Part shown: positions 1 through 64,000 of the stretch, piece by piece
Layout: each line of letters opens with the position of its first letter
Numbering within the stretch: the stretch's first letter is position 1
Assembly (NCBI GenBank): GCA_003215335.1
Contig: QCKM01000004.1
Location: forward strand, 1-64,000
From: Prochlorococcus sp. AG-409-P01
Lineage (GTDB): Bacteria; Cyanobacteriota; Cyanobacteriia; PCC-6307; Cyanobiaceae
Length of the DNA: 64,000 bases
Reading direction: 5' to 3'
Notes under the pieces: generated by a model
Database searches by the model: none
The model's input: the letters and a program-made list of their open reading frames with translations, nothing else
What the model was told of the DNA's origin: nothing
Program-made: the position numbers and the translations under genes

Positions 1-362
1 CAAGATTTTGTTCTTCATGCAATAGGCAGATGAACCTAAACCTTTTTAAATTAGATAGTGATCTTTGTAGGTTTTGTGAGGTGGGAATCTCAAGGCCAAA
101 TGTTTTTGATCCAGATCATGCTCGCTCTGCCTCTATTGAGTCACAGTTAATCACATCAACCTTTGCTCCAAAACAAAAAGAAACTGATGAGACTCCGTCT
201 TTGGACTCTTCTGAAGATATTCTGGAAAACTACTCAGATCTAGGCTCGTTAGATTTGGGACTTGCTAGAAAGGATAATTCACCAGTAAGAGTTGAAGAGC
301 CTTTTACTTCTTCTCCAAATATAGAATCGACTAAACAAGTTGATGATCAGATTGATGACTAA
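1..362 (+). CDS. Zinc-ribbon hypothetical protein, 5' end cut by window edge
   Basis: The first ATG inside the window is at 30, but the same frame is open from base 3 to the left edge. The upstream codons read RFCSSCNRQ, so a CxxC knuckle (CSSC) precedes that ATG. A second CxxC (CRFC) follows after 15 residues, giving C-x2-C-x15-C-x2-C, a plausible zinc ribbon. The remaining C-terminal part is acidic and Ser-rich and looks disordered. The true start therefore lies outside the window and the ATG at 30 is probably internal. I do not recognise the family. A zinc-binding structural or nucleic-acid-binding role is possible but only inferred. It converges on the minus-strand gene ending at 395. Confidence 0.6.
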   Translation, partial: RFCSSCNRQMNLNLFKLDSDLCRFCEVGISRPNVFDPDHARSASIESQLITSTFAPKQKETDETPSLDSSEDILENYSDLGSLDLGLARKDNSPVRVEEPFTSSPNIESTKQVDDQIDD

Positions 363-394
363 TGGGCTCTTGAGCATTGAGATCTATTTTATAT

Positions 395-691
395 CTATTG
401 GCAGTGCCTTGTAGGAACTTCAAGAAGTACATTCCGCATCTCGCCCCAATTGTATTGTGGCTCTAATTCTTTTAATTCATAAAGGTGCTTTTCTATTAGA
501 TCTGCTGCTGTGATTGCTTCATTACAGGCTGATGAGTAAGTCTTTGAGCGCAGCATCTTTTCAACTGTTTCTATATGACGGTCAATTTTTATTCGTTTTT
601 CGTTTGCAGTTTCGTTTTTAAATGTTCTTCCTTGTGATGAGATGCTTGTGAAGAAAATCACAATCCCAGATAAAAGAATTCTTTTGATCAT
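395..691 (-). CDS. Small secreted hypothetical protein
   Basis: 98 residues. Residues 1-21 form a typical signal peptide: two basic residues, then a hydrophobic core, then small residues near SSQG. The mature part is mostly charged and predicted helical, with two cysteines (SACNE and the C-terminal RHC) that could form a disulfide. I recognise no domain. It lies downstream of glnA on the same strand, but a strong terminator (799-847) separates them, so it probably has its own promoter in 692-790. Nothing points to a function beyond export to the periplasm or thylakoid lumen. Confidence 0.6.
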   Translation of the reverse strand: MIKRILLSGIVIFFTSISSQGRTFKNETANEKRIKIDRHIETVEKMLRSKTYSSACNEAITAADLIEKHLYELKELEPQYNWGEMRNVLLEVPTRHCQ

Positions 692-798
692 GAGTGATTC
701 AAGTTGATATTTGTATATAGATGAAAACGATGTATGACTTTGATTTGAGGTTTGACTTTAGTGGCCGTGAATTATAAGGGTTAGATATTTTGCATTCT

Positions 799-847
799 GA
801 TAAAAATATCCAGGCTTATTTCTGTTAATTATTAGAAATAAGCCTGG
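799..847 (-). terminator. Rho-independent terminator of glnA
   Basis: A perfect 14-bp inverted repeat (810-823 with 834-847, arm CCAGGCTTATTTCT) has a 10-nt loop. On the minus strand it is followed by ATATTTTTATC, so it should end glnA transcripts 36 bp past the stop codon. On the plus strand it is followed by AGGGTCTTTTTGC, so it could work in both directions. Confidence 0.85.
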
Positions 848-882
848 AGGGTCTTTTTGCTTATTTAATGAATCATTTTTGG

Positions 883-2304
883 TTAGGCGTCATAGTACAT
901 AGTGAATTCATGAGGGTGTGGCCTTTGACGAAGTTGCTGCACTTCTTCGTATTTTATATCGACCCAATTGTCTATAAAATCTTGGCTAAATACTCCACCT
1001 TCTTTGAGATATGCATTGTCTGATTTAAGTGCTTCTAGTGCATCATTTAATGATGACGGTACGGTGTCAATATTTGCTAATTGCTCTGCAGGCAATTCAA
1101 ACAAGTCAACATCAACTCCATCGCCAGGGTCGATTTTGTTCTTGATTCCATCTATGCCTGCCATCATCATCGCGCTAAACGCGAGGTATGGATTAGCCAT
1201 TGCATCACCAGGACGGAACTCAAAACGCTTTGCTTTTGGACTGGGTCCTGTTAGCGGTATTCGGACAGCGGCAGATCTGTTGCCTTGAGAGTAGACAAGG
1301 TTTACAGGTGCCTCAAAACCTGGGACGAGCCTCTTATAGCTGTTAGTGGTTGGGTTTGTGAATGCCAAGAATGATGGTGCGTGCTTAAGGATCCCACCGA
1401 TGTACCACCTGGCTGTTTGGGAAAGGTTTGCGTATGTTCCTTCTCCAAAGAAAAGTGGTTGCCCACCTTTCCAAAGACTTTGGTGAACATGCATGCCAGT
1501 TCCATTGTCATTAAAAACAGGCTTAGGCATAAAAGTTGCTGTCTTCCCATATTTACGTGCAACGTTTCGAACTACATATTTGTAGGTCATTACGTTGTCA
1601 GCAGCTTGAATAAGTTCAGCGAATTTCATCCCAAGCTCATGTTGCCCTGCTCCAGCAACTTCGTGGTGATGTTTTTCAATAGGTATCCCTAGTTGTCCCA
1701 TTTGCAGCAACATCTCTGAACGGATGTCTTGGGCGGTGTCATTTGGCGATACCGGGAAATATCCTTCTTTTGTCTGAATTTTGTAGGCAAGATTGCCTCC
1801 CTCCTCAACTCTTCCTGTATTCCAAGGTGCTTCAATTGTGTCAACGCTATAAAAACAACTCCCTTCGCTGGAGTTGTACCTGACATCGTCAAAGATAAAA
1901 AATTCTGGTTCTGCTCCAAAAAATGCTGTGTCTGCAAGGCCAGTGCTTGCTAGATGAGAGAGTGCTTTTTGAGCTAATGCCCTAGGACAGCGAGAGTAAG
2001 GCTCTCCACTTCGCGGTTCCTGAATAGAGCAAATAAGACTAAGAGTCTTGTGACGGTAAAAAGGGTCCACCCAAGCAGTGTTGGCATCAGGGACCATTGC
2101 CATATCTGATTCATTGATGGCTTTCCATCCGCGGATTGAAGAACCATCAAAGGCAAGACCGTCAATAAATGAATCTTCGTCCACCATGTCACTGGTGACT
2201 GTCAGATGTTGCCATTTTCCGTGTAGATCAGTGAACTTAAGGTCTATAAGTTCAATGCCCTCGTCCTTGATTTTGCGGAGTACGTCTTGATGAGATTTGC
2301 CCAT
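883..2304 (-). CDS. glnA: Glutamine synthetase type I
   Basis: 473 residues, full length for GSI. It makes glutamine from glutamate, ammonium and ATP and is the entry point of the GS/GOGAT cycle. Visible motifs are DGSS (53-56) in the beta-grasp domain, the metal-site stretch GAGQHELG, the ATP-site MHVHQS, and NRSAAVRIP near the glutamate flap. The C-terminal loop equivalent to the adenylylation site of enterobacterial GSI (NLYDLP) reads DLFELP here, with Phe402 in place of the modified Tyr, so adenylylation cannot occur at that position. It is a single gene, divergent from the aminotransferase at 2585. An NtcA box lies 64-77 bp upstream of the ATG and a strong terminator follows, which fits nitrogen-controlled monocistronic expression. 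Confidence 0.98.
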
Positions 2305-2367
2305 GGAGAGTTTGTGACCTGATCGGCAATAACAATCGACCCTAATAAGTGCGTGCCCTTCAGTTTT

Positions 2368-2381
2368 GTATCAACAAGTAC
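2368..2381 (-). promoter_or_regulatory. NtcA-binding box of glnA
   Basis: The sequence GTATCAACAAGTAC is a perfect GTA-N8-TAC, the established consensus for the cyanobacterial nitrogen regulator NtcA. It is 64-77 bp upstream of the glnA ATG. On the minus strand a TATTAG hexamer, acceptable as a -10 element, follows about 20 bp after the box, close to the spacing of class II NtcA-activated promoters. No -35 element is needed in such promoters. Confidence 0.8.
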
Positions 2382-2584
2382 TTTTTCTACATAAGTTGAA
2401 AGTAGACCCAAAGATTTTTGTTTGATATTGCTGGCTTTGTTAAAGAATGCTGTTTTTCCTGAAGGCAATTTCATTGATTACTCAAGAATCCTGTTAGAAG
2501 CCATTGCAATCTCTCAAGGAATACCCCAATGTTAAACCTTGCCTGTTTTAGGCTTTAGTTCAATCCAACCTATAACCAAAGTCC

Positions 2585-3769
2585 TTGTCGAAGACGCAAT
2601 ACCTTCCATCGGTTGACCAAAAACACCGCAAGGGTTTCCAGCCTTTACATTCTCCGGAACGCCTGCTGCTTGGTCCAGGCCCGTCTAATGCTCATCCGGA
2701 TGTCCTAAAGGCACTCTCCTTGCCCCCTATCGGTCATTTAGATCCTTTTTATGTAGATCTAATGAGTGAGGTGCAGCAGTTGTTGCGTTATGCCTGGCAA
2801 ACCGATAATCGCCTCACTCTTCCTATGAGCGGTACTGGAAGTGCTGCAATGGAGGCAACTATTGCAAATACAGTTGAGCCTGGCGACAAGGTATTGGTTT
2901 GTATTAATGGTTATTTCGGAAATCGTTTAGCGGATATGGCTGGTAGGTACCAGGCCGACGTGAGATTAATCGAAAAACAATGGGGGGAGGCTTTCTCTCT
3001 CGAGGAGATCGAGTCTTCCTTGATTGAGCATCGCCCAGCAGTTCTTGCAATTGTTCATGCGGAAACCTCCACAGGTGTTTGTCAGCCAATGGAGGGTATT
3101 GGTGATCTTTGTCATAAATATGATTGTCTTTTGCTTCTTGATACGGTCACTTCACTTGGAGGAGTGCCTCTTTTTATAGATTCATGGAAGGTTGATCTTG
3201 CTTATAGCTGCAGCCAGAAGGGACTTAGCTGCCCCCCAGGATTAGGCCCATTCACCATGAGCCCAAGGGCGGAGACCAAGCTTGCTGAAAGATCTGGGAA
3301 AGTTCCAAATTGGTATTTGGATGTTTCTCTTTTAAATAAATATTGGGGTAGTGATCGCGTTTATCACCACACTGCACCGGTGAACATGAACTTTGGAATG
3401 AGAGAGGCGCTGAGGCTTCTTGCAGAAGAGGGATTGGAAAACGCCTGGAATCGTCATCGCACTAACGCAGAAAAACTTTGGGATGGGCTTCAACGAATTG
3501 GGCTAGAGCTACTTGTCCCTGAGAATCTTCGTTTGCCAACTCTTACTACAGTCCTAATTCCGGAGGGGATAGATGGGAAGTCTTTCTGCGTGCATTTGTT
3601 AAATAACCATGGTGTTGAAGTTGGTGGTGGTCTCGGAAGTCTCGCTGGCAAGGTTTGGAGGATTGGTTTGATGGGCTATAACTCTGAACCTCAGAATGTT
3701 GAGCGCATCATTAATCTTTTTGAGACGGAATTACCTGGTTTTCGGAGTTCTTCCGAAGCTTCTGCTTGA
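2585..3769 (+). CDS. Class V PLP aminotransferase (alanine/serine-glyoxylate type)
   Basis: 394 residues, fold type I class V aminotransferase. The N-terminal motif LLLGPGPSNAHPDVLKAL and the PLP-lysine region YSCSQKGLSCPPGLG are typical of alanine-glyoxylate and serine-pyruvate/glyoxylate aminotransferases. Older annotations call this group the small subunit of soluble hydrogenase, which is a misnomer. The likely role is transamination of glyoxylate in photorespiratory 2-phosphoglycolate salvage, with alanine or serine as amino donor; the donor cannot be read from sequence. The start is a TTG at 2585 and is uncertain by a few codons. It is divergent from glnA, and its last 59 bp overlap the 3' end of tadA on the other strand. 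Confidence 0.9.
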   Translation: MSKTQYLPSVDQKHRKGFQPLHSPERLLLGPGPSNAHPDVLKALSLPPIGHLDPFYVDLMSEVQQLLRYAWQTDNRLTLPMSGTGSAAMEATIANTVEPGDKVLVCINGYFGNRLADMAGRYQADVRLIEKQWGEAFSLEEIESSLIEHRPAVLAIVHAETSTGVCQPMEGIGDLCHKYDCLLLLDTVTSLGGVPLFIDSWKVDLAYSCSQKGLSCPPGLGPFTMSPRAETKLAERSGKVPNWYLDVSLLNKYWGSDRVYHHTAPVNMNFGMREALRLLAEEGLENAWNRHRTNAEKLWDGLQRIGLELLVPENLRLPTLTTVLIPEGIDGKSFCVHLLNNHGVEVGGGLGSLAGKVWRIGLMGYNSEPQNVERIINLFETELPGFRSSSEASA

Positions 3770-4229
3770 ACCAAGTCTCAAGTTGTTGCCCTGCGTCTTT
3801 TTTCATTACTCCTTTGACAACTTTCATGTAGTGATGAGAACTGGCGTGATTCGCTAGATCAATTGTTCCGCCGAGTCCTCCTCGCTTTTTATCGATAGCA
3901 CCAAAGATTACTTGTCCCATTCTTGCTTGAGTTAGTGCCCCGGCACACATGGGACAAGGCTCAAGGGTGACAATTAATGTGCAGTCATTGAAACGCCAAT
4001 CTTTTTTTAACCAAGCAGCCTGTCTAAGTGCAATTAGCTCTGCATGCCCAAGAGGGTTCTTGGTGCGATTGCGTTGATTGCTGCCATGTCCAATACATCG
4101 TCCTTGGGCATCTAAAACTATTGCTGTTACAGGAACTTCTCCAGTTTTTCCAAGGTTCTCTGCTCTAGTTATAAGTCGTTTCATCCAACGATGAATTTGG
4201 ACTTCATTTAGTTCAATAGGTTTTGTCAA
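3711..4229 (-). CDS. tadA: tRNA-specific adenosine deaminase
   Basis: 172 residues, cytidine-deaminase fold. The zinc and catalytic motif HAEL (His62, Glu64) and the second zinc motif PCPMCAGAL (Cys92, Cys95) are intact. TadA converts adenosine 34 of tRNA-Arg(ACG) to inosine, which allows CGN decoding; it is essential in most bacteria. The start used is a TTG at 4229. An ATG at 4184 also lies just before the conserved RLITRAENLGKTGEVPV segment, and the upstream residues are not needed for the fold. It converges on the aminotransferase gene with 59 bp of 3' overlap. The upstream gap to the decarboxylase gene on the other strand is 75 bp. Confidence 0.93.
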   Translation of the reverse strand: MTKPIELNEVQIHRWMKRLITRAENLGKTGEVPVTAIVLDAQGRCIGHGSNQRNRTKNPLGHAELIALRQAAWLKKDWRFNDCTLIVTLEPCPMCAGALTQARMGQVIFGAIDKKRGGLGGTIDLANHASSHHYMKVVKGVMKKDAGQQLETWFKQKLRKNSENQVIPSQKD

Positions 4230-4270
4230 TGGCTTTGATTTCTAAAAGTAAGTAATCGAAGAATGCCATT

Positions 4271-4301
4271 AGGAGGCAAAATGAAATTTGAATCCCTTTA
4301 A
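4271..4301 (+). other. Ideal ribosome-binding site plus six-codon ORF before the decarboxylase
   Basis: AGGAGG at 4271-4276 is a full Shine-Dalgarno sequence, 4 nt before an ATG at 4281. That ATG opens MKFESL and then hits TAA at 4299-4301. It is in the same frame as the decarboxylase, whose first usable start is the TTG at 4305. Either ribosomes re-initiate at the TTG after a mini-ORF, or the TAA is a nonsense change near the original N-terminus. Confidence 0.55.
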
Positions 4302-4304
4302 ATC

Positions 4305-5717
4305 TTGGCTGGCGAATCTGACATTTGGCCGGCATCTTCCCTGTCCCCCTTCGCTTCTCCAGAAAGTCTGGATCCGCAGTTGAAGGATTTTTTGGATAAG
4401 GCCAATTTAAGACTTTGTAATTGGTTGGGAGAGGCGGCGAGCCGCAGCCCACTTCCATCATTGAGTGTTTTACCAGAGATAGCTCCTCTCAAGCTAGGCC
4501 TTTCTAGTGAAGCTCTTTTGGAGGATCTCCAGATGGTCATGGACGGGGCTTATCAGCCTTCTCATCCAGGGGCTTTGGCACATTTTGACCCTCCTCCTTT
4601 GACTGCTTCTATTGCAGCTGATTTGATATGTGCAGGTCTAAATAACAATTTATTGGCTGAGGAGTTGTCTCCCAGTCTTTCGAGATTGGAAAGACAGGTT
4701 TGCAGATGGTTTTCTGATTGCCTTGGTTTGCCATCAACCGCTGGTGGGGTGGCTGCTAGTGGAGGAACTCTTAGCAACTTAATGGCCTTAGTGGTAGCTA
4801 GACAAACAGCAAATCTTCAGCAGGATTCTTCTGCTGTTGTCATAGCCAGTGTCGACTCTCATGTCTCTTTAGGTAAGGCAGTAAGAGTTATGGGTCTTGC
4901 TCCAGATTCATTGAGAAGGGTTCCTACTGATGAAAATGGTCAGATGTCTCTTCAGGCTGTAGAAGATCTTTTGAAAAAGCTCAAGTTCAGTGGAAGAAAA
5001 TGTTTTGCGGTTGTTGCAACTGCAGGGACAACTGTTCGTGGTGCTGTAGACCCTCTTCTCTCTTTATGTCACCTTTGTAAAAGAGAGGGGGTTTGGTTGC
5101 ATGTCGATGGAGCAATAGGAGGTGCTTTTGCTTTATCAAAAACTACAAAACCCATTGTTTCAGCAATGTCTCAAGCAGATTCAGTGACTGTGAACCCTCA
5201 GAAGTTATTAGGGATCACAAAGACTTCTTCTTTGCTCTTGGTTTCTGATCGATCTCATCTTGCCTCTACTTTTTCAACGGGTTTGCCATATTTAGAGCCG
5301 TCTTGGACCGATTCTCATGGGGGAGAGATGGGTCTGCAGGGTACTAGGCCAGCTGAAGTCCTTAAACTTTGGTTGGGCCTTCGTCAGCTTGGTGAACTAG
5401 GCATAAAACAATTGCTTGAGTCTGCGATTGATAGGCGTTGTTTTCTTCAGGGAAAATTAGATACATCTTCTTTTGAGTTAATTTCTGGCCCTTTACATGT
5501 AATTGCTTTTACGCCAAAGAAAGCTGATCAAAATCAAGCAGAGAAATGGTCTAGCTTGACTCGACAGAAATTGTTGGAGGAGCACTTGATGCTTTCAAGA
5601 CCTTTGCATCATGGACGTCATTACCTCAAAGTGGTCTTAGGTAATCCTCATACAAAATCCTCACATCTGGAAAAGTTGAGTTTTCTTTTGAACAAATCAG
5701 TCGATGAGGTTAGTTAA
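4305..5717 (+). CDS. Group II PLP-dependent decarboxylase
   Basis: 470 residues. It belongs to the glutamate / aromatic amino acid / 2,4-diaminobutyrate decarboxylase superfamily. Motifs: HPGALAHFDPPPLTASIAADL in the active-site tunnel region, SGGTLSNLMAL in the PLP phosphate region, LHVDGAIGGAF carrying the PLP-nitrogen Asp, and VNPQKLLGITKTSS carrying the Schiff-base lysine (NPQK instead of the more usual DPHK). The substrate cannot be decided from sequence. The TTG start at 4305 fits the family N-terminus but has no ribosome-binding site of its own; see the mini-ORF entry just upstream. Its stop codon overlaps the ATG of the next gene (TAATG), so the two are probably translationally coupled. 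Confidence 0.88.
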   Translation: MAGESDIWPASSLSPFASPESLDPQLKDFLDKANLRLCNWLGEAASRSPLPSLSVLPEIAPLKLGLSSEALLEDLQMVMDGAYQPSHPGALAHFDPPPLTASIAADLICAGLNNNLLAEELSPSLSRLERQVCRWFSDCLGLPSTAGGVAASGGTLSNLMALVVARQTANLQQDSSAVVIASVDSHVSLGKAVRVMGLAPDSLRRVPTDENGQMSLQAVEDLLKKLKFSGRKCFAVVATAGTTVRGAVDPLLSLCHLCKREGVWLHVDGAIGGAFALSKTTKPIVSAMSQADSVTVNPQKLLGITKTSSLLLVSDRSHLASTFSTGLPYLEPSWTDSHGGEMGLQGTRPAEVLKLWLGLRQLGELGIKQLLESAIDRRCFLQGKLDTSSFELISGPLHVIAFTPKKADQNQAEKWSSLTRQKLLEEHLMLSRPLHHGRHYLKVVLGNPHTKSSHLEKLSFLLNKSVDEVS

Positions 5718-5914
5718 TGCCAGAAGCTTCTAAGCGTGGACGATGGGTTGCGATTATCACAGGTGCATTTTCAGTTGTGATTGGATTGATTTATTTGATC
5801 CTGATTACGGCTTTAGATGCTCGTGGTCCCATGCTTCCTCCTCCTCCTGAAGCCTTTGGCGTGGCGGAAGCTCTCGCCTTCGATCCTTCTTTAAGGGTTC
5901 TACAACCCTTTTAA
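5717..5914 (+). CDS. Small single-span membrane protein
   Basis: 65 residues. A basic N-terminus (KRGRW) is followed by one membrane helix at about residues 11-33, then a short Pro-rich tail containing GPMLPPPPEA. I recall similar short proteins as conserved in picocyanobacteria but know no function. The ATG overlaps the stop of the decarboxylase by one base, so it is probably co-translated with it. The last 110 bp (about residues 30-65) lie antisense to the C-terminus of the GTPase gene on the minus strand. The pair is therefore an unusual case in which both strands may be coding. Confidence 0.6.
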   Translation: MPEASKRGRWVAIITGAFSVVIGLIYLILITALDARGPMLPPPPEAFGVAEALAFDPSLRVLQPF

Positions 5915-7403
5915 GGGCAGTCTCTAAGAACCGCTCTAAAGATGATTCTCTTTTGTTTAGATCATAATGTCGTTGAACAACTTCTTGGATTCCTCCGTCT
6001 CCCCAATCTTGATCTTGTTGAAAGAAGGTTATAAAACTTGCACCAGCAATTCTTGTTAGCCAAGCAGCTGCAACACCTTGAACTGCTCTACCTACAATCA
6101 GTGATGGCAAGTTTACGCTCAGAGCAAAGCCAATAAGTGACACGCCTCCTTTTACAACTCCTAAACCGGCAAGAGTTCGTCCTACTGAAACAGCAAGCTC
6201 TTGAGCACGGTTCCGAGTGAGTTGAACTCCATAAATCCGAGCAACTTCTATAACCATTTGTGCATTTACTGCAGCAGCACTTAAAAGATCGACCCCAGGC
6301 AAGGGTGTAGCAGCAACAACACCTCCACTGATCCAGCTGTACCTATCAATACATTTTTTGGCTTCCTTTTGACGTTGTCGAGTAAGAAGTAGACGACCTT
6401 TGTCACCTAAGTCTCGACATTGAAGTAATAAGTTGTCTGCTATTAGCTCCTCGCCATCTGCATGAAGAACTTTGGCAAGGCGTTGGAGTAGATCACTTAC
6501 CTCTGGGGGGGGCTGCCAGGGTGTTGCTCCAGGACGCGGGATGGTTTGTGGTGAAGCAGAAGTTGAAACTATGTTTTCTGGATCAACCAATCCTTTGCAG
6601 TGACCCCTTAATAGGGCTAAAAGGCGTCTTTCCTCTTCTTCACCACGTAAATCACATTTATTGAGAACAAGTAATAATCTCTTTCCGAGGTTGGCGAGAC
6701 TTATGACTACTTCTAGCTCTGCAGAACGTAAGTCATTGTCTACAACTACAACCATAAGGTCTGACTTGCTCGCTCGTTCACGTGCTTCTTTTTCTCTATT
6801 CCTGCCATCTTTGCCTGCTTCAAGAATTCCTGGGGTGTCAATAAGTTGTAACCCTCTATCAAGTCCCTTTAAACGTAGTCGGTACATTTGACTGCTAGTA
6901 GTTGATCCCATCGGAGCACCCACCTGTCCAACTATCTCATTAAGAAGAGCTCGTATTAATGACGTCTTGCCGCTAGAACCAGTGCCAAAAACTACTACTA
7001 CTAAATCCCCTCTGTTAAGTTCTTCTTCGACTTTTTGTCGCTCTTGTTTAAGCCCTTTACGAGCGACATTGTCTTGGAGTTTCTCTATGAGACGGTCAAT
7101 GCTATCTAGACTTTGTTTGGCTGCCTGGTGACGACTATTAGGTGGAGATGTAAATTGTTTATCGACTTTTCGTCTTTTAGAGATTTGGGAGGCGAAATCT
7201 TTCAACCATGGCCAACTTGTTTGAATAGTTAGTGCAATGAGCAGCATTGACCCAATCATTAGGACTGGGTCAACTAAGCCTCTAGGTAAAAAGAATTGCA
7301 GGAAAAAGCGCATTATTTGCGCAATTGCTCCTATTACTCCTCCTATCACTAGAAGCGCGACAAATGTACAGCTGACCAGTATTAGGAGGCGATGTCTAGA
7401 CAT
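5805..7403 (-). CDS. Membrane-associated Era-like GTPase with DUF697 domain
   Basis: 532 residues. Two hydrophobic segments at the N-terminus (about 7-38 and 44-66) anchor it. A GTPase domain follows with the P-loop GTGSSGKTS (140-148), the G3 motif DTPG (around 195) and the G4 motif NKCD (around 250). A second hydrophobic region (about 350-460), including PLPGVDLLSAAAVNAQMV, matches the DUF697 type seen in YcjF-like proteins and cyanobacterial membrane GTPases. The role is unknown; envelope or thylakoid membrane homeostasis is a guess. The C-terminal tail is charged (QEEEEAWDHEH) and overlaps the small membrane protein gene on the other strand. It is 59 bp downstream of lspA on the same strand. 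Confidence 0.88.
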   Translation of the reverse strand: MSRHRLLILVSCTFVALLVIGGVIGAIAQIMRFFLQFFLPRGLVDPVLMIGSMLLIALTIQTSWPWLKDFASQISKRRKVDKQFTSPPNSRHQAAKQSLDSIDRLIEKLQDNVARKGLKQERQKVEEELNRGDLVVVVFGTGSSGKTSLIRALLNEIVGQVGAPMGSTTSSQMYRLRLKGLDRGLQLIDTPGILEAGKDGRNREKEARERASKSDLMVVVVDNDLRSAELEVVISLANLGKRLLLVLNKCDLRGEEEERRLLALLRGHCKGLVDPENIVSTSASPQTIPRPGATPWQPPPEVSDLLQRLAKVLHADGEELIADNLLLQCRDLGDKGRLLLTRQRQKEAKKCIDRYSWISGGVVAATPLPGVDLLSAAAVNAQMVIEVARIYGVQLTRNRAQELAVSVGRTLAGLGVVKGGVSLIGFALSVNLPSLIVGRAVQGVAAAWLTRIAGASFITFFQQDQDWGDGGIQEVVQRHYDLNKRESSLERFLETALKRVVEPLKKDRRRELPPRQRLQEEEEAWDHEHLKP

Positions 7404-7462
7404 TAGTCGATATGAATCTCCTTAATGGCACGCTTTGTTTTCATTGAAGTCATTTTGAATGG

Positions 7463-7942
7463 TTAAGAAACTAGATCTTTTTTGCGGTTAGTTATCAGGT
7501 CTATACATAAAAAGATTAAGGCCATATTGATTGCTATGTCAGCGACATTGAAAATTGGAAAATGAATAGGAACTAGTTCAAGGAAGTCTGTTACATGACC
7601 AAGGCGCCATCGGTCTAACCCATTTCCAATAGTGCCTCCCAATAGAAGAGCTAAAGAAAGTCCTTGCCAAAAGGGGGGAGTTGATAACCGAGAAATCCAT
7701 ACAATCAACCCTATGGCTACAGTAAAACTCAATAGACCTAAGAAGGGTGTTGCATTTGTAAAAAGACTAAATGCTGCACCTGTATTCATAACTAGTCTTA
7801 TTTTCAGAAGGCCAGGTATTAATGTTGATGAAAGGCCAGTCTTTAAGTTTTGTCGGATAAAATCTTTACTTAATTGATCAATCAAAACTGTTAAGAAGCT
7901 AATCAAAAGGAGTGTTTTGCGATTGATAAGACGTTGATTCAT
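7463..7942 (-). CDS. lspA: Lipoprotein signal peptidase (signal peptidase II)
   Basis: 159 residues, four membrane helices. It cleaves signal peptides of lipid-modified prolipoproteins at the plasma membrane. Signature motifs are NTGAAFSLF, GNGLDRWRLGHVTDF with catalytic Asp110, and FNVADIAIN with catalytic Asp135. I chose the ATG at 7942 rather than the longer frame to 7996, because MNQRLINRKTLLL gives a normal N-terminus and this ATG overlaps the bioY stop codon as ATGA. The two genes are therefore probably coupled. The family is essential or near-essential in many bacteria. No unusual residue is visible. Confidence 0.95.
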   Translation of the reverse strand: MNQRLINRKTLLLISFLTVLIDQLSKDFIRQNLKTGLSSTLIPGLLKIRLVMNTGAAFSLFTNATPFLGLLSFTVAIGLIVWISRLSTPPFWQGLSLALLLGGTIGNGLDRWRLGHVTDFLELVPIHFPIFNVADIAINMALIFLCIDLITNRKKDLVS

Positions 7943-8511
7943 TTGAAAAAAAGTAATCTCCGCAAAGGAATTGCAATAATTCCAATGCCTGCACAAATAA
8001 CTATTTGTGCAGGCATTGGTCCTAGGGTGTACATGAACAGCAGTTCGGGAAGACCTTCAGCCCATCGATTAAAAATAGACCCAATCATTAGATTGGTCAC
8101 ACCACACATTTGTATAAAAAATAGTCCCACTAATGCAGATAATGTCAGGTTGAAAAAGTTATTGATTCCATTTTGCTTGGCCAGTCTTCCAGTTATCCAA
8201 GCTGCTGGAACGAATCCGGCTAAATATCCGAAGCCTGGGGCGAAAATATAGTTAACAGTTCCTCCTCCATGAAAAACAGGTAGGTGTAAGAGCCCAATAG
8301 TCAGATATGCCGTTGCTGCAATTACTCCTGATCTGGGTCCGCACACCAAGGCACAGAGAAGTAAGGCCCCTACTTGCCAGCTGCTAGAAAGGTTAATTAC
8401 TTGAGTTGGGAGATTTGGAACTGGCAGCCAAAGAGCAGAAGGGAGAAAACTCCCAACAATGATCATCATTAGACCGGCTAGGGCGCCGCTCCAGTTAGCC
8501 AGTGCCCTCAC
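7939..8511 (-). CDS. bioY: Biotin transporter substrate-binding component BioY
   Basis: 190 residues, about six membrane helices. The signature is LPVFHGGGTVNYIFAPGFGYLAGF, typical of BioY, the S component of ECF-type vitamin transporters. No bioM/bioN-type energising ATPase or T component is present nearby, so it either works alone or borrows a shared ECF module from elsewhere. The start is GTG at 8511. The stop overlaps the lspA ATG. Biotin uptake would feed acetyl-CoA carboxylase, whose beta subunit (accD) is at 52195-53076. It is divergent from the SipA-like gene with a 57-bp gap. Confidence 0.9.
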   Translation of the reverse strand: MRALANWSGALAGLMMIIVGSFLPSALWLPVPNLPTQVINLSSSWQVGALLLCALVCGPRSGVIAATAYLTIGLLHLPVFHGGGTVNYIFAPGFGYLAGFVPAAWITGRLAKQNGINNFFNLTLSALVGLFFIQMCGVTNLMIGSIFNRWAEGLPELLFMYTLGPMPAQIVICAGIGIIAIPLRRLLFFK

Positions 8512-8568
8512 AATTCAAATACAACTCTTACCTATCCTGCAGTAGGAAGTTGTTATTGCATAGGTCTC

Positions 8569-8787
8569 ATGGATTACCAGATTGGCGACAAGGTTTCTTT
8601 GTCAGCTCCATTGACTTTTCTAAAGACAGCAGATCCAATGCCAATGCTTCGTCCTCCTGATCTGGTTGCTCCTGATGAGATAGGTGAAATTGTTGGTTTG
8701 CGTCCAATGAACTTTGCTGAGGTTAGATTTCGTCGAGGGATTTTTTTGCTTCCTTTTGATCGTCTTATGACATGTCAACCAAAATAA
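8569..8787 (+). CDS. sipA: SipA-like (DUF3148) SH3-fold protein
   Basis: 72 residues. The stretch KTADPMPMLRPPDLV followed by EIGEIVGLRP and VRFRRGIFLLP matches the DUF3148 family, to which SipA (NblS-interacting protein A) belongs. SipA binds the sensor kinase NblS, and later the regulator NtcB-type partners were proposed, in freshwater cyanobacteria, and modulates light and nutrient stress signalling. I assign this from memory of the family and cannot align it here. No cysteine pairs or membrane segments are present. The last 13 bp overlap the 3' end of the M16 gene on the minus strand. Confidence 0.6.
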   Translation: MDYQIGDKVSLSAPLTFLKTADPMPMLRPPDLVAPDEIGEIVGLRPMNFAEVRFRRGIFLLPFDRLMTCQPK

Positions 8788-10055
8788 TTTTTCGCTGGAA
8801 TATTGGACCAATAATTGCTAAGAGCTTTGAGTGTATTTTTTGGACCACAAAGACTTAGTAATGGTGTAGTAAGAGTTCTTGTAGCGGCTTCTTGCAGGTC
8901 AGATTCGGTTATTAATTCTATTTCTTGCAAGGTTTTCGAATCATAGTCGTCATCTAATCCAAGTCTTCTCAATTGGACTAGCCGTTCAGCCTTTTGTGAG
9001 GTTGTTTGAGACCCATGGGCAAGTTGGCCTCGAAACTTTGCTCTTACAAGCTCTAGATCATTTTTTGGAATTGATTCTGAAATGACTGAATTCCAGCATT
9101 CCAAAAGCAGCTTAAGAGTTAAAAGAGCTTTGTCTTCGCTTGTAGAAGCATGAAGTAGGAAGGGTGCAGGACCTTCTCTTATTGGGTGATGAACACCAAC
9201 GTCATAAACAACTCCATGATCTTCCCTCAGTTTTCGAAAAAGTAAACTGGACATGCCTACTCCTAAATAACAACTGATTAAGCGAAGGGCTAGATCATCT
9301 TTATGGCCATGAGGAATTGTTGGTTGGCCAAGCATGAGAACTACTTGTCCAGTAGTTTCAAAATGAACATTCAAGTTGCAATGTGAATTCCTCTCCCAAG
9401 TCGTGATTCCACCAGAAAAGAAATCTTGTGATTTGTTGTTTTCGTTGCCTTGCCAACTTTGGAATGGCTCCATAGTTCTTAATCGTTTATCTATTTCGTG
9501 ATGAAGTGACCCTGTTAGGGCAAGTGCTTGAGCTCGAGAAGTAAGGCTTTCAGCTAGAGGTAAAAGCTCCTTGCGCTCTAATTGCATTAAGTCTTCGCTT
9601 ATCCCAAGTGGGTCGTGCCCATAGGGACCATCCCCAAATGCAATTTTTCTCCAGCCGTCAAAAGCTAGATGAAAAGGACTTTCTTTTTGCCTTTGTAGTG
9701 CTTGGATACTCAGATCTTTCTCTAGGGCTATTTGATCTGGGTCAAGATGAGGATCAACAAGCATCCACCCCAGAATTGGCAATAGTTTTTCTGCATCAAG
9801 ATCAGAGCATTTAAGGCTTATTAGCAGGCCATCTTCGTTGGTGTCACAGCGCAGTCCAGCCCCACATCCTTCTACTAAGTCAGCCAGAGCAATGTTGTTA
9901 AAAGGCCCACACCCTCTGCTTAATAAAGACCCGAGAAGTTGATGTGCACCTTTTTGGCCAAGGGGATCTGCTCGACTGCCTTCTTTTATCCATAGCTTTG
10001 CTGAAAGCACTCCTGGAGCAGAGATTGGGTCCAACAAGAGGTCTACAAAACTCAT
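8775..10055 (-). CDS. M16 peptidase family protein, inactive-type partner
   Basis: 426 residues, M16B (processing peptidase) fold. At the place where active members have the inverted zinc motif HxxEH, this protein has HQLLGSLLSRG (His38), so both the catalytic Glu and the second zinc His are absent. Paired active and inactive subunits are known for M16B enzymes such as the mitochondrial processing peptidase. The ATG overlaps the stop of the active paralogue at 10052 as ATGA, so coupled translation and a heterodimer are likely. The C-terminal half has the glycine-rich segment YLGVGMSSLLFRKLRED typical of the substrate-binding subunit. The substrate is unknown. Confidence 0.88.
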   Translation of the reverse strand: MSFVDLLLDPISAPGVLSAKLWIKEGSRADPLGQKGAHQLLGSLLSRGCGPFNNIALADLVEGCGAGLRCDTNEDGLLISLKCSDLDAEKLLPILGWMLVDPHLDPDQIALEKDLSIQALQRQKESPFHLAFDGWRKIAFGDGPYGHDPLGISEDLMQLERKELLPLAESLTSRAQALALTGSLHHEIDKRLRTMEPFQSWQGNENNKSQDFFSGGITTWERNSHCNLNVHFETTGQVVLMLGQPTIPHGHKDDLALRLISCYLGVGMSSLLFRKLREDHGVVYDVGVHHPIREGPAPFLLHASTSEDKALLTLKLLLECWNSVISESIPKNDLELVRAKFRGQLAHGSQTTSQKAERLVQLRRLGLDDDYDSKTLQEIELITESDLQEAATRTLTTPLLSLCGPKNTLKALSNYWSNIPAKNYFG

Positions 10056-11350
10056 CTGTTGGTCTGAAGAGGGTTGGCGATCAGAGTAAAGCTGTTCTCT
10101 GGTTGTAGTAGTGGGAATATTTCGTGTTGCAATCGATTTGCTGACCAGGAGTTTATGTACTTAATTGGCTCGAGTAATGGTTGTGATCGGCCCCACAAAG
10201 CCTGATTGCCTGCCAAACCTGCTATTTGACATGAGGCCTCAAGATTGAAGCAAAGACCATTTTTCACTAGTTGATGAGCTCTCTTTAGCTCTTGACTATT
10301 TGGAGGGAAATCGAGGGCGCGACGAAGAAGATTGTGACTCTCTTTTTCTACATGTTCGAGATGCTTCTCTGCGCAGCATGCCTCAAGGACAACCAAGCTA
10401 CCTTCCTCAAGAACGGTTACATCCATATCTATTGATTCAACTATTTGTAATTCTTCTCTTAATTGCTGAACCAGTCGACTTCGTCGGCCTTCTGCCATTA
10501 GAGAGGTTGCTAAATCAGCTCCGACAACCATTTCTTGCTCGCTTGCAGAGGGTACTTGCCAAGCCATTAATAATCTTGATGATTCGAGTCTGGGAATTCC
10601 AATTACTTCCCGACCTGTTTGAAAGTTGAGCCCTATGCCTTTGAGGTAAGAGTTGTTTGTTGAGTTCTTATCCACCTCTGCCAAAAGACTATTGCTAATA
10701 ATCTCTTGAAGTTGGGATGGAATTGATCCTGCAATTGACAAACAACAATTCTCACCGGTATATCTTCGCTGGTGAAAGGCATCCATTTTTTCAGGATTAA
10801 GAGCCTTTAGACTTGATTCAATTCCCAAAATTGCACGCCCGTAGGGATGTCCCTTCAAGCAATTTCCTAGAAGTTTCTGGAAAGCCTGTTCCTCTGGTTG
10901 ATCTTTGTATTGAGCAATTTCTTCAAGCACCACTTCTCTCTCCATGGAAAATGCCTTTGGAAGGAGGGAGGGAGTTAGTACTAAGCTCAGTAAAAGGTCA
11001 AGGGCATTTGTTGCTTCTTGGGGTGGGACAAGAACATAAAAGTGCACGTCATCGAACCCTGTAGCTGCATTGCTACTACCTCCTAATGCTTCGATCTTTC
11101 GATCAAACTCCCCAGCTTCTAGGTGACAACTCCCTTTGAAGACCATGTGTTCAAGAAAGTGAGCCAACCCTTCCTCTCCTTCCAATTCGGAGCAACTTCC
11201 TGCTTTGCACCAGAAATCAAGACAGGTAAGCGTTGCATCAGGCATAGGTGCCATGACGCAACGTGCTCCATTCTTCAGAGACCATTGATAAAGGTCTGGT
11301 CCTTTACTAGTTCTTGTCAGAGCTTCCTGCCAAAGTTCCATTCTGATCAT
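10052..11350 (-). CDS. M16 family zinc metallopeptidase, catalytic subunit
   Basis: 432 residues from the ATG at 11350 (a longer frame runs to 11380 and would overlap pcyA). The zinc and catalytic motif HFLEH sits at about residues 64-68 within GLAHFLEHMVFKGS. The downstream zinc Glu lies in the REVVLEEIAQYKDQPEE stretch. It is therefore a catalytically competent M16B peptidase. It is followed with ATGA overlap by its inactive homologue. Cyanobacterial members are thought to degrade short or transit-type peptides; the actual substrate cannot be read here. It is divergent from pcyA with only about 10 bp between the start codons, so their promoters must overlap each other's 5' ends. Confidence 0.9.
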   Translation of the reverse strand: MIRMELWQEALTRTSKGPDLYQWSLKNGARCVMAPMPDATLTCLDFWCKAGSCSELEGEEGLAHFLEHMVFKGSCHLEAGEFDRKIEALGGSSNAATGFDDVHFYVLVPPQEATNALDLLLSLVLTPSLLPKAFSMEREVVLEEIAQYKDQPEEQAFQKLLGNCLKGHPYGRAILGIESSLKALNPEKMDAFHQRRYTGENCCLSIAGSIPSQLQEIISNSLLAEVDKNSTNNSYLKGIGLNFQTGREVIGIPRLESSRLLMAWQVPSASEQEMVVGADLATSLMAEGRRSRLVQQLREELQIVESIDMDVTVLEEGSLVVLEACCAEKHLEHVEKESHNLLRRALDFPPNSQELKRAHQLVKNGLCFNLEASCQIAGLAGNQALWGRSQPLLEPIKYINSWSANRLQHEIFPLLQPENSFTLIANPLQTNR

Positions 11351-11360
11351 TATTGGAAAC

Positions 11361-12101
11361 GTGTTGCCTAATTTCCCCATAAGCGGACAGGTCCTTCATC
11401 CGCTTATGGAGGATCTTCTGAAAAGAATTATTAGTCGCCGATCTGGAATGGTCGGTCTTAAGCCCTTGCCTCTTTCATCTGAATTGAAGCTTGTTACAGG
11501 GACTTTTGAAGGAGAGTCATTGTTTATATGGAATGAGCTAAAGAGCTGTAGAGGGTTTCGTAAGTTACACCTTGAAGTGGCCATGTTTGGAGCAGGCCTT
11601 CAGATTTTGCACTGTGTCTTCTTCCCTGAACCAAGTTTTGACTTGCCGATTTTTGGTGTGGATGTTGTGGCTGGCCCCTCAGGAATATCTGCTGCCATTG
11701 TTGACCTTTCTCCAGTCCAAGGTGATTTACCAGGGTACGTATTACAACAGTTAAATGCACTTCCTAAACCTTCATTTAATCAAGTCAGGGAACTGCCAGC
11801 ATGGGGATCAATCTTTTCACCTTTTGTGCAATTTATCCGCCCTGATGGAATTCTCGAAGAGCAAAGTTTTTCGGACATAGTTGAAAACTATCTTCAGATT
11901 CTTATTTCATCATTGGATAGGACAAATCCCGATGAGCCTCATGCACCTACTACCATTCAAAGGCACAATGGCCAGCTTCTATATTGTCTTCAGCAGAAAC
12001 GCAACGACAAGACAAGACGGGTGCTGGAGAAAGCATTCAATCCTCAGTGGGCGAAATGCTACATAGAGGAGCTGATGTTCGACTCTCCTCCCCCTCTTTA
12101 A
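11361..12101 (+). CDS. pcyA: Phycocyanobilin:ferredoxin oxidoreductase
   Basis: 246 residues. PcyA reduces biliverdin IXalpha to 3Z-phycocyanobilin with four electrons from ferredoxin. It aligns well to the family: FRKLHLEVA carries the active-site Glu, LQILHCVFFPEP the conserved His, and FGVDVVAGPSGISAAIVDLSP the proton-donating Asp. The C-terminus, QQKRNDKTRRVLEKAF, is also typical. The start is GTG at 11361; an ATG at 11406 is possible but would remove part of the first helix. In Prochlorococcus, bilins serve remnant phycobiliproteins or signalling rather than phycobilisomes. The 3' end overlaps the start of devB. Confidence 0.95.
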   Translation: MLPNFPISGQVLHPLMEDLLKRIISRRSGMVGLKPLPLSSELKLVTGTFEGESLFIWNELKSCRGFRKLHLEVAMFGAGLQILHCVFFPEPSFDLPIFGVDVVAGPSGISAAIVDLSPVQGDLPGYVLQQLNALPKPSFNQVRELPAWGSIFSPFVQFIRPDGILEEQSFSDIVENYLQILISSLDRTNPDEPHAPTTIQRHNGQLLYCLQQKRNDKTRRVLEKAFNPQWAKCYIEELMFDSPPPL

Positions 12102-13003
12102 GCAAGAAAAAACTGATATTTATTTTGGGGACAGGGTTGGCTTTATTACTTGGCGGGACAGCATGGATGTTGATGAGACGTCCGTCAACCCATTCCCAGG
12201 CGCCTCTTGTCTCTACTTCTAGAGCTATTGAAGCAGTCGCTGCGCTTGGGCAACTGGAACCTGCAGGGGATGTTCGCCGTCTTGCTGCTCCAGTCAGTGG
12301 ATTTGGTGGTACTCCAAGAGTGGCAGATCTAAAAGTTCGAGAGGGTGATTTAGTTGCGCAAGGTCAGGTGCTTGCTGTGTTTGATAGTCGTCCTCACATT
12401 CTTGCTGATTTGAGTGGAGTTAAGGCTCGTTTGCAGACGCTTGAAGTTGAGATAAAGATGCAGGAACGAGAGGTAAGCAGGTATAGAAAGGCTGCTCTTG
12501 AAGGCGCAACTCCACTAGTACTATTGGATGAGAAACAAGATGAATTGAACAAGCTGAAAGGAGAAAGAGAGGAGACTTTGGCTCAAAGGAGTGCTCTAGA
12601 AGCTGATCTTTTAGATAGTCAACTTAAGTCTCCAATTGATGGGGTAGTTCTTAGGGTTCACACTAGGGTTGGTGAGCGATCTGCAAATGAAGGGGTACTT
12701 GAGGTAGGTGACACTGAGAGAATGGAGGCTTTGATAGAAGTTTATGAATCAGATATAGCAAGAGTAGAAATTGGTCAAGAGGTTACGCTCACTAGTGAAA
12801 ATGGTGGTTTTAAGGGCACTTTGAAAGGATTTGTTGAGCGAATAAGTCCTCAGGTAAGGCAGAGAAAAGTACTTTCCACAGACCCCACTGGGGATGCCGA
12901 TGCAAGAGTGGTGGAGGTTCGAGTGATTCTTTTCCCTGAATTTGCTTCAAGAGTTAGTCACTTGACTGGTATGAAGGTGATAGCTCGATTTCAACCATCG
13001 TGA
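12056..13003 (+). CDS. devB: DevB-type membrane fusion protein of an ABC exporter
   Basis: About 315 residues from the ATG at 12056 (the frame is open back to 11984, inside pcyA). One N-terminal membrane helix (LIFILGTGLALLLGGTAWML) is followed by a HlyD/biotinyl-lipoyl-like domain (VREGDLVAQGQVLAVFDS), a coiled-coil hairpin rich in Glu, Lys and Arg, then the second lipoyl half (LKSPIDGVVLRVHTRVGE) and beta-barrel. It is the periplasmic adaptor that links a DevC/DevA inner-membrane pump to an outer-membrane channel. It overlaps devC by 4 bp (GTGA). In filamentous relatives DevBCA exports heterocyst glycolipid; this organism has no heterocysts, so the cargo is unknown. Confidence 0.9.
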   Translation: MLHRGADVRLSSPSLSKKKLIFILGTGLALLLGGTAWMLMRRPSTHSQAPLVSTSRAIEAVAALGQLEPAGDVRRLAAPVSGFGGTPRVADLKVREGDLVAQGQVLAVFDSRPHILADLSGVKARLQTLEVEIKMQEREVSRYRKAALEGATPLVLLDEKQDELNKLKGEREETLAQRSALEADLLDSQLKSPIDGVVLRVHTRVGERSANEGVLEVGDTERMEALIEVYESDIARVEIGQEVTLTSENGGFKGTLKGFVERISPQVRQRKVLSTDPTGDADARVVEVRVILFPEFASRVSHLTGMKVIARFQPS

Positions 13004-14172
13004 AGTTTGGGCCTTGGCAAAAAAGATCAATTCCTCTTGCTTGGCTATTACTTAGTAGGCAACCATTACGCCTTTTAGTTGCATTAGCAGGGATCAGCTT
13101 TGCAGGAATCCTTATGTTTATGCAGCTGGGATTTCGTGATGGCCTTTTTGATGCAAGTGTCACTGTGCATCGTTTGTTTGATGCTGACCTTGTACTTATG
13201 AGTCCAAGGTCAATGAGCTCAATAAGTATGAGTGGATTTCCAAGGAGAAGGCTTGTTCAGGCTATGGCTCATGAGGATGTTGTTGGTACAACACCTGTTA
13301 ATTGGAATTTTCTTCTTTGGCGTAATCCAGAGACACTTACAACCCGTTCGATTCTGGCGTTGGGGTTTGAGCCTAGTGCTCCTTTGTTTCAAGACCCTGA
13401 GCTTGAGGTGAAAGCTCAGGCTCTTACAAATCCAGGTAGGGTGCTATTTGATGAACTCTCTCGAAATGAATTTGGGCCAATCCCAAAGTGGTTTAAAGAG
13501 GGGCGAATAGTTGAGACTGAGCTTGCTGGCAAGCGCGTTCGTGTTGCTGGACTTGTTCGACTTGGCCCCTCATTCGGAGCTGATGGCAATCTACTTACAA
13601 GTAGAGAGACATTCCTTGATCTTTTGCCAAGTACTCCACCAGGGAGTATTGAAATTGGTTTGATCAGATTGCGTCCAGGATCTGACCCTGAAAAAATTAT
13701 TAATTCTTTAAGGGCTAGTTTGCCCAGCGACGTCAAAGTTTTTACTCGGCAAGGCTTCATAGATTTTGAAAAGAATTACTGGAGGACAAGCACTTCTATT
13801 GGTTTTATTTTCAGCCTTGGAGCAGCAATGGGGTTTGTTGTTGGATGTGTGATTGTTTATCAGATTCTTTATAGCGATGTAAGCGATCATCTCCCGGAAT
13901 ATGCAACGTTGCTAGCAATGGGTTACAGACTAAAAACTCTTCTTGGGGTTGTTGCTAGAGAAGGCATCTTCCTTGCATTGATGGGATATGTTCCTGCCTA
14001 TCTTGTAGGACAAGCTTTATATGCTCTTGTGAGAAGTTCCACCAAGCTTCCGGTGGTAATGGACCCTTCTAGAGCGATGCTTGTTTTTGTGCTTATCCTA
14101 TTTATGTGTATGAGTTCTGCATTGCTTGCTATGAGAAGGCTAGTAGATGCAGACCCTGCAGAGATTTTCTAA
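13000..14172 (+). CDS. devC: DevC-type ABC exporter permease
   Basis: 390 residues. Membrane helix 1 (LLVALAGISFAGILMFMQLGF) is followed by a large periplasmic domain and three helices at the C-terminus, the MacB/FtsX arrangement. The residues after helix 1 (GFRDGLFDASVTVHRLFDADLVLMSP) are characteristic of DevC. It forms a tripartite exporter with the adaptor DevB and the ATPase DevA. The GTG start at 13000 overlaps the devB stop. The last residues, RLVDADPAEIF, are the usual end of the family, so the gene is intact and devA must begin at or after this point or overlap it out of frame. Confidence 0.92.
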   Translation: MKFGPWQKRSIPLAWLLLSRQPLRLLVALAGISFAGILMFMQLGFRDGLFDASVTVHRLFDADLVLMSPRSMSSISMSGFPRRRLVQAMAHEDVVGTTPVNWNFLLWRNPETLTTRSILALGFEPSAPLFQDPELEVKAQALTNPGRVLFDELSRNEFGPIPKWFKEGRIVETELAGKRVRVAGLVRLGPSFGADGNLLTSRETFLDLLPSTPPGSIEIGLIRLRPGSDPEKIINSLRASLPSDVKVFTRQGFIDFEKNYWRTSTSIGFIFSLGAAMGFVVGCVIVYQILYSDVSDHLPEYATLLAMGYRLKTLLGVVAREGIFLALMGYVPAYLVGQALYALVRSSTKLPVVMDPSRAMLVFVLILFMCMSSALLAMRRLVDADPAEIF

Positions 14173-14180
14173 TAGCTAGC

Positions 14181-14909
14181 ATTGTTTTACCTCTAAATTA
14201 TCAGGATAAAAAGGCTCTGCAAATAACTACTCCTTCAGTTCAAATAGAAGGCTTGAGCCATTGGTTTGGCAAGGGCATCACACGGAAGCAGATTCTGCAC
14301 ACAATTTCACTTGAGATTGCTCCTGGGGAAGTTGTTTTGCTTACAGGCCCTTCAGGTTGTGGCAAAACAACTTTATTGACTTTGATTGGAGCTTTGAGAA
14401 AGGTTCAGACTGGGAATCTTTGGGTTTTTGGAAATAAGGTACATGGCTCTAGTCGGAAATTACGTCAACAATTGCGGCGAAATATTGGAATGATTTTTCA
14501 AGGTCATAACCTTCTGAGGTGTCTTACTGCGGAACAGAATGTTCAAATGGGTGCTGACTTGCTCCCTGGACTTTCTTATCGGTCACGTCGAGATAAAGCT
14601 CGAGAATGGTTGCATGAAGTCGGGCTTAGGGATCAATCCTCACAGTTGCCACAGGACCTTTCAGGCGGTCAAAAGCAACGTGTTGCTATTGCTAGAGCTT
14701 TAGCAGCTCAACCCAAGCTGCTTCTTGCTGACGAACCTACAGCGGCTCTGGATAGTGTTACTGGAAGGGAGGTGGTGTATTTACTAAAGAGATTGGCGCT
14801 GGAACAATCTTGCTCTGTGTTGATGGTTACTCATGATCCAAGAATTCTTGATGTGGCAGATAGGGTTGTAAAAATGGAAGATGGACGTTTGTTACCCCCT
14901 TTTGGGTAA
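14181..14909 (+). CDS. devA: DevA-type ABC exporter ATPase
   Basis: ABC ATPase with Walker A GPSGCGKTT, Q-loop region FQGHNLLRCLT, signature LSGGQKQR, Walker B LLLADEP and H-loop VTHDP all intact. It powers the DevBC exporter. The start is a problem: the domain begins at VQIEGLSHWFG, yet no ATG, GTG or TTG occurs in frame between the end of devC and the TTG at 14250, which is already inside the first beta-strand. The frame is open back to a GTG at 14106 within devC. I place the start at the ATT at 14181 as a compromise. Initiation at ATT, ATA or CTG, or with a 67-bp overlap at 14106, are the options. Confidence 0.85.
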   Translation: MVLPLNYQDKKALQITTPSVQIEGLSHWFGKGITRKQILHTISLEIAPGEVVLLTGPSGCGKTTLLTLIGALRKVQTGNLWVFGNKVHGSSRKLRQQLRRNIGMIFQGHNLLRCLTAEQNVQMGADLLPGLSYRSRRDKAREWLHEVGLRDQSSQLPQDLSGGQKQRVAIARALAAQPKLLLADEPTAALDSVTGREVVYLLKRLALEQSCSVLMVTHDPRILDVADRVVKMEDGRLLPPFG

Positions 14910-14946
14910 GTTGGTGGTATGTACAGCACTTTGAATCTCTAATCGA

Positions 14947-15102
14947 ATGGCTAAACGCAGAAATCTAAAGAAGGAAAAGCAAGAGCGAAACCGCGCTTAT
15001 GCTCGTAAATTCAAAAAACGCAAGTTGCGTAATGACGGTCGTGGAGAAGGGGCTGGCAATGGTGTTACTGGAACAGCTAACAATGGTGGCGCAGCAGATT
15101 GA
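14947..15102 (+). CDS. 51-residue highly basic conserved protein
   Basis: ATG at 14947, TGA at 15100-15102. Residues 1-28 are almost wholly Arg, Lys and Glu (MAKRRNLKKEKQERNRAYAR, then KFKKRKLR). The tail is Gly/Asn/Ala-rich and neutral. The composition is like a small ribosomal or RNA-binding protein. I recall very similar short proteins in other picocyanobacteria, so I take it as real. It lies 37 bp after devA on the same strand. A frame on the opposite strand across it has no support. Function is unknown; binding to rRNA or tRNA is only inferred from charge. Confidence 0.7.
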   Translation: MAKRRNLKKEKQERNRAYARKFKKRKLRNDGRGEGAGNGVTGTANNGGAAD

Positions 15103-15218
15103 TTGATCCCTTAGAGCATGACTGTCGGTTGCATGAGAAGTCCAATCAAATTTGGGAAGGTGGAGTTCTTTCTTTAACTGTCTAGTGAGATGATTATTGT
15201 CAAAGAGGATCTTTGCGA

Positions 15219-16151
15219 ATGTTCGCAAGTGTTGTAATTCCGACCTACAACCGACGCCCGATTCTTGAAAAGTGTCTTGTAGCACTGGAGAGTCAGGTAG
15301 TTGATGGTGAGCTAAATGATTATGAAATTGTTGTTGTAGATGATGGATCTACAGATGACACCATTTCTTGGTTGATAGCAGAAGCTTCGAGATTCCCTCA
15401 TGTTCGGCTTGTAGAGCAGGAGCATGGTGGACCTGCAGAAGGGAGAAACAGAGGCGTGGAGAATTCAATTGGTGAAGTGATTGTTTTTATTGATAGTGAT
15501 TTGATTGTTACTAAAACATTCCTTGCTTCGCATGTAGATGCTCTTGTCCAATCTTGGAAGAGAAGAGGTAATAGACTTTGTTTTACATATGGAGCTGTTA
15601 TAAATACATCAAATTTCAATAACCCCACCTCTGAAAAATATAAATTAAGTGACCTTTCATGGGCATACTTTGCTACAGGAAATGTTGCGATTGATAGAAA
15701 AGTATTAGAAAAATCAGGCCTTTTTGACACTGCTTTTTATCTATATGGCTGGGAAGATTTAGAACTTGGTGAGCGACTCCGGCAAATGGGTGTTGACCTT
15801 GTGAGGTGTCCACAAGCAGTTGGTTACCACTGGCATCCAGCATTACGCTTGGAGCAAATTAAAGATTTGATAAAAGTAGAACAAGAGCGCGCAAAAATGG
15901 GACTTGTCTTTTATCGAAAGCATCCGACAGTTAGGGTTCGTTTCATTATTCAATTTACTTTCTTGCATAGACTCTTATGGGAAGTTCTAACTCTTGGTGG
16001 AATTATCAATGAAAGAACCCTTAGGCCTTTTATGGCCTGGTTGATTCGCCGAGGGAATGCAAATTTGGCTATGGAGCTTTTGCGGTTACCTCTTAACCGC
16101 ATATTTGTTCGGCAGATTTATCAAGAGGCAGCCATGTCGCGAATCCTCTGA
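15219..16151 (+). CDS. Family 2 glycosyltransferase
   Basis: 310 residues from the ATG at 15219 (a TTG six bases earlier is also in frame). It has the GT-A fold: ASVVIPTYNR at the N-terminus, VVVDDGSTDDT for the nucleotide, the DxD-type VFIDSDLI, and the acceptor and base motif WEDLELGERLRQMG followed by a YHWH segment. The C-terminal helices (about 220-300) are amphipathic and may dock to the membrane. It is an inverting transferase of cell-surface polysaccharide or glycolipid type. Sugar and acceptor are unknown. It follows the 51-residue basic protein and ends about 40 bp before the rpsB leader. Confidence 0.88.
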   Translation: MFASVVIPTYNRRPILEKCLVALESQVVDGELNDYEIVVVDDGSTDDTISWLIAEASRFPHVRLVEQEHGGPAEGRNRGVENSIGEVIVFIDSDLIVTKTFLASHVDALVQSWKRRGNRLCFTYGAVINTSNFNNPTSEKYKLSDLSWAYFATGNVAIDRKVLEKSGLFDTAFYLYGWEDLELGERLRQMGVDLVRCPQAVGYHWHPALRLEQIKDLIKVEQERAKMGLVFYRKHPTVRVRFIIQFTFLHRLLWEVLTLGGIINERTLRPFMAWLIRRGNANLAMELLRLPLNRIFVRQIYQEAAMSRIL

Positions 16152-16191
16152 ACACTCGCTTTGATAAATTAAGACGTCCTTTCATTCCGCA

Positions 16192-16280
16192 CACCTGCTC
16201 GTTTCGGGTGATAGTTGAGTCGATCCAAGCTTTTTGCTTGGCTTGCTTGCATCCCTAGCAGGTGGAGGCGAACCCGAAAC
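16192..16280 (+). promoter_or_regulatory. Structured rpsB leader with a possible pseudoknot
   Basis: Two perfect complementary pairs cross each other: A (16192-16199, CACCTGCT) pairs with A' (16257-16264), and B (16201-16209, GTTTCGGGT) pairs with B' (16272-16280). The order A-B-A'-B' is that of a pseudoknot, or of two mutually exclusive hairpins. Between them is a third perfect hairpin, CCAAGC-TTTTT-GCTTGG (16225-16241). The only Shine-Dalgarno-like run, GGAGG at 16264-16268, sits at the A'/B' junction, 21 nt before the ATG. In gammaproteobacteria S2 represses rpsB-tsf through a conserved leader structure; an analogous autogenous control here is inferred. Confidence 0.65.
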
Positions 16281-16289
16281 CTCTTAAAT

Positions 16290-17009
16290 ATGGCAGTAGT
16301 CACTCTCGCTGAGATGATGGAGGCTGGCGCCCATTTTGGGCACCAGACTCGTCGATGGAATCCCAAGATGTCGCGCTTTATCTATTGCGCGCGCAATGGA
16401 GTTCATATCATTGATCTCGTGCAAACAGCAGTTTGCATGAATAATGCATATAAATGGGCACGATCAGCTGCTCGCAGCGGTAAAAGATTCCTTTTTGTTG
16501 GCACTAAGAAGCAAGCCTCAGAGGTTGTGGCTTTAGAGGCGTCTAGGTGCGGAGCCTCCTATGTCAATCAACGATGGCTTGGTGGGATGCTTACAAATTG
16601 GACGACTATGAAGGCCAGGATTGATCGTCTAAAGGATCTCGAGCGAATGGAGTCCAGCGGAGCAATCGCAATGAGGCCAAAGAAAGAAGCAGCTGTTTTG
16701 CGTAGAGAATTAGAAAGATTGCAGAAATATCTTGGAGGACTAAAAGGAATGAGAAGGTTGCCTGACGTTGTTGTGCTTGTTGATCAAAGAAGAGAAACTA
16801 ATGCTGTGCTTGAAGCTAGGAAATTGGATATCCCTTTGGTGTCTATGCTCGATACCAATTGTGACCCAGATCTCTGTGAGGTTCCAATTCCTTGCAATGA
16901 CGATGCTGTGCGTTCAGTTCAGCTTGTACTTGGGAGAATTGCTGATGCCATTAATGAAGGTCGCCATGGATCAAATGATCAGAGAGGAGGCGAAGGAAAC
17001 AACAACTAA
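16290..17009 (+). CDS. rpsB: 30S ribosomal protein S2
   Basis: 239 residues from the ATG at 16290 ([20 protein letters not shown]); the in-frame extension to 16215 is leader RNA, not protein. Typical S2 motifs are [37 protein letters not shown] and the LDTNCDP stretch. The C-terminus has a short charged tail ([13 protein letters not shown]). S2 joins late in assembly of the small subunit and helps dock S1. It is followed by tsf after 44 bp, the classical rpsB-tsf pair. The leader at 16192-16280 carries strong secondary structure overlapping the region upstream of the start codon. Confidence 0.97.
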
Positions 17010-17053
17010 TTTCAGCTTCATTTCTAATCTTTATCCCTACCAATCTGTTAAAA

Positions 17054-17710
17054 ATGGCGGAAGTATCAGCCAAACTCGTTAAAAGTCTGCGTGACAAAAC
17101 TGGCGCAGGAATGATGGACTGTAAGAAAGCACTTACAGAGAATGATGGCGATATAAATAAGGCTACCGAGTGGTTGCGACAGAAAGGTATTGCTAGTGCT
17201 GAAAAGAAATCTGGACGAATTGCTGCAGAGGGGGCAATCGGGAGCTATATCCATACTGGGGCAAGAGTTGGAGTCCTATTAGAGTTGAATTGTGAAACTG
17301 ATTTTGTTTCACGTGGGGATTTATTTCAAGGACTTTTGAGGGATGTGTCTATGCAGGTGGCGGCGTGCCCAAATGTTGAATATGTCAGCATAGATGACAT
17401 CCCAAATGATGTTGTTGATAAGGAAAAATCTATTGAGATGGGAAGAGATGATTTGTCAGGTAAGCCAGAGCAAATTAAGGAAAAAATTGTTGAAGGCAGA
17501 ATTACTAAGCGTTTGAAAGAATTAGCGTTGTTGGAACAACCTTTTATTCGTGATAGTTCAATGTCCGTAGGAGAACTTGTCAAACAGGTCGCTGGACAGA
17601 TTGGAGAGAACGTACTTATTAGGCGTTTTACTCGCTATACCCTCGGTGAAGGAATAGAGGTCAAAAAAATGGACTTCGCTAGTGAAGTTGCGTCGATTTC
17701 TGGTTCTTGA
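17054..17710 (+). CDS. tsf: Translation elongation factor Ts
   Basis: 218 residues, similar to the short cyanobacterial and chloroplast form and shorter than E. coli EF-Ts. The N-terminal UBA-like domain has [20 protein letters not shown], followed by the core motif [12 protein letters not shown] that contacts EF-Tu. EF-Ts exchanges GDP for GTP on EF-Tu. It sits 44 bp after rpsB on the same strand and no terminator separates them, so they are probably one transcript. An unrecognised gene follows 9 bp after the stop, which may be on the same message. Confidence 0.97.
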
Positions 17711-17719
17711 TTTTGGTAT

Positions 17720-18940
17720 TTGCTACTGGAGACTTTGCGAACTTTTGACCCTGGACAACAACTTGAATTTTTGAGTAAGCAAGCTAGGAATCTTGCTCCT
17801 AACTTGTACAGGGACTATGCTTTTTATTTGCAAGAGTTGCGATCAATACTTGTTTCATCTGTTAAACAAGCTATTTTTTTATTGATAACTGATCGTGATC
17901 AGAATCTTATATATAAATTGTCGTCAGAGGAAGTTAGAGAATTCCATCTAAGAATTGATGAACTGGTTAGTGGCTGCTGCTCATTGTTGACAGTTGAGCA
18001 GCTTATGGAATTGGTTCACAAAATGGCACGAGAAAAGGATCTTCAAAGAGAAAAGGCTAGGAAGGAGCTTTTAAATGCTCTTAATAATGAGAAAGATGTT
18101 GATCAAGGATCTTTGGAGTCTATTGAGCTAAGCCTTGCCTCACCTTTAGAAAATCCTGAACAATATGAAAGCTTGATATCATCTTTAGATGATGAGTCAG
18201 GCCCTCACATGGCCAATGAGGCCCTCAATGAATCACGTGATTTAAATGATGATCTTTCTCTTGCAAATGATTCGCTTGGAGTTTCTTCTGAAAAGGATTT
18301 AATAGGGCAAAGTAATTCTTCAGATGATCGAAAAAGTGATTTAGATGTGATGCGAACTTTGTTCGTAATGGCTGGCGACTCAATGCTTTCTGATGACCTC
18401 ACTTTGGAAACTCACGAGAATTCCATGACGGAGGAACTTCCACAACCTAATAATATTTCTGAAGATCAGAGAGGTCTTTTGCCTGAGAATCCTTTGGGAC
18501 TTGCTGAATGGATGGATTCTTTGGAAAATGCATTAAAGAGGAGACTTAGGAATCTTTCTCACGCATTAAATGTAGAACTTTTGCAAGCAGGAGTGGTAAA
18601 GACTCTTTTGCCAAAGAGTCTTTTAGATGCAGCCCTTTTAGGACAGATTGATTCAAAGTTCGCGCCTTCTAATCTTCTAAGGTTAAGTATTCCTCTTCAA
18701 GATTCAATGTTCGGAGGAGGCATGGAGGCTTTATGTGTGCTCTTGCGCTTATCGGACTTGGAGTTTGAAAATCCGCGTTTGCGAAGGTGTGGTAGTGATC
18801 TTCACCACCATCGTGGAAGATTGCACAAAATGGTAATGCAACAGCGACATTGGCAGGGTCGCACTATGGTTCAGGAGGCACAAAGACAGTGGTCGCAGAA
18901 TCCTCCCGAAAGCCCACAAGAACCAACAAGCAAGAACTGA
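17720..18940 (+). CDS. Hypothetical protein of unknown function
   Basis: 406 residues, TTG start at 17720. The N-terminal part (1-135) is helical and charged. The middle (about 140-250) is acidic and Ser/Asn-rich, probably disordered. The C-terminal third (about 255-370) is conserved-looking (LAEWMDSLENALKRRLRNLS, PKSLLDAALLGQI) and ends in a basic His/Arg-rich stretch (GSDLHHHRGRLHK). I recognise no catalytic motif or membrane span. It lies between tsf and recG, and its last 91 bp overlap the open frame of recG. This position recurs in picocyanobacteria as far as I recall, but no function is known to me. Confidence 0.65.
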   Translation: MLLETLRTFDPGQQLEFLSKQARNLAPNLYRDYAFYLQELRSILVSSVKQAIFLLITDRDQNLIYKLSSEEVREFHLRIDELVSGCCSLLTVEQLMELVHKMAREKDLQREKARKELLNALNNEKDVDQGSLESIELSLASPLENPEQYESLISSLDDESGPHMANEALNESRDLNDDLSLANDSLGVSSEKDLIGQSNSSDDRKSDLDVMRTLFVMAGDSMLSDDLTLETHENSMTEELPQPNNISEDQRGLLPENPLGLAEWMDSLENALKRRLRNLSHALNVELLQAGVVKTLLPKSLLDAALLGQIDSKFAPSNLLRLSIPLQDSMFGGGMEALCVLLRLSDLEFENPRLRRCGSDLHHHRGRLHKMVMQQRHWQGRTMVQEAQRQWSQNPPESPQEPTSKN

Positions 18941-21429
18941 CTTCAGAAGAGCTCAAGTCAGTTCTTGCTTGGATACGTCTACTGCAACAGGCTCTTACAT
19001 TGGAGGCGGAAAACGACTTTAAAAATATTCAGGGCAGAAAAGACTATTTTAATTCGTTTCTAGTACAACAATTAAATAATGCACCTAAGGAGGCTCTACT
19101 TAAGGAGAGACAACAGCAACTAGACCTTCTCATAGAGGGGTTTCTTTTATACCCAAGTAGCGCCAATGCAAGACGTCGTCGCTTAGTAACTAGTGCTAGG
19201 CAATTCTTGCATGGTCTCGGTAGACATGTGGAGCCTTCAGTTCCAATGGCTCCTCCAACGCTCAATCATTTAAAGGTAGAACCAAATTTAAAGAGGACTT
19301 TTCGTCAAGATGAAAAGTCTTTGTCTCTTGATAGTGCTTTGACAAGAGTGAAGGGTATTGGACCAAAGCTTGCTGAGAGATTTGCTGGGCTTGGAATTTT
19401 TGTGATAAGAGATCTTCTGCAGTATTACCCAAGAGATTATGTTGACTATTCATCTCTTAGACGTATAGAGGCTCTTGAATTAGGTGAGACTGCCACAATT
19501 GTTGCGACAGTAAGACGTTGTAATGGATTTAGAAGCCCAAAAAATCCGAACCTATCAATTCTTGAACTGTACCTTCAGGACCCAACGGGAAAGATAAAAG
19601 TAACCAGGTTTTTTGCGGGCAGAAGATTTAGTTCGGCTGCTTTTTTAAAGAGCCAAGCCTCTCTTTATCCACCAGGTACAACTGTTGCAGTTAGCGGGCT
19701 TGTAAAACGAGGATCATTTGGCATTAGCTTCCAAGATCCTTTGATTGAGGTAATGGATAATCCTAAGTCTCCTATTCACTCAAGACGCATTGGTAGATTG
19801 CTACCTGTTTATTCTCTGACTGAGGGCTTAACAGCAGATCGGTTTAGAGATGTTGTTGAGAAAGTGCTCCCTTTGGCGGATAAATGGCCTGACCCTCTAG
19901 ATAGCTTGCGAGCAAAAGAATTGGGAATGCCTACTACTTGCGAGGCAATGGTTGCTATTCACCGTCCAGAAAGTCGAGAGTCTTTGAGACTTGCTAGGAA
20001 AAGACTAGTTTTTGATGAGTTTTATGTTTTGCAAATTGGTTTTTTACAAAGGCGAAAGCAGTTTCGGGAACGACCTGCACCGCCATTGAATACAGCAGGA
20101 ACTCGAGATGGGTTAGTCGGAAAATTCTTTGACCTTCTTCCATTCTCATTGACTGCAGCTCAGCAGCGTGTTCTCGCTGAAGTTGAGCAAGATCTTTCGT
20201 GTTCAAAGCCTATGGCTCGCCTTGTTCAAGGCGATGTAGGGAGTGGGAAAACTGTTGTCGCTGTAGCTGCCTTGCTTACGGCTGTTCAAGAAGGCTGGCA
20301 GGGTGCATTTATGGCTCCTACAGAAGTACTGGCAGGTCAGCACTTTCAGAACTTGGCTCGTTGGTTACCTGAATTACATGTGAGCACAGATTTGCTTACT
20401 GGGTCGACTACACGTGGTCGACGTAAACACATTCTGGATGACTTGGCAAATGGCACTTTGAACCTTTTGGTTGGCACTCATGCTTTGCTTGAAGATCCGG
20501 TTGTTTTTTCTCGACTTGGACTAGTTGTTGTTGATGAACAACATCGTTTTGGTGTGAGACAACGTAATCGCTTGCTTTCAAAAGGACTTCAACCTCACTT
20601 ACTCACTATGACGGCCACGCCAATACCTCGCACAATGGCACTTTCGATACATGGTGACCTAGACGTAAGCCAAATAGATGAGCTACCTCCTGGCCGCATG
20701 CCAATTCAGATGAGGCTAGTAGGAAGCTCCGGAAGAGAAGATGCTTATCAACTTATTCGAGAAGAGGCTTCTCGTGGGCAACAAGCTTATGTGATTTTAC
20801 CTTTGGTTGAAGAATCAGAAAAACTAAACCTTCGTTCCGCTGTAGATGTACATTCTCAACTTTCTGAAGAGGTCTTTCCTGATTTCAATGTCGGATTGCT
20901 TCATGGCCGACTTAATAGTGAAAAGAAGCAAAAAGTCATTAATGATTTTGCAAAAGGAGAATGTCAGATACTTGTTTCGACAACAGTTGTGGAGGTTGGA
21001 GTTGATGTGCCTCAAGCTACGGTGATACTTATTGATCATGCAGACCGGTTTGGGTTGGCACAGTTGCACCAATTAAGAGGTCGAGTTGGACGTGGAACCG
21101 TTCCTTCGCATTGTGTACTAATCAATGAAAGTTCCAACCCGCTTGCTCGTCAGCGCTTAGAAGTTCTTATGAGAAGCAACGATGGTTTTGAGATTGCTGA
21201 AATTGATTTGCGATTGCGGGGACCCGGCCAGGTCCTTGGGACAAAGCAATCAGGAATACCTGATTTAGCATTGGCGAGTCTTGCCGAGGATGGTGAAGTG
21301 CTCGAGCAGGCACGCGCTGAGGCTATTAATGTTCTTGATAGGGATCCGGAATTATTTGAGAATCAAATTCTTAAGCAATTAGTAGAAGTTCAAACGCATC
21401 TCTTGAGTGGAATTGGACAACTCAATTAA
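18850..21429 (+). CDS. recG: ATP-dependent DNA helicase RecG
   Basis: Up to 859 residues, longer than E. coli RecG (693) because of an N-terminal extension of roughly 150 residues, as in other cyanobacteria. A helix-hairpin-like VKGIGPKLAERFAGLGI precedes the OB wedge domain. The helicase motifs follow: QGDVGSGKT (Walker A), MAPTEVLAGQH, VVVDEQHRFG (DEQH box), TMTATPIPRT and TTVVEVGVDVPQAT. RecG remodels stalled forks and branched DNA. The TTG at 18850 gives a 91-bp overlap with the preceding gene; a later start is possible because the first 30 residues are low complexity. The gene ends before a 343-bp non-coding region with DnaA-box-like sites. Confidence 0.94.
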   Translation: MAGSHYGSGGTKTVVAESSRKPTRTNKQELTSEELKSVLAWIRLLQQALTLEAENDFKNIQGRKDYFNSFLVQQLNNAPKEALLKERQQQLDLLIEGFLLYPSSANARRRRLVTSARQFLHGLGRHVEPSVPMAPPTLNHLKVEPNLKRTFRQDEKSLSLDSALTRVKGIGPKLAERFAGLGIFVIRDLLQYYPRDYVDYSSLRRIEALELGETATIVATVRRCNGFRSPKNPNLSILELYLQDPTGKIKVTRFFAGRRFSSAAFLKSQASLYPPGTTVAVSGLVKRGSFGISFQDPLIEVMDNPKSPIHSRRIGRLLPVYSLTEGLTADRFRDVVEKVLPLADKWPDPLDSLRAKELGMPTTCEAMVAIHRPESRESLRLARKRLVFDEFYVLQIGFLQRRKQFRERPAPPLNTAGTRDGLVGKFFDLLPFSLTAAQQRVLAEVEQDLSCSKPMARLVQGDVGSGKTVVAVAALLTAVQEGWQGAFMAPTEVLAGQHFQNLARWLPELHVSTDLLTGSTTRGRRKHILDDLANGTLNLLVGTHALLEDPVVFSRLGLVVVDEQHRFGVRQRNRLLSKGLQPHLLTMTATPIPRTMALSIHGDLDVSQIDELPPGRMPIQMRLVGSSGREDAYQLIREEASRGQQAYVILPLVEESEKLNLRSAVDVHSQLSEEVFPDFNVGLLHGRLNSEKKQKVINDFAKGECQILVSTTVVEVGVDVPQATVILIDHADRFGLAQLHQLRGRVGRGTVPSHCVLINESSNPLARQRLEVLMRSNDGFEIAEIDLRLRGPGQVLGTKQSGIPDLALASLAEDGEVLEQARAEAINVLDRDPELFENQILKQLVEVQTHLLSGIGQLN

Positions 21430-21772
21430 GACTTCGTAACTTTTCCACACAGATGAGACTCGTTTGCGACTCAATTGCTACGAATTTTCTGTATGGTTAA
21501 TTGCAATTATTTTATAAACGACCAACTTTTCTGAAAATGAGGTTTGGTCTTGGGTGCTTAGCTCTTTTTAGTTTCTTCAAGAATCGCCTTTTTGCAAGTG
21601 TTTTCAAGGAATTGCCAAGTTAAGAAAATTGTTGCTGATTTCAATTATTTTTTATGAGCGACTGAAAAATTTCTGATTAAGTTAAGTCAGTGCATTTCTA
21701 ATGCTCTAGTTAAGCAAGACTTTTCTGTGGAAAACTTTTATAAAATTGTGGAAATGTAGAACCTGTTGCTCT
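21430..21772 (+). promoter_or_regulatory. AT-rich non-coding region with DnaA-box-like sites
   Basis: 343 bp without a convincing gene. TTTTCCACA occurs at 21441-21449 (plus strand) and again at 21726-21734 (minus strand); a one-mismatch version, ATTTCCACA, is at 21747-21755 (minus strand). TTTTCCACA is the DnaA-box form reported for cyanobacteria. The sites face inward from the two ends of the region. A palindrome, AATTGCAATT, lies at 21499-21508. It also must hold the promoter of the VanX-like gene. No dnaA or dnaN is nearby, so I do not call it an origin. Confidence 0.45.
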
Positions 21773-22510
21773 ATGCGCAAGCGTCCTTGGAGTGATATAT
21801 CCATTAGAGATTGTGGGGAGGATCTCAAGAAGATACCTGCTGCTCTTTCGTGTGTTCAGCCTCATCCTTATGTTTCTTTAGGGGCTCCTTACGTAGAGGG
21901 TGTTGATCCTTATAGCTTGAGAGAAGGGGTTATAAAACGTTTGTTAAGGGCACAAGATCAAGTCCAGATAGACCACCCAGAACTTTGTTTTTCTGTGTTT
22001 GATGCTTGGCGTCCAATAAGTGTGCAATCTTTCATGGTGGACTATTCAATTAAGCAGGCATGTGGGTTGAGAGGTCTGAATCTAGATAGTTGTAAGGGGA
22101 GTCCAATATTCCATGAAGTGGTTGAGTCAGTTGAGAAATTTTGGGCACCTCCAAGTCTTGATCCAAGTGTTCCTCCTCCTCACAGCACTGGGGCTGCGGT
22201 TGACCTGACACTCGCTGACAGTAAGGGAGCTCCTTTAGATATGGGGGGCGAGATTGATGCTATTGGAGATTTTTCAGAGCCAATGTATTACTCAAAGTCC
22301 GCCAAATTGCAGCCTGACTCTTGTTTTGATGTATGGCATTCCAGAAGATGTCTTTTGGCAAATGCAATGACAAATGCTGGATTTGCCCAGCATCCAAATG
22401 AATGGTGGCATTTTAGTTATGGTGATCAACTATGGGCTTGGAGCAGCAATTCTTCCGAAGCAATTTACGGAGCTTGGACACCTCCAGAGAGTAAATCCAA
22501 AATTTGTTGA
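21773..22510 (+). CDS. D-alanyl-D-alanine dipeptidase (VanX-like, M15D)
   Basis: 245 residues from the ATG at 21773 (nine in-frame codons upstream overlap a DnaA-like site and are unlikely to be translated). Zinc-site motifs of the M15D family are present: HSTGAAVDLTL (about residues 133-143; His and Asp ligands) and EWWHFSYGDQ (about 206-215; catalytic Glu and His ligand). It cleaves D-Ala-D-Ala, salvaging it from peptidoglycan turnover; van-type resistance is not implied, since no vanA or vanH is present. There is no clear signal peptide, so it is probably cytoplasmic. Its 3' end overlaps sir on the other strand by 46 bp. Confidence 0.9.
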   Translation: MRKRPWSDISIRDCGEDLKKIPAALSCVQPHPYVSLGAPYVEGVDPYSLREGVIKRLLRAQDQVQIDHPELCFSVFDAWRPISVQSFMVDYSIKQACGLRGLNLDSCKGSPIFHEVVESVEKFWAPPSLDPSVPPPHSTGAAVDLTLADSKGAPLDMGGEIDAIGDFSEPMYYSKSAKLQPDSCFDVWHSRRCLLANAMTNAGFAQHPNEWWHFSYGDQLWAWSSNSSEAIYGAWTPPESKSKIC

Positions 22511-24285
22511 TCTCCAAGCTTCTTTAGGTGGTCTCCAAGACTCCTTCGGCCTCCATTCTCTTTCCAGTTCAAGAGAAGGGGCTCGATTGTTTCTTCAAGT
22601 TGATCAAGTGGCATTTTATGAATATATGGCTTGGCTAATCTTTGAAGATTAGGAGTTCCTCCTAACCAAAGTTGGTATTGATTTGGCCCACTCCCTACAA
22701 GTGCTAATTCAGCCATGTATGGCCGCGCACATCCATTGGGACAACCTGTCATCCTTATTAGAATTGACTTTTTGATATTTAGTCGTTGCAGTTGAACATC
22801 GATTCTCTTGATTATCTCTGGAAGTTTACGTTCTGCCTCAGTTATTGCTAGTCCACATAAAGGCATGGCTGGGCAGGCAATTGCATGCTTGCCGATTAGT
22901 GAAGGTGCTTCTGATTTATGCAACTCAATTGAAGCTAATGCACTGCGAATACTTGATCTGTCCTTGGTCTTGATATTGCATAGAAGAATATCTTGATTGG
23001 GAGTTAGACGTATTTCTAGTTGATGTTTATCTACCAGTTGGCGTATGCATGTCTTAACGTCACCTTTTAAACGACCAGATACAAGAGGTATTCCTACAAA
23101 CCATTCCCCCACTCCTTGGCGATGCCATCCAAGGTAGTCTTCAAGTTTGCTCCTAGGCTCATCATGTAATGGTTTGATTTTATAAGGAAAATACTTGTTT
23201 TTTAATTCATTTTTAAACCATTTGATTCCATGGTCATGAAGCAAATATTTCATCCGGGAATGACGTCTAGTTTTTCTATCTCCATAATCTCTTTGAAGAG
23301 CCAAGATCGACTGAACTAAATCTAAAATGTGCTCTGCATCAATATAACCAAGAGGGTCGGCGATTCTTGCAAAAGTTTCTTCATTATTGTGAGTCCTTCC
23401 CATACCTCCTCCGACATAGACATTGCACCCCTCTAGTACTCCGTTTGTATCAGTAAATGTCACAAGACCAATATCATTGGTAAGTAGGTCCACTGAATTG
23501 TCCCCTGGAACAGTTACAGCGCATTTAAATTTGCGAGGCAGATATGTCGATCCATAAAGAGGCTCTTTCGAGTCACCGCTGAAAACATTTCCTTTTAACT
23601 GTTTCTCTCTAGTTTTTTTTACGTTGCTTGTTGGTTGGATTCGATAGCTCAGATCTCCATCTGTCCATAAATCAAGGTAAGAACCTTCTGCGGCGGTGGG
23701 TACAAGCAAATCTGCAACCTCGTTAGCAAGTTTCCTCGCAGCTGGATAAGAACCTTTCTGATAAGGCGCGGCTGGAGCCATTACGTTGCGATTAATGTCA
23801 CCACATGCAGCCAGGGTTGATCCAAGGGAACGGACAATAATTCCAATTACTTCTTTGAGATTTTCTTTACGGACACCGTGCATTTGAAATGCTTGTCTGG
23901 TAGTGGCTCTAAGGGTCCCATTCCCAAATTTTTCGGAGAGATTATCTAGGGCAATAAAAAGAGAGGCTGGTATTTGTCCTCCGGGGCTCCTTAGGCGGAG
24001 CATCATCTGCCAGTCTTTGCCAAGGCCTTTTTTGCGATTTTCACGATTATCTTGTTGATAACTTCCATGAAATTTCAGCAGTTGGAGAGCATCGTTTGTG
24101 AAGTGGTCACTCTCGTTTATTAGTTCACTAGCCAGTGGCTCACGCAAGTATTGACTGTCTGCTTTGAATTGCTCGAATTTTGTTTTTTCGGTCTCATTGG
24201 CGAGACAAGGGGCGAAGCTTTTCTCTGCCGGCTTTTTGGATGTTTTCTCCCCTTGGTTCACGTCATCATGTTTCTCCTCCACCAC
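22465..24285 (-). CDS. sir: Ferredoxin-sulfite reductase
   Basis: 606 residues. It reduces sulfite to sulfide with six electrons from ferredoxin. Two duplicated sulfite/nitrite-reductase half-domains are seen; the RATTRQAFQMHGV segment binds siroheme. The 4Fe-4S-siroheme cysteines are in CPAMPLCG (C-x5-C) and TGCPNGC (C-x3-C). The sulfite-type assignment over ferredoxin-nitrite reductase rests on length and on the RSPGGQIPASLF and NRNVMAPAAP motifs. The N-terminal 40 residues are polar and low in conservation. It is divergent from glyS with a 70-bp gap and overlaps the VanX-like gene at the 3' end. Confidence 0.94.
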   Translation of the reverse strand: MVEEKHDDVNQGEKTSKKPAEKSFAPCLANETEKTKFEQFKADSQYLREPLASELINESDHFTNDALQLLKFHGSYQQDNRENRKKGLGKDWQMMLRLRSPGGQIPASLFIALDNLSEKFGNGTLRATTRQAFQMHGVRKENLKEVIGIIVRSLGSTLAACGDINRNVMAPAAPYQKGSYPAARKLANEVADLLVPTAAEGSYLDLWTDGDLSYRIQPTSNVKKTREKQLKGNVFSGDSKEPLYGSTYLPRKFKCAVTVPGDNSVDLLTNDIGLVTFTDTNGVLEGCNVYVGGGMGRTHNNEETFARIADPLGYIDAEHILDLVQSILALQRDYGDRKTRRHSRMKYLLHDHGIKWFKNELKNKYFPYKIKPLHDEPRSKLEDYLGWHRQGVGEWFVGIPLVSGRLKGDVKTCIRQLVDKHQLEIRLTPNQDILLCNIKTKDRSSIRSALASIELHKSEAPSLIGKHAIACPAMPLCGLAITEAERKLPEIIKRIDVQLQRLNIKKSILIRMTGCPNGCARPYMAELALVGSGPNQYQLWLGGTPNLQRLAKPYIHKMPLDQLEETIEPLLLNWKENGGRRSLGDHLKKLGDQQILDLLSGGVQAP

Positions 24286-24355
24286 CGTAGCGAAATGTTC
24301 ATGACTTTTTTGGGAGCTATATCAATAAAGTAGTTATTAAAACGAGCCCAGTTCT

Positions 24356-26524
24356 TTGTCGACCTTCCTTCTTGAGATCGGTACGGAGGAGATGCCAGCC
24401 GACTTTGCACGTTTGGCATTGCCTCATTTGGATCAGTTGGTTTTGCGCGACTTAAAGCAGCTCAGGTTGAATCATGGTGATATTCATTGCACCAGCACGC
24501 CAAGACGACTGGTTTTATTGATTGAAGATCTTGCGGCCAGAGCTGAAAATTTAGAAGAAGAACGAAAGGGGCCTCCAGTTAGCCAAGCTTTCAAAGATGG
24601 TTCGCCGACGCAAGCAGCTATTGGTTTTGCCAAACGATGTGGAGTGGAGGTTGAGTCTCTTCAGGTACGTGAAACCCTTAAAGGACCTTTCGTTTTTGCA
24701 AAAGTCATTGAAATTGGTGCGCCTACAACTAATTTGCTTAAAGACCAAATACCTAAATGGATTGGCAGCCTTCAAGGGAGGCGATTTATGCGTTGGGGTT
24801 CTGGAGAAAGACGTTTTTCGCGACCTGTTAGGTGGCTAGTAGCACTTTTAGATGAGACACTTATACCTCTTTGCCTGGCAGGAAGTGATCCTGAGATATG
24901 TACAGGAAAAGTCAGTCGTGGGCATCGCTTGTTGAACGATCAAGTGGAGATTTCGTCTGCAGATTGCTTTTCTGATGTTTTAAAGGAAGTAGGCGTTGAG
25001 ATTTCAAGAAAGAAGAGGTTGGAATTTATTCGAACTGCTGTAAATGAAGCATCAACTTCTCTTCAAGCTCGTGCAGATCTTCCCGAGGATCTTCTTGAGG
25101 AATTGGCTGACTTAGTAGAACTTCCATCATTAATTGAAGGTGATATTGAGGAGTCATTTTTGGAGTTGCCATCAGAAGTCTTAAGTACTGTGATGCGTGT
25201 TCATCAGAGATATATCCCTCTTTATCGAGCAGAGGCTTTGAATGACCCACTTGCACTTGATGCAAAGCACAGCCTTTTGCCTCGCTTTTTATGTATTGCG
25301 AACAGCCTTGATGATGCGGCTGACTTTGTGAAATCTGGTAATGAAAGAGTTCTTAAGGCGAGATTGGCAGACGCTAAATTCTTTGTAGATGCTGATCTTG
25401 CCATTACAAGTAAACAGCGTTGTGAGCAATTAGATAAAGTAACTTTTTCGGAAGGGCTTGGCTCTTTACTTGATCGTGTAAATAGAATTAAATGGCTTGC
25501 AAAAGAATTAGTTCACGATTTAAATCTTTCTGGCTTGAATTCTGGAAACGTAAAAAGGGCGGCTGATTTATGTAAACACGATCTTGTAAGTCAAATAATA
25601 GGAGAATTCCCAGAACTTCAGGGCATTATGGGCGCTAAATACTTATTAGCCGAGGGTGAAGAAAGAGAAGTTGCACTTGCAGTTATGGAACATTATTTAC
25701 CTAAAGGTTATGGCGATAGTCTTCCTGAATCAGATGCTGGCTCATTGCTTGCAATTGCAGAAAGGATTGAACTAATAATTAGTATCTTTGCCAAAGGTGA
25801 GCGACCAAGTGGATCTTCAGATCCATATGCTTTGCGTCGCGCAGGTAATGGTCTTATTCAAATACTTTGGCATAAAGATTGGGGTCTTGATTTGATTTCT
25901 TTTCTAGAGAAAGCACTTCTATATTGGGAAAAGCTTTTGCCAGATCTTGATTTTAATGTGAGCCTTCTTGCTTCTGAATTGGCGGAGTTTTTGCGTCAGA
26001 GAATAGTTAGCCTTTTGGAAGAATTAGGAACAGATGTTGATATTGTTCAGTCTGTAGCTGGTGAAACTGTTTCAACTGTTAGAAGTCTTTCTGATCCGGT
26101 TGATACAAAGGTTCGGGCTGAACTATTGGGTGAGATGCGTCGTTCAGGAAAGCTTTTGGCAGTACAGGCAGTAGTTACAAGGGCGGCACGGTTAGCAGTT
26201 AAATCTAATTTGTCACCAATACTTTTAGATGCTTCTAAGGTCGTATGCCCCGATTTGTTTGAAAAATCGTGTGAAGAAGATATGTTTGCGGTTATCAAGT
26301 CTCTAGAGCCCATTGTAAAGGCTGCTGATCGTGAACGATATGCACTTTTAGCTGATGGTCTAGTAAAAGGTTCTGAAGCTCTATCTGCCTTTTTTGATGG
26401 TGAACAAAGTGTGATGGTAATGGTAGAGGATTCGAAAGTTAGAAATAATCGCTTGAATATGCTGGGCGTTCTTCGCAATCAGGCGTGGACAATCGCTGAC
26501 TTTAGCCAGATAGTTGGTGGATAG
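24356..26524 (+). CDS. glyS: Glycyl-tRNA synthetase beta subunit
   Basis: 722 residues, normal for the bacterial beta subunit of the alpha2-beta2 GlyRS. It starts with a TTG at 24356, giving MSTFLLEIGTEEMPADF, the conserved N-terminus. Motifs include RRFMRWGSGERRFSRPVRWL, VLSTVMRVHQRYIPLY and, in the HD-like region, GEFPELQGIMGAKY. GERPSGSSDPYALRRAGNG follows, and the C-terminal part is the tRNA-binding DALR-like domain. The alpha subunit glyQ is not in the window, as usual for cyanobacteria where the two are unlinked. It is followed by a 62-bp gap to the convergent chlP. Confidence 0.97.
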   Translation: MSTFLLEIGTEEMPADFARLALPHLDQLVLRDLKQLRLNHGDIHCTSTPRRLVLLIEDLAARAENLEEERKGPPVSQAFKDGSPTQAAIGFAKRCGVEVESLQVRETLKGPFVFAKVIEIGAPTTNLLKDQIPKWIGSLQGRRFMRWGSGERRFSRPVRWLVALLDETLIPLCLAGSDPEICTGKVSRGHRLLNDQVEISSADCFSDVLKEVGVEISRKKRLEFIRTAVNEASTSLQARADLPEDLLEELADLVELPSLIEGDIEESFLELPSEVLSTVMRVHQRYIPLYRAEALNDPLALDAKHSLLPRFLCIANSLDDAADFVKSGNERVLKARLADAKFFVDADLAITSKQRCEQLDKVTFSEGLGSLLDRVNRIKWLAKELVHDLNLSGLNSGNVKRAADLCKHDLVSQIIGEFPELQGIMGAKYLLAEGEEREVALAVMEHYLPKGYGDSLPESDAGSLLAIAERIELIISIFAKGERPSGSSDPYALRRAGNGLIQILWHKDWGLDLISFLEKALLYWEKLLPDLDFNVSLLASELAEFLRQRIVSLLEELGTDVDIVQSVAGETVSTVRSLSDPVDTKVRAELLGEMRRSGKLLAVQAVVTRAARLAVKSNLSPILLDASKVVCPDLFEKSCEEDMFAVIKSLEPIVKAADRERYALLADGLVKGSEALSAFFDGEQSVMVMVEDSKVRNNRLNMLGVLRNQAWTIADFSQIVGG

Positions 26525-26586
26525 TAAGCCCTTAAATAGGCGGCTTCACCTTTATAAAATATTGTTATATTAATGATTGCTTTTTA

Positions 26587-27921
26587 TTATTTTTTTGACA
26601 CTTTTATCCCGCCTTTGATAGTACTTACTTTTAGCATGGAGTTGACTTCATCTTCTTCACGGACTTCACTTGGGACTGGCTTGTAGCTTCCTGGAGCAAG
26701 TGCACGGCCTCTTAAGACCGAGCCAATGGTTAGGAAAGTCAGCTTTAGTTGTTGCCAAGGCTTCATGGCGACAACTGTTTTGTAGAGGTAGCTATCAAAG
26801 GTTAGGCGTTGAACGTCCATGTCATCACACATTTCAACAAATGCTTCTCGAGCTCCATCATTTGAATAAAAGATGTTTTGAAGGATCTCAAGTACTTTGT
26901 ATGTTGCACCATATTTTTTGTCCCATTTCTTTAAGTATTGCTTGAGATCTTTTTCTGTAGGAATTATTTTTCCTCCTTGGCTTGTCTCTACGATTTCTTC
27001 TGCACACATTCGACCACTCTTGGCAGCAAAATAAATTCCTTCGCCAGAACTTTTTGTCACATAACCAGCTGCATCTCCAACTAATGCCATTCGGCCAACG
27101 ACCCTACGAGGTCTGGGATGTTCTGGGATTGGGTGAGCTTCGACCTTGATTACTTCACCATTTACAAGGCGTTTTTTTGCACGTTCACGAACACCTTCTT
27201 GCAGGCTTTTGATTAGTGATTGGTTCTTTTGCATTGTTCCTGTTCCAACTGCAACATGGTCATATTTAGGGAAAACCCATCCGTAAAAATCGGGTGAAAC
27301 ATCAGTCCCTACATACATTTCGGCTAGATCTTCGTAATATCCCATTTCTTTTTCAGGAAGTTTGATTCGTTCCTGAAATGCAATAGCGACGTTGTAGTCA
27401 CCTGCATCCATAGCTTTTGCTACACGACTATTTGCTCCGTCAGCGCCGATTATCAAGTCAACTTCAAGAGTTTTTGTCTCGCCAGTTTTCTCCCCGCTTG
27501 AATAGTCCGAGTAGGTCAGGGTATATGGGCCTTGACGATTAGTGCCAGTATCAATTTTGGTAACTAGCCCATTTACCAGTTTTGCTCCAAGCTCGGCCGC
27601 GCGATCTCGCATAAAGGCGTCCATGACTTCTCTTCGGCACATCCCTATATATTCGTTTTCATTTTCTCCATAGACCTTGTCAAGACTGATATCAACCTCC
27701 CTGTTTGAGGGTGAAATCATTCGCATATTGCGAACTTTGCGGTCGATAATCGAGTCTGGTAGGTCAAACTCGGCAACCATGCAAAGCGGTATTGCTCCTC
27801 CACAGGGCTTTGCATTGTCTAGCTTCCTTTCAAAGATCCAGGTATTGATACCTGCTTTTGCAAGGATTTCAGCGGCGCAGGAGCCACTTGGCCCTCCTCC
27901 GATAACTGCTACACGCAACAT
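26587..27921 (-). CDS. chlP: Geranylgeranyl reductase
   Basis: 444 residues from the ATG at 27921 (an in-frame ATG two codons earlier is also possible). ChlP reduces the geranylgeranyl group to phytyl for chlorophyll and tocopherol. The FAD-binding Rossmann motif VIGGGPSGSCAAE is at the N-terminus, with the ERKLDNAKPCGGAIP stretch of the family, DLIIGADGANSRVA in the second FAD contact, and GRMALVGDAAGYVTKSSGEG in the third. This fits a photosynthetic organism with divinyl chlorophyll. It converges on glyS; a T-rich tract at 26580-26602 may aid termination but I see no hairpin. It is divergent from the VanY-like gene. Confidence 0.96.
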   Translation of the reverse strand: MLRVAVIGGGPSGSCAAEILAKAGINTWIFERKLDNAKPCGGAIPLCMVAEFDLPDSIIDRKVRNMRMISPSNREVDISLDKVYGENENEYIGMCRREVMDAFMRDRAAELGAKLVNGLVTKIDTGTNRQGPYTLTYSDYSSGEKTGETKTLEVDLIIGADGANSRVAKAMDAGDYNVAIAFQERIKLPEKEMGYYEDLAEMYVGTDVSPDFYGWVFPKYDHVAVGTGTMQKNQSLIKSLQEGVRERAKKRLVNGEVIKVEAHPIPEHPRPRRVVGRMALVGDAAGYVTKSSGEGIYFAAKSGRMCAEEIVETSQGGKIIPTEKDLKQYLKKWDKKYGATYKVLEILQNIFYSNDGAREAFVEMCDDMDVQRLTFDSYLYKTVVAMKPWQQLKLTFLTIGSVLRGRALAPGSYKPVPSEVREEDEVNSMLKVSTIKGGIKVSKK

Positions 27922-28036
27922 CTTCAACCCACAATCAATAAAGATATTAATTGAAAACTAACACTGCTGTATGGACTCTTGTTGAGTGATCTGGGTTGCA
28001 ACGTTACGATCGAAACATCATTGCTTATAGATTTTC

Positions 28037-28774
28037 GTGGCTCGAGCTTCTTCTGCTCGAAGCACAAGTAACGGTGACATACCCTTTGCTCGCAGGTCTG
28101 GCTCTAGGCGTGGGCTTCGTGGTTTGGGCAGTCGACGGTTGTTTCTAATCGTTTTGTTTCTTGCTTCTTTGGGCTTAGTTGCGATTTTTAGGTCAGGATT
28201 TTTTGTTGGATCAATGGTTAAACCTCCTCCTGGAATTGGAGAAGGTCAGTCTGAGCTTGAGGATGGGTTGTTAGGTCATCTCGCTTATCCAGAAGCTTCT
28301 CTTGATGAGCTTGTGACGATCTATCCAGGCCTTCAGGTGCATAAAGATACTGCTGATGCATATCAGGCAATGCGAGCTGCTGCAATTGGTGCTGGTATTG
28401 AATTGGCCCTGCTTAGCGGGTATAGGTCGCACGATTTGCAACGACAAATATTTTTTGAAATCAAATCAGAAAGAAATCAAACGGCTTCCGAGCGCGCAAA
28501 AGTTTCTGCACCTCCAGGATATTCCGAGCACAGCACTGGATATGCAATTGACCTAGGTGATAGAACTAGGCCAGATACACACTTCAAAACAGAGTTTGAA
28601 TCAACTCCTGCGTTTAATTGGTTGAAAAAGAATGCCGCTAGGTATCACTTCATTCTTTCGTTTCCTAAAAATAATGCTCAAGGTGTTACTTATGAGCCTT
28701 GGCACTGGAGATTTGAAGGTACCGCTGAAGCTCTTAGGGAATTTGACAAAGCTCGAAGATCTTTTAGCTATTAG
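28037..28774 (+). CDS. D-alanyl-D-alanine carboxypeptidase (VanY-like, M15B)
   Basis: 245 residues, GTG start at 28037. An Arg-rich cytoplasmic N-terminus (about 1-34) precedes one membrane helix (LFLIVLFLASLGLVAIF) that anchors a periplasmic catalytic domain. M15B motifs are SGYRSHDLQRQIF, SEHSTGYAIDLG (zinc His and Asp, about residues 162-173) and EPWHWRFEG (catalytic Glu and zinc His, about 219-227). It trims the terminal D-Ala from pentapeptide stems of peptidoglycan. No van cluster is present. A short GC-rich hairpin with a T-run follows at 28904-28925, before typA. Confidence 0.9.
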   Translation: MARASSARSTSNGDIPFARRSGSRRGLRGLGSRRLFLIVLFLASLGLVAIFRSGFFVGSMVKPPPGIGEGQSELEDGLLGHLAYPEASLDELVTIYPGLQVHKDTADAYQAMRAAAIGAGIELALLSGYRSHDLQRQIFFEIKSERNQTASERAKVSAPPGYSEHSTGYAIDLGDRTRPDTHFKTEFESTPAFNWLKKNAARYHFILSFPKNNAQGVTYEPWHWRFEGTAEALREFDKARRSFSY

Positions 28775-28903
28775 AAATAATCTGATAGTTGCTTTGAGCT
28801 GTTTGGGGAAAGCAAATTCCTTTCAGGATTTTTCTAGGGGGTCTGGTTTTTATTGTGGTAATTGTGACACTCTTAATAAGCTCTGAGATAGCCTTGCGGA
28901 TCT

Positions 28904-28925
28904 GCGCCAATAGGCGCTCTTTTCA
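28904..28925 (+). terminator. Short hairpin with T-run before typA
   Basis: GCGCC (28904-28908), an AATA loop and GGCGC (28913-28917) are followed by TCTTTTC. The 5-bp stem is short but all G/C. It could end the carboxypeptidase transcript or act as an attenuator 20 bp before the typA start. Confidence 0.4.
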
Positions 28926-28944
28926 TTACAAGCTTTACTAGCCC

Positions 28945-30747
28945 ATGAGCGCCCAGATCCATGCGATACGCAATATTGCGATCATCGCCCATGTGGACCA
29001 TGGCAAAACAACTCTTGTAGATGCCCTTCTATCTCAGTCAGGAATCTTTCGAGATAATGAGGTCGTGCCTACTTGCGTGATGGACTCAAATGATCTTGAG
29101 CGAGAGAGAGGAATTACTATTCTTTCGAAAAATACAGCTGTCACTTACAAGGACACTCGTATAAATATTGTTGATACTCCTGGTCATGCTGATTTTGGTG
29201 GGGAAGTCGAAAGAGTCCTTGGAATGGTTGATGGTTGCTTGTTAATAGTCGATGCGAATGAAGGGCCAATGCCTCAGACGAGGTTTGTTTTAAAGAAGGC
29301 ACTTGAACAAGGAATTAGACCTATCGTTTTTGTTAACAAGATTGATCGTGCCCGAGTAGACCCTGAAACAGCAGTTGAAAAAGTCCTAGAGCTTTTCTTT
29401 GATTTAGGTGCTGATGATGATCAATGTGACTTCCCTTATCTATTTGGTAGTGGGTTAGGTGGTTTCGCAATGAAAGATGTTGATAGTAAAAGTGATAATA
29501 TGAAACCATTATTTGAAGCAATATTGAGGCATGTGCCACCACCTGTTGGTGATGTAAATAAGCCTTTGCAACTTCAAATTACTACTCTTGACTATTCAGA
29601 TTTTTTGGGAAGAATTATTATTGGAAGAGTTCACAATGGAATTATACGTAGCGGTCAAAATGCCTCATTAATTAAAGATGATGGAACAGTCAAAAAAGGA
29701 CGGATAACAAAACTCCTTGGTTTTGATGGTTTGAAACGTGTAGAAATTGAAGAGGCAAGTGCAGGGGATTTGGTGGCATTGTCAGGCTTTGATGATGTGA
29801 ACATTGGTGAGACGATATCTTGCCCAAATGAGCCTAAAGCTCTCCCACTGATTAAGGTTGATGAGCCTACACTTCAGATGACCTTTGTTGTTAATGACTC
29901 GCCATTTGCTGGAAAAGAAGGAAAGTATGTTACAAGTCGCCAAATTCGTGATCGTTTATATAAGGAGTTGCTTACTAATGTTGCACTACGTGTTGAAGAA
30001 ACAGACTCTCCTGATCGTTTTTTAGTTAGTGGTAGAGGTGAACTTCATTTGGGCATTTTGATTGAAACAATGAGGCGCGAAGGTTATGAGTTTCAGGTTT
30101 CACAGCCTCAGGTGATTTTCAGAACAATAGATAGCATTCCTTGTGAGCCAGTGGAGACATTAGTTGTTGATGTACCTGAGAAAAGTGTAGGAACTTGTAT
30201 TGAAAAGTTAGGAGTTCGTAAGGGCGAAATGCAAAATATGGAAACTAGCTCTGATGGTCGAACTCAAATAGAATTTGTTATACCTTCAAGAGGTTTAATT
30301 GGTTTTAGAGGGGACTTTGTTCGGTCCACACGCGGTGAGGGAATTATGAGCCACACGTTTTTTGAATACCGACCAATGATGGGTGACTTTGATACTAGGA
30401 GGAACGGAGTATTGATTGCTTTTGAAGAGGGAACTGCCACCTTTTATGCTCTTAAGAATGCTGAAGATAGAGGCCAATTCTTCATATCCCCTGGTACAAA
30501 GGTCTATAAGGGTATGATTATTGGTGAACATAATCGTCCTCAGGACTTAGAGATAAATATTTGCAAGACGAAGCAGTTGACTAATATGCGTTCTGCTGGC
30601 GCAGAAGAACTTGATACTTTACAGACACCTATTCAAATCTCACTAGAAATGGCTCTTGAATATATAGGACCTGATGAGATGCTTGAGGTCACTCCAGAAT
30701 CAATTCGTCTTAGAAAACTAAATTCTAAAAAAATGGCTAAACGCTAA
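28945..30747 (+). CDS. typA: Ribosome-associated GTPase TypA/BipA
   Basis: 600 residues, the usual length. The G-domain motifs are AHVDHGKTTL, the switch I RERGITILSK, DTPGHADFGGEVERV and NKIDRA. EF-G-like domains III and V and the C-terminal TypA-specific domain (RGLIGFRGDFVRSTRGEGIM) follow. It binds the 70S ribosome at the A site and helps 50S assembly and growth under stress. Its stop codon overlaps the start of the DUF309 gene by one base (TAATG), so the two are coupled. Confidence 0.97.
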   Translation: MSAQIHAIRNIAIIAHVDHGKTTLVDALLSQSGIFRDNEVVPTCVMDSNDLERERGITILSKNTAVTYKDTRINIVDTPGHADFGGEVERVLGMVDGCLLIVDANEGPMPQTRFVLKKALEQGIRPIVFVNKIDRARVDPETAVEKVLELFFDLGADDDQCDFPYLFGSGLGGFAMKDVDSKSDNMKPLFEAILRHVPPPVGDVNKPLQLQITTLDYSDFLGRIIIGRVHNGIIRSGQNASLIKDDGTVKKGRITKLLGFDGLKRVEIEEASAGDLVALSGFDDVNIGETISCPNEPKALPLIKVDEPTLQMTFVVNDSPFAGKEGKYVTSRQIRDRLYKELLTNVALRVEETDSPDRFLVSGRGELHLGILIETMRREGYEFQVSQPQVIFRTIDSIPCEPVETLVVDVPEKSVGTCIEKLGVRKGEMQNMETSSDGRTQIEFVIPSRGLIGFRGDFVRSTRGEGIMSHTFFEYRPMMGDFDTRRNGVLIAFEEGTATFYALKNAEDRGQFFISPGTKVYKGMIIGEHNRPQDLEINICKTKQLTNMRSAGAEELDTLQTPIQISLEMALEYIGPDEMLEVTPESIRLRKLNSKKMAKR

Positions 30748-31133
30748 TGTCGGATCTTAAAGAAGATCCCGATGAATTGACAAGTGACCCTAGATTTGAA
30801 AGGGCAGTAAAGCTTTTTAATTCCTGTGAATGGTATTTGGCCCATGACGCATTTGAGGAGATTTGGCATGAAACAAATGGCCCAGAGAGGCGCACCCTTC
30901 AGGGAGTATTACAGATAGCTGTAGCTCAAGTTCATTTGGAGAGGGGGAATAACAAAGGAGCCATAGTCCTTTATGGAGAAGGTCTAGGTAGGTTGAGATG
31001 CATAGGCACCCCAGATTTAGGTTTAGATATAGAGAGACTTTGTATTTATTTAGAACAAAGGCTTATTGAGCTTCGAATAGGAGGAGAGAATGAAGGTTCT
31101 TCTGTGCCAATACTTTGTTCTAAATATCAATGA
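30747..31133 (+). CDS. DUF309 family protein
   Basis: 128 residues. The pattern FNSCEWYLAHDAFEEIWHE, followed by LQGVLQIAVAQVHLERGN and GAIVLYGEGLGRL, is the DUF309 signature, a small all-helical family present in cyanobacteria, plants and Gram-positive bacteria. The conserved His, Asp, Glu and Trp resemble a metal or active site, but no activity is established to my knowledge. The ATG overlaps the typA stop, so the gene is translated with it. It is followed by an 83-bp gap before lptB. Confidence 0.85.
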   Translation: MSDLKEDPDELTSDPRFERAVKLFNSCEWYLAHDAFEEIWHETNGPERRTLQGVLQIAVAQVHLERGNNKGAIVLYGEGLGRLRCIGTPDLGLDIERLCIYLEQRLIELRIGGENEGSSVPILCSKYQ

Positions 31134-31216
31134 CTGGATAAATTCAAATTGAGCTCTTATCTTTCTATCAACATGATTTCCTCGATAGACATACACATCT
31201 ACGAACCTTTCCCGAA

Positions 31217-31945
31217 ATGAGCCTCTCGTTGCACAAGGTGGCTCTTACGCTCGCAGGTCGCCCTCTTGTAAAGGATGTATCTTTGAGCCTTAGCCCTGGC
31301 GAGGTTGTTGGACTTTTAGGTCCAAATGGGGCGGGAAAAACCACCACTTTTAATTTGGTGATCGGGTTGTTGCGCCCCGATCAAGGTCAAATATTGCTTG
31401 ATGGAGAGGAGGTTGGGGGCTTCCCCATGCCAGTTAGGGCACGAATGGGCATTGGTTATCTACCTCAAGAACCTAGTGTTTTTCGTCATCTGACTGTGGG
31501 ACAGAATCTTGAACTTGCCCTCTCTCAGACATCATTGGCTTCATTGCAACAAAGAGTGCGTATGGAGCAATTGATTGAATCGTTTCATCTAAGCCCCTTT
31601 GTTGATCGATATGGTTATCAACTTTCTGGAGGTGAACGCCGCCGCTGTGAAGTAGCTCGTGCGTTAGCGGTTGGTTTACAGGGGCCACGTTATCTTCTTT
31701 TGGATGAGCCATTCGCTGGGGTGGATCCTCTTGCTGTGGCTGATCTACAGGGTCTAATTCAAATTTTGAGAAAGAGGGGCATGGGTATTCTCATAACAGA
31801 TCACAATGTTCGCGAGACCTTAGCCATTACTGACCGTTCTTACATCCTTGCTGAAGGCTCCATTCTTGCTTCTGGTCGCTCTGAAGAAGTAGCGAATGAT
31901 TCCTTAGTAAGAAGGCACTATCTAGGGGAGGCTTTTCGACTTTGA
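31217..31945 (+). CDS. lptB: LPS export ABC transporter ATP-binding protein
   Basis: 242 residues. Walker A is GPNGAGKTT, the Q-loop region YLPQEPSVFRHLTVG is very typical of LptB, the signature is LSGGERRR, and Walker B is YLLLDEPFAGVDP. LptB powers extraction of lipopolysaccharide from the inner membrane with LptF/LptG. The next gene, which overlaps by 4 bp, is an LptF/LptG-type permease, supporting the assignment. Together with lpxD at 56334-57377 this shows that LPS is still made and exported. Confidence 0.95.
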   Translation: MSLSLHKVALTLAGRPLVKDVSLSLSPGEVVGLLGPNGAGKTTTFNLVIGLLRPDQGQILLDGEEVGGFPMPVRARMGIGYLPQEPSVFRHLTVGQNLELALSQTSLASLQQRVRMEQLIESFHLSPFVDRYGYQLSGGERRRCEVARALAVGLQGPRYLLLDEPFAGVDPLAVADLQGLIQILRKRGMGILITDHNVRETLAITDRSYILAEGSILASGRSEEVANDSLVRRHYLGEAFRL

Positions 31946-33153
31946 GTGGTGGTCGACTAGGAAGACTCAGGGATCGTGATTCTTGGCCTTGGAGATGGTC
32001 TCGTTGGTGTTATGCGAAATGGAGACTTATCCCACTTTTGGATAGATGGCTTCTTGGTGAATTAATTGCTCCACTTTTATTTGCCATGGCTGCCTTCAGC
32101 GTGGTTTCACTTTCGGTGGGAGTGATGTTCGATCTGGTTCGCAAAATTGTTGAGGCTGGATTGCCAGTGCAAGTCGCATTGAAAGTCTTGGGTTTGCGTT
32201 TGCCTAGCTTCCTTGTCATTTCATTTCCCATGGCCACTTTAATGGCCACATTATTGGCATATAGTCGGCTTTCTGCGAATAGTGAACTAAAGGCCTTGCG
32301 TAGTGTCGGAATCGCTACCAGGCGAATGGTTGCACCTGCTTTGGTGTTGGCATTGTTTATGACAAGTTTAACGTTTATCTTTAACGATGTAATAGTCCCT
32401 AGAGCTAATAGGAATGCTGAGATTACTCTTCAACGTGCTTTAGGTAAGGCAATCTCAAGCGAGAAAGGTGACGACATTGTTTACTCTCGTTTTGGAAAGA
32501 TTACTTCTTCCAATAGAGGAGATAGTGGCAAAGGTCTTGCACAACTTTTTTATGCCAAGGAATTCCGTGGTGGTGCAATGAAGGGTGTCACAGTGCTTGA
32601 TTTCTCGAGATTTGGTTATACCCAGATGCTTACAGCTGATAAGGCTATTTGGAATGAGCGAGAGGCTAAATGGGAATTTCTCCAAGGACAGATTCTTACT
32701 CTTACTCCTTCAGGAAGTACTACAAGAGCTGAATTTGAGCGATACCTTTATCCCCTTAGTTCGGCCCCATCTCGAATAGCTAAGCTTCCTAAAGATGCCA
32801 ACAATATGACCGTCTCAGAAGCTATTCAGGCACAAAGACTTTATTTAGAAGCAGGAAATAGAAAGGAAGAGCGCCGTATGAAAGTGAGAATACAGGAGAA
32901 GTTCACACTTCCTATGGCTTGCTTGGTTTTTGGATTGATTGGAAGCAGTCTTGGCGCCAAGCCTAATGCTCGTACAAGTCGCAGCCAGGGTTTTGGAATT
33001 AGTGTGGTACTCATATTGATCTATTACGTTTTGAGTTTTAGTTTCAGCTCTCTTGGTGTTAAGGGGACCCTTTCACCATTTTTTGCAGCTTGGTCCCCTG
33101 TTCTTATTTCTCTTTTTGGTGGCAGTCTTTTGCTTAAACAGGCAAGCCGCTGA
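31942..33153 (+). CDS. LptF/LptG family permease
   Basis: 403 residues. Three membrane helices at the N-terminus (LLGELIAPLLFAMAAFSVVS and the region PSFLVISFPMATLMATLLAY are typical YjgP/YjgQ features), a periplasmic beta-jellyroll domain (about 160-290), and three C-terminal helices. It is the membrane part of the LptB2FG exporter. Only one such gene is present here; cyanobacteria often have a single LptF/G homologue that may form a homodimer, which I cannot check. The TTG start at 31942 overlaps the lptB stop (TTGA). Confidence 0.9.
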   Translation: MSGGRLGRLRDRDSWPWRWSRWCYAKWRLIPLLDRWLLGELIAPLLFAMAAFSVVSLSVGVMFDLVRKIVEAGLPVQVALKVLGLRLPSFLVISFPMATLMATLLAYSRLSANSELKALRSVGIATRRMVAPALVLALFMTSLTFIFNDVIVPRANRNAEITLQRALGKAISSEKGDDIVYSRFGKITSSNRGDSGKGLAQLFYAKEFRGGAMKGVTVLDFSRFGYTQMLTADKAIWNEREAKWEFLQGQILTLTPSGSTTRAEFERYLYPLSSAPSRIAKLPKDANNMTVSEAIQAQRLYLEAGNRKEERRMKVRIQEKFTLPMACLVFGLIGSSLGAKPNARTSRSQGFGISVVLILIYYVLSFSFSSLGVKGTLSPFFAAWSPVLISLFGGSLLLKQASR

Positions 33154-33203
33154 GATTTCTACTTTCAACTCTTTATTTGTTTTTTTAGCAGTTGATTTTT
33201 TCA

Positions 33204-34151
33204 ATGTCATCTCCACAACTCATCTCCCAATTAGGTGATCCGGTAGTAGCCCTAGGTCTATTAGCGTTTTTGTTTTTGTTGGTTGCACTGCCTTTGGCTT
33301 TTTGGGCACTTGTGAATAGAGCAAGTTCTTCAACTGTGAAAGTACTTGTTGCGATAGCAAATTTGAGCCTTGCATCCCAGCTGGTTTTTCGTTGGTGGCA
33401 ATCGGGCCATTTCCCTATAAGCAATCTTTATGAGTCGCTTTGCTTCCTTGCCTGGGCTTGCACTCTCACGCAATTAATAGTTGAGCGTTCTTGGTCTTTC
33501 CCAGTAGTGGCTGCTGTCGCAACTCCAATGAGTCTCATTTCGGTTGCTTTTGCAAGCTTCGCTTTGCCTGATCGTCTTCAGGAATCGTCTCCGCTTGTGC
33601 CTGCACTGCGCTCTAGTTGGTTAGTTATGCATGTGAGTGTGATTATGTGTAGCTATGCAGCACTACTTATTGGATCATTGTTATCAACGGCTGTTTTATT
33701 TACAGATCGAGACCAGACTCTCGAGATAAGAAGTAGTTCTATTGGAAGTGGGGGGTTTCGTAAAGCTCTTTTAGCTGAATCAGTACCTCAAGAACCCAAA
33801 GGTTTGAGTTTAAGTTCAATTACTCTCACTCGCAATGAACAGCTTGATAGTTTGAGTTACCGAACAATTACAGTAGGGTTTTTGTTATTAACAGTAGGCC
33901 TTATAAGTGGCGCTGTGTGGGCAAATGAGGCATGGGGAAGTTGGTGGAGTTGGGATCCCAAGGAAACATGGGCACTTATTTGTTGGCTAGTTTATGCTAT
34001 CTATCTACACACACGACTGGTTAGAGGATGGCAAGGTAGAAGGCCAGCACTTGTTGCAGTTGCAGGATTAGTTGTGATTTGTATTTGTTATATAGGTGTT
34101 AACTTATTGGGTGTGGGACTTCATAGCTATGGATGGTTTTTTGAAGCCTAG
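33204..34151 (+). CDS. ccsA: Cytochrome c biogenesis protein CcsA
   Basis: 315 residues from the ATG at 33204 (a TTG at 33192 is also in frame). About eight membrane helices. The haem-handling motif [13 protein letters not shown] (about residues 245-257) is the WWD signature. Conserved His residues flank it ([10 protein letters not shown] follows a YLHTR stretch; GLHSYGWF is at the C-terminus). With Ccs1, CcsA moves haem to the lumen side and attaches it to cytochromes c6, c550 and f in system II maturation. The gene ends at 34151, right before a perfect 16-bp terminator hairpin. Confidence 0.94.
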
Positions 34152-34190
34152 AAAACAAAGACTAACTAAAAGTTAGTCTTTGTTTTCCTT
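34152..34190 (+). terminator. Bidirectional terminator between ccsA and rpe
   Basis: A perfect 16-bp inverted repeat (34152-34167 with 34171-34186, arm AAAACAAAGACTAACT) has an AAA loop. The T-rich ends (CTTTGTTTTCCTTTT) serve the plus strand, and the mirror sequence serves the minus strand. It separates the convergent ccsA and rpe genes. Confidence 0.85.
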
Positions 34191-34214
34191 TTGATTCTAC
34201 TAGGCAAATTTAGT

Positions 34215-34886
34215 TTACTGAGGTCTTTTGCTGTTGCGGATGCCACGAATCGCTTCGGCGTAATTAGGTTCGTTGAAAACGCCTGAACCACTTACAATTG
34301 CGTTTGCTCCTGCCTCAATAACTTTCCAGGCGTTGTTGGCTTTAATACCTCCATCAACTTCAATCCAAGGGTCTAAACCACGCTCATTACAGATTTGACG
34401 TAGATCTTTTATTTTTTGTACTTGATTATCGATAAAACTTTGACCTCCAAACCCTGGGTTCACGCTCATGATTAAAACTAAATCGCATAGTTCTAGGCAA
34501 TAATCAAGAGTGTCTAGTGGAGTGCTTGGATTTAGAACTGCACCTGCTTTTTTCCCAAAATCTTTTATTTGGGCAAGATTACGATGAAGGTGGGGGCAGG
34601 CTTCAACTTGGACATAAATATGATCTGCACCCGCCTTAGCGAAGTCGCCAACATATCTTTCTGGTTCCACAATCATCAGATGGACATCCAGAGGTTTTTT
34701 TGTGACCGGTCTTAACGCTTCAACAATAAGAGGCCCGATAGTGATGTTTGGTACAAAACGGCCGTCCATCACGTCTACATGTATCCAATCAGCGCCAGCC
34801 TGATCTACATCTCTCACTTCTTCGCCCAGGCGGGCAAAGTCAGCCGAGAGGATAGATGGGGCTATTACAAGGGACTTCGTGCTCAT
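34215..34886 (-). CDS. rpe: Ribulose-phosphate 3-epimerase
   Basis: 223 residues, TIM barrel. Motifs are [16 protein letters not shown] at the N-terminus, [18 protein letters not shown] with the catalytic Asp and metal ligands, [22 protein letters not shown] and VDGGIK. Rpe interconverts ribulose 5-phosphate and xylulose 5-phosphate in the Calvin cycle and in the pentose phosphate path. It is divergent from glpX; the 209-bp region between them includes a 14-bp perfect palindrome at 34901-34914, just upstream of the rpe start. Confidence 0.97.
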
Positions 34887-34900
34887 TGATAAGTAATAAG

Positions 34901-34914
34901 TAGAATCGATTCTA
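34901..34914. promoter_or_regulatory. 14-bp palindrome upstream of rpe
   Basis: TAGAATCGATTCTA is a perfect palindrome whose near edge is 14 bp from the rpe start codon, in the region shared with glpX. Its size and position suit an operator, but I know no factor with this site. Confidence 0.35.
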
Positions 34915-35095
34915 TTAATTCACCGTGTTGATACCAAAGGTTTTGCTTGCACTGATACAGTTACCCCGCTCAAGAGCTGAGAACCATTGCGGCATCGGGT
35001 CCTTCTAAGTCATTAGCCTAGTTCGTCTGGCATTTTGAGAAAGACCCTGTCCTTCTGGCTCCCTTGTTCGCTCAAACTATCCCTATTGCACACAA

Positions 35096-36100
35096 GTGGA
35101 TCGCACTCTTATTCAGGAAATTCTCGAGGTCGTAGAACAAGCTGCTATCGCTTCGGCTCATCTGACTGGTCTAGGAAAGAAGGACGAAGCAGATGCTGCT
35201 GCTGTCGAGGCCATGCGTAAACGTATGGGACAGATTCAAATGCAAGGAAGGATAGTTATTGGAGAAGGTGAAAGGGATGAGGCTCCCATGCTTTATATCG
35301 GCGAAGAAGTTGGGACAGGAAGCGGACCTGGTGTGGACTTTGCTGTTGACCCCTGTGAAGGGACCAATCTTTGTGCAAATAATCAGAGGGGGTCAATGGC
35401 TGTATTGGCTGCTTCAGATCGAGGTGGTCTTTTCAATGCGCCTGATTTTTATATGAAAAAGCTTGCAGCTCCTCCTGCAGCAAAAGGGAAAGTTGATATT
35501 CGAAAGTCTGCAACTGAAAATATCAATATCCTCAGCCAGTGCTTAGGACTGGCTGTAAATGAACTGACAATTGTTGTGATGGATAGGGCTAGGCATAAAG
35601 ATTTGATAGCAGAGATTCGTAGTACGGGAGCCAGAGTTCAACCGATCTCTGATGGTGATGTTCAAGCTGCAATTGCTTGTGGATTTTCTGGAACAGGTAC
35701 TCATTGTCTTATGGGAATCGGTGCAGCTCCAGAGGGTGTTATTTCAGCAGCAGCCATGAGAGCACTTGGTGGACATTTTCAAGGGCAATTGGTTTATGAC
35801 CCAGCTATTGCTCAAACTAGTGAGTGGGCTGATTACACCAAAGAAGGCAACATTGCCCGTTTAAATGAGATGGGTATTACAGATATCGACAAGATCTATG
35901 AAGCAGAAGAGTTGGCTTCTGGTGAGAATGTTGTTTTTGCTGGTAGTGGCATTACCGATGGTCTTTTGTTCAATGGGGTTAAGTTCGAGAACGATTGCAC
36001 TCGTACAAGCAGCCTTGTGATTAGCACTTTGGATAACACCGCTCGGTTTACTAATACCGTGCATATCAAGGACGGTGCTAAGAGCATTGCCCTTAGCTGA
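35096..36100 (+). CDS. glpX: Class II fructose-1,6-/sedoheptulose-1,7-bisphosphatase
   Basis: 334 residues, GTG start at 35096. GlpX-type motifs are [18 protein letters not shown] (metal-binding Glu and Asp), [11 protein letters not shown] (substrate and Li+-sensitive phosphatase motif) and the C-terminal [10 protein letters not shown]. In cyanobacteria this dual enzyme does both bisphosphatase steps of the Calvin cycle. It is next to rpe (divergent), so two Calvin-cycle genes share one promoter region. hemA follows 32 bp downstream on the same strand. Confidence 0.96.
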
Positions 36101-36132
36101 ACGCTTCTCGACAGAACTCTAGGAATTTTTCC

Positions 36133-37443
36133 ATGCACATAGCTGTGGTCGGTCTTAGTCATCGCACGGCACCTGTCGAAATCCGTGAAAAGCTCAGTAT
36201 TTCTGAGCAGACCATGGAGAGCTCTCTCAAGGATTTGAGGAGTGATGAACAGGTGCTAGAGGTGTCAATTCTGAGCACATGCAATCGGCTTGAGATTTAT
36301 ACCTTGGTAAGAGATACGGACTTAGGTATCTCTGCTGTAAATGACTTTCTCTGCTCTTATTCAGGCTTGTCAAAGGAAGATCTCTTGCCGCATTTATTTT
36401 TTCATCATCAAGAGGAGGCTGTCTCGCATTTAATGAGAGTGGCTGCAGGTCTTGACAGCCTGGTGCTTGGAGAGGGGCAGATACTCTCACAGGTCAAAAA
36501 AATGGTGCGATTAGGGCAACAACATCAATCTATGGGGCCTATCCTTAATCGCTTGCTTACTCAAGCTGTTAGCACAGGAAAACGTGTTCGTAGTGAAACT
36601 AATTTGGGTACTGGTGCAGTTTCAATTAGTTCGGCAGCGGTTGAATTAGCACAACTGAAATTGGGCCAATCTCTTGGAAAAGATCAATTAGTTAGTTTGG
36701 AGTCTGAGAGAGTTGCAGTAGTTGGGGCAGGTCGGATGAGCAGGCTCCTTCTCCAACATTTGCAAGCCAAAGGATGTTCCGGAGTTGATTTGCTGAACCG
36801 AACTAAGAAACGTGCAGAAACTTTGGCCTCTGACTTTCCGGACCTTTCAGTGGAATGTCACTTGCTTGATGACCTGGATCATTTTTTAGGTACGTGTTCC
36901 CTTGTCTTTACGAGTACAGCTTCTGATGATCCAATAATTGATGCGTCTCGCTTAAATCAGATCACTCTCAAGAACTCTTTGCGTTTAATTGATATTGGAG
37001 TGCCTAGAAATATTGCGGCTGATGTCAAAAGTGTGGAAGGTGTTGAATCTCATGATGTAGATGATCTTCAAGAGGTTGTTTCTCGTAATCAGGAGGCTCG
37101 CCAACAAATTGCTTTAGAAGCTGAGGGATTGCTTAAGGAAGAAGGAAGGTTGTTTTTGGAGTGGTGGGAGAGCCTTGAGGCAGTGCCGACAATTAATTTG
37201 TTGAGAGCCTCTCTTGAGGCAATTCGAGCTGAGGAATTGCAGAAAGCTCTAAGCAGAATGGGGCCAGATTTTTCTGCAAGGGAACGCAAGGTGGTAGAGG
37301 CTCTGAGTAAAGGTATTATCAACAAGATTCTTCATACCCCAGTTACTAAGTTGAGGGCACCCCAGGCAAGACAAGAGCGCCAAGAGGCTTTGCGACTTGT
37401 AGAAGCCCTTTTTGACCTTGAAAATCAGAAGAAGGAAGGTTGA
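36133..37443 (+). CDS. hemA: Glutamyl-tRNA reductase
   Basis: 436 residues. Motifs are GLSHRTAPVEIREKL at the N-terminus, ILSTCNRLEIY with the catalytic Cys, GEGQILSQVKKM, the NADPH site VVGAGRMSRLLLQHL, IDIGVPRNI, and a C-terminal helical dimerisation domain. HemA makes glutamate-1-semialdehyde from charged tRNA-Glu, the committed step of haem, bilin and chlorophyll synthesis. It supplies the pathways served by chlP and pcyA in this window. It lies 32 bp after glpX and may share its transcript. Confidence 0.97.
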   Translation: MHIAVVGLSHRTAPVEIREKLSISEQTMESSLKDLRSDEQVLEVSILSTCNRLEIYTLVRDTDLGISAVNDFLCSYSGLSKEDLLPHLFFHHQEEAVSHLMRVAAGLDSLVLGEGQILSQVKKMVRLGQQHQSMGPILNRLLTQAVSTGKRVRSETNLGTGAVSISSAAVELAQLKLGQSLGKDQLVSLESERVAVVGAGRMSRLLLQHLQAKGCSGVDLLNRTKKRAETLASDFPDLSVECHLLDDLDHFLGTCSLVFTSTASDDPIIDASRLNQITLKNSLRLIDIGVPRNIAADVKSVEGVESHDVDDLQEVVSRNQEARQQIALEAEGLLKEEGRLFLEWWESLEAVPTINLLRASLEAIRAEELQKALSRMGPDFSARERKVVEALSKGIINKILHTPVTKLRAPQARQERQEALRLVEALFDLENQKKEG

Positions 37444-37566
37444 TCAATTGTCTTCAACTAGTGAAGTTTCGAATTCCAGCATTTTTGAGCAGGTGACCAG
37501 CGATATTTACTTTGTTTGTCAACAGTCCTGTAGGTTTGCATCTGATCGACTAATGGAGGGGGCGGA

Positions 37567-38862
37567 ATGAAGCGTGTCCTGGCAATCATCCTCGGAGGAG
37601 GTGCAGGCACTCGTCTTTACCCTCTTACAAAGATGAGGGCAAAACCTGCTGTGCCTCTTGCAGGTAAATACCGCCTAATAGACATTCCAATAAGTAACTG
37701 CATCAATTCGAATATCAACAAGATGTACGTGTTGACTCAGTTCAACAGTGCTTCTCTAAATAGGCATTTGACGCAGAGCTACAACCTCAGTGCACCGTTT
37801 GGACAAGGTTTTGTTGAAGTCCTTGCCGCGCAGCAGACTCCTGAAAGTCCTTCTTGGTTTGAAGGCACTGCGGATGCTGTTCGCAAATATCAATGGCTAT
37901 TTCAGGAATGGGATGTTGATGAATATTTGATTCTGTCCGGAGACCAGTTATATCGAATGGACTACAGCTTATTTGTTGAACATCATCGTAGTAACGGCTC
38001 AGACTTGACTGTTGCAGCATTACCTGTTGATTCTGCACAGGCTGAAAGTTTTGGACTTATGCGTACTGATGAAAATGGTGTTATTCAAGAATTTAGTGAG
38101 AAGCCAAAGGGAGCTGATTTAAAGGCTATGGCAGTTGACACTTCTCGCTTTGGGCTTTCGAAAGAATCAGCTAAGGAGAAACCTTTTCTTGCCTCAATGG
38201 GAATCTATGTTTTTAGTAGAGATACTTTATTTGATCTTCTTCAGAAGAACCCTACCTATAAAGACTTTGGAAAGGAAATAATCCCTGAGGCATTATCTCG
38301 AGGAGATAAGTTGAAAAGTTATGTATTTGACGATTATTGGGAAGACATAGGAACAATTGGTGCTTTTTATGAGGCAAACTTAGCTTTAACACAGCAACCC
38401 ACTCCACCTTTTAGCTTTTACGATGAGAAGTTTCCTATTTATACAAGACCTCGCTATTTGCCTCCAACTAAATTAGTTGATGCTCAAATTACTGAATCTA
38501 TTATTGGAGAAGGTTCAATACTTAAGTCTTGCAGTATTCATCACTGCGTTTTAGGTGTAAGAAGCAGAGTGGAAAATGACACTGTTTTGCAAGATTCATT
38601 GGTAATGGGATCTGATTATTTTGAATCTTCTGAAGAACGTATTGAATTAAGGAAAGGTGGCGGTATACCTTTGGGTGTTGGTCAGGGATCAACAGTTAAG
38701 CGGGCAATACTCGATAAAAACACAAGAATTGGTGACAATGTGACTATCATAAACAAAGATCATGTTGAAGAGGCTGACAGGGCTGACGAGGGTTTTTATA
38801 TCCGGAATGGAATAGTAGTTGTAGTTAAGAATGCGACAATTACTGATGGAACTATTATTTAA
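37567..38862 (+). CDS. glgC: Glucose-1-phosphate adenylyltransferase
   Basis: 431 residues. The N-terminal nucleotidyltransferase has [20 protein letters not shown] and the [15 protein letters not shown] stretch; a C-terminal left-handed beta-helix (about 300-431) is present. It makes ADP-glucose for glycogen and is allosterically activated by 3-phosphoglycerate in cyanobacteria. A good ribosome-binding site, GGAGG, precedes the ATG at 37567. A 40-codon frame from a TTG at 37448 ends with TGA overlapping this ATG. It is followed 160 bp later by gnd, so glycogen synthesis and its oxidative use are adjacent. Confidence 0.97.
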
Positions 38863-39022
38863 TTAAGTTTAGTTTTATCTTCCTTATATTCAGACTTTGA
38901 AAGGAATTCTGAGAAGCTTTTTTTTTTGACAAGAATGGTTCAATGCTGACATACAACTGAAGATGCCAGCAGATTTCTTCTGAGGTGGTCACACTATCGC
39001 CAGTAGATATTCTTTATAGGCA

Positions 39023-40441
39023 ATGTCAAAGGCGCATTTTGGTTTGATTGGGCTTGGAGTTATGGGGGAGAACCTAGTCCTGAATGCCGAGAGTAATGGT
39101 TTTTCAAGTGTGGTTTACAACCGCACCTACTCCAAAACTGCAGAGTTTCTAGATGGGCGTGGTTTAGGGAAGCAAATAACAGGAGCTTCTGACCTTAAGG
39201 ATTTTGTGGACAAGCTTGAACGACCGCGAAGGATTTTGATGATGATCAAGGCAGGTCCAGCTATCGATGCAGTAATTGATCAAATTTCCCCTTATTTGCA
39301 GGAGGGTGATCTTCTTATAGATGGTGGCAACTCGGAGTTCCGTGACACTGAGAGACGTGTCCTTGATCTTGAAAGTAGGAGTTTTGGATTTATTGGGATG
39401 GGTATCTCTGGTGGAGCAAAGGGTGCTCTTGAAGGACCAAGCATGATGCCTGGTGGGACAAAATCCTCATATCTTGCAATTGAGAGCCTCTTAAGCAAGA
39501 TGGCAGCTCAAGTTGAAGATGGTCCTTGCGTTACATATGTTGGCCCTGGTGGTTCTGGCCACTTTGTGAAGACTGTTCACAATGGAATTGAGTACGGCAT
39601 TGAACAGATCCTTGCAGAGGCATATGACCTTATGAAGCGTATCTGTGGCATGGACTGTTCACAGATTGCAGATGTTATGGCGCAATGGAATAAGACTGAA
39701 GAATTGTCTTCTTATTTGGTTGAGATCACTGAGATTTGTCTTCGTAAAAAGGATTCAGATAAAGAGGGGGACATCGTTGAGAAGATTTTGGATAAGGCAG
39801 GTCAGAAAGGAACGGGTCTTTGGACTGTTATGAGTGCTTTGGAATTAGGGGCTTCGGTCCCAACAATTTATGCAGCTTTGAATGCTCGTGTTTTGAGCTC
39901 AATGAAGGAACAGCGGATTCTTGCTGAGTCGATTTTGCATGGCCCTTCTCAAAAGAATCTTGTTAGTGATAACACTTCAATTGATACCGCCTCAATTATG
40001 GATGCTGTTGTGCTTTCTTCTATAGCTAGTTATGCCCAGGGTATGGAGCTTTTAAGGATTGCATCGAACGACTACAACTACAACTTGGATATGCCTTCTA
40101 TTGCACAGATTTGGAAAGGTGGTTGCATTATTCGATCTCGCCTGCTCAAGCGAATTCAGGATGCTTTCAATTTGAATCCAGAGCTTTCAAATCTTTTACT
40201 TGATCCTTGGTTCTCTGATCAAGTCAATCGTCGCATTTCAGGATTAGCAGAAGTGGTTGCAGCAGCAGCAGAAAATGGAGTGCCTGTACCTTGCTTTAGC
40301 AGTACCCTTGACTATCTCAACAGTTATCGGACAGGCAGACTTCCTCAAAACTTGGTGCAGGCTATGCGTGATTGCTTTGGCTCTCATACCTACCAGCGTG
40401 TTGACAAGGAAGGAATCTTCCACACTGAATGGCTTAGCTGA
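39023..40441 (+). CDS. gnd: 6-phosphogluconate dehydrogenase (decarboxylating)
   Basis: 472 residues. N-terminal Rossmann motif GLIGLGVMGENLVLN, the substrate site GPGGSGHFVKTVHNGIEY, and the family stretch KGTGLWTVMSALELG are all intact. It oxidises 6-phosphogluconate to ribulose 5-phosphate with NADPH and CO2, the second oxidative step of the pentose phosphate path used in the dark. pgl follows after 9 bp. A TTGACA at 38926-38931 in the gap after glgC could be its -35 element, though the -10 match is weak. Confidence 0.97.
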   Translation: MSKAHFGLIGLGVMGENLVLNAESNGFSSVVYNRTYSKTAEFLDGRGLGKQITGASDLKDFVDKLERPRRILMMIKAGPAIDAVIDQISPYLQEGDLLIDGGNSEFRDTERRVLDLESRSFGFIGMGISGGAKGALEGPSMMPGGTKSSYLAIESLLSKMAAQVEDGPCVTYVGPGGSGHFVKTVHNGIEYGIEQILAEAYDLMKRICGMDCSQIADVMAQWNKTEELSSYLVEITEICLRKKDSDKEGDIVEKILDKAGQKGTGLWTVMSALELGASVPTIYAALNARVLSSMKEQRILAESILHGPSQKNLVSDNTSIDTASIMDAVVLSSIASYAQGMELLRIASNDYNYNLDMPSIAQIWKGGCIIRSRLLKRIQDAFNLNPELSNLLLDPWFSDQVNRRISGLAEVVAAAAENGVPVPCFSSTLDYLNSYRTGRLPQNLVQAMRDCFGSHTYQRVDKEGIFHTEWLS

Positions 40442-40450
40442 ATTTCTACG

Positions 40451-41164
40451 ATGAGCTCTTATCTCATTGAAAGTGCTACGGATCCCAATGATCTCGCTTG
40501 TAGAGCTGCTCAGATAATTGCTTCGTATATTGATCTTTCACTCGACCAGAGAGAAAGATCACAAATTGCTCTTTCTGGAGGAAGTACACCAGCTCAGGCT
40601 TATAGCTTGCTTGGCATGGAACATCTCCCATGGGAAAGAGTAGATGTTTTATTGGGAGATGAACGCTGGGTTGATTTAACTGATCCTGCAAGTAATGCTC
40701 GCATGATTCGAGAGACACTTCTTGCTGGTACTTATGGATCAAAGGCTTCCTTTCATCCTATTTCCACTTTGCAATATCCGACTCCAGAGAAGAGTGCCGA
40801 GGCTTTCTCTAATCAGATTCAAAAGATCTGTCTAGGTCATCCTCCAGTTTTTGATTTGATTGTTTTGGGCCTTGGTGATGATGGGCACACTGCCTCACTG
40901 TTCCCTGGAACTGCAGCACTATCGATAAAAGATCAATTGGCAACAGTTGGAATGGGAAAAGGCTTAAATAGAATTACCCTTACCGTTCCAGTTCTATGTG
41001 CTGCGCGCAAGGTGCTCTTTTTGGTTAGTGGCTCTAAAAAAGCTAATGCTTTAAAAAGACTTCTTGATCCAAACGAATCTCCTCGAAGAACACCTGCTCG
41101 TTTAGTTCAACCGCGCGAAGAGATTCTTGTTATTGCTGATGAAGGTGCTTTGGCTTCTTTATGA
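40451..41164 (+). CDS. pgl: 6-phosphogluconolactonase
   Basis: 237 residues, DevB/NagB-like lactonase family. Motifs are IALSGGSTPAQAYSLL, VDVLLGDERWVD, DLIVLGLGDDGHTASLFPG. It hydrolyses 6-phosphogluconolactone to 6-phosphogluconate, the step just before Gnd. It starts 9 bp after gnd and is surely co-transcribed. This pgl is unrelated to the membrane fusion protein also named DevB at 12056. Confidence 0.95.
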   Translation: MSSYLIESATDPNDLACRAAQIIASYIDLSLDQRERSQIALSGGSTPAQAYSLLGMEHLPWERVDVLLGDERWVDLTDPASNARMIRETLLAGTYGSKASFHPISTLQYPTPEKSAEAFSNQIQKICLGHPPVFDLIVLGLGDDGHTASLFPGTAALSIKDQLATVGMGKGLNRITLTVPVLCAARKVLFLVSGSKKANALKRLLDPNESPRRTPARLVQPREEILVIADEGALASL

Positions 41165-41221
41165 CTGGGGTTATTGGATACAGGCCTATAAAATTGAATT
41201 AGATTATCCATTTCTACTTCA

Positions 41222-41797
41222 GTGAGCGAAGACTTTCCACCGCCTACATCTGAGTCCAGCGTGATAGTCGTTGATGACCAGTTTGTGCAATGGGAGTCTC
41301 TTAATGACACGATTATGGGCGGCTCTAGCATGGTTTTATGTAGAGCCACCTCTGAAGGTTTACTTATGGAGGGGCAAATTGTTCAAGAAAATGGTGGATT
41401 TGTTAGCTGTCGTTCTCCAATATTTTCACCACCTTTAAATTTGTCTAAATACAAAGGGTTCCAATTAGATATTCTTGGAGATGGAAGGACTTATAAGTTT
41501 GCATTGGGCTGCATAAATAAGATTTTCGGATTGCCAAATTTATTTTCTAGTGGACTTCGCTGGGTTGCAGAAGTTCCTACTAGGCCATCCGGTATTACTT
41601 CTATAGATATTCCTTTTAGCAAATTTGAGCCAACAATTAGAGCTAAGGCTGTTGCTTTTCCAGTAAGTCTTGACCCTTCTAGCATTACACAATTGCAGTT
41701 GTTGCATTCGAAGTTTGGCCAACCTGGTGAGCTTAATAAGGGGTTCCGCACAGGCAAAATTAAAATATATTTGCGATCAATTCGTGCATTTTCCTGA
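41222..41797 (+). CDS. CIA30 family protein
   Basis: 191 residues, GTG start at 41222. The pattern WESLNDTIMGGSSM with the later FVSCRSPIF, YKGFQLDILGDGRTYKF, and IDIPFSKFEPTIRA matches the CIA30 (complex I intermediate-associated protein 30) domain, a carbohydrate-binding-like jelly roll. In eukaryotes CIA30/NDUFAF1 helps assemble complex I. In cyanobacteria and plants such proteins are sometimes linked to thylakoid NAD(P)H dehydrogenase or to an NAD(P)-binding domain, which is absent here. It overlaps the next gene by 14 bp. No signal peptide is present. Confidence 0.82.
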   Translation: MSEDFPPPTSESSVIVVDDQFVQWESLNDTIMGGSSMVLCRATSEGLLMEGQIVQENGGFVSCRSPIFSPPLNLSKYKGFQLDILGDGRTYKFALGCINKIFGLPNLFSSGLRWVAEVPTRPSGITSIDIPFSKFEPTIRAKAVAFPVSLDPSSITQLQLLHSKFGQPGELNKGFRTGKIKIYLRSIRAFS

Positions 41798-42224
41798 TGG
41801 CTCTCAAGCTGAGGATTTTTCAACAGTTGTTGCAGCTGCTGCTGACATCTGCATGAAGCCTTGGAGGCATGCTGTTGTTAATGCTTTTGGTTCTGAAAAA
41901 GGTGACCAGGAGTCTTGTTTGATTGGGCGTTCAAGTGATGAAACTATCCTTGATCTAATTGTCCGTATTGAATGTAGGAGTGTTGATGGCCATCGACTAA
42001 TAGAGAACGACCTTGAGCTTGAAGTATTTAGAAGTGGTAGTGATCTTAATTTGATATTGAGTTGGTGTAATCGTCCAGATGATCCGATCCTCTGGCAAGG
42101 ACAGCATCCAGTATGGATGGATGGCAATACTGGGAAGCGTTGCTTAGCCCCCGATCAGGGCGCTCCTTTGGAGTCATTGGCTAGAAGATTAAGAGCGTTG
42201 TTATTTTCGTCTCAAGAGACATGA
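41784..42224 (+). CDS. Hypothetical protein overlapping the CIA30 gene
   Basis: 146 residues from a GTG at 41784, which overlaps the CIA30 gene by 14 bp. The frame is open back to 41670 but that part is only a shadow of the CIA30 C-terminus. The N-terminus reads HFPDGSQAEDFSTVV. The mid part VVNAFGSEKGDQESCLIGRS and WCNRPDDPILWQGQHPVWMD looks globular. I recognise no domain. The end is 4 bp before the convergent ilvD. It is probably cotranscribed with CIA30 and pgl. Confidence 0.6.
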   Translation: MHFPDGSQAEDFSTVVAAAADICMKPWRHAVVNAFGSEKGDQESCLIGRSSDETILDLIVRIECRSVDGHRLIENDLELEVFRSGSDLNLILSWCNRPDDPILWQGQHPVWMDGNTGKRCLAPDQGAPLESLARRLRALLFSSQET

Positions 42225-42227
42225 AAC

Positions 42228-43898
42228 TCATGGCTCGTCTGTAACTGCCCCTTTGCTAGAGCTGCTAACAACTCTCGAGTATTTTCCGAGGATCCCTGAG
42301 GTGTATTGAGGCTTTGGTTTAATCCAGCTTTCACGTCGACGATTTAATTCATTTTCACTAACGTTTAGTTGAATTAGAAGCTTGTGGGCATCAACTGTAA
42401 TGCTGTCTCCTTCATGAACTAAGCCAATTGTCCCGCCAACGGCTGCTTCAGGTGCGACGTGACCTACCACTAAGCCATAAGTGCCGCCACTAAAGCGGCC
42501 ATCAGTTATGAGGGCTACTTTGTCTCCTAAACCTTGTCCGACGATTGCAGATGTAGGAGCAAGCATTTCTCTCATCCCAGGGCCACCCACAGGCCCTTCA
42601 TATCTCACCACAATCACATCACCTGCCTTGATCTCCTTTTTTAGAATTGCTTCAAGGCAATCTTCTTCACTTTCGAAAACTCTTGCAGGTCCAGTTAGAC
42701 AAGGTGTTTTTACTCCGCTGATTTTTGCCACGCTGCCTTCACTGGCAAGATTCCCTTTTAATATTGCAAGGTGACCTTGTTTGTAAATTGGATTAGAAAG
42801 TGGCCTTATGACTGATTGGTTTGTAGAAGGCTTGGAAGGGACATCCTTGAGTATTTCCTCTTGAGTTTTGCCTTCAATGTTTCGGCATTCGCCGTGAATC
42901 AGGCCAGCATCAAGTAACAGCTTCATGACTTGGGGGATTCCACCTGCTTTGTGCAGATCAACTGTTACGTAACGTCCACTAGGTTTGAGGTCACATATCA
43001 CGGGCACTCGTTGACGAATTTTTTCAAAGTCGTCAATAGTGAGCTTTATATGAGCTGTTCTTGCAATTGCAAGTAGATGAAGGACAGCATTTGTCGAGCC
43101 GCCAATAGCCATGATCACGCTAATAGCGTTTTCAAATGCTTTTCTCGTGAGCAGGTCAAGTGGGCGAATATTTGCTGTCAATGCTTTTACAAGCACTTCC
43201 CCACTTTTTGCAGCACTATCAGCTTTCTCACTGTCTTCAGCAGCCATGGTGGAGCTATAAGGCAAACTCAAGCCCATGGTTTCTATAGCGGCTGACATTG
43301 TATTTGCAGTGAACATGCCTCCACAACTACCTGCCCCAGGGCAGGCATTTTTTTCAACAGCAGTTAGCTGTGCTTCATTAATCTTTCCACTTGTCAGTTG
43401 ACCAACTGCTTCAAAAGCACTGACAACAGTAAGGTCTCGGCCTTCTAATTTGCCTGGTTTAATTGTGCCCCCATAGATGAAAATGCTTGGGATATTCATT
43501 CTTGCTATAGCCAACATTGCTCCTGGCATGTTTTTATCGCAACCTCCTATCGCAATCACCCCGTCCATATTTTGGCCATTGCAAGCCGTTTCAATTGAGT
43601 CGGCTATTACTTCTCTTGAGACAAGGGAATACTTCATCCCTTCTGTTCCCATTGAAATGCCATCACTCACTGTTATGGTTCCAAAGACTTGAGGCATTGC
43701 CCCTGCTTTTCGAGCAGCTTCTTCTGACCGACTTGCTAATACATTTAGGCCTAGGTTGCATGGGGTAATAGTGCTGTAACCATTCGCTATACCAATAATT
43801 GGCTTGTTGAAATCATTATCTTCAAAGCCCACAGCACGAAGCATGGCTCTGTTTGGAGAGCGTTGTATGCCCTTGGTGATAGAGCTTGATCGGAGCAT
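42228..43898 (-). CDS. ilvD: Dihydroxy-acid dehydratase
   Basis: 556 residues. Iron-sulfur and metal motifs are [14 protein letters not shown], the [16 protein letters not shown] segment, and the C-terminal [19 protein letters not shown]. IlvD dehydrates dihydroxy acids in valine, leucine and isoleucine synthesis, the common step for all three. leuB, the third leucine enzyme, is at 55219. It converges on the 146-residue hypothetical with a 3-bp gap. A small membrane protein gene follows upstream on the same strand. Confidence 0.97.
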
Positions 43899-43944
43899 GG
43901 CAATAGATTCGATGATGAGGCGAATGTGTTCAACCGAAATTTAA

Positions 43945-44244
43945 TTAGGGCTGGGCTCCAAGATCTTCAAGTTGTTTGCGAACGTCAGCAATGGCTGCAT
44001 TCAGCTGCTCAACTCTTTGTTCTAGTTGATCACTGCTTTGCTCTCCTTTTGAGGGAATGGCTGTTTCAAAAGCCTCTGAGCCATCTTGCATTCTAGGTGC
44101 ATACAACATTGCGCGTTGTTTACGGCTTTGATTTCGGCGTTCTGCTTCTGAAAGAAGCCACCAAGCCAATCCAGCAGCACCTAGCACTGCACCACTGATT
44201 AAAGAGGACAGGGAACCTGCCGCAGGTTCTCGATGTTGACCCAT
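43945..44244 (-). CDS. Small membrane protein with coiled coil
   Basis: 99 residues from the ATG at 44244. A short polar head (GQHREPAAGS) precedes one membrane helix (LISGAVLGAAGLAWWLL), then a basic stretch, then a C-terminal coiled coil (QLEQRVEQLNAAIADVRKQL). It resembles small anchored coiled-coil proteins of picocyanobacteria; no function is known to me. It lies 46 bp upstream of ilvD on the same strand and may share a transcript. Confidence 0.6.
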   Translation of the reverse strand: MGQHREPAAGSLSSLISGAVLGAAGLAWWLLSEAERRNQSRKQRAMLYAPRMQDGSEAFETAIPSKGEQSSDQLEQRVEQLNAAIADVRKQLEDLGAQP

Positions 44245-44463
44245 AGACGCAATTACCCTCAACCAATCCTAGTTCGGGACTGAAATAATGGTATTAATTC
44301 TTACTCTATAAATTAGCTAATGGTCATAGAGCTTTAATACTGAATGCTTTTTCAAGCAATTCCTTTTATGAGCTCACTTTTTAGTGGATCTAAATTTAAT
44401 TGAAAGAACAAATTATTTAAATTTTCTGCACCTGTAGGATTTACAAGTTTTCTTGTTTTTCTG

Positions 44464-45066
44464 TTAATTGATGTTTAGCCTTGTCTCGGGGTTGCCAATG
44501 CCAGGGATTATTTGACCTTCAGAAGTGAGCCCAGGGTCTATGCATGCTGTGTATATGACAAGCTCAGGGACACTCTCGCCAAGTTTTTTGAGTCCATCTG
44601 ATGCAGCTAAAGCTGTTATTACTCTTATTCTGTTGGATTGCACTTTTTGCTTTGAAAGAAATTTTAATTGATTAAGTAAGTTCACTCCAGTTGTAATTTG
44701 CCCTGTGTAAATAATAATTCCAGTATTCGATTCGATGTTGTGAGGAATATCATTTATGCATAGTCGAGAATTTGGCAAAACGTTTTTTGCGCCTATCCAT
44801 AGTTGTAGCCCCGCCGGTATATGAGCTAGGGACAGCAGAGGAATATTGGGCTCTATTACGTTTCCTATTGCCTTTCCTGTAGGAGTGATGACTTCTTCGG
44901 TTCGATAGGGAAGCCACTCTCTAACTGCTTCATAAGTGAGCCACCTGCCGAGCTCTTCAAAGGCTGTTGCGTAAAGGGCTGGTGGAGTTGTTTCGTTGCG
45001 AAGTACTGTCAGCCAATGGGATATAAGTGGGTGTGGAGGTACTACCACTTTTAGGGTCATGGCCAT
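44464..45066 (-). CDS. upp: Uracil phosphoribosyltransferase homologue, degenerate active site
   Basis: 200 residues. Overall it follows UPRT: PHPLISHWLTVLRNETTP, LTYEA, and a C-terminal YTACIDPGLTSEGQIIPGIG. The key sites differ from active enzymes. The PRPP loop DPMLATGGS is replaced by YTGQITTGVN (120-129), the RAGLGM stretch reads IPAGLQL (about 83-89) with the Arg lost, and the uracil-site GLGDAGDR reads GIGNPETR. It may be an inactive relative used for another purpose. The first 71 bp overlap an open frame of the pentapeptide gene on the other strand, but the real start of that gene is later. Confidence 0.75.
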   Translation of the reverse strand: MAMTLKVVVPPHPLISHWLTVLRNETTPPALYATAFEELGRWLTYEAVREWLPYRTEEVITPTGKAIGNVIEPNIPLLSLAHIPAGLQLWIGAKNVLPNSRLCINDIPHNIESNTGIIIYTGQITTGVNLLNQLKFLSKQKVQSNRIRVITALAASDGLKKLGESVPELVIYTACIDPGLTSEGQIIPGIGNPETRLNIN

Positions 45067-45139
45067 ATCGTGGAATTTGGCTAGAAAGTGCCATAACGTG
45101 ATTACTCAAATTACTGGCAAGCGGCCACCCCATTCTGAA

Positions 45140-45646
45140 ATGCTTATCCCTACCTCCTGGTTTAAAGCGCTTCGACATTTATTGTTGAGCACTATTTTGT
45201 TATTGCTTTTGCCTTGTTCAACGGCTTTGGCTATCACTCCTCCTGAAATTCGTGGCCAAAACGAGATAGTGATTTCTAAAGATATGCATGGGCTTGATCT
45301 AAAAGGCTATGAGTTCGTTAAAGCAGATTTGCGTGGAGTTGATCTGGGTGAAGCTGACTTAAGAGGTGCAGTTTTTAACAACAGCCAGTTGCAGGAGGCT
45401 GATCTGAAAGGGGCTGATATGGAGGATGTCGTTGCTTTCGCTAGCCTTTTTGAAGACGCTGATCTTCGTCAGGTGAATTTCACAAGTGCTTTGTTGATGG
45501 AAAGTATTTTTACTAATGCTCAGATTGATGGAGCAGATTTTAGTGAGGCAGTTTTGAACCGAGCAGAGCAAAAGCAACTTTGTGCAAGGGCACAAGGAAC
45601 AAATTTAATGAGTGATATTTCTACTAGCGAAAGTCTTGGATGTTGA
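45140..45646 (+). CDS. Exported pentapeptide-repeat protein
   Basis: 168 residues from the ATG at 45140. Residues 1-32 form a signal peptide (hydrophobic STILLLLLPCSTALA). The mature part has A(D/N)LxG-type repeats: ADLRGVDLGEADLRG, ADLKGADMEDV, ADLRQVNF and similar at about residues 52-130, forming a right-handed beta-helix. Cyanobacteria have many such proteins, several in the thylakoid lumen. No function can be assigned. Two Cys near the C-terminus (QLCAR, LGC) could form a disulfide. The gene is 33 bp before the CobW-like gene. Confidence 0.82.
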   Translation: MLIPTSWFKALRHLLLSTILLLLLPCSTALAITPPEIRGQNEIVISKDMHGLDLKGYEFVKADLRGVDLGEADLRGAVFNNSQLQEADLKGADMEDVVAFASLFEDADLRQVNFTSALLMESIFTNAQIDGADFSEAVLNRAEQKQLCARAQGTNLMSDISTSESLGC

Positions 45647-45679
45647 ATTTGAATAAATGCCAACTCTTCTTATGATTTG

Positions 45680-46720
45680 ATGCCAAAGAGACTTCCTGTC
45701 ACTGTACTGACTGGTTTCCTTGGGGCAGGTAAAACAACTGTGCTTCGCCATCTGCTGACTCATGGAGGTCAAAGGCTTGCAGTAATGGTTAATGAATTTG
45801 GCACCGTTGGTTTGGATGGTGATTTGATTCGAAGCTGCGGTTTTTGCCCTGAGGAGGATGTTGAGAGTCGTTTGGTTGAGCTTAATAACGGCTGCCTTTG
45901 TTGCACTGTGCAGGAAGATTTTGTTCCCACTATGAATGCTTTGCTGAAAAGGGCTGACGAACTTGACGGGATAGTTGTTGAGACAAGTGGACTGGCTTTG
46001 CCTCGGCCTTTATTGCAGGCGATTGAATGGCCTTCAGTTCGAACACGTATACATGTCAATGGAGTCGTTACTGTTGTCGATGGAGAAGCTCTGATTGATG
46101 GCAGTCCTGTAGGTGACCCGTCAGCGCTTCAACAACAACGGGAGGATGATCCAAATCTTGACCATTTGACTTCTGTAGAGGAATTGTTTGAGGATCAACT
46201 AGGAGTTGCTGATCTTGTTGTGATTAGCAGAGCTGATTGCCTGTCTGCTGATCAAATAGAAAAGCTCAAAAATCAACTATCTAGTCAGGTAAGGGGTGGA
46301 ACTCCTCTTCTGCCTATTTCACATGGTCAAGTTGATCCCGCATTGGTTTTAGATCTTGAACATTGCTTGGATGATTCTCATGATTGTCCCAAAGATGACG
46401 ACCATCATCACGATCATCATCATGTTCAAATGGAAAGCGGAACAATTCGTTTTGAAGGAAATCTAGATCGCCTTGCACTTGAAAAAAATCTGCCTGATTT
46501 AACTCTTCGTTATCAGGTTGCACGTTTAAAGGGTCGTATTTGGTTGCCAGGAAAATCATTGCCTCTTCAAGTTCAAATGGTCGGACCTAGAATCAGTACT
46601 TGGTTTGAAGATGCTCCTGAAAATGCTTGGAGGCCAAAGGTTTCTGGTGCTGACTTTGTTGTACTCAGTTTTAAAAAAGGTGCAGCAGATGCAATTTCTG
46701 CAGAATTAAAAAAGCTTTGA
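45680..46720 (+). CDS. CobW/COG0523 family GTPase, metal chaperone type
   Basis: 346 residues from the ATG at 45680. Walker A is GFLGAGKTT; the CxCC-type motif GCLCC lies in NNGCLCCTVQEDF; the G4 motif NKxD is SRAD here, as in many COG0523 members. A His/Asp-rich stretch, about residue 235-250 (DDDHHHDHHH), lies between GTPase and C-terminal domains and suggests metal binding. COG0523 proteins insert or traffic metals (cobalt, zinc, nickel). The metal cannot be decided; zinc homeostasis is common, and no zinc-uptake repressor site is visible upstream. Confidence 0.88.
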   Translation: MPKRLPVTVLTGFLGAGKTTVLRHLLTHGGQRLAVMVNEFGTVGLDGDLIRSCGFCPEEDVESRLVELNNGCLCCTVQEDFVPTMNALLKRADELDGIVVETSGLALPRPLLQAIEWPSVRTRIHVNGVVTVVDGEALIDGSPVGDPSALQQQREDDPNLDHLTSVEELFEDQLGVADLVVISRADCLSADQIEKLKNQLSSQVRGGTPLLPISHGQVDPALVLDLEHCLDDSHDCPKDDDHHHDHHHVQMESGTIRFEGNLDRLALEKNLPDLTLRYQVARLKGRIWLPGKSLPLQVQMVGPRISTWFEDAPENAWRPKVSGADFVVLSFKKGAADAISAELKKL

Positions 46721-46881
46721 ACACGTTCTATGAGAGGACCCACTTATTTAAAGGTTATATAGAAATCATTGAACAATAAGTGATATTTGGCAAAGTATAC
46801 TTGCTATATTAATATGTATTTATGAATAAACTATTGATTTATAGTTTTGAATTTCTTCATGCATCTAGTAAGCAAAGGTTT

Positions 46882-47394
46882 CTAGATGTATGAACTTTTG
46901 TTTTCGTCACCATTTAGGAACATTCGTAAGCTTATCCCTGCCTCTCTTGAAGCTTGAAGAAGTTCTGCTTTCTCATTGGTTTCAAGAGTTGACCAGAAAA
47001 CATTGAAAATGGTTAATGAGGCTTTACCTACACCAATCAGTCCAATTAATGAAAGTGGAATGCTTAGCCATGGGAAAATTAAGAGCAGAATTCCAATTAA
47101 GCCGCTAACTGTTGCTCCAGTACTTATTGCGTCCAAGATGCTGTTGATAAGGATATGAGTTTGTTGAGCTCTATTTATTTCACCTTTTCTCCTTGACGCT
47201 TCTGTTCTTAATCCAGTTAGCAATGTCTGGTAGATCAAGTAGATAGTTATCCCTCTAAGACTTGACCTTGCGATTAGTTTGTTCCTGTTTATAGAGCTGA
47301 TCTGGAAATTTGTGCCTATTGATGAAATGCAGGCTAGTGCAGCAGCTTCGATTGCTTTTTGGCTTGTCCGAAGAGGGGTTTGATCGTAAGTCAT
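46882..47394 (-). CDS. Hypothetical membrane protein
   Basis: 170 residues from the ATG at 47394; the frame is open to a TTG at 47511 and the longer form (209 residues) cannot be excluded. One or two hydrophobic segments (SGATVSGLIGILLLIFPWLS and PLSLIGLIGVGKASL, about 100-142) form membrane helices. No motif is recognised. The surrounding 46721-46881 and 47395-47666 regions show no other gene, except a weak hairpin at about 46863-46889 overlapping the stop codon. Confidence 0.5.
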   Translation of the reverse strand: MTYDQTPLRTSQKAIEAAALACISSIGTNFQISSINRNKLIARSSLRGITIYLIYQTLLTGLRTEASRRKGEINRAQQTHILINSILDAISTGATVSGLIGILLLIFPWLSIPLSLIGLIGVGKASLTIFNVFWSTLETNEKAELLQASREAGISLRMFLNGDENKSSYI

Positions 47395-47666
47395 TTTTCT
47401 GGACCCTTCTTTTACTAGAAGCAAAGCAGTTTTATTTGTGTTTAGTAAGGCGAGAAAAGCTGTTTGTATGGTAGCTGTGATTTTTCTATATAAGTAGCTT
47501 TTGAAGAGCAAGTCTTGTTCTATTGCATTTTAAGACTCGCTAAATCAACTGGCAAAGCCAGACAAATCAACAATTACCTCAAAGGGGTTGTCTAAAAGTT
47601 TTAAAACCGCGATTGTGAAGTGTCCGAATAGCCTGGCTTCCTTAAGGCCTTAAACCCACTTGATAG

Positions 47667-47858
47667 ATGAATAGACCTTTGCCAAATTTGATAAAAACAC
47701 GAACTAAAGGGAGCATTTCTTTCTTGGACCCGGCCTCCCAGAATCGTGAATTGACTTGTCCTAATTGCGGTGGCAATGGATATACGAAGACAACTCCTAA
47801 TTGCTATAAGACATGCTTTGAGTGCCTTGGTAGAGGTTTTATTTCAAAACCTTTATAG
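47667..47858 (+). CDS. 63-residue zinc-finger-like protein
   Basis: 63 residues. CPNCGGNGYTKT and, after a gap, CYKTCFECLGRGF resemble the CxxCxGxG repeats of the DnaJ zinc finger (two repeats, one knuckle altered). The N-terminal 28 residues are basic and polar. It is likely a zinc-binding accessory protein, as are several short DnaJ-like finger proteins in cyanobacteria. The gene stands alone, 100 bp before purS. The ATG at 47667 has no clear ribosome-binding site. Confidence 0.6.
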   Translation: MNRPLPNLIKTRTKGSISFLDPASQNRELTCPNCGGNGYTKTTPNCYKTCFECLGRGFISKPL

Positions 47859-47979
47859 AGGCTTTGTTGTGGACTTTATCTTTGTTCCAACTGAATCCAT
47901 TGCTTTTATTTAATGGCCTTAGAGAAAAAGCATATTCTCTTAGTCTTCACAAACTTCCTTGTTAACTCCATCACAGAAA

Positions 47980-48243
47980 GTGACACATTTTAAGGCTCGT
48001 GTTCTTGTCAGTTTGCGTCCGTCAGTTCTTGACCCAGCAGGTGAAGCTGCCAAGGCGGCTGCAAATAGATTGGGTGTTGAAGGGGTTAAGCAACTTCGTA
48101 TCGGCAAATGTATTGAACTGGAGTTAGAAGCTTCTGATGAACTAGAGGCTAGAAGTCGATTGGAATTTCTTGCAGACCGACTTCTGGCTAATCCAGTAAT
48201 AGAAGACTGGACGTTAGAAATTTTATCTGGATCCTCTATTTAA
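47980..48243 (+). CDS. purS: Phosphoribosylformylglycinamidine synthase, PurS subunit
   Basis: 87 residues from a GTG at 47980 (the frame also has a TTG at 47959; the family start usually falls at the FKARVLVSLRPSVLDPAG segment, favouring the GTG). PurS forms the complex PurSQL, which converts FGAR to FGAM in purine synthesis. The pattern ALDPAGEAAKAAANRLG-like (here LDPAGEAAKAAANRLGV) and KQLRIGKCIELELEA are typical. purQ follows 16 bp downstream. Confidence 0.93.
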   Translation: MTHFKARVLVSLRPSVLDPAGEAAKAAANRLGVEGVKQLRIGKCIELELEASDELEARSRLEFLADRLLANPVIEDWTLEILSGSSI

Positions 48244-48259
48244 TCAGGCTTAAATTCTC

Positions 48260-48913
48260 ATGAGTATTGGTGTTGTAGTTTTTCCTGGGTCCAATTGTGA
48301 TCGAGATGTCCAATGGGCCACTCAAGGTTGTTTGGGCTTGTCCACACGTTACTTGTGGCATGAAAGTCGGGACCTTTCTGGGTTGGATGCTGTCGTTCTG
48401 CCTGGTGGATTTAGTTATGGGGATTATTTACGCTGTGGCGCTATTGCGCGCTTTGCGCCTGTGCTTGAATCTTTGGTTGATTTCGTTGACCAGGGAGGAA
48501 GGGTTCTTGGGATTTGCAACGGATTTCAAGTTCTTACTGAAATGGGATTATTGCCTGGGGTGCTGACAAGGAATCGAGGATTGCACTTCCTTTGTCAGAC
48601 AGTTGATTTGACTGTGGCTAGTAGTCGTACTTCTTGGTTTAGAGGCTTTGATAAAGGTGATGTCCTAACTCTTCCTATAGCTCATGGAGAAGGACGTTAT
48701 CAATGTAGTGAGGAGACTTTGCGTAGACTTGAAGATGAAGATTCAATTGCATTGAGATATTCCCAAAACCCGAATGGATCAGTTGCCGATATCGCAGGAG
48801 TTACTAATTCAGCTGGAAATGTTCTTGGTTTGATGCCTCATCCAGAGAGGGCTTGTGATCCGTTGTTGGGTGGTATTGATGGTCAAATAATTCTGAAGGC
48901 ATTACTTGGTTGA
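48260..48913 (+). CDS. purQ: Phosphoribosylformylglycinamidine synthase, PurQ subunit
   Basis: 217 residues, class I glutamine amidotransferase. Motifs are [12 protein letters not shown], the catalytic Cys in GICNGFQVL, and the catalytic His/Glu in LMPHPERA. It releases ammonia for PurL, bridged by PurS (16 bp upstream). purL is not in the window. The 99-bp gap downstream contains no terminator I can recognise before the convergent membrane protein gene. Confidence 0.97.
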
Positions 48914-49012
48914 AGTAAAGTAACCTCGAGAAAATAATTAGTTAGATATTTTAGTTCTTTGCATTGATACTTAGATTTTGTCGATTGATGTTCTAAATGA
49001 ATGCATGGTTAT

Positions 49013-49363
49013 TTAAAATTTTCCTGGAACAATTTCTTTTACACTGCCTGCTTCTACCTCCAATAATAATCCTTTGACTACACCCCACATTGTTAAACCT
49101 GTTGTCAGAGATAGTCCCCATGAAGCAGTTAATGAACTTATCGGAGAGAAGGCAAAAGTTTCAAGAACCCCAGTGAACATAATAGTCAAGCCTGAAAGTG
49201 TTCCGACATAACTTGTGATTGACGAGAATCCTTCTAGTGGAAGAGGGGATATCTTTTTTTGATTCCAGCCTTGAACTTTTAATTGAAGGACTCTTATGAA
49301 TGCAGCTGAGCAGACTACAACCAGGCAACCTCCTAGCCATGCAATAGTTTTACTGTTAATCAT
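49013..49363 (-). CDS. Small membrane protein of unknown function
   Basis: 116 residues. An N-terminal helix (IAWLGGCLVVVCSAAFIRVL), a polar stretch (QGWNQKKISPLPLEGFSS), then two hydrophobic segments (YVGTLSGLTIMFTGVLETF and ASWGLSLTTGLTMWGVVKGLL). No motif is recognised. I recall similar sequences in picocyanobacteria, so I treat it as real. It lies downstream of fba on the same strand but beyond the fba terminator. Confidence 0.6.
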   Translation of the reverse strand: MINSKTIAWLGGCLVVVCSAAFIRVLQLKVQGWNQKKISPLPLEGFSSITSYVGTLSGLTIMFTGVLETFAFSPISSLTASWGLSLTTGLTMWGVVKGLLLEVEAGSVKEIVPGKF

Positions 49364-49390
49364 TGTTGTGGTTTAGTTAAAAATACTCAA

Positions 49391-49421
49391 GAAAAATGGA
49401 GGGCAAGCTTATTGCCCTCCA
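49391..49421 (-). terminator. Rho-independent terminator of fba
   Basis: A perfect 10-bp inverted repeat (49397-49406 with 49412-49421, arm TGGAGGGCAA) with a 5-nt loop. On the minus strand it is followed by TTTTTC, the correct side for fba, whose stop is 26 bp upstream. Confidence 0.85.
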
Positions 49422-49447
49422 CTTAAATAATATTTGATTAAAAGTGA

Positions 49448-50521
49448 TCAGGCATTTACAGCAGTTTTTGGATCAAGCTGTCCTTTTGCATACAAGCCAG
49501 CATAGAAGTTGATGCTTTCTTGTTTGATCTTGCTTGCTTGACCTGCACACCAGAATTGCTGGTAACGGTCAAGGCAAACTTGCTTCATGTATTTTCTCGC
49601 AGGCTTGTTGAAGTGTCTGGGGTCAAAGTTAGTTGGGTCTGCAGCTGCTGCTTCACGAACAGCGGCTGTAAAAGCAAGCCTATTGTCTGTATCTATGTTC
49701 ACCTTTCGTACGCCATTACGGATCCCTTCTTGGATTTCTTCAACAGGCACCCCATAGGTTTCAGGGATCGCTCCTCCAAACTTGTTGATCATGTCTAGCC
49801 ATTCTTGAGGGACAGAGCTAGATCCATGCATTACAAGGTGAGTATTAGGAAGAGCTTTATGTATTTCAGCAATTCTGCTAATTGCTAAGACCTCACCTGT
49901 TGGCTTTCTTGTGAATTTATAAGCACCGTGGCTGGTTCCAATTGCGATAGCTAGTGCATCTACTTTTGTTTTGGCAACAAAGTCTGCTGCTTCTGCAGGA
50001 TCGGTAAGAAGCATGTCTTTCGAAAGTTCACCTTCGAAACCATGGCCGTCTTCTGCTTCGCCTTTACCTGTTTCAAGGGAACCTAGGCAACCAAGTTCAC
50101 CTTCAACGCTTACTCCAACAGAATGAGCAAAGTCAACAACAGTCTTGGTCACATTTACGTTGTAGTCATAGCTAGCTGGAGTTTTGGCATCAGCTTCTAG
50201 CGAGCCATCCATCATTACTGATGTGAATCCGTTTATGGCTGCTGAATAGCAGGTAGATGGATCATTGCCATGGTCTTGGTGCATCACAACAGGGATGTTT
50301 GGATATGTCTCTGTTGCTGCAATGATTAAGTGACGTAGGAATATTTCACCTGCATAGCTTCTCGCGCCTCGGGAGGCTTGAAGAATCACAGGGCTGTCTG
50401 TCTCCGCAGCAGCTTCCATGATTGCTTGCACCTGCTCGAGATTGTTTACGTTGAAGGCAGGAATGCCATAACCATTTTCGGCGGCGTGGTCAAGTAAAAG
50501 CCGAAGTGGAACGAGCGCCAT
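49448..50521 (-). CDS. fba: Class II fructose-bisphosphate aldolase
   Basis: 357 residues. Class II motifs are [13 protein letters not shown] (zinc His and catalytic Asp), [24 protein letters not shown] and [12 protein letters not shown]. It cleaves and forms fructose 1,6-bisphosphate, and also sedoheptulose 1,7-bisphosphate, in the Calvin cycle. The form is the CbbA type of cyanobacteria and proteobacteria. The 148-bp leader holds a weak 7-bp hairpin at 50563-50587. A strong terminator follows the gene, so it is probably monocistronic. Confidence 0.97.
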
Positions 50522-50669
50522 CGATGTCTCCGATATGAAAATAGGCGCCAGTTCTCAGATTGAGTCCTGTGCCAGAGGCTCAGGACTGTAAAAGATAAAG
50601 GCCACAAATGTCACGTCTTCGTTTGAGAAAAACTGATTAATGCAGTGATAATGATGATTTATTTGATAT

Positions 50670-51782
50670 TTAGTTTATTTGCATACTCTTGCCAGTGGCA
50701 GCGGATTGCTTGGCTTTGTCAGAAACTTGCTGACTGGCCCAGCCCTCTAGGAGGCCTGGGACCATTGGCTTTCCGCTACGAATGCTTTCGCCCCACCAGT
50801 CTTGAATCCTTGCGACAGGGGCGATACGGCCATCATTCCAAGTAGTTGAAAAGGCTAAGTCTTTATCTGGTCTAATGTTTTGAAGAGGTTGTCCCGATGA
50901 TGAAGCCGATAGCCCAAACCCATGAACATAATCTTTTTGGTTATTACTTCCTAATATCAGCGATCCTTCACTGCCATAGATTTCAATCCAACAACCTCGA
51001 CCTTCTTTTGACACAGCAGAGAGGGTTATTTGAGTAGGTAGTAAATGATTAGTCTTTTGATTTTGCACTTCTAGATGCATAAGGGCTACATCTTCACTAT
51101 TAACTTCTTTTTGTGAGCCACTGTCTTCATCAAGACGTTCCTTTATTGAGGTAGAGAGCATTGCATTTACTTTTCTACTAGGCCCACATAACCAGTGAAT
51201 CATGTCGAAGGCATGCGTCCCCAAAGCGCCGATCACCCCCCCTCCTGCCTCAGAGTTTGAGTACCAGTTCCAGGGCCTTGACGGATTGGCCCTACTGCTC
51301 ATAAGCCAGTCAAGTTTTACTAGCCAAGGTTCACCTAGAAGTCCTTGAGAAAGGATTCTTTGGGCTTGCATGAAAATAGGGACTGCTCTGTATTCGAAAT
51401 CAACAGCAACACTTAAATGTTCTTGGATGGCTAATTTTTGAAGCTCTTTTACTTGGTCTGCATTTAAAGCAACTGGTTTTTCCATTAGAAGATGTTTACC
51501 TGCATTTAATGCAGTTTTTGCTAATTCAAACCGGGGCTCTGGTGGAGTGGCAATTATCACTGCCTCAATTTTGGGATTGTTTAAAAGTTGTTCCCAATCT
51601 TGATAACCAGTTAGCTCGTTGTTTTTGCAGGCAATTTCTAACTTTTCTTTACGAGGATGCCATAGAGCTACTGGTTCAAGTCCTTCCACTGATCTAAGAG
51701 CTGGCAGGTGAACGCTTTCACCGAAACCAAGCCCTGCTATTGCTACACCAATTGGTTCTTGTAAATGAGATCTTAAAGCCAT
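50670..51782 (-). CDS. Gfo/Idh/MocA family oxidoreductase
   Basis: 370 residues. An N-terminal Rossmann fold (VAIAGLGFGESVHLPALRS), the MEKPVALNADQ motif with the catalytic Lys (EKP), and a GGG...LGTHAFDMIHWL segment in the C-terminal half are typical of the family. It is an NAD(P)-dependent sugar or inositol dehydrogenase; the substrate is unknown. It is 2 bp downstream of a small exported protein gene on the same strand, which in turn overlaps accD, so the three may share a transcript. Confidence 0.9.
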   Translation of the reverse strand: MALRSHLQEPIGVAIAGLGFGESVHLPALRSVEGLEPVALWHPRKEKLEIACKNNELTGYQDWEQLLNNPKIEAVIIATPPEPRFELAKTALNAGKHLLMEKPVALNADQVKELQKLAIQEHLSVAVDFEYRAVPIFMQAQRILSQGLLGEPWLVKLDWLMSSRANPSRPWNWYSNSEAGGGVIGALGTHAFDMIHWLCGPSRKVNAMLSTSIKERLDEDSGSQKEVNSEDVALMHLEVQNQKTNHLLPTQITLSAVSKEGRGCWIEIYGSEGSLILGSNNQKDYVHGFGLSASSSGQPLQNIRPDKDLAFSTTWNDGRIAPVARIQDWWGESIRSGKPMVPGLLEGWASQQVSDKAKQSAATGKSMQIN

Positions 51783-51784
51783 TT

Positions 51785-52198
51785 TTATGTAAGGTCAGTG
51801 GCACAAACTTCATCAATTACAGCATTGATTAGCCCATCAGAATTTGGACTTTTCCATGCCGGCCTAATACGAGGTATTCCATTAATGGAGGTGTCTCTAT
51901 AGAGTTTTGCCTCACAGTTCATTTGCATTGTGTAGAGACTTTCACTTGAATTTCCAGACTTGTTTGAACTTGGGAGAAATCTCGTCAAGACAGTTATATA
52001 GCCTTGTTTGTTTTTTCGGATGCTTCCAGCATCCCAGAATTGATTTCCTTCTTTAGTTGAAGGGACTTCTTTCCATTCGACTGGGCCAGCGTAGGTGTCA
52101 CCAAAATGTGGCAAGGGGACGAGGAAAATCACAGAGATGATTATCAAAAATGCCCCATGAACTATTGATTTGAGAATGTTTCTTGATTGGGATTTCAT
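51785..52198 (-). CDS. Exported protein of unknown function
   Basis: 137 residues. Residues 1-36 form a signal peptide or membrane anchor ([20 protein letters not shown]). The mature part ([50 protein letters not shown]) resembles CNP1-like or surface-adhesin-type small cyanobacterial proteins and has two Cys (NCEAK, EVCAT) that could form a disulfide. Function unknown. The ATG overlaps the accD stop (ATGA), and the gene ends 2 bp before the oxidoreductase. Confidence 0.65.
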
Positions 52199-53076
52199 TT
52201 TTTAGTAGCCCCTTTTGGTTCATTCCCATGCAGCCTCAAAAGTTTTTCAAGTGTTTTTCTAAGTTGAGTACGTGGAACAATTGTGTCTACGAATCCATGT
52301 TCTTGTAGATACTCAGCGGTTTGAAAGTTTTCAGGGAGTTTTTCTCGAAGGGTTTGTTCAATCACACGACGTCCTGCAAAGCCAATTAGTGCTTTTGGTT
52401 CAGCCAAAATCAGGTCACCTAGCATCGCAAAGCTTGCAGTCACCCCTCCTGTGGTGGGGTGAGTAAGTAGTGGCATGTAAAGCAGACCCACTTCTCTATG
52501 GCGCTGAAGAGCTCCAGATATCTTCGCCATTTGCATCAGGCTAAGCATGCCTTCTTGCATGCGGGCACCTCCAGAAGCACAAACGATCAGGATTGGAAGG
52601 CTTCTGGAGGTGGCCTGCTCTATTAAACGAGTGATTTTTTCTCCAACCACTGAGCCCATTGAGCCACCCATAAAACGAAAATCCATTACTGCTAATGCCA
52701 TTGGTATTTTTTCTACTGTGCATATGCCTGTTACGACACCATCTTTTAGTCCAGTATTGGCTTGGCTTTCTCTCAATCGATCGGCATATGTTCTGCGATC
52801 TTTAAAACCTAATGGATCGGTTGGGCTGAGCTCTTGGTCAATCGTTTGAAAGCTTCCCTGATCGGCTATTAAAGCAATCCGTTCCTCGCTATAGATTCGG
52901 TTGTGGTGGCCGCAGTTCTTGCAGACATTTGCATTTGCGATTAAGTCTTTGCGATAAACAACTTGTCCGCACTCTGGGCATTTGACCCATAGTCCGTCAC
53001 TCTCTTCATTCTCTTGGGCGACTTTGCCAACGAACTGACCTTTGCGTCGATCAGCAAACCAGTCAAAAAGCGACAC
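52195..53076 (-). CDS. accD: Acetyl-CoA carboxylase carboxyltransferase subunit beta
   Basis: 293 residues, GTG start at 53076. A zinc ribbon at the N-terminus has CPEC (33-36) and CKNC (52-55); the carboxyltransferase domain follows with [18 protein letters not shown] and [17 protein letters not shown]. AccD with AccA transfers CO2 from carboxy-biotin to acetyl-CoA, the first step of fatty acid synthesis. Biotin is supplied by, among others, BioY (7939-8511). The gene ends with a 4-bp overlap with the exported protein gene. Confidence 0.97.
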
Positions 53077-53100
53077 GGAATTAATGGTTATTTTCTTATA

Positions 53101-53715
53101 TTAAAGACCCAAAAGGTACAGCCATCGTTGCCACCACCAGTTGGTCCCGCAAAGCCAAACCCCCCAAATGCCTGTTGCGATGAATGGACCAAATGGAAAA
53201 GGTTGCCGCCTCTTGAGTTTGCCAGAGGCAATACCCGCTATTGCGTAAATGGCACCTATTATAAATGCTATAACCATTGAAATACTTATACCCGTGATTC
53301 CTAGCCAGGCTCCACCAAGTGAAGCTAACTTTGCATCACCTCTCCCAAGGACTTCTTTGCCATAGAATTTATGAGATATTAAACTTGCAAATTGAAGTAC
53401 CAATAAAGCAATCAATGAGGCTAAAATATGATTTATGATTAAACCCAAGCCTAATTCTAAACTGTTAAAAGTAGATTTTATGAAGGTGATTGCTAGCCCA
53501 ATGACCACGCCGACCTGACAAAGTGATACTTGAATCACCATCTCTTTTATGTCTATAACAACTATTGCAAGGAGCAGGCTGCTTAATACTAAGCCTGAAA
53601 TCAATTCTATAAATTCATATGAGTTTTCTAGATAGAGAGTGGTTCGAAATGTTATTGATACTATTGCTATTGATAAACCTAAGACGATACAAATAATAGA
53701 CATCTCTTTTTTCAT
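53101..53715 (-). CDS. A24 prepilin peptidase, catalytic domain only
   Basis: 204 residues, about six membrane helices. The two catalytic Asp of the family are visible: Asp55 in VVIDIKEMVIQ and Asp127 in GRGDAKLASLGGAWLG (the GxGD motif). The N-terminal methyltransferase and cysteine-rich domain of full PilD (about 100 residues, two CxxC) is missing, so this is either a stand-alone peptidase of the short archaeal type or a remnant. Upstream is a long stop-free region on the same strand (53842-54216) that could be part of a decayed pilus locus. Whether it matures a pilin here is unknown. Confidence 0.8.
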   Translation of the reverse strand: MKKEMSIICIVLGLSIAIVSITFRTTLYLENSYEFIELISGLVLSSLLLAIVVIDIKEMVIQVSLCQVGVVIGLAITFIKSTFNSLELGLGLIINHILASLIALLVLQFASLISHKFYGKEVLGRGDAKLASLGGAWLGITGISISMVIAFIIGAIYAIAGIASGKLKRRQPFPFGPFIATGIWGVWLCGTNWWWQRWLYLLGL

Positions 53716-53841
53716 ACAAAATATTCACTCTTGATCTGTCTGATGGCCGACAATTGAAAAGGAATAGCGAAGAAATTGAATATTACTTCTTCAAAGTATA
53801 CTTCCCTGCAACCTTTTATTCTTCTATTATCAGTAGTCAAA

Positions 53842-54216
53842 TTAAGTGAATTCATTTTTCGACTTAATTGATATGGTTTTAGATTTTTTGCAGCGGAATG
53901 ATTTGTTAACTAGTAAATTTACTTCTAAGAAAGTCTCGTTAGGAAGCAGGGTAGGAATATTGAAAACTATATAACCTTTCCCTTTGCTTGATATTACAAC
54001 ACCAACAGGTTCCCCTATACAGTCCGAACTGCTTAAATATTTAAAATAGATAGCCCTGCCTCTTTTTATAAGTGGGCTGCTATTTATTAATTCTCGATGA
54101 GTTGAAGGAGAATTGCCGGTTTTGGCTCTATTGATATTGAAAGAGGGAACTGATATTGAAATGGAGCAACCTTTTAATTTAATCCAATATAGGAGAAATA
54201 GACCTTTAAATGCAAA
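53842..54216 (-). pseudogene. 124-codon ORF without a start codon, possible decayed gene
   Basis: On the minus strand, from the TAA at 54219-54217 down to the TAA at 53844-53842, 124 codons contain no stop and also no ATG, GTG or TTG. The deduced chain begins FAFKGLFLLYWIKLKGCSIS (hydrophobic start, like an anchor or signal) and continues with an ordinary mix of residues, including SSSDCIGEPVGVVISSKGKG and FNIPTLLPNETFLEVNLLV. In this AT-rich sequence such a run is unlikely by chance (about 1 in 10,000 for a given frame by my estimate). It lies between prk and the short prepilin peptidase. It could be a decayed gene, a gene with an ATT/ATA start, or one joined by a frameshift to the short TTG frame at 54215. 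Confidence 0.4.
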
Positions 54217-54220
54217 TTAT

Positions 54221-55123
54221 CTAGGTTGCATTGTTTTTCTCTTCAATCATACGATGAATAATTGGCGTTAAGATTAGTTCCATTGCAAAACCCATTTTCC
54301 CGCCATTTACAACTATACTCGTTGGACTTGACATAAATGAATCGTGAATCATATTTAGAAGGTAGTTGAAATCTATTCCCCATTTTTCACGTGAACCTTT
54401 TCTAAAGTGAATTATTACGTAACTCTCGTCTGGTGTTGGGATGTTCCTGCAAATAAATGGGTTTGATGTGTCAACGGTTGGAACGCGTTGGAAATTGATA
54501 TCTGTTTTACTGAACTGTGGGCAGATGTGGTTAATGTAATCAGGCATTCTTCGCAATATTGTATCTACAATTGCTTCTGCTGAATATCCTCTTTCAGCAT
54601 TGTCTCGATGAATTTTTTGTATCCATTCGAGATTTGTAATTGGCACTACGCCAACAAGTAGGTCTGCTGCTGAGGCGACGTCATAACCTTCGCCTACAAC
54701 ACCTCCATGAAGACCTTCGTAGAAAAGCAGGTCAGTCCCGCTTGGGATTTCTTCCCAGGGGGTGAATTGGCCTGGTGCAAGTTTTACTCCTAGACGAGCA
54801 TTATGTTCTTCGGCTTCTTCTGGACTATGTAAGTAGTACCTTTTTTTCCCAGTACCGGATTGTCCATATGTACGGAATAGTTCCTCAAGCTTGTCAAAGA
54901 GATTTGCTTCTGGGCCGAAGTGAGAGAAGTTTTCTCCTTTGGCAAGGGCATCAGCCATTGCTTGCTTCATAGGCATCCGCTCAAAGCGGTGGTAACTGTC
55001 TCCTTCGACCACAGCAGGGATGATGTGTTCCCTAGCGAATATGTGCTCGAAGGCTCTCTTGACAGTGCTCGTTCCGGCTCCAGAAGAACCAGTGACAGCT
55101 ACAACTGGGTGAAGCTTCGACAT
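54221..55123 (-). CDS. prk: Phosphoribulokinase, class I (proteobacterial type)
   Basis: 300 residues. P-loop is GSSGAGTST (12-20), with Thr where plant-type PRK has the Lys of GxGKS. The family motifs GDSYHRFERMPMKQ, NFSHFGPEANLFDKLEELF, FYEGLHGGVV and PITNLEWIQKIHRD follow those of purple-bacterial PRK. It makes ribulose 1,5-bisphosphate, the substrate of Rubisco. The N-terminal Cys pair that lets thioredoxin and CP12 control the plant and beta-cyanobacterial class II enzymes is absent; the only Cys are near positions 205 and 233. A palindrome TTAACGTTAA lies upstream of the start. Confidence 0.94.
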   Translation of the reverse strand: MSKLHPVVAVTGSSGAGTSTVKRAFEHIFAREHIIPAVVEGDSYHRFERMPMKQAMADALAKGENFSHFGPEANLFDKLEELFRTYGQSGTGKKRYYLHSPEEAEEHNARLGVKLAPGQFTPWEEIPSGTDLLFYEGLHGGVVGEGYDVASAADLLVGVVPITNLEWIQKIHRDNAERGYSAEAIVDTILRRMPDYINHICPQFSKTDINFQRVPTVDTSNPFICRNIPTPDESYVIIHFRKGSREKWGIDFNYLLNMIHDSFMSSPTSIVVNGGKMGFAMELILTPIIHRMIEEKNNAT

Positions 55124-55136
55124 CGAGTCAGGCTAT

Positions 55137-55146
55137 TTAACGTTAA
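55137..55146. promoter_or_regulatory. Palindrome in the prk leader
   Basis: TTAACGTTAA, 14-23 bp before the prk start codon, is a perfect 10-bp palindrome. LysR-type regulators of carbon genes in cyanobacteria use TTA-N-TAA-type sites, but this one is shorter than those I know. Confidence 0.25.
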
Positions 55147-55218
55147 GAGATTTTGGCAGGTCGCCTGGCAGCCAAGGTCTTTCTAAGCAGAAATTGTATT
55201 TATAGCTTGTAAGCCTAA

Positions 55219-56292
55219 TCAGATTGAGAGAAGTAATTGATCTCCCATCTCGGAACAGCTAAGTGCCTTGCAGCCTGGGCTCATCAAGTCCAAAGTTCTG
55301 TAGCCATCTGCAAGAACTCTTTCAACAGACTCCTCTAGGTTCCTTGCTGCGGCCTCTTCGTTAAGACCAATCCTTAGCATCATGGCGGCAGATAGGACCA
55401 TTGCAATTGGATTGGCTTTATCCATTCCTGCAATGTCTGGCGCAGAACCATGTACCGGTTCAAATAACCCTGGACCTTCACTGCTGAGGGATGCTGATGG
55501 CAGCATGCCTATAGAACCAGTTAACATCGCAGCTTCGTCACTGAGGATGTCCCCAAAAAGATTGCCTGTAAGGATTACATCAAATTGGCAGGGTTCCTTA
55601 ACTAACTGCATTGCAGCGTTATCCACATAAAGGTGGCTTAAGTCAACCTCTGAATAATTCTTTGCAATCGAATCAACTCGCTCTCGCCATAATTGACTTA
55701 CGTCTAGAACATTTGCTTTGTCTACTGAACAAAGCTTTCTTTTTCTTTTTAAAGCTAGTTCAAAGGCAACTTTTGCAATACGATCTATTTCCATAGTTGA
55801 ATAACTCATAGTATTAAATCCTCTTTCTTCGCTATCTGTTTTGACCCTTCCTTTTGGTTTGCTGAAATAGATTCCCCCTGTTAGTTCTCGAACGACCATT
55901 AGGTCAACACTCTTTATCAGATCTGGCTTTAAGGAGCTTGCATCAATAAGGGAGGGGAAAATTGTTATGGGTCTTAGGTTTGCAAATAATCCGAGTCCTT
56001 TCCTTAAGGAAAGCAAACCTGTTTCAGGTCTTGTCTCTCTAGGTAAATCATCAAAACGTGGACTCCCTATTGCTGCTAACAAAACAGCATCACTTTCTTG
56101 ACAGGCTTGAAGTGTCTTTAAAGGGAGAGGTGAGTCAGTTTTATCAATAGCAGCACCGCCAATAAGGTGCTCTTCAAAAGTCAACTGGAATGAATGCTTT
56201 TTAGCAATGTTTTCTAAAAGACGTTTTGAGACATTGGTGATTTCTGGTCCAATCCCATCGCCTGGAAGTAAAGCTATCCGATACTGTCGCAT
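55219..56292 (-). CDS. leuB: 3-isopropylmalate dehydrogenase
   Basis: 357 residues. Motifs are LLPGDGIGPEI, PETGLLSLRKGLGLFANLRP, VVRELTGGIYFSKP and the metal and substrate stretch LFGDILSDEAAMLTGSIGM. It oxidises and decarboxylates 3-isopropylmalate to 2-oxoisocaproate in leucine synthesis. leuC/leuD are not in the window. It lies 41 bp after lpxD on the same strand, and a 95-bp gap separates it from prk. Confidence 0.97.
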   Translation of the reverse strand: MRQYRIALLPGDGIGPEITNVSKRLLENIAKKHSFQLTFEEHLIGGAAIDKTDSPLPLKTLQACQESDAVLLAAIGSPRFDDLPRETRPETGLLSLRKGLGLFANLRPITIFPSLIDASSLKPDLIKSVDLMVVRELTGGIYFSKPKGRVKTDSEERGFNTMSYSTMEIDRIAKVAFELALKRKRKLCSVDKANVLDVSQLWRERVDSIAKNYSEVDLSHLYVDNAAMQLVKEPCQFDVILTGNLFGDILSDEAAMLTGSIGMLPSASLSSEGPGLFEPVHGSAPDIAGMDKANPIAMVLSAAMMLRIGLNEEAAARNLEESVERVLADGYRTLDLMSPGCKALSCSEMGDQLLLSI

Positions 56293-56333
56293 GATGAATT
56301 TTATGAAATAGAGACAGAGAAAAATCAGTGAGA

Positions 56334-57377
56334 TCAGTTATGCAATTCTTTTTGGAGTTTGCGAAGGGCCTTAGCTATCTCGGGAAGTTTGCTGAAAGTA
56401 GCAGAACATCTGAGCCATAAAACGTTTGGAATGGCGGGATATCCACTTACGACTTGTCCTGGTTTGATCTCACCATGAAGACCGCTTTTTGAACTTGCTA
56501 TCACCTGATCACCTATTACAGCTCGATTTGCTACACCCACCTGACCGGCGAGAATAACTCCGTTTCCAAGTTGAGCTCCTCCAGCAACTCCGACTTGAGA
56601 AGCCAGGGCACATCTTTTCCCTGTAGTTACACCATGGCCAATTTGTACAAGATTATCAATTTTTGTTCCTGACCCAATAAGAGTTTTGCCTACTGATGGT
56701 CTGTCAATGGTTGATCCACAGCCGATTTCTACATCATCTTCAATTACTACAACACCAGTCTGTGGCATCTTGAACCAACCATTTTCTGTTGGGACAAATC
56801 CGAACCCTTCAGATCCAATTACAGCATTTGAGTGGACAACACACCTTTTGCCTAGATAGGTCCCTTTTTGAATGACTGCATTGGCGTGAATTTCATTGTC
56901 TTCCCCAACTTCAACATTTTGATATATCACCACACCTGGGTGGATGAAGCTATTTGATCCAATGCGACTACCCTTTCCAACAAAAACTCTGGGCCCGATA
57001 GTGACATTATCTCCAATAACAACTCCCTCTTCTAATACTGATGTGGGATGTATCCCACTAAGTGGCCTCTTTTCAGGATGTAGTTTTCCGAGTACTTCTG
57101 CAAAACCAAGTCTTGGATTGGTCAAGACAGCCCAAGCTAATCCTTTTTGTTCAGCAATTGCACGAAGATCTTCTGACGGTGGGAGGAGAATTGCACCGGC
57201 ATTGCTCTTGTCGAGTTGAGAACTCAAGGAATTATCTTTTTCTAAAAAGCTGATTTGATTTGGGTTCGCTTGATCGAGAGAGGCTCCAGAAACCAGATCT
57301 GGATCATCTGCCAAATAGTGTGATTCAAGGCCAGAATTTCCTTGCTGTAAGAAATTGATCAACTCGCTGAAGTGCAT
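56334..57377 (-). CDS. lpxD: UDP-3-O-acylglucosamine N-acyltransferase
   Basis: 347 residues. A short N-terminal uridine-binding domain (to about 100) precedes a left-handed beta-helix of hexapeptide repeats ([59 protein letters not shown]) and a C-terminal helix. The catalytic His is in LVQIGHGV. It adds the N-linked acyl chain to UDP-3-O-acyl-glucosamine in lipid A synthesis. It shows LPS is made, in line with lptB and LptF/G. proB lies 24 bp upstream. Confidence 0.96.
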
Positions 57378-57401
57378 AGCAAAAAACTCGGCGGCTGAAT
57401 C

Positions 57402-58514
57402 TTAATTCTCCTGGTTCAAATCTTTAATGGTTCTATTTGTAACCACTAGCACGTCCCTGTGAACAACTATTGGTGATTTCCCCTTGCCAAGAGGTTCGGC
57501 TAGGTGTTTTTTCAGGCCTTCACTACTTAATGAACTCAGCCCTCTAGCAATTTCTTGTCCTTTTGGATTGAGCATTAATACAGGTTGATTCGCTTCGAAA
57601 TCTCCTTCGACTTTTGTTATTCCAACAAGCAATAAGGATGCTCCGTGAAGTTCGATTGCATTACAAGCTCCTGAGTCAAGATGAAGACTTCCAAGAGGAT
57701 TTATGGCATGAGCTAACCAACTTTTTCGATTTGCTAATGGTTGAGGGTGTGGATGGAAAACGGTACCCCCCCTTGACCCTTTAAGAAGATTGTCTAAGAC
57801 ATTGGAATCTCGACCATCAGCAAGGTGAACTGTTATTCCACTTGCTGTTGCAATTCTTGCTGCGGCAAGTTTTGTGGTCATTCCACCAGTGCCCCAACTT
57901 CCTCCTCCCCCAGCGCTTTTTTCAAGTTTGATTAATTCATTGGGATGATGAACATCTGAAATTGGTTTGGCCATGGAATTCATTCTTGGATCAGAGGAAT
58001 AAAGCCGATCAACATCAGTGAGCATGATTAATTGATCTGCCCCTATAGCCGTTGCAACGAGGGCAGATAGGGTGTCGTTGTCTCCAAATCGCAGTTCTTC
58101 AGGAGATAAGCTGTCGTTTTCGTTGACTATTGGAATTACTTTCCAGTCGAGAAGTTTCCTAAGAGTGCTAGATGCATTGCTGAAATTTCGTCTTGAGTTG
58201 AGATCAGAACGTGTAAGTAATACCTGAGCCACTTTGCAGCCTTGTTTTGCCATTGCATTTTCATAAAGTGCCATTAGATGTCCTTGCCCAATTGCTGCGA
58301 CAGCCTGCAGGGAGACGATGTCTTCTGGTCTTTGTGATAGGCCTAGACGCTTGCATCCAAGACCAACTGCACCACTGCTAACAAGGACTACACCATCTCC
58401 TCTTTTGAGGCTTGCTGCTAGATGAGTGCTGTACCTATTTATGACCTTTGCCGTGGAAAGCTTCTCATCCCCTCGCAACAGACTTGTTCCAACCTTCACT
58501 ACTCTTAAGGTCAT
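57402..58514 (-). CDS. proB: Glutamate 5-kinase
   Basis: 370 residues. The amino acid kinase domain ([50 protein letters not shown]) is followed by a C-terminal PUA domain (about 285-370). It phosphorylates glutamate in the first step of proline synthesis. The ATG overlaps the stop of the YqeG gene (ATGA), so translation is coupled. lpxD follows 24 bp downstream. Confidence 0.96.
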
Positions 58515-59020
58515 GGCTGTATAGCTCCTAAGAGATGAACTAGTGCTTGCTCAATTTTTTGCATTTGATTATCTAAATAAGGATTTCCATCTACATGAAT
58601 TGGTTTAACAAGAACCGTATAAAGACCCAAGCGGTTTCCAACCAAAATATCTGTGAAAATTCTGTCGCCAATCATTGCAATCTTTGATGGTTTGAAATTT
58701 AAGTTGTTGACAACTTTTTGAAGAGAAGCTTTTCGTGGTTTGGAAGCTTTACAAGTGAAAGATACCCCTAATTGATTGGCGACTGCGCCAATACGTTTTT
58801 TAGAAGGGTTGTTGCTCAAAAGGTGTAATGAAAGATGCTGTTGCGCATTTGATACCCAATCTTTTATGGGTTTTGGGAGAGTTGTGTTGCGTCCAGGCAA
58901 TAAGGTTTTATCAACATCAAGAACAAGGGCTTTTATACCCATATCAAGAAAATGCTCTATAGGCAGATCTGGAACACATACTTCAGGTGCCCAGTCAGGT
59001 TTAAGCCAGCTTTGGCTCAT
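58511..59020 (-). CDS. YqeG family HAD-IIIA phosphatase
   Basis: 169 residues. HAD motif I is [15 protein letters not shown] (Asp35, Asp37), motif [11 protein letters not shown], and motif [21 protein letters not shown]. It fits the YqeG-type HAD subfamily (IIIA), whose plant and yeast relative Gep4 dephosphorylates phosphatidylglycerophosphate. A role in phosphatidylglycerol synthesis, which is vital for thylakoids, is possible by that homology but not shown. It overlaps proB by 4 bp and the DUF3727 gene by one base. Confidence 0.9.
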
Positions 59021-59562
59021 CAGTCAGATAGCTCCCTCTCTTCGAGTTCTGACTCAATACGAGGCTGTATTAATTCAAACTCTTCACCTTCTACCAATGT
59101 GGCTTGACCATCTTTTAAACGAGCAACAACAAAAAATGGATCTAGAGGAATATATAGACCATATTCTTTATCTTCGACTCTGAAGCTAACTAGAAGCTCG
59201 TATGTTTCTGAGTCGTCATCAATATTCTCTTCTTCAAGTTCTTCTGGATCTGGCTCATCCAGTTCTCCACTAATAGTAAGGGTTACTGCTGAACGCACCA
59301 AAGTCAAGTCGTGTTCTTGGAGGACTACATCAGCTACTGAAAGTATTGGTTCGCTGCTATCAATAGTTTCAATTAATTCAGGATCATTACCTTCAACAAG
59401 TAGAAAAAGCGATACGGGGGTGTCTACAGGTGTAAGTAGAGCGTAGTCACAATCATCTATAGGAATAAGCTGCTCAAGAAAGCACAGCAGATCACTTCCC
59501 TTGCTGTCTCTAACAACAACTGTTGGTACCTCACCACTATTGCTGGGACCTGATGCAGTCAT
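59020..59562 (-). CDS. DUF3727 family protein
   Basis: 180 residues. PTVVVRDSKGSDLLCFLEQ, YALLTPVDTPVSLFLL and, after an acidic middle (EPDPEELEEENIDDD), LLVSFRVEDKEYGLYIPLDPF match the DUF3727/DUF1292-like cyanobacterial and plastid family. It is acidic throughout. Function is unknown to me. Its stop shares a base with the YqeG ATG (TGATG), so the genes are coupled, and it is 69 bp from ruvX. Confidence 0.75.
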   Translation of the reverse strand: MTASGPSNSGEVPTVVVRDSKGSDLLCFLEQLIPIDDCDYALLTPVDTPVSLFLLVEGNDPELIETIDSSEPILSVADVVLQEHDLTLVRSAVTLTISGELDEPDPEELEEENIDDDSETYELLVSFRVEDKEYGLYIPLDPFFVVARLKDGQATLVEGEEFELIQPRIESELEERELSD

Positions 59563-59631
59563 AAAAGTTTCTGGTTGATTTGATCAGGATCTCCCATTGC
59601 ACTTCTACTGGTCAATGAAAGATGGTGTCAT

Positions 59632-60069
59632 TTAGACAGGTCTTAATTCAGGACCTTCATGTAGCCACTGCTCTAACAGAAGTGCAGCAGCAGCACTATC
59701 TAGTTGCCCACTGCGATCTCCATGCAAGCCATAAAGCTCCCCTGCAGCCCATGTGCTGGAATGTTCATTTACCCAGGCAATTGGTAAACAAAGTGCTTTG
59801 CTAAGTTTTCGCCCGTATTTTTCAGAATAGATTGCTTGTTTGGTCAATCGACCAGACTCATCTAATGGCAAACCAATAATAAGACCCTCAGCTTTCCTTT
59901 TATGGCAAAGTACTTTTAAAATTTTTAGGTCTTCAGAAAACTCTTTTCTAATAATTGGCGGAAGTTTTTTAATTGTAATTCCAAAAGGGTCGCAGCCTGC
60001 CAAGCCGATGCGTTTTCGGCCAACATCAATACTTATAATTGATTTTGGTTGTGGACGTATTTTTAGCAT
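59632..60069 (-). CDS. ruvX: Putative Holliday junction resolvase / pre-16S rRNA nuclease
   Basis: 145 residues, RNase H-like fold of the YqgF family. Motifs are SIDVGRKRIGLAGCDP with catalytic Asp15, LIIGLPLDESGRLTKQA, WVNEHSSTWAA and QLDSAAAALLLEQWL with the second catalytic Asp. The family is linked to 5' processing of pre-16S rRNA in E. coli, and named for a proposed Holliday junction activity. The ATG overlaps the stop of the upstream GNAT-like gene (TAATG). Confidence 0.92.
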   Translation of the reverse strand: MLKIRPQPKSIISIDVGRKRIGLAGCDPFGITIKKLPPIIRKEFSEDLKILKVLCHKRKAEGLIIGLPLDESGRLTKQAIYSEKYGRKLSKALCLPIAWVNEHSSTWAAGELYGLHGDRSGQLDSAAAALLLEQWLHEGPELRPV

Positions 60070-61142
60070 TAACGACGTCCAAGTGATGGGGTTGGAAGTG
60101 GTGGGTGTTGTGGTTGCAATCTTTCTAACATTGACTCCAGAGGTCTTGTGCCATAAATGATCTTATTGTTTAATTGTCTTTTCCAAAGGCTTCTAGCTAA
60201 AAGTATTCTTTCACCAATTCTCTCCCAGCCAAGATTGGATAACAATTCATTCAATTTTTCATCTTCATGTGATGTTTCAATCTGAATCTGAGGGTTTTGG
60301 ATTTTTAATTTTTTAAGAACAATAGGTAAAGCCTCTACTAGACGATTGTCCCAGGCTTGGTCTCGAAGCAGTTCGAGAATTGATTGTGCGCCATCTGTGC
60401 CTCGATTGATGATTCCTGCAATGGCTGCCTTTTTAGACTCTGATTCAGCCAGAATTATGTAGCCATTTTCAGTTCTATCGCTGAGTAAATCAGTCCATTG
60501 CCTATCAACAATTTGGCGAAGGTGACTCGGGCTGCTTGATAGTTCGAGATGCCAAAGCAACGGCGCATTTGTTTTTGTTAACCCTTGCCAAACAAGACCT
60601 TTGGGTAATTTTTTTAGATGATCAGTTGATACTTTGTCTCTCTGGTCAATGGAAGGTGTCCAGCATTGGAAGAGTTTTAGTGGTTGAAACCCCAGCTCTC
60701 TTGCAAGACCAATAAGCTCTAGGTTTTCTGAAGGACAACGTATGACCCAGCTATGAGCTCTTTCTATACCAAGCTCTAAAACGTTTGTTAACAAGGCATG
60801 ATTTAACTTTCGCAGGCTTGAATTTTTAGGAGGAGTGATCATTGTGGGCGATTCCACTAACCAGCATGTGCCTCGGCGGTTATAGGGACGCACAGTTAAA
60901 TAGGCTATTAGGTGTTTTTCTTCCGTCGCAACAACGCATAAGCGGTTGCGAGCAGGCATTAGTTCTGCGAAATGCTTTTCAGCTTGTGCTAGCCAACTCT
61001 CCCAAAGCATTTTTTGGAGAGAAGCACGTTGAGCTGTTTCATTTTTGGAATTGAGCAGGGCTATATGTTTTGCCTTAAGCAATTCAACGCAAAGAGAGTT
61101 GCTGTATGCCTCTACCAAGCCAAAAAGAGATTCCTTGTCCAA
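60069..61142 (-). CDS. GNAT-like protein of unknown function
   Basis: 357 residues, TTG start at 61142. Two GNAT-like halves can be seen: one around RLCVVATEEKHLIAYLTVRP and a conserved VLELGIERAHSWVIRCPSENLELIGLARELGFQP segment typical of GNAT motif B, and a second around NGYIILAESESKKAAIAGIINR and LLSNLGWERIGERILLARS. It is probably an acyltransferase or a structural relative. Substrate unknown. It is common in picocyanobacteria as far as I recall. Coupled to ruvX by one-base overlap. Confidence 0.65.
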   Translation of the reverse strand: MDKESLFGLVEAYSNSLCVELLKAKHIALLNSKNETAQRASLQKMLWESWLAQAEKHFAELMPARNRLCVVATEEKHLIAYLTVRPYNRRGTCWLVESPTMITPPKNSSLRKLNHALLTNVLELGIERAHSWVIRCPSENLELIGLARELGFQPLKLFQCWTPSIDQRDKVSTDHLKKLPKGLVWQGLTKTNAPLLWHLELSSSPSHLRQIVDRQWTDLLSDRTENGYIILAESESKKAAIAGIINRGTDGAQSILELLRDQAWDNRLVEALPIVLKKLKIQNPQIQIETSHEDEKLNELLSNLGWERIGERILLARSLWKRQLNNKIIYGTRPLESMLERLQPQHPPLPTPSLGRR

Positions 61143-61180
61143 ATCTATCTAGCTTCAAAAATTGTGCTTCCAAATTCTTG

Positions 61181-62350
61181 TTATTTTGGTCTAATTAGAA
61201 CCAATGGGGTTTGCTCATCAGCATTGCCAGCAGGGTTTGGACTGAGGGCTTTCTCCAAAAGCGTTAGATTGCAATGACTACTTGCGGCTAAAACTTTTAC
61301 CCGACCCAGATCGTTTACATCCACAATCGCTACTGGAATTCCAATTTCAGATGCAGCTACTTTGCAAAAGTTTTTAGTTCTCTTCGGTCCTAAGACGATT
61401 GTTTGGTCATAAGGAGGCGTTGTGCCAGTGATGTCATCTATTAGTCGGGCCTGTTGCCCTGCGAGGCGATAAAAACCACCTTTAATCCCTATGAGTTTAA
61501 GAGCTACTCCAACACTCCATGCAACGAGTACTCTGGAGGGCCCGACAATATCAATAAGTGCTTGGAGACCACAAGCTGTTGCAAGACTGCTGGTTGGATG
61601 AAAGGCTTTACAAAGTATCTTCGCAAGATATCCGGGATTAATTGAACTTGGATGAAGGTATCTACCTTGCATAATTGCCAAAGGGGTCTCGCCAATCGTG
61701 AGAATGTCTCCACTGCGAACTAAATGCCCTGCATATTTCTGAAGTATTTGTATTGGGTCGTCTAGCACTCCAAGCAGGTGGGTTTTTATGGGAAGTACTT
61801 CATATCCATCTCCAGGGTTGAATTTAACTTTTGAGGGTTGTACTGGTTTTGGATGCAAAATTGGAACTAGTAGGCCTTGACGACGTTTAAGCCTTCCGAA
61901 TGGTCCGTAGTTAACCCAATGAATTTCTACCCAGAGATTTTGTGCGTTTATAAGCTCACTATTAAATGATTTCTCCATTTGCAAGGTTATAAGAACATGG
62001 ACTCGGGTTCGTTGGAAACTCTTCAAGATATAGGCGGTCCAATATCCATCCTTTCTTGCCTCTTGGTCAGGATGAAATGATGTTATTTTTGTTGTTATCT
62101 TTGTCTCTCTTAAATCAACCTCTCCTAGGGGGACTGCTTTTATTTTCATTTCAGGGATCATCACTTCCATTCTTGGATGTGGGTTTTTTATTTCCAACCA
62201 TCCGGAAATTACAACACAACTATCTTGGCATTTTACGTCCCAGTCAAAAGAGTCTAATTGAAGTGGTGAAGATGCTCTAAGCTTATATTTTAGTTCAAGT
62301 AAGCAGATTAATGAGGCCAGTAGTAGTAATGCAATAAAAATGCTTGACAT
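61181..62350 (-). CDS. Membrane-anchored F420-0:gamma-glutamyl ligase-like protein
   Basis: 389 residues. One membrane helix at residues 1-20; a beta-rich segment (about 30-170) without known motif; then a CofE-type domain: GDGYEVLPIKTHLLGVLDDP, SGDILTIGETPLAIMQGR, HPTSSLATACGLQALID and GIKGGFYRLAG. CofE adds glutamate to coenzyme F420, yet no F420 biosynthesis gene is in the window and Prochlorococcus is not known to make it. Related proteins occur in many cyanobacteria and may act on a different substrate. Confidence 0.75.
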   Translation of the reverse strand: MSSIFIALLLLASLICLLELKYKLRASSPLQLDSFDWDVKCQDSCVVISGWLEIKNPHPRMEVMIPEMKIKAVPLGEVDLRETKITTKITSFHPDQEARKDGYWTAYILKSFQRTRVHVLITLQMEKSFNSELINAQNLWVEIHWVNYGPFGRLKRRQGLLVPILHPKPVQPSKVKFNPGDGYEVLPIKTHLLGVLDDPIQILQKYAGHLVRSGDILTIGETPLAIMQGRYLHPSSINPGYLAKILCKAFHPTSSLATACGLQALIDIVGPSRVLVAWSVGVALKLIGIKGGFYRLAGQQARLIDDITGTTPPYDQTIVLGPKRTKNFCKVAASEIGIPVAIVDVNDLGRVKVLAASSHCNLTLLEKALSPNPAGNADEQTPLVLIRPK

Positions 62351-62442
62351 CTGATTTGCTGTAAATGTGCAAGTGTTGATAACGCGAAGCGTCGGTTTTA
62401 GGTGAATGTGTTCTCATTGTTATCTATTGAGAATATGCATGG

Positions 62443-62988
62443 TTAATTTGTCTTCGAACTGTTTTTTCCTTTTGATGGTTCGCTGTTGTACTCATTAAAA
62501 CTCTTGATGGTCAAGTTGTAGGAAGGTTCTTCAAGACCTGTGGCTCTACTAATGCTGCTATTTAGCTCTTTCACTGATACTTGGCCCTCTTGGTCTAGTT
62601 GGATTGTTCCATTGCCGTCTATGACAACTGTTTGGGGGATGCGACCATGCCAATAATAAGCAGGTTCTCTAGGGTCTTCGCTCGGGTGTCTTTGTATTTC
62701 GTCAGTGGTATAGGGCAATATATCGATTTCGGAGCCCCAAACTAGCTTTAAAGCTGAAACTACTGGTGCGAACTGTTTGCTCGTTGCGCTGTCATCAAGA
62801 TAGAAGACAATTACACTTGTCCGTTTTCTCTCAAGACTATTGGCAAGAGTTGTTGTAGGAGGTACTAGTGAGCCATTAGCGGCGTAAAGAAAAAAAATGT
62901 TTCCGTCGTAGCTATCCGTCTCGCGAGCAGCATTTGCTGGCAAGGCCAACAAAACAATGGCTAAAAAAATGCTTGCGATGTTTTTCAT
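62443..62988 (-). CDS. Thylakoid PSI accumulation factor (thioredoxin-like)
   Basis: 181 residues from the ATG at 62988. Residues 1-20 form a signal peptide (IASIFLAIVLLALPANAA). The mature part has a thioredoxin-like fold: GSLVPPTTTLANSLERKRTS, VIVFYLDDSATSKQFAPVV and RIPQTVVIDGNGTIQLDQEG. The CxxC of thioredoxins is absent (LDDSATSK takes its place), so it has no redox activity. This family is annotated as a thylakoid membrane photosystem I accumulation factor. It acts in the lumen or at the thylakoid membrane. Confidence 0.75.
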   Translation of the reverse strand: MKNIASIFLAIVLLALPANAARETDSYDGNIFFLYAANGSLVPPTTTLANSLERKRTSVIVFYLDDSATSKQFAPVVSALKLVWGSEIDILPYTTDEIQRHPSEDPREPAYYWHGRIPQTVVIDGNGTIQLDQEGQVSVKELNSSISRATGLEEPSYNLTIKSFNEYNSEPSKGKNSSKTN

Positions 62989-63063
62989 CAGATCGGCCAT
63001 GGGCCTTTTTTCAATACTTGAAGACTTTATTGTGTGATGTAATTAGATGAATGGGTAGGTCGA

Positions 63064-64000
63064 TTAACTTCTGCCAAGACTTCGACCCATCCCTTGGGCA
63101 ATACCTCTACCAATTAGACCAATAGATCGGCCAACCACTTTTGTTAGTACTACCACCATCAAATCCCCTATGTGTTTGATCAATGCTTGTAACTGAGGTG
63201 CGAGTGCATCTCTGGCCTCTAACAATAATGCGACTTGTTGTTGTAGCCATCCAAGGCTCCTGAGCTCTTCATCGCGAGGTTCGGTGAGCATTAATAGTTT
63301 TATAGAGCCTTTGTGTAATTTATAAAGCAATCTTTTGCTTTCATATAGCTCTATTGGACGCAGAACCAAGTTTCTCCAACGTGTTTGGCTGTTTAATTGG
63401 TTGCGTAAACGTTCAAGTTCTCTTGTGGATATAAGTTTTTCCAATAAAAGATAACGTCTAAGTTCTGGCCATTCGGCGCACGCACCAAGCATCTCAGCAC
63501 TTACAATTTCAGCAGTCCTTACGATCCAGTTGCTTATATGGTTTTCGAGGTGAATTAAGGCTCGAGGGTCATCGGCAGCAAGGAGTTGGGCATTGATTGG
63601 AACAGGTTTGTCTAGAAGTAGTGGATCTATTATTTGATGTGGTTCTGGAAGCTCTTCATCGCCTTCCTCTAACTCTGCAATAGCAAGAAGTTGATCTGTA
63701 ACTGTTTTAAGTTCTCCGTCCTTTGGTATCCGTACATAGTTTCCAATGATTGCCCTGAGAGATTGCTTGCGCAGCTCAGGTTGAATCGCCAGCCAAGTTT
63801 CATAGATATTCTCTTCTGTGTCTTTATTCTTTCTTAGACGTTGAAAGACTTCGTCTAATTGGCTTATAAGTGACAAAAGAAGTTTTGTACGTAGCGGTGT
63901 TGCTAACCCTTCTATAGCCAATAGCTTGCCCGTGGTATTCGTCAACTCACCACCGATTGATTCTTTTAGCCTGTCGCGTATGGCATCCCAAACAGCAACT
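63064..64000 (-). CDS. DUF3685-like protein, 5' end cut by window edge
   Basis: The frame is open from the stop at 63064 to the right edge. The residues before the TTG at 63945 read VAVWDAIRDRLKESIGG and then ELTNTTGKLL, continuing normally, so the TTG is internal and the true N-terminus lies outside the window. The C-terminal part (IGLIGRGIAQGMGRSLGR) is glycine-rich and basic; the rest is helical and Leu-rich. It resembles the DUF3685/Ycf55-type family of cyanobacteria and plastids. Function unknown. The next gene is the PSI accumulation factor, 75 bp downstream. Confidence 0.55.
   Translation of the reverse strand, partial: VAVWDAIRDRLKESIGGELTNTTGKLLAIEGLATPLRTKLLLSLISQLDEVFQRLRKNKDTEENIYETWLAIQPELRKQSLRAIIGNYVRIPKDGELKTVTDQLLAIAELEEGDEELPEPHQIIDPLLLDKPVPINAQLLAADDPRALIHLENHISNWIVRTAEIVSAEMLGACAEWPELRRYLLLEKLISTRELERLRNQLNSQTRWRNLVLRPIELYESKRLLYKLHKGSIKLLMLTEPRDEELRSLGWLQQQVALLLEARDALAPQLQALIKHIGDLMVVVLTKVVGRSIGLIGRGIAQGMGRSLGRS

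Follow-up and report, generated by a model that had tools for sequence, protein, structure and literature searches.

In the window (the whole 64,000-nt stretch of Prochlorococcus DNA analyzed here), an operon of rpsB and tsf is preceded by a leader whose features are collected in Table 1. The leader reads CGCA-CACCTGCT-C-GTTTCGGGT, followed by P3 (47 nt to A') and then by AGCAGGTG-GAGGCGA-ACCCGAAAC-CTCTTAAAT-ATG. Its strands follow one another in the order A-B-A'-B', so that stems A and B cross. A first-pass annotation of this DNA had described two perfect crossing stems of 8 bp (A) and 9 bp (B), a further hairpin in the loop, and a GGAGG 21 nt before the ATG, and all of these were confirmed at the nucleotide level. 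When the 98-nt region was shuffled 20,000 times with its dinucleotides preserved, perfect crossing stems of such a size (8 bp or more and 9 bp or more) were obtained once. When the entire 64-kb window was tiled for such stems, the rpsB leader was the sole place in which they were found (two overlapping tiles).

Table 1 Features of the rpsB-tsf leader and operon in the window.
Feature	Position	Strand	Basis and remarks
Extended -10 box TGATAAATT (TGnTAnnnT)	16162..16170	+	Comparative conservation
P1 5' strand (stem A), CACCTGCT	16192..16199	+	8 Watson-Crick pairs with 16257-16264; conserved CGCA just 5'
Pseudoknot 5' strand (stem B), J2-3 of the rpsB motif, GTTTCGGGT	16201..16209	+	9 Watson-Crick pairs with 16272-16280
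P3	16210..16253	+	Basal GAT 16210-16212 / ATC 16251-16253; length differs among species
P3 apical hairpin, CCAAGC/GCTTGG	16225-16230/16236-16241	+	6 pairs, perfect
P1 3' strand (A'), AGCAGGTG	16257..16264	+	Pairs with A; covariation
Linker, GAGGCGA	16265..16271	+	With the preceding G, gives GGAGG at 16264-16268
Pseudoknot 3' strand (B'), ACCCGAAAC	16272..16280	+	Last base 9 nt before the start codon
rpsB (ribosomal protein uS2)	16290..17009	+	239-aa frame, ATG at 16290; 90-97% identical to S2 proteins of the family
tsf (elongation factor Ts), second gene of the operon	17054..17710	+	Open reading frame; named from its sequence

The nested RNA fold of this leader, taken alone, is unremarkable (z -1.0), because nested folding cannot represent a pseudoknot and because B can also pair with the AUCCC that immediately precedes A'. 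The estimated energies are -28.7 kcal/mol for P1 and P3 with B and B' left single, -13.0 kcal/mol for the B duplex before any loop penalty, and -35.2 kcal/mol for the best nested fold of the window's leader. The nested alternative, in which GGG pairs with CCC before A', competes with the pseudoknot and is close to it in energy. The competing fold could represent an open state of the leader.

Conservation of the element was assessed in rpsB leaders gathered from the same family (Prochlorococcus, Synechococcus and Cyanobium) and from other cyanobacterial families, of which 79 and 59, respectively, were parsed. The crossing element is carried by all 79 family leaders and by 58–59 of the leaders from other families, the uncertain one (L043) having been misparsed, with its correct form also carrying the motif. 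Within the family, every leader retains at least seven of the eight P1 pairs together with the linker GAGGCNA, and its pseudoknot is exactly 9 bp long (79/79 for each). In the other cyanobacterial families, P1 is present along with a pseudoknot that is mostly 7–8 bp long (range 4–10), with GAGGNNNA between the two in most leaders. The P3 regions of family leaders range from 20 to 128 nt and fold better than shuffled sequences, with a mean z of -3.05 (-2.18 for the other cyanobacteria). In several leaders of Synechococcus or Cyanobium type (L081, L088, L068, L074 and similar ones), the P3 arm is much enlarged, with a P3 region of up to 128 nt, and the rest of the element is unchanged.

The first-pass annotation had looked to close relatives for lost stems or missing covariation as signs against the fold. 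No stem is lost in the relatives, and compensatory changes are seen in both stems and in the loop helix. Seven leaders with divergent letters lay outside the parser, and most of these were corrected by hand before covariation was counted. In raw counts that ignore phylogeny, 84 distinct cores (P1 and the pseudoknot strands, without P3) exhibit both-side changes at 13 of 17 pairs: at all eight in P1, and at five of the nine in the pseudoknot when the phylum and E. coli are taken together, the inner four pseudoknot pairs being invariant. In these cores, 97.8% of P1 cells and 88.6% of pseudoknot cells are paired, levels that are flattered by a parser that takes as the P1 5' strand whichever stretch pairs best and uses GGGT and ACCC as anchors for the pseudoknot. 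The core has a covariation score of 0.397, compared with 0.174 in shuffles, none of 500 of which was as good, and slid versions do not exceed 0.106; for the pseudoknot by itself, the corresponding values are 0.104, 0.048 in shuffles and no more than 0.037 in slid versions. An independent MAFFT alignment of 90 whole elements, which is free of the parser bias for P1 and P3, gave 99.2% pairing in P1 and 87.3% in the basal P3 stem. The basal P3 stem also covaries in this alignment, pair 29/80 being A-U in family leaders and U-A in the others. The pseudoknot of family leaders is nearly invariant, with one U-A to U-G change, and its covariation support therefore comes from the other cyanobacteria and from E. 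coli.

An extended -10 box (TGnTAnnnT) is found 10–40 nt, mostly 22–25 nt, upstream of P1 in 79 of 79 family leaders and 57 of 58 leaders from other cyanobacteria, compared with about 3% expected by chance (an estimate from base frequencies). A scan for consensus promoters gave no sigma-70 match. From the position of the box, transcription is expected to start at about 16176–16179. A start downstream of A and B had been raised as a possibility that would speak against the fold, but the likely promoter box instead lies upstream of A, and the whole element should thus be included in the RNA.

Occurrence of the element across genomes was assessed with a covariance model built from 90 cyanobacterial leaders only, with E. 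coli outside the training set. In the window's own genome, this model has a single match, which is the rpsB leader. Of the 291 genomes examined from the class, 240 have one match each (119 of 132 genera are covered), and the genomes missed include lineages with divergent copies of the leader. In a collection of species genomes, the exact picocyanobacterial signature was found on at least 80 contigs. Of the 80 contigs listed, 79 have the start codon of S2 8–15 nt 3' of the signature, and the remaining one ends after 46 nt. Titles among the matches listed are nearly all Prochlorococcus, Synechococcus or Cyanobium, with a few general cyanobacterial ones. The picocyanobacterial form is also carried by L228 and L288 ('Microcystis elabens' FACHB-917 and 'Aphanothece saxicola'), which suggests that both strains, whatever they are called, are members of the Cyanobium/Synechococcus family.

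The anatomy of the leader corresponds to that of the rpsB motif, which was described as having P1, J2-3 and P3, a P2 that is short or missing in Cyanobacteria, and a pseudoknot that J2-3 forms with the segment following P1 (Meyer et al. 2009, BMC Genomics 10:268, PMC2704228). The motif is carried upstream of rpsB in Alpha- and Gammaproteobacteria and a few others, in Cyanobacteria and in some Firmicutes (PMC2704228). A, B, the hairpin, A' and B' of the window correspond to P1, J2-3, P3, P1' and the 3' extension, respectively. The position before rpsB, the closing P1, the pseudoknot, and a variable P3 with P2 short or absent are all found in the window's leader, and in nearly all family leaders a single nucleotide separates P1 from the pseudoknot strand, leaving no space for P2. 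The pseudoknot is longer (9 bp in the window and 7–8 bp in most other cyanobacteria, compared with 5 bp predicted in PMC2704228), the picocyanobacterial leader lacks a Shine-Dalgarno sequence after the element, and its linker is one nucleotide shorter than in other cyanobacteria. The rps2 leader was also reported as cluster 394, a conserved structured region and possible rps2 5' UTR in model cyanobacteria (Voss et al. 2009, PMC2662882); that cluster comes from two model cyanobacteria and not from picocyanobacteria, and the word 'pseudoknot' is absent from the main text. The first-pass proposal of a pseudoknot riboregulator of rpsB-tsf is upheld insofar as the leader is conserved and pseudoknotted. 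However, its claim that no cyanobacterial form with this topology had been described does not hold, since Meyer et al. gave the same topology with Cyanobacteria named, and Voss et al. the rps2 leader. Thus, an rpsB motif with a pseudoknot in Cyanobacteria has been known since 2009, and what looks particular to picocyanobacteria is a longer knot where the Shine-Dalgarno sequence has been lost. We found no description of this variant (Shine-Dalgarno lost, 9-bp pseudoknot) in the literature searched, the alignment rows of Meyer et al. lying outside the search.

In E. coli, repression by S2 through the rpsB leader is established; it needs S1, and the operator lies outside the ribosome-binding site (review PMC10931766). 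The E. coli leader reads CACGTATC...TTGGGGT...GATACGTG-GAGGCATA-ACCCCAA, which is the same frame as in cyanobacteria, with one C-G to G-C exchange in the pseudoknot. The E. coli operator, or t44 (RF00127), shares with the cyanobacterial leader a P1 that starts with CAC and ends with GUG, the invariant GUGGAGGC, a UAACCC that pairs back with GGGU, and a site before rpsB-tsf; the t44 frame CACAC...GUGGAGGCNUAAC is present in the window as CGCACACC...GGUGGAGGCGAACCC. Unlike the cyanobacterial leader, that of E. coli has a P2-like hairpin before the pseudoknot strand and a separate Shine-Dalgarno sequence (GAGG) after the element. The cyanobacterial covariance model recovers the E. coli rpsB leader with 23.3 bits (E 0.0003 in 88 kb). 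The Rfam t44 model scored 83.5 bits on the E. coli leader, used as a positive control, and reached its cut-off in none of 60 cyanobacterial genomes; a weak t44 match in one genome (G500) is not an rpsB leader. When Rfam was searched with the whole window at the gathering threshold and with the leader at E up to 10, nothing relevant was found, and t44 was unmatched. In Rfam release 15, no family recognizes the cyanobacterial rpsB leader (16192–16280 in the window), and t44 is typed as an sRNA gene without a pseudoknot.

Picocyanobacterial leaders differ from the others in the region between the pseudoknot and the start codon. A Shine-Dalgarno-like sequence is found there in none of the 79 family leaders, compared with 58 of 59 leaders from other cyanobacteria, and none follows the element in the 79 contigs among the signature matches listed (a set that overlaps the 79 leaders). 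B' lies 6–15 nt, mostly 9–10 nt, from the ATG in the family, and 13–18 nt from it, with the Shine-Dalgarno sequence in between, in most other cyanobacteria. We considered treating this loss as a wholly special event but toned that reading down. Shine-Dalgarno use is low throughout the window's genome (16% of 108 starts vs 6% background, compared with 27% vs 2% in one other cyanobacterium), so the loss at rpsB fits a general trend. The consequence of the loss is nevertheless local: the picocyanobacterial operator occupies the ribosome-binding site, whereas that of E. coli lies outside it (PMC10931766). The GGAGG, whose spacing from the ATG the first-pass annotation had thought sensible only with B' folded or the site remodelled, was rejected as a misplaced Shine-Dalgarno sequence for our main reading, since it is invariant even where a separate Shine-Dalgarno sequence is present. 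Judged by comparison with other cyanobacteria and E. coli, in which it also occurs, it is invariant sequence of the motif itself.

These observations suggest, with a probability of roughly 0.8, that the window's leader is an rpsB motif, a cis-acting 5' UTR element of rpsB-tsf that serves as an S2-feedback switch. Transcription would start a few nucleotides upstream of P1, and the leader would fold as P1 with the P3 arm inside. The strand between P1 and P3 would pair with the sequence just 3' of P1, thereby forming the pseudoknot. When uS2 is in excess over 30S subunits, it would bind (probably with bS1, as in E. coli) and stabilize the fold, so that translation of rpsB, and through coupling that of tsf, would stop. 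In picocyanobacteria, the fold would act nearer to the start codon: with no Shine-Dalgarno sequence, a shortened linker and a fixed 9-bp pseudoknot about 10 nt from the AUG, the stabilized pseudoknot would block 30S loading directly. That S2 is the ligand, that it represses and that it does so by occlusion are inferred; in E. coli, the mechanism of S2 repression is itself unclear. The literature searched contained no account of S2 bound to a cyanobacterial leader. The near-invariant pseudoknot of the family, the competing nested fold and the unmatched t44 model were weighed against an S2 switch.

Alternatively, the element may be a translation enhancer or standby site, with the pseudoknot and the GGAGG delivering the mRNA to the 30S platform now that the Shine-Dalgarno sequence has been lost at rpsB. 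Such a role is consistent with this loss in all 79 family leaders, and the linker GGUGGAGG, which is invariant in the family, can pair with the 16S tail (-9.3 kcal/mol). It is also consistent with the low Shine-Dalgarno use in the window's genome, which implies that other routes of recruitment must exist. We nevertheless consider an enhancer unlikely, since both the GGAGG and the fold are kept where a separate Shine-Dalgarno sequence serves (58 of 59 other cyanobacteria, and E. coli), and since the E. coli counterpart is known to act as a repressor. Less probable still is a leader that answers a different ligand (S1, the S2-S1 complex only, EF-Ts or a small molecule) and lies next to rpsB incidentally. 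The identification of S2 as the ligand is drawn from the position of the leader and from the E. coli case, where repression by S2 requires S1 (PMC10931766). However, the picocyanobacterial form lies before rpsB in every checkable contig among the matches listed, and such a pairing of leader and gene is the usual sign of autogenous control. That the crossing repeats arose by chance or act at the DNA level (as operator palindromes, or as an N-terminal extension of S2 encoded in the leader) and form no RNA structure appears, for practical purposes, refuted by covariation: although the window's genome has an open rpsB frame through the leader (ORF 16215–17009), the compensatory changes preserve pairing and not sequence, and the shuffle frequency given above also speaks against it. 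A coding extension of S2 through the leader was also rejected, as an in-frame stop lies between P1 and the ATG in 64 of 74 distinct family leaders and leader lengths are not multiples of three.

Within the S2-feedback reading, we tentatively propose that picocyanobacteria may have rebuilt an ancestral S2 operator as a direct lock on the start site. The Shine-Dalgarno sequence would have been lost and the pseudoknot lengthened to a near-invariant 9 bp in the ribosome-binding region, making translation of rpsB dependent on opening of the knot, with the GGAGG perhaps offering an alternative 16S contact. If true, this mechanism would be distinct from that of E. coli, given the location of the E. 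coli operator. With this leader, S2 feedback control in some of the most abundant photosynthetic cells gains a well-supported structure, at a place where Rfam annotates nothing. It also offers a natural contrast, a Shine-Dalgarno sequence with a 7–8 bp pseudoknot vs none with a 9-bp pseudoknot, that could help in working out how S2 represses.

Divergent leaders were also seen outside the main groups. Four deep cyanobacterial lineages (L133, L136, L138 and L145) keep the pairing with exchanged pairs, for example CTACGGGT/ACCCGTAG and TGGGT/ACCCA, and would be useful for covariation tests; some of these leaders have altered linkers (GTTTGA, GTTGTTTA). The rpsB leaders of three members of other classes of the same phylum (L153, L154 and L159) have another conserved block in common, TAGCCCTAGT ... 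TTTAGCCCGTAGTACAATA, with the look of a structured leader of a separate kind. In a deep-branching relative, the rpsB leader (L147:315-394, CACACGCCC...GGGGCGGAGGACAAACC) gives a weak match to the cyanobacterial model (18.9 bits) and is possibly a diverged copy of the motif.
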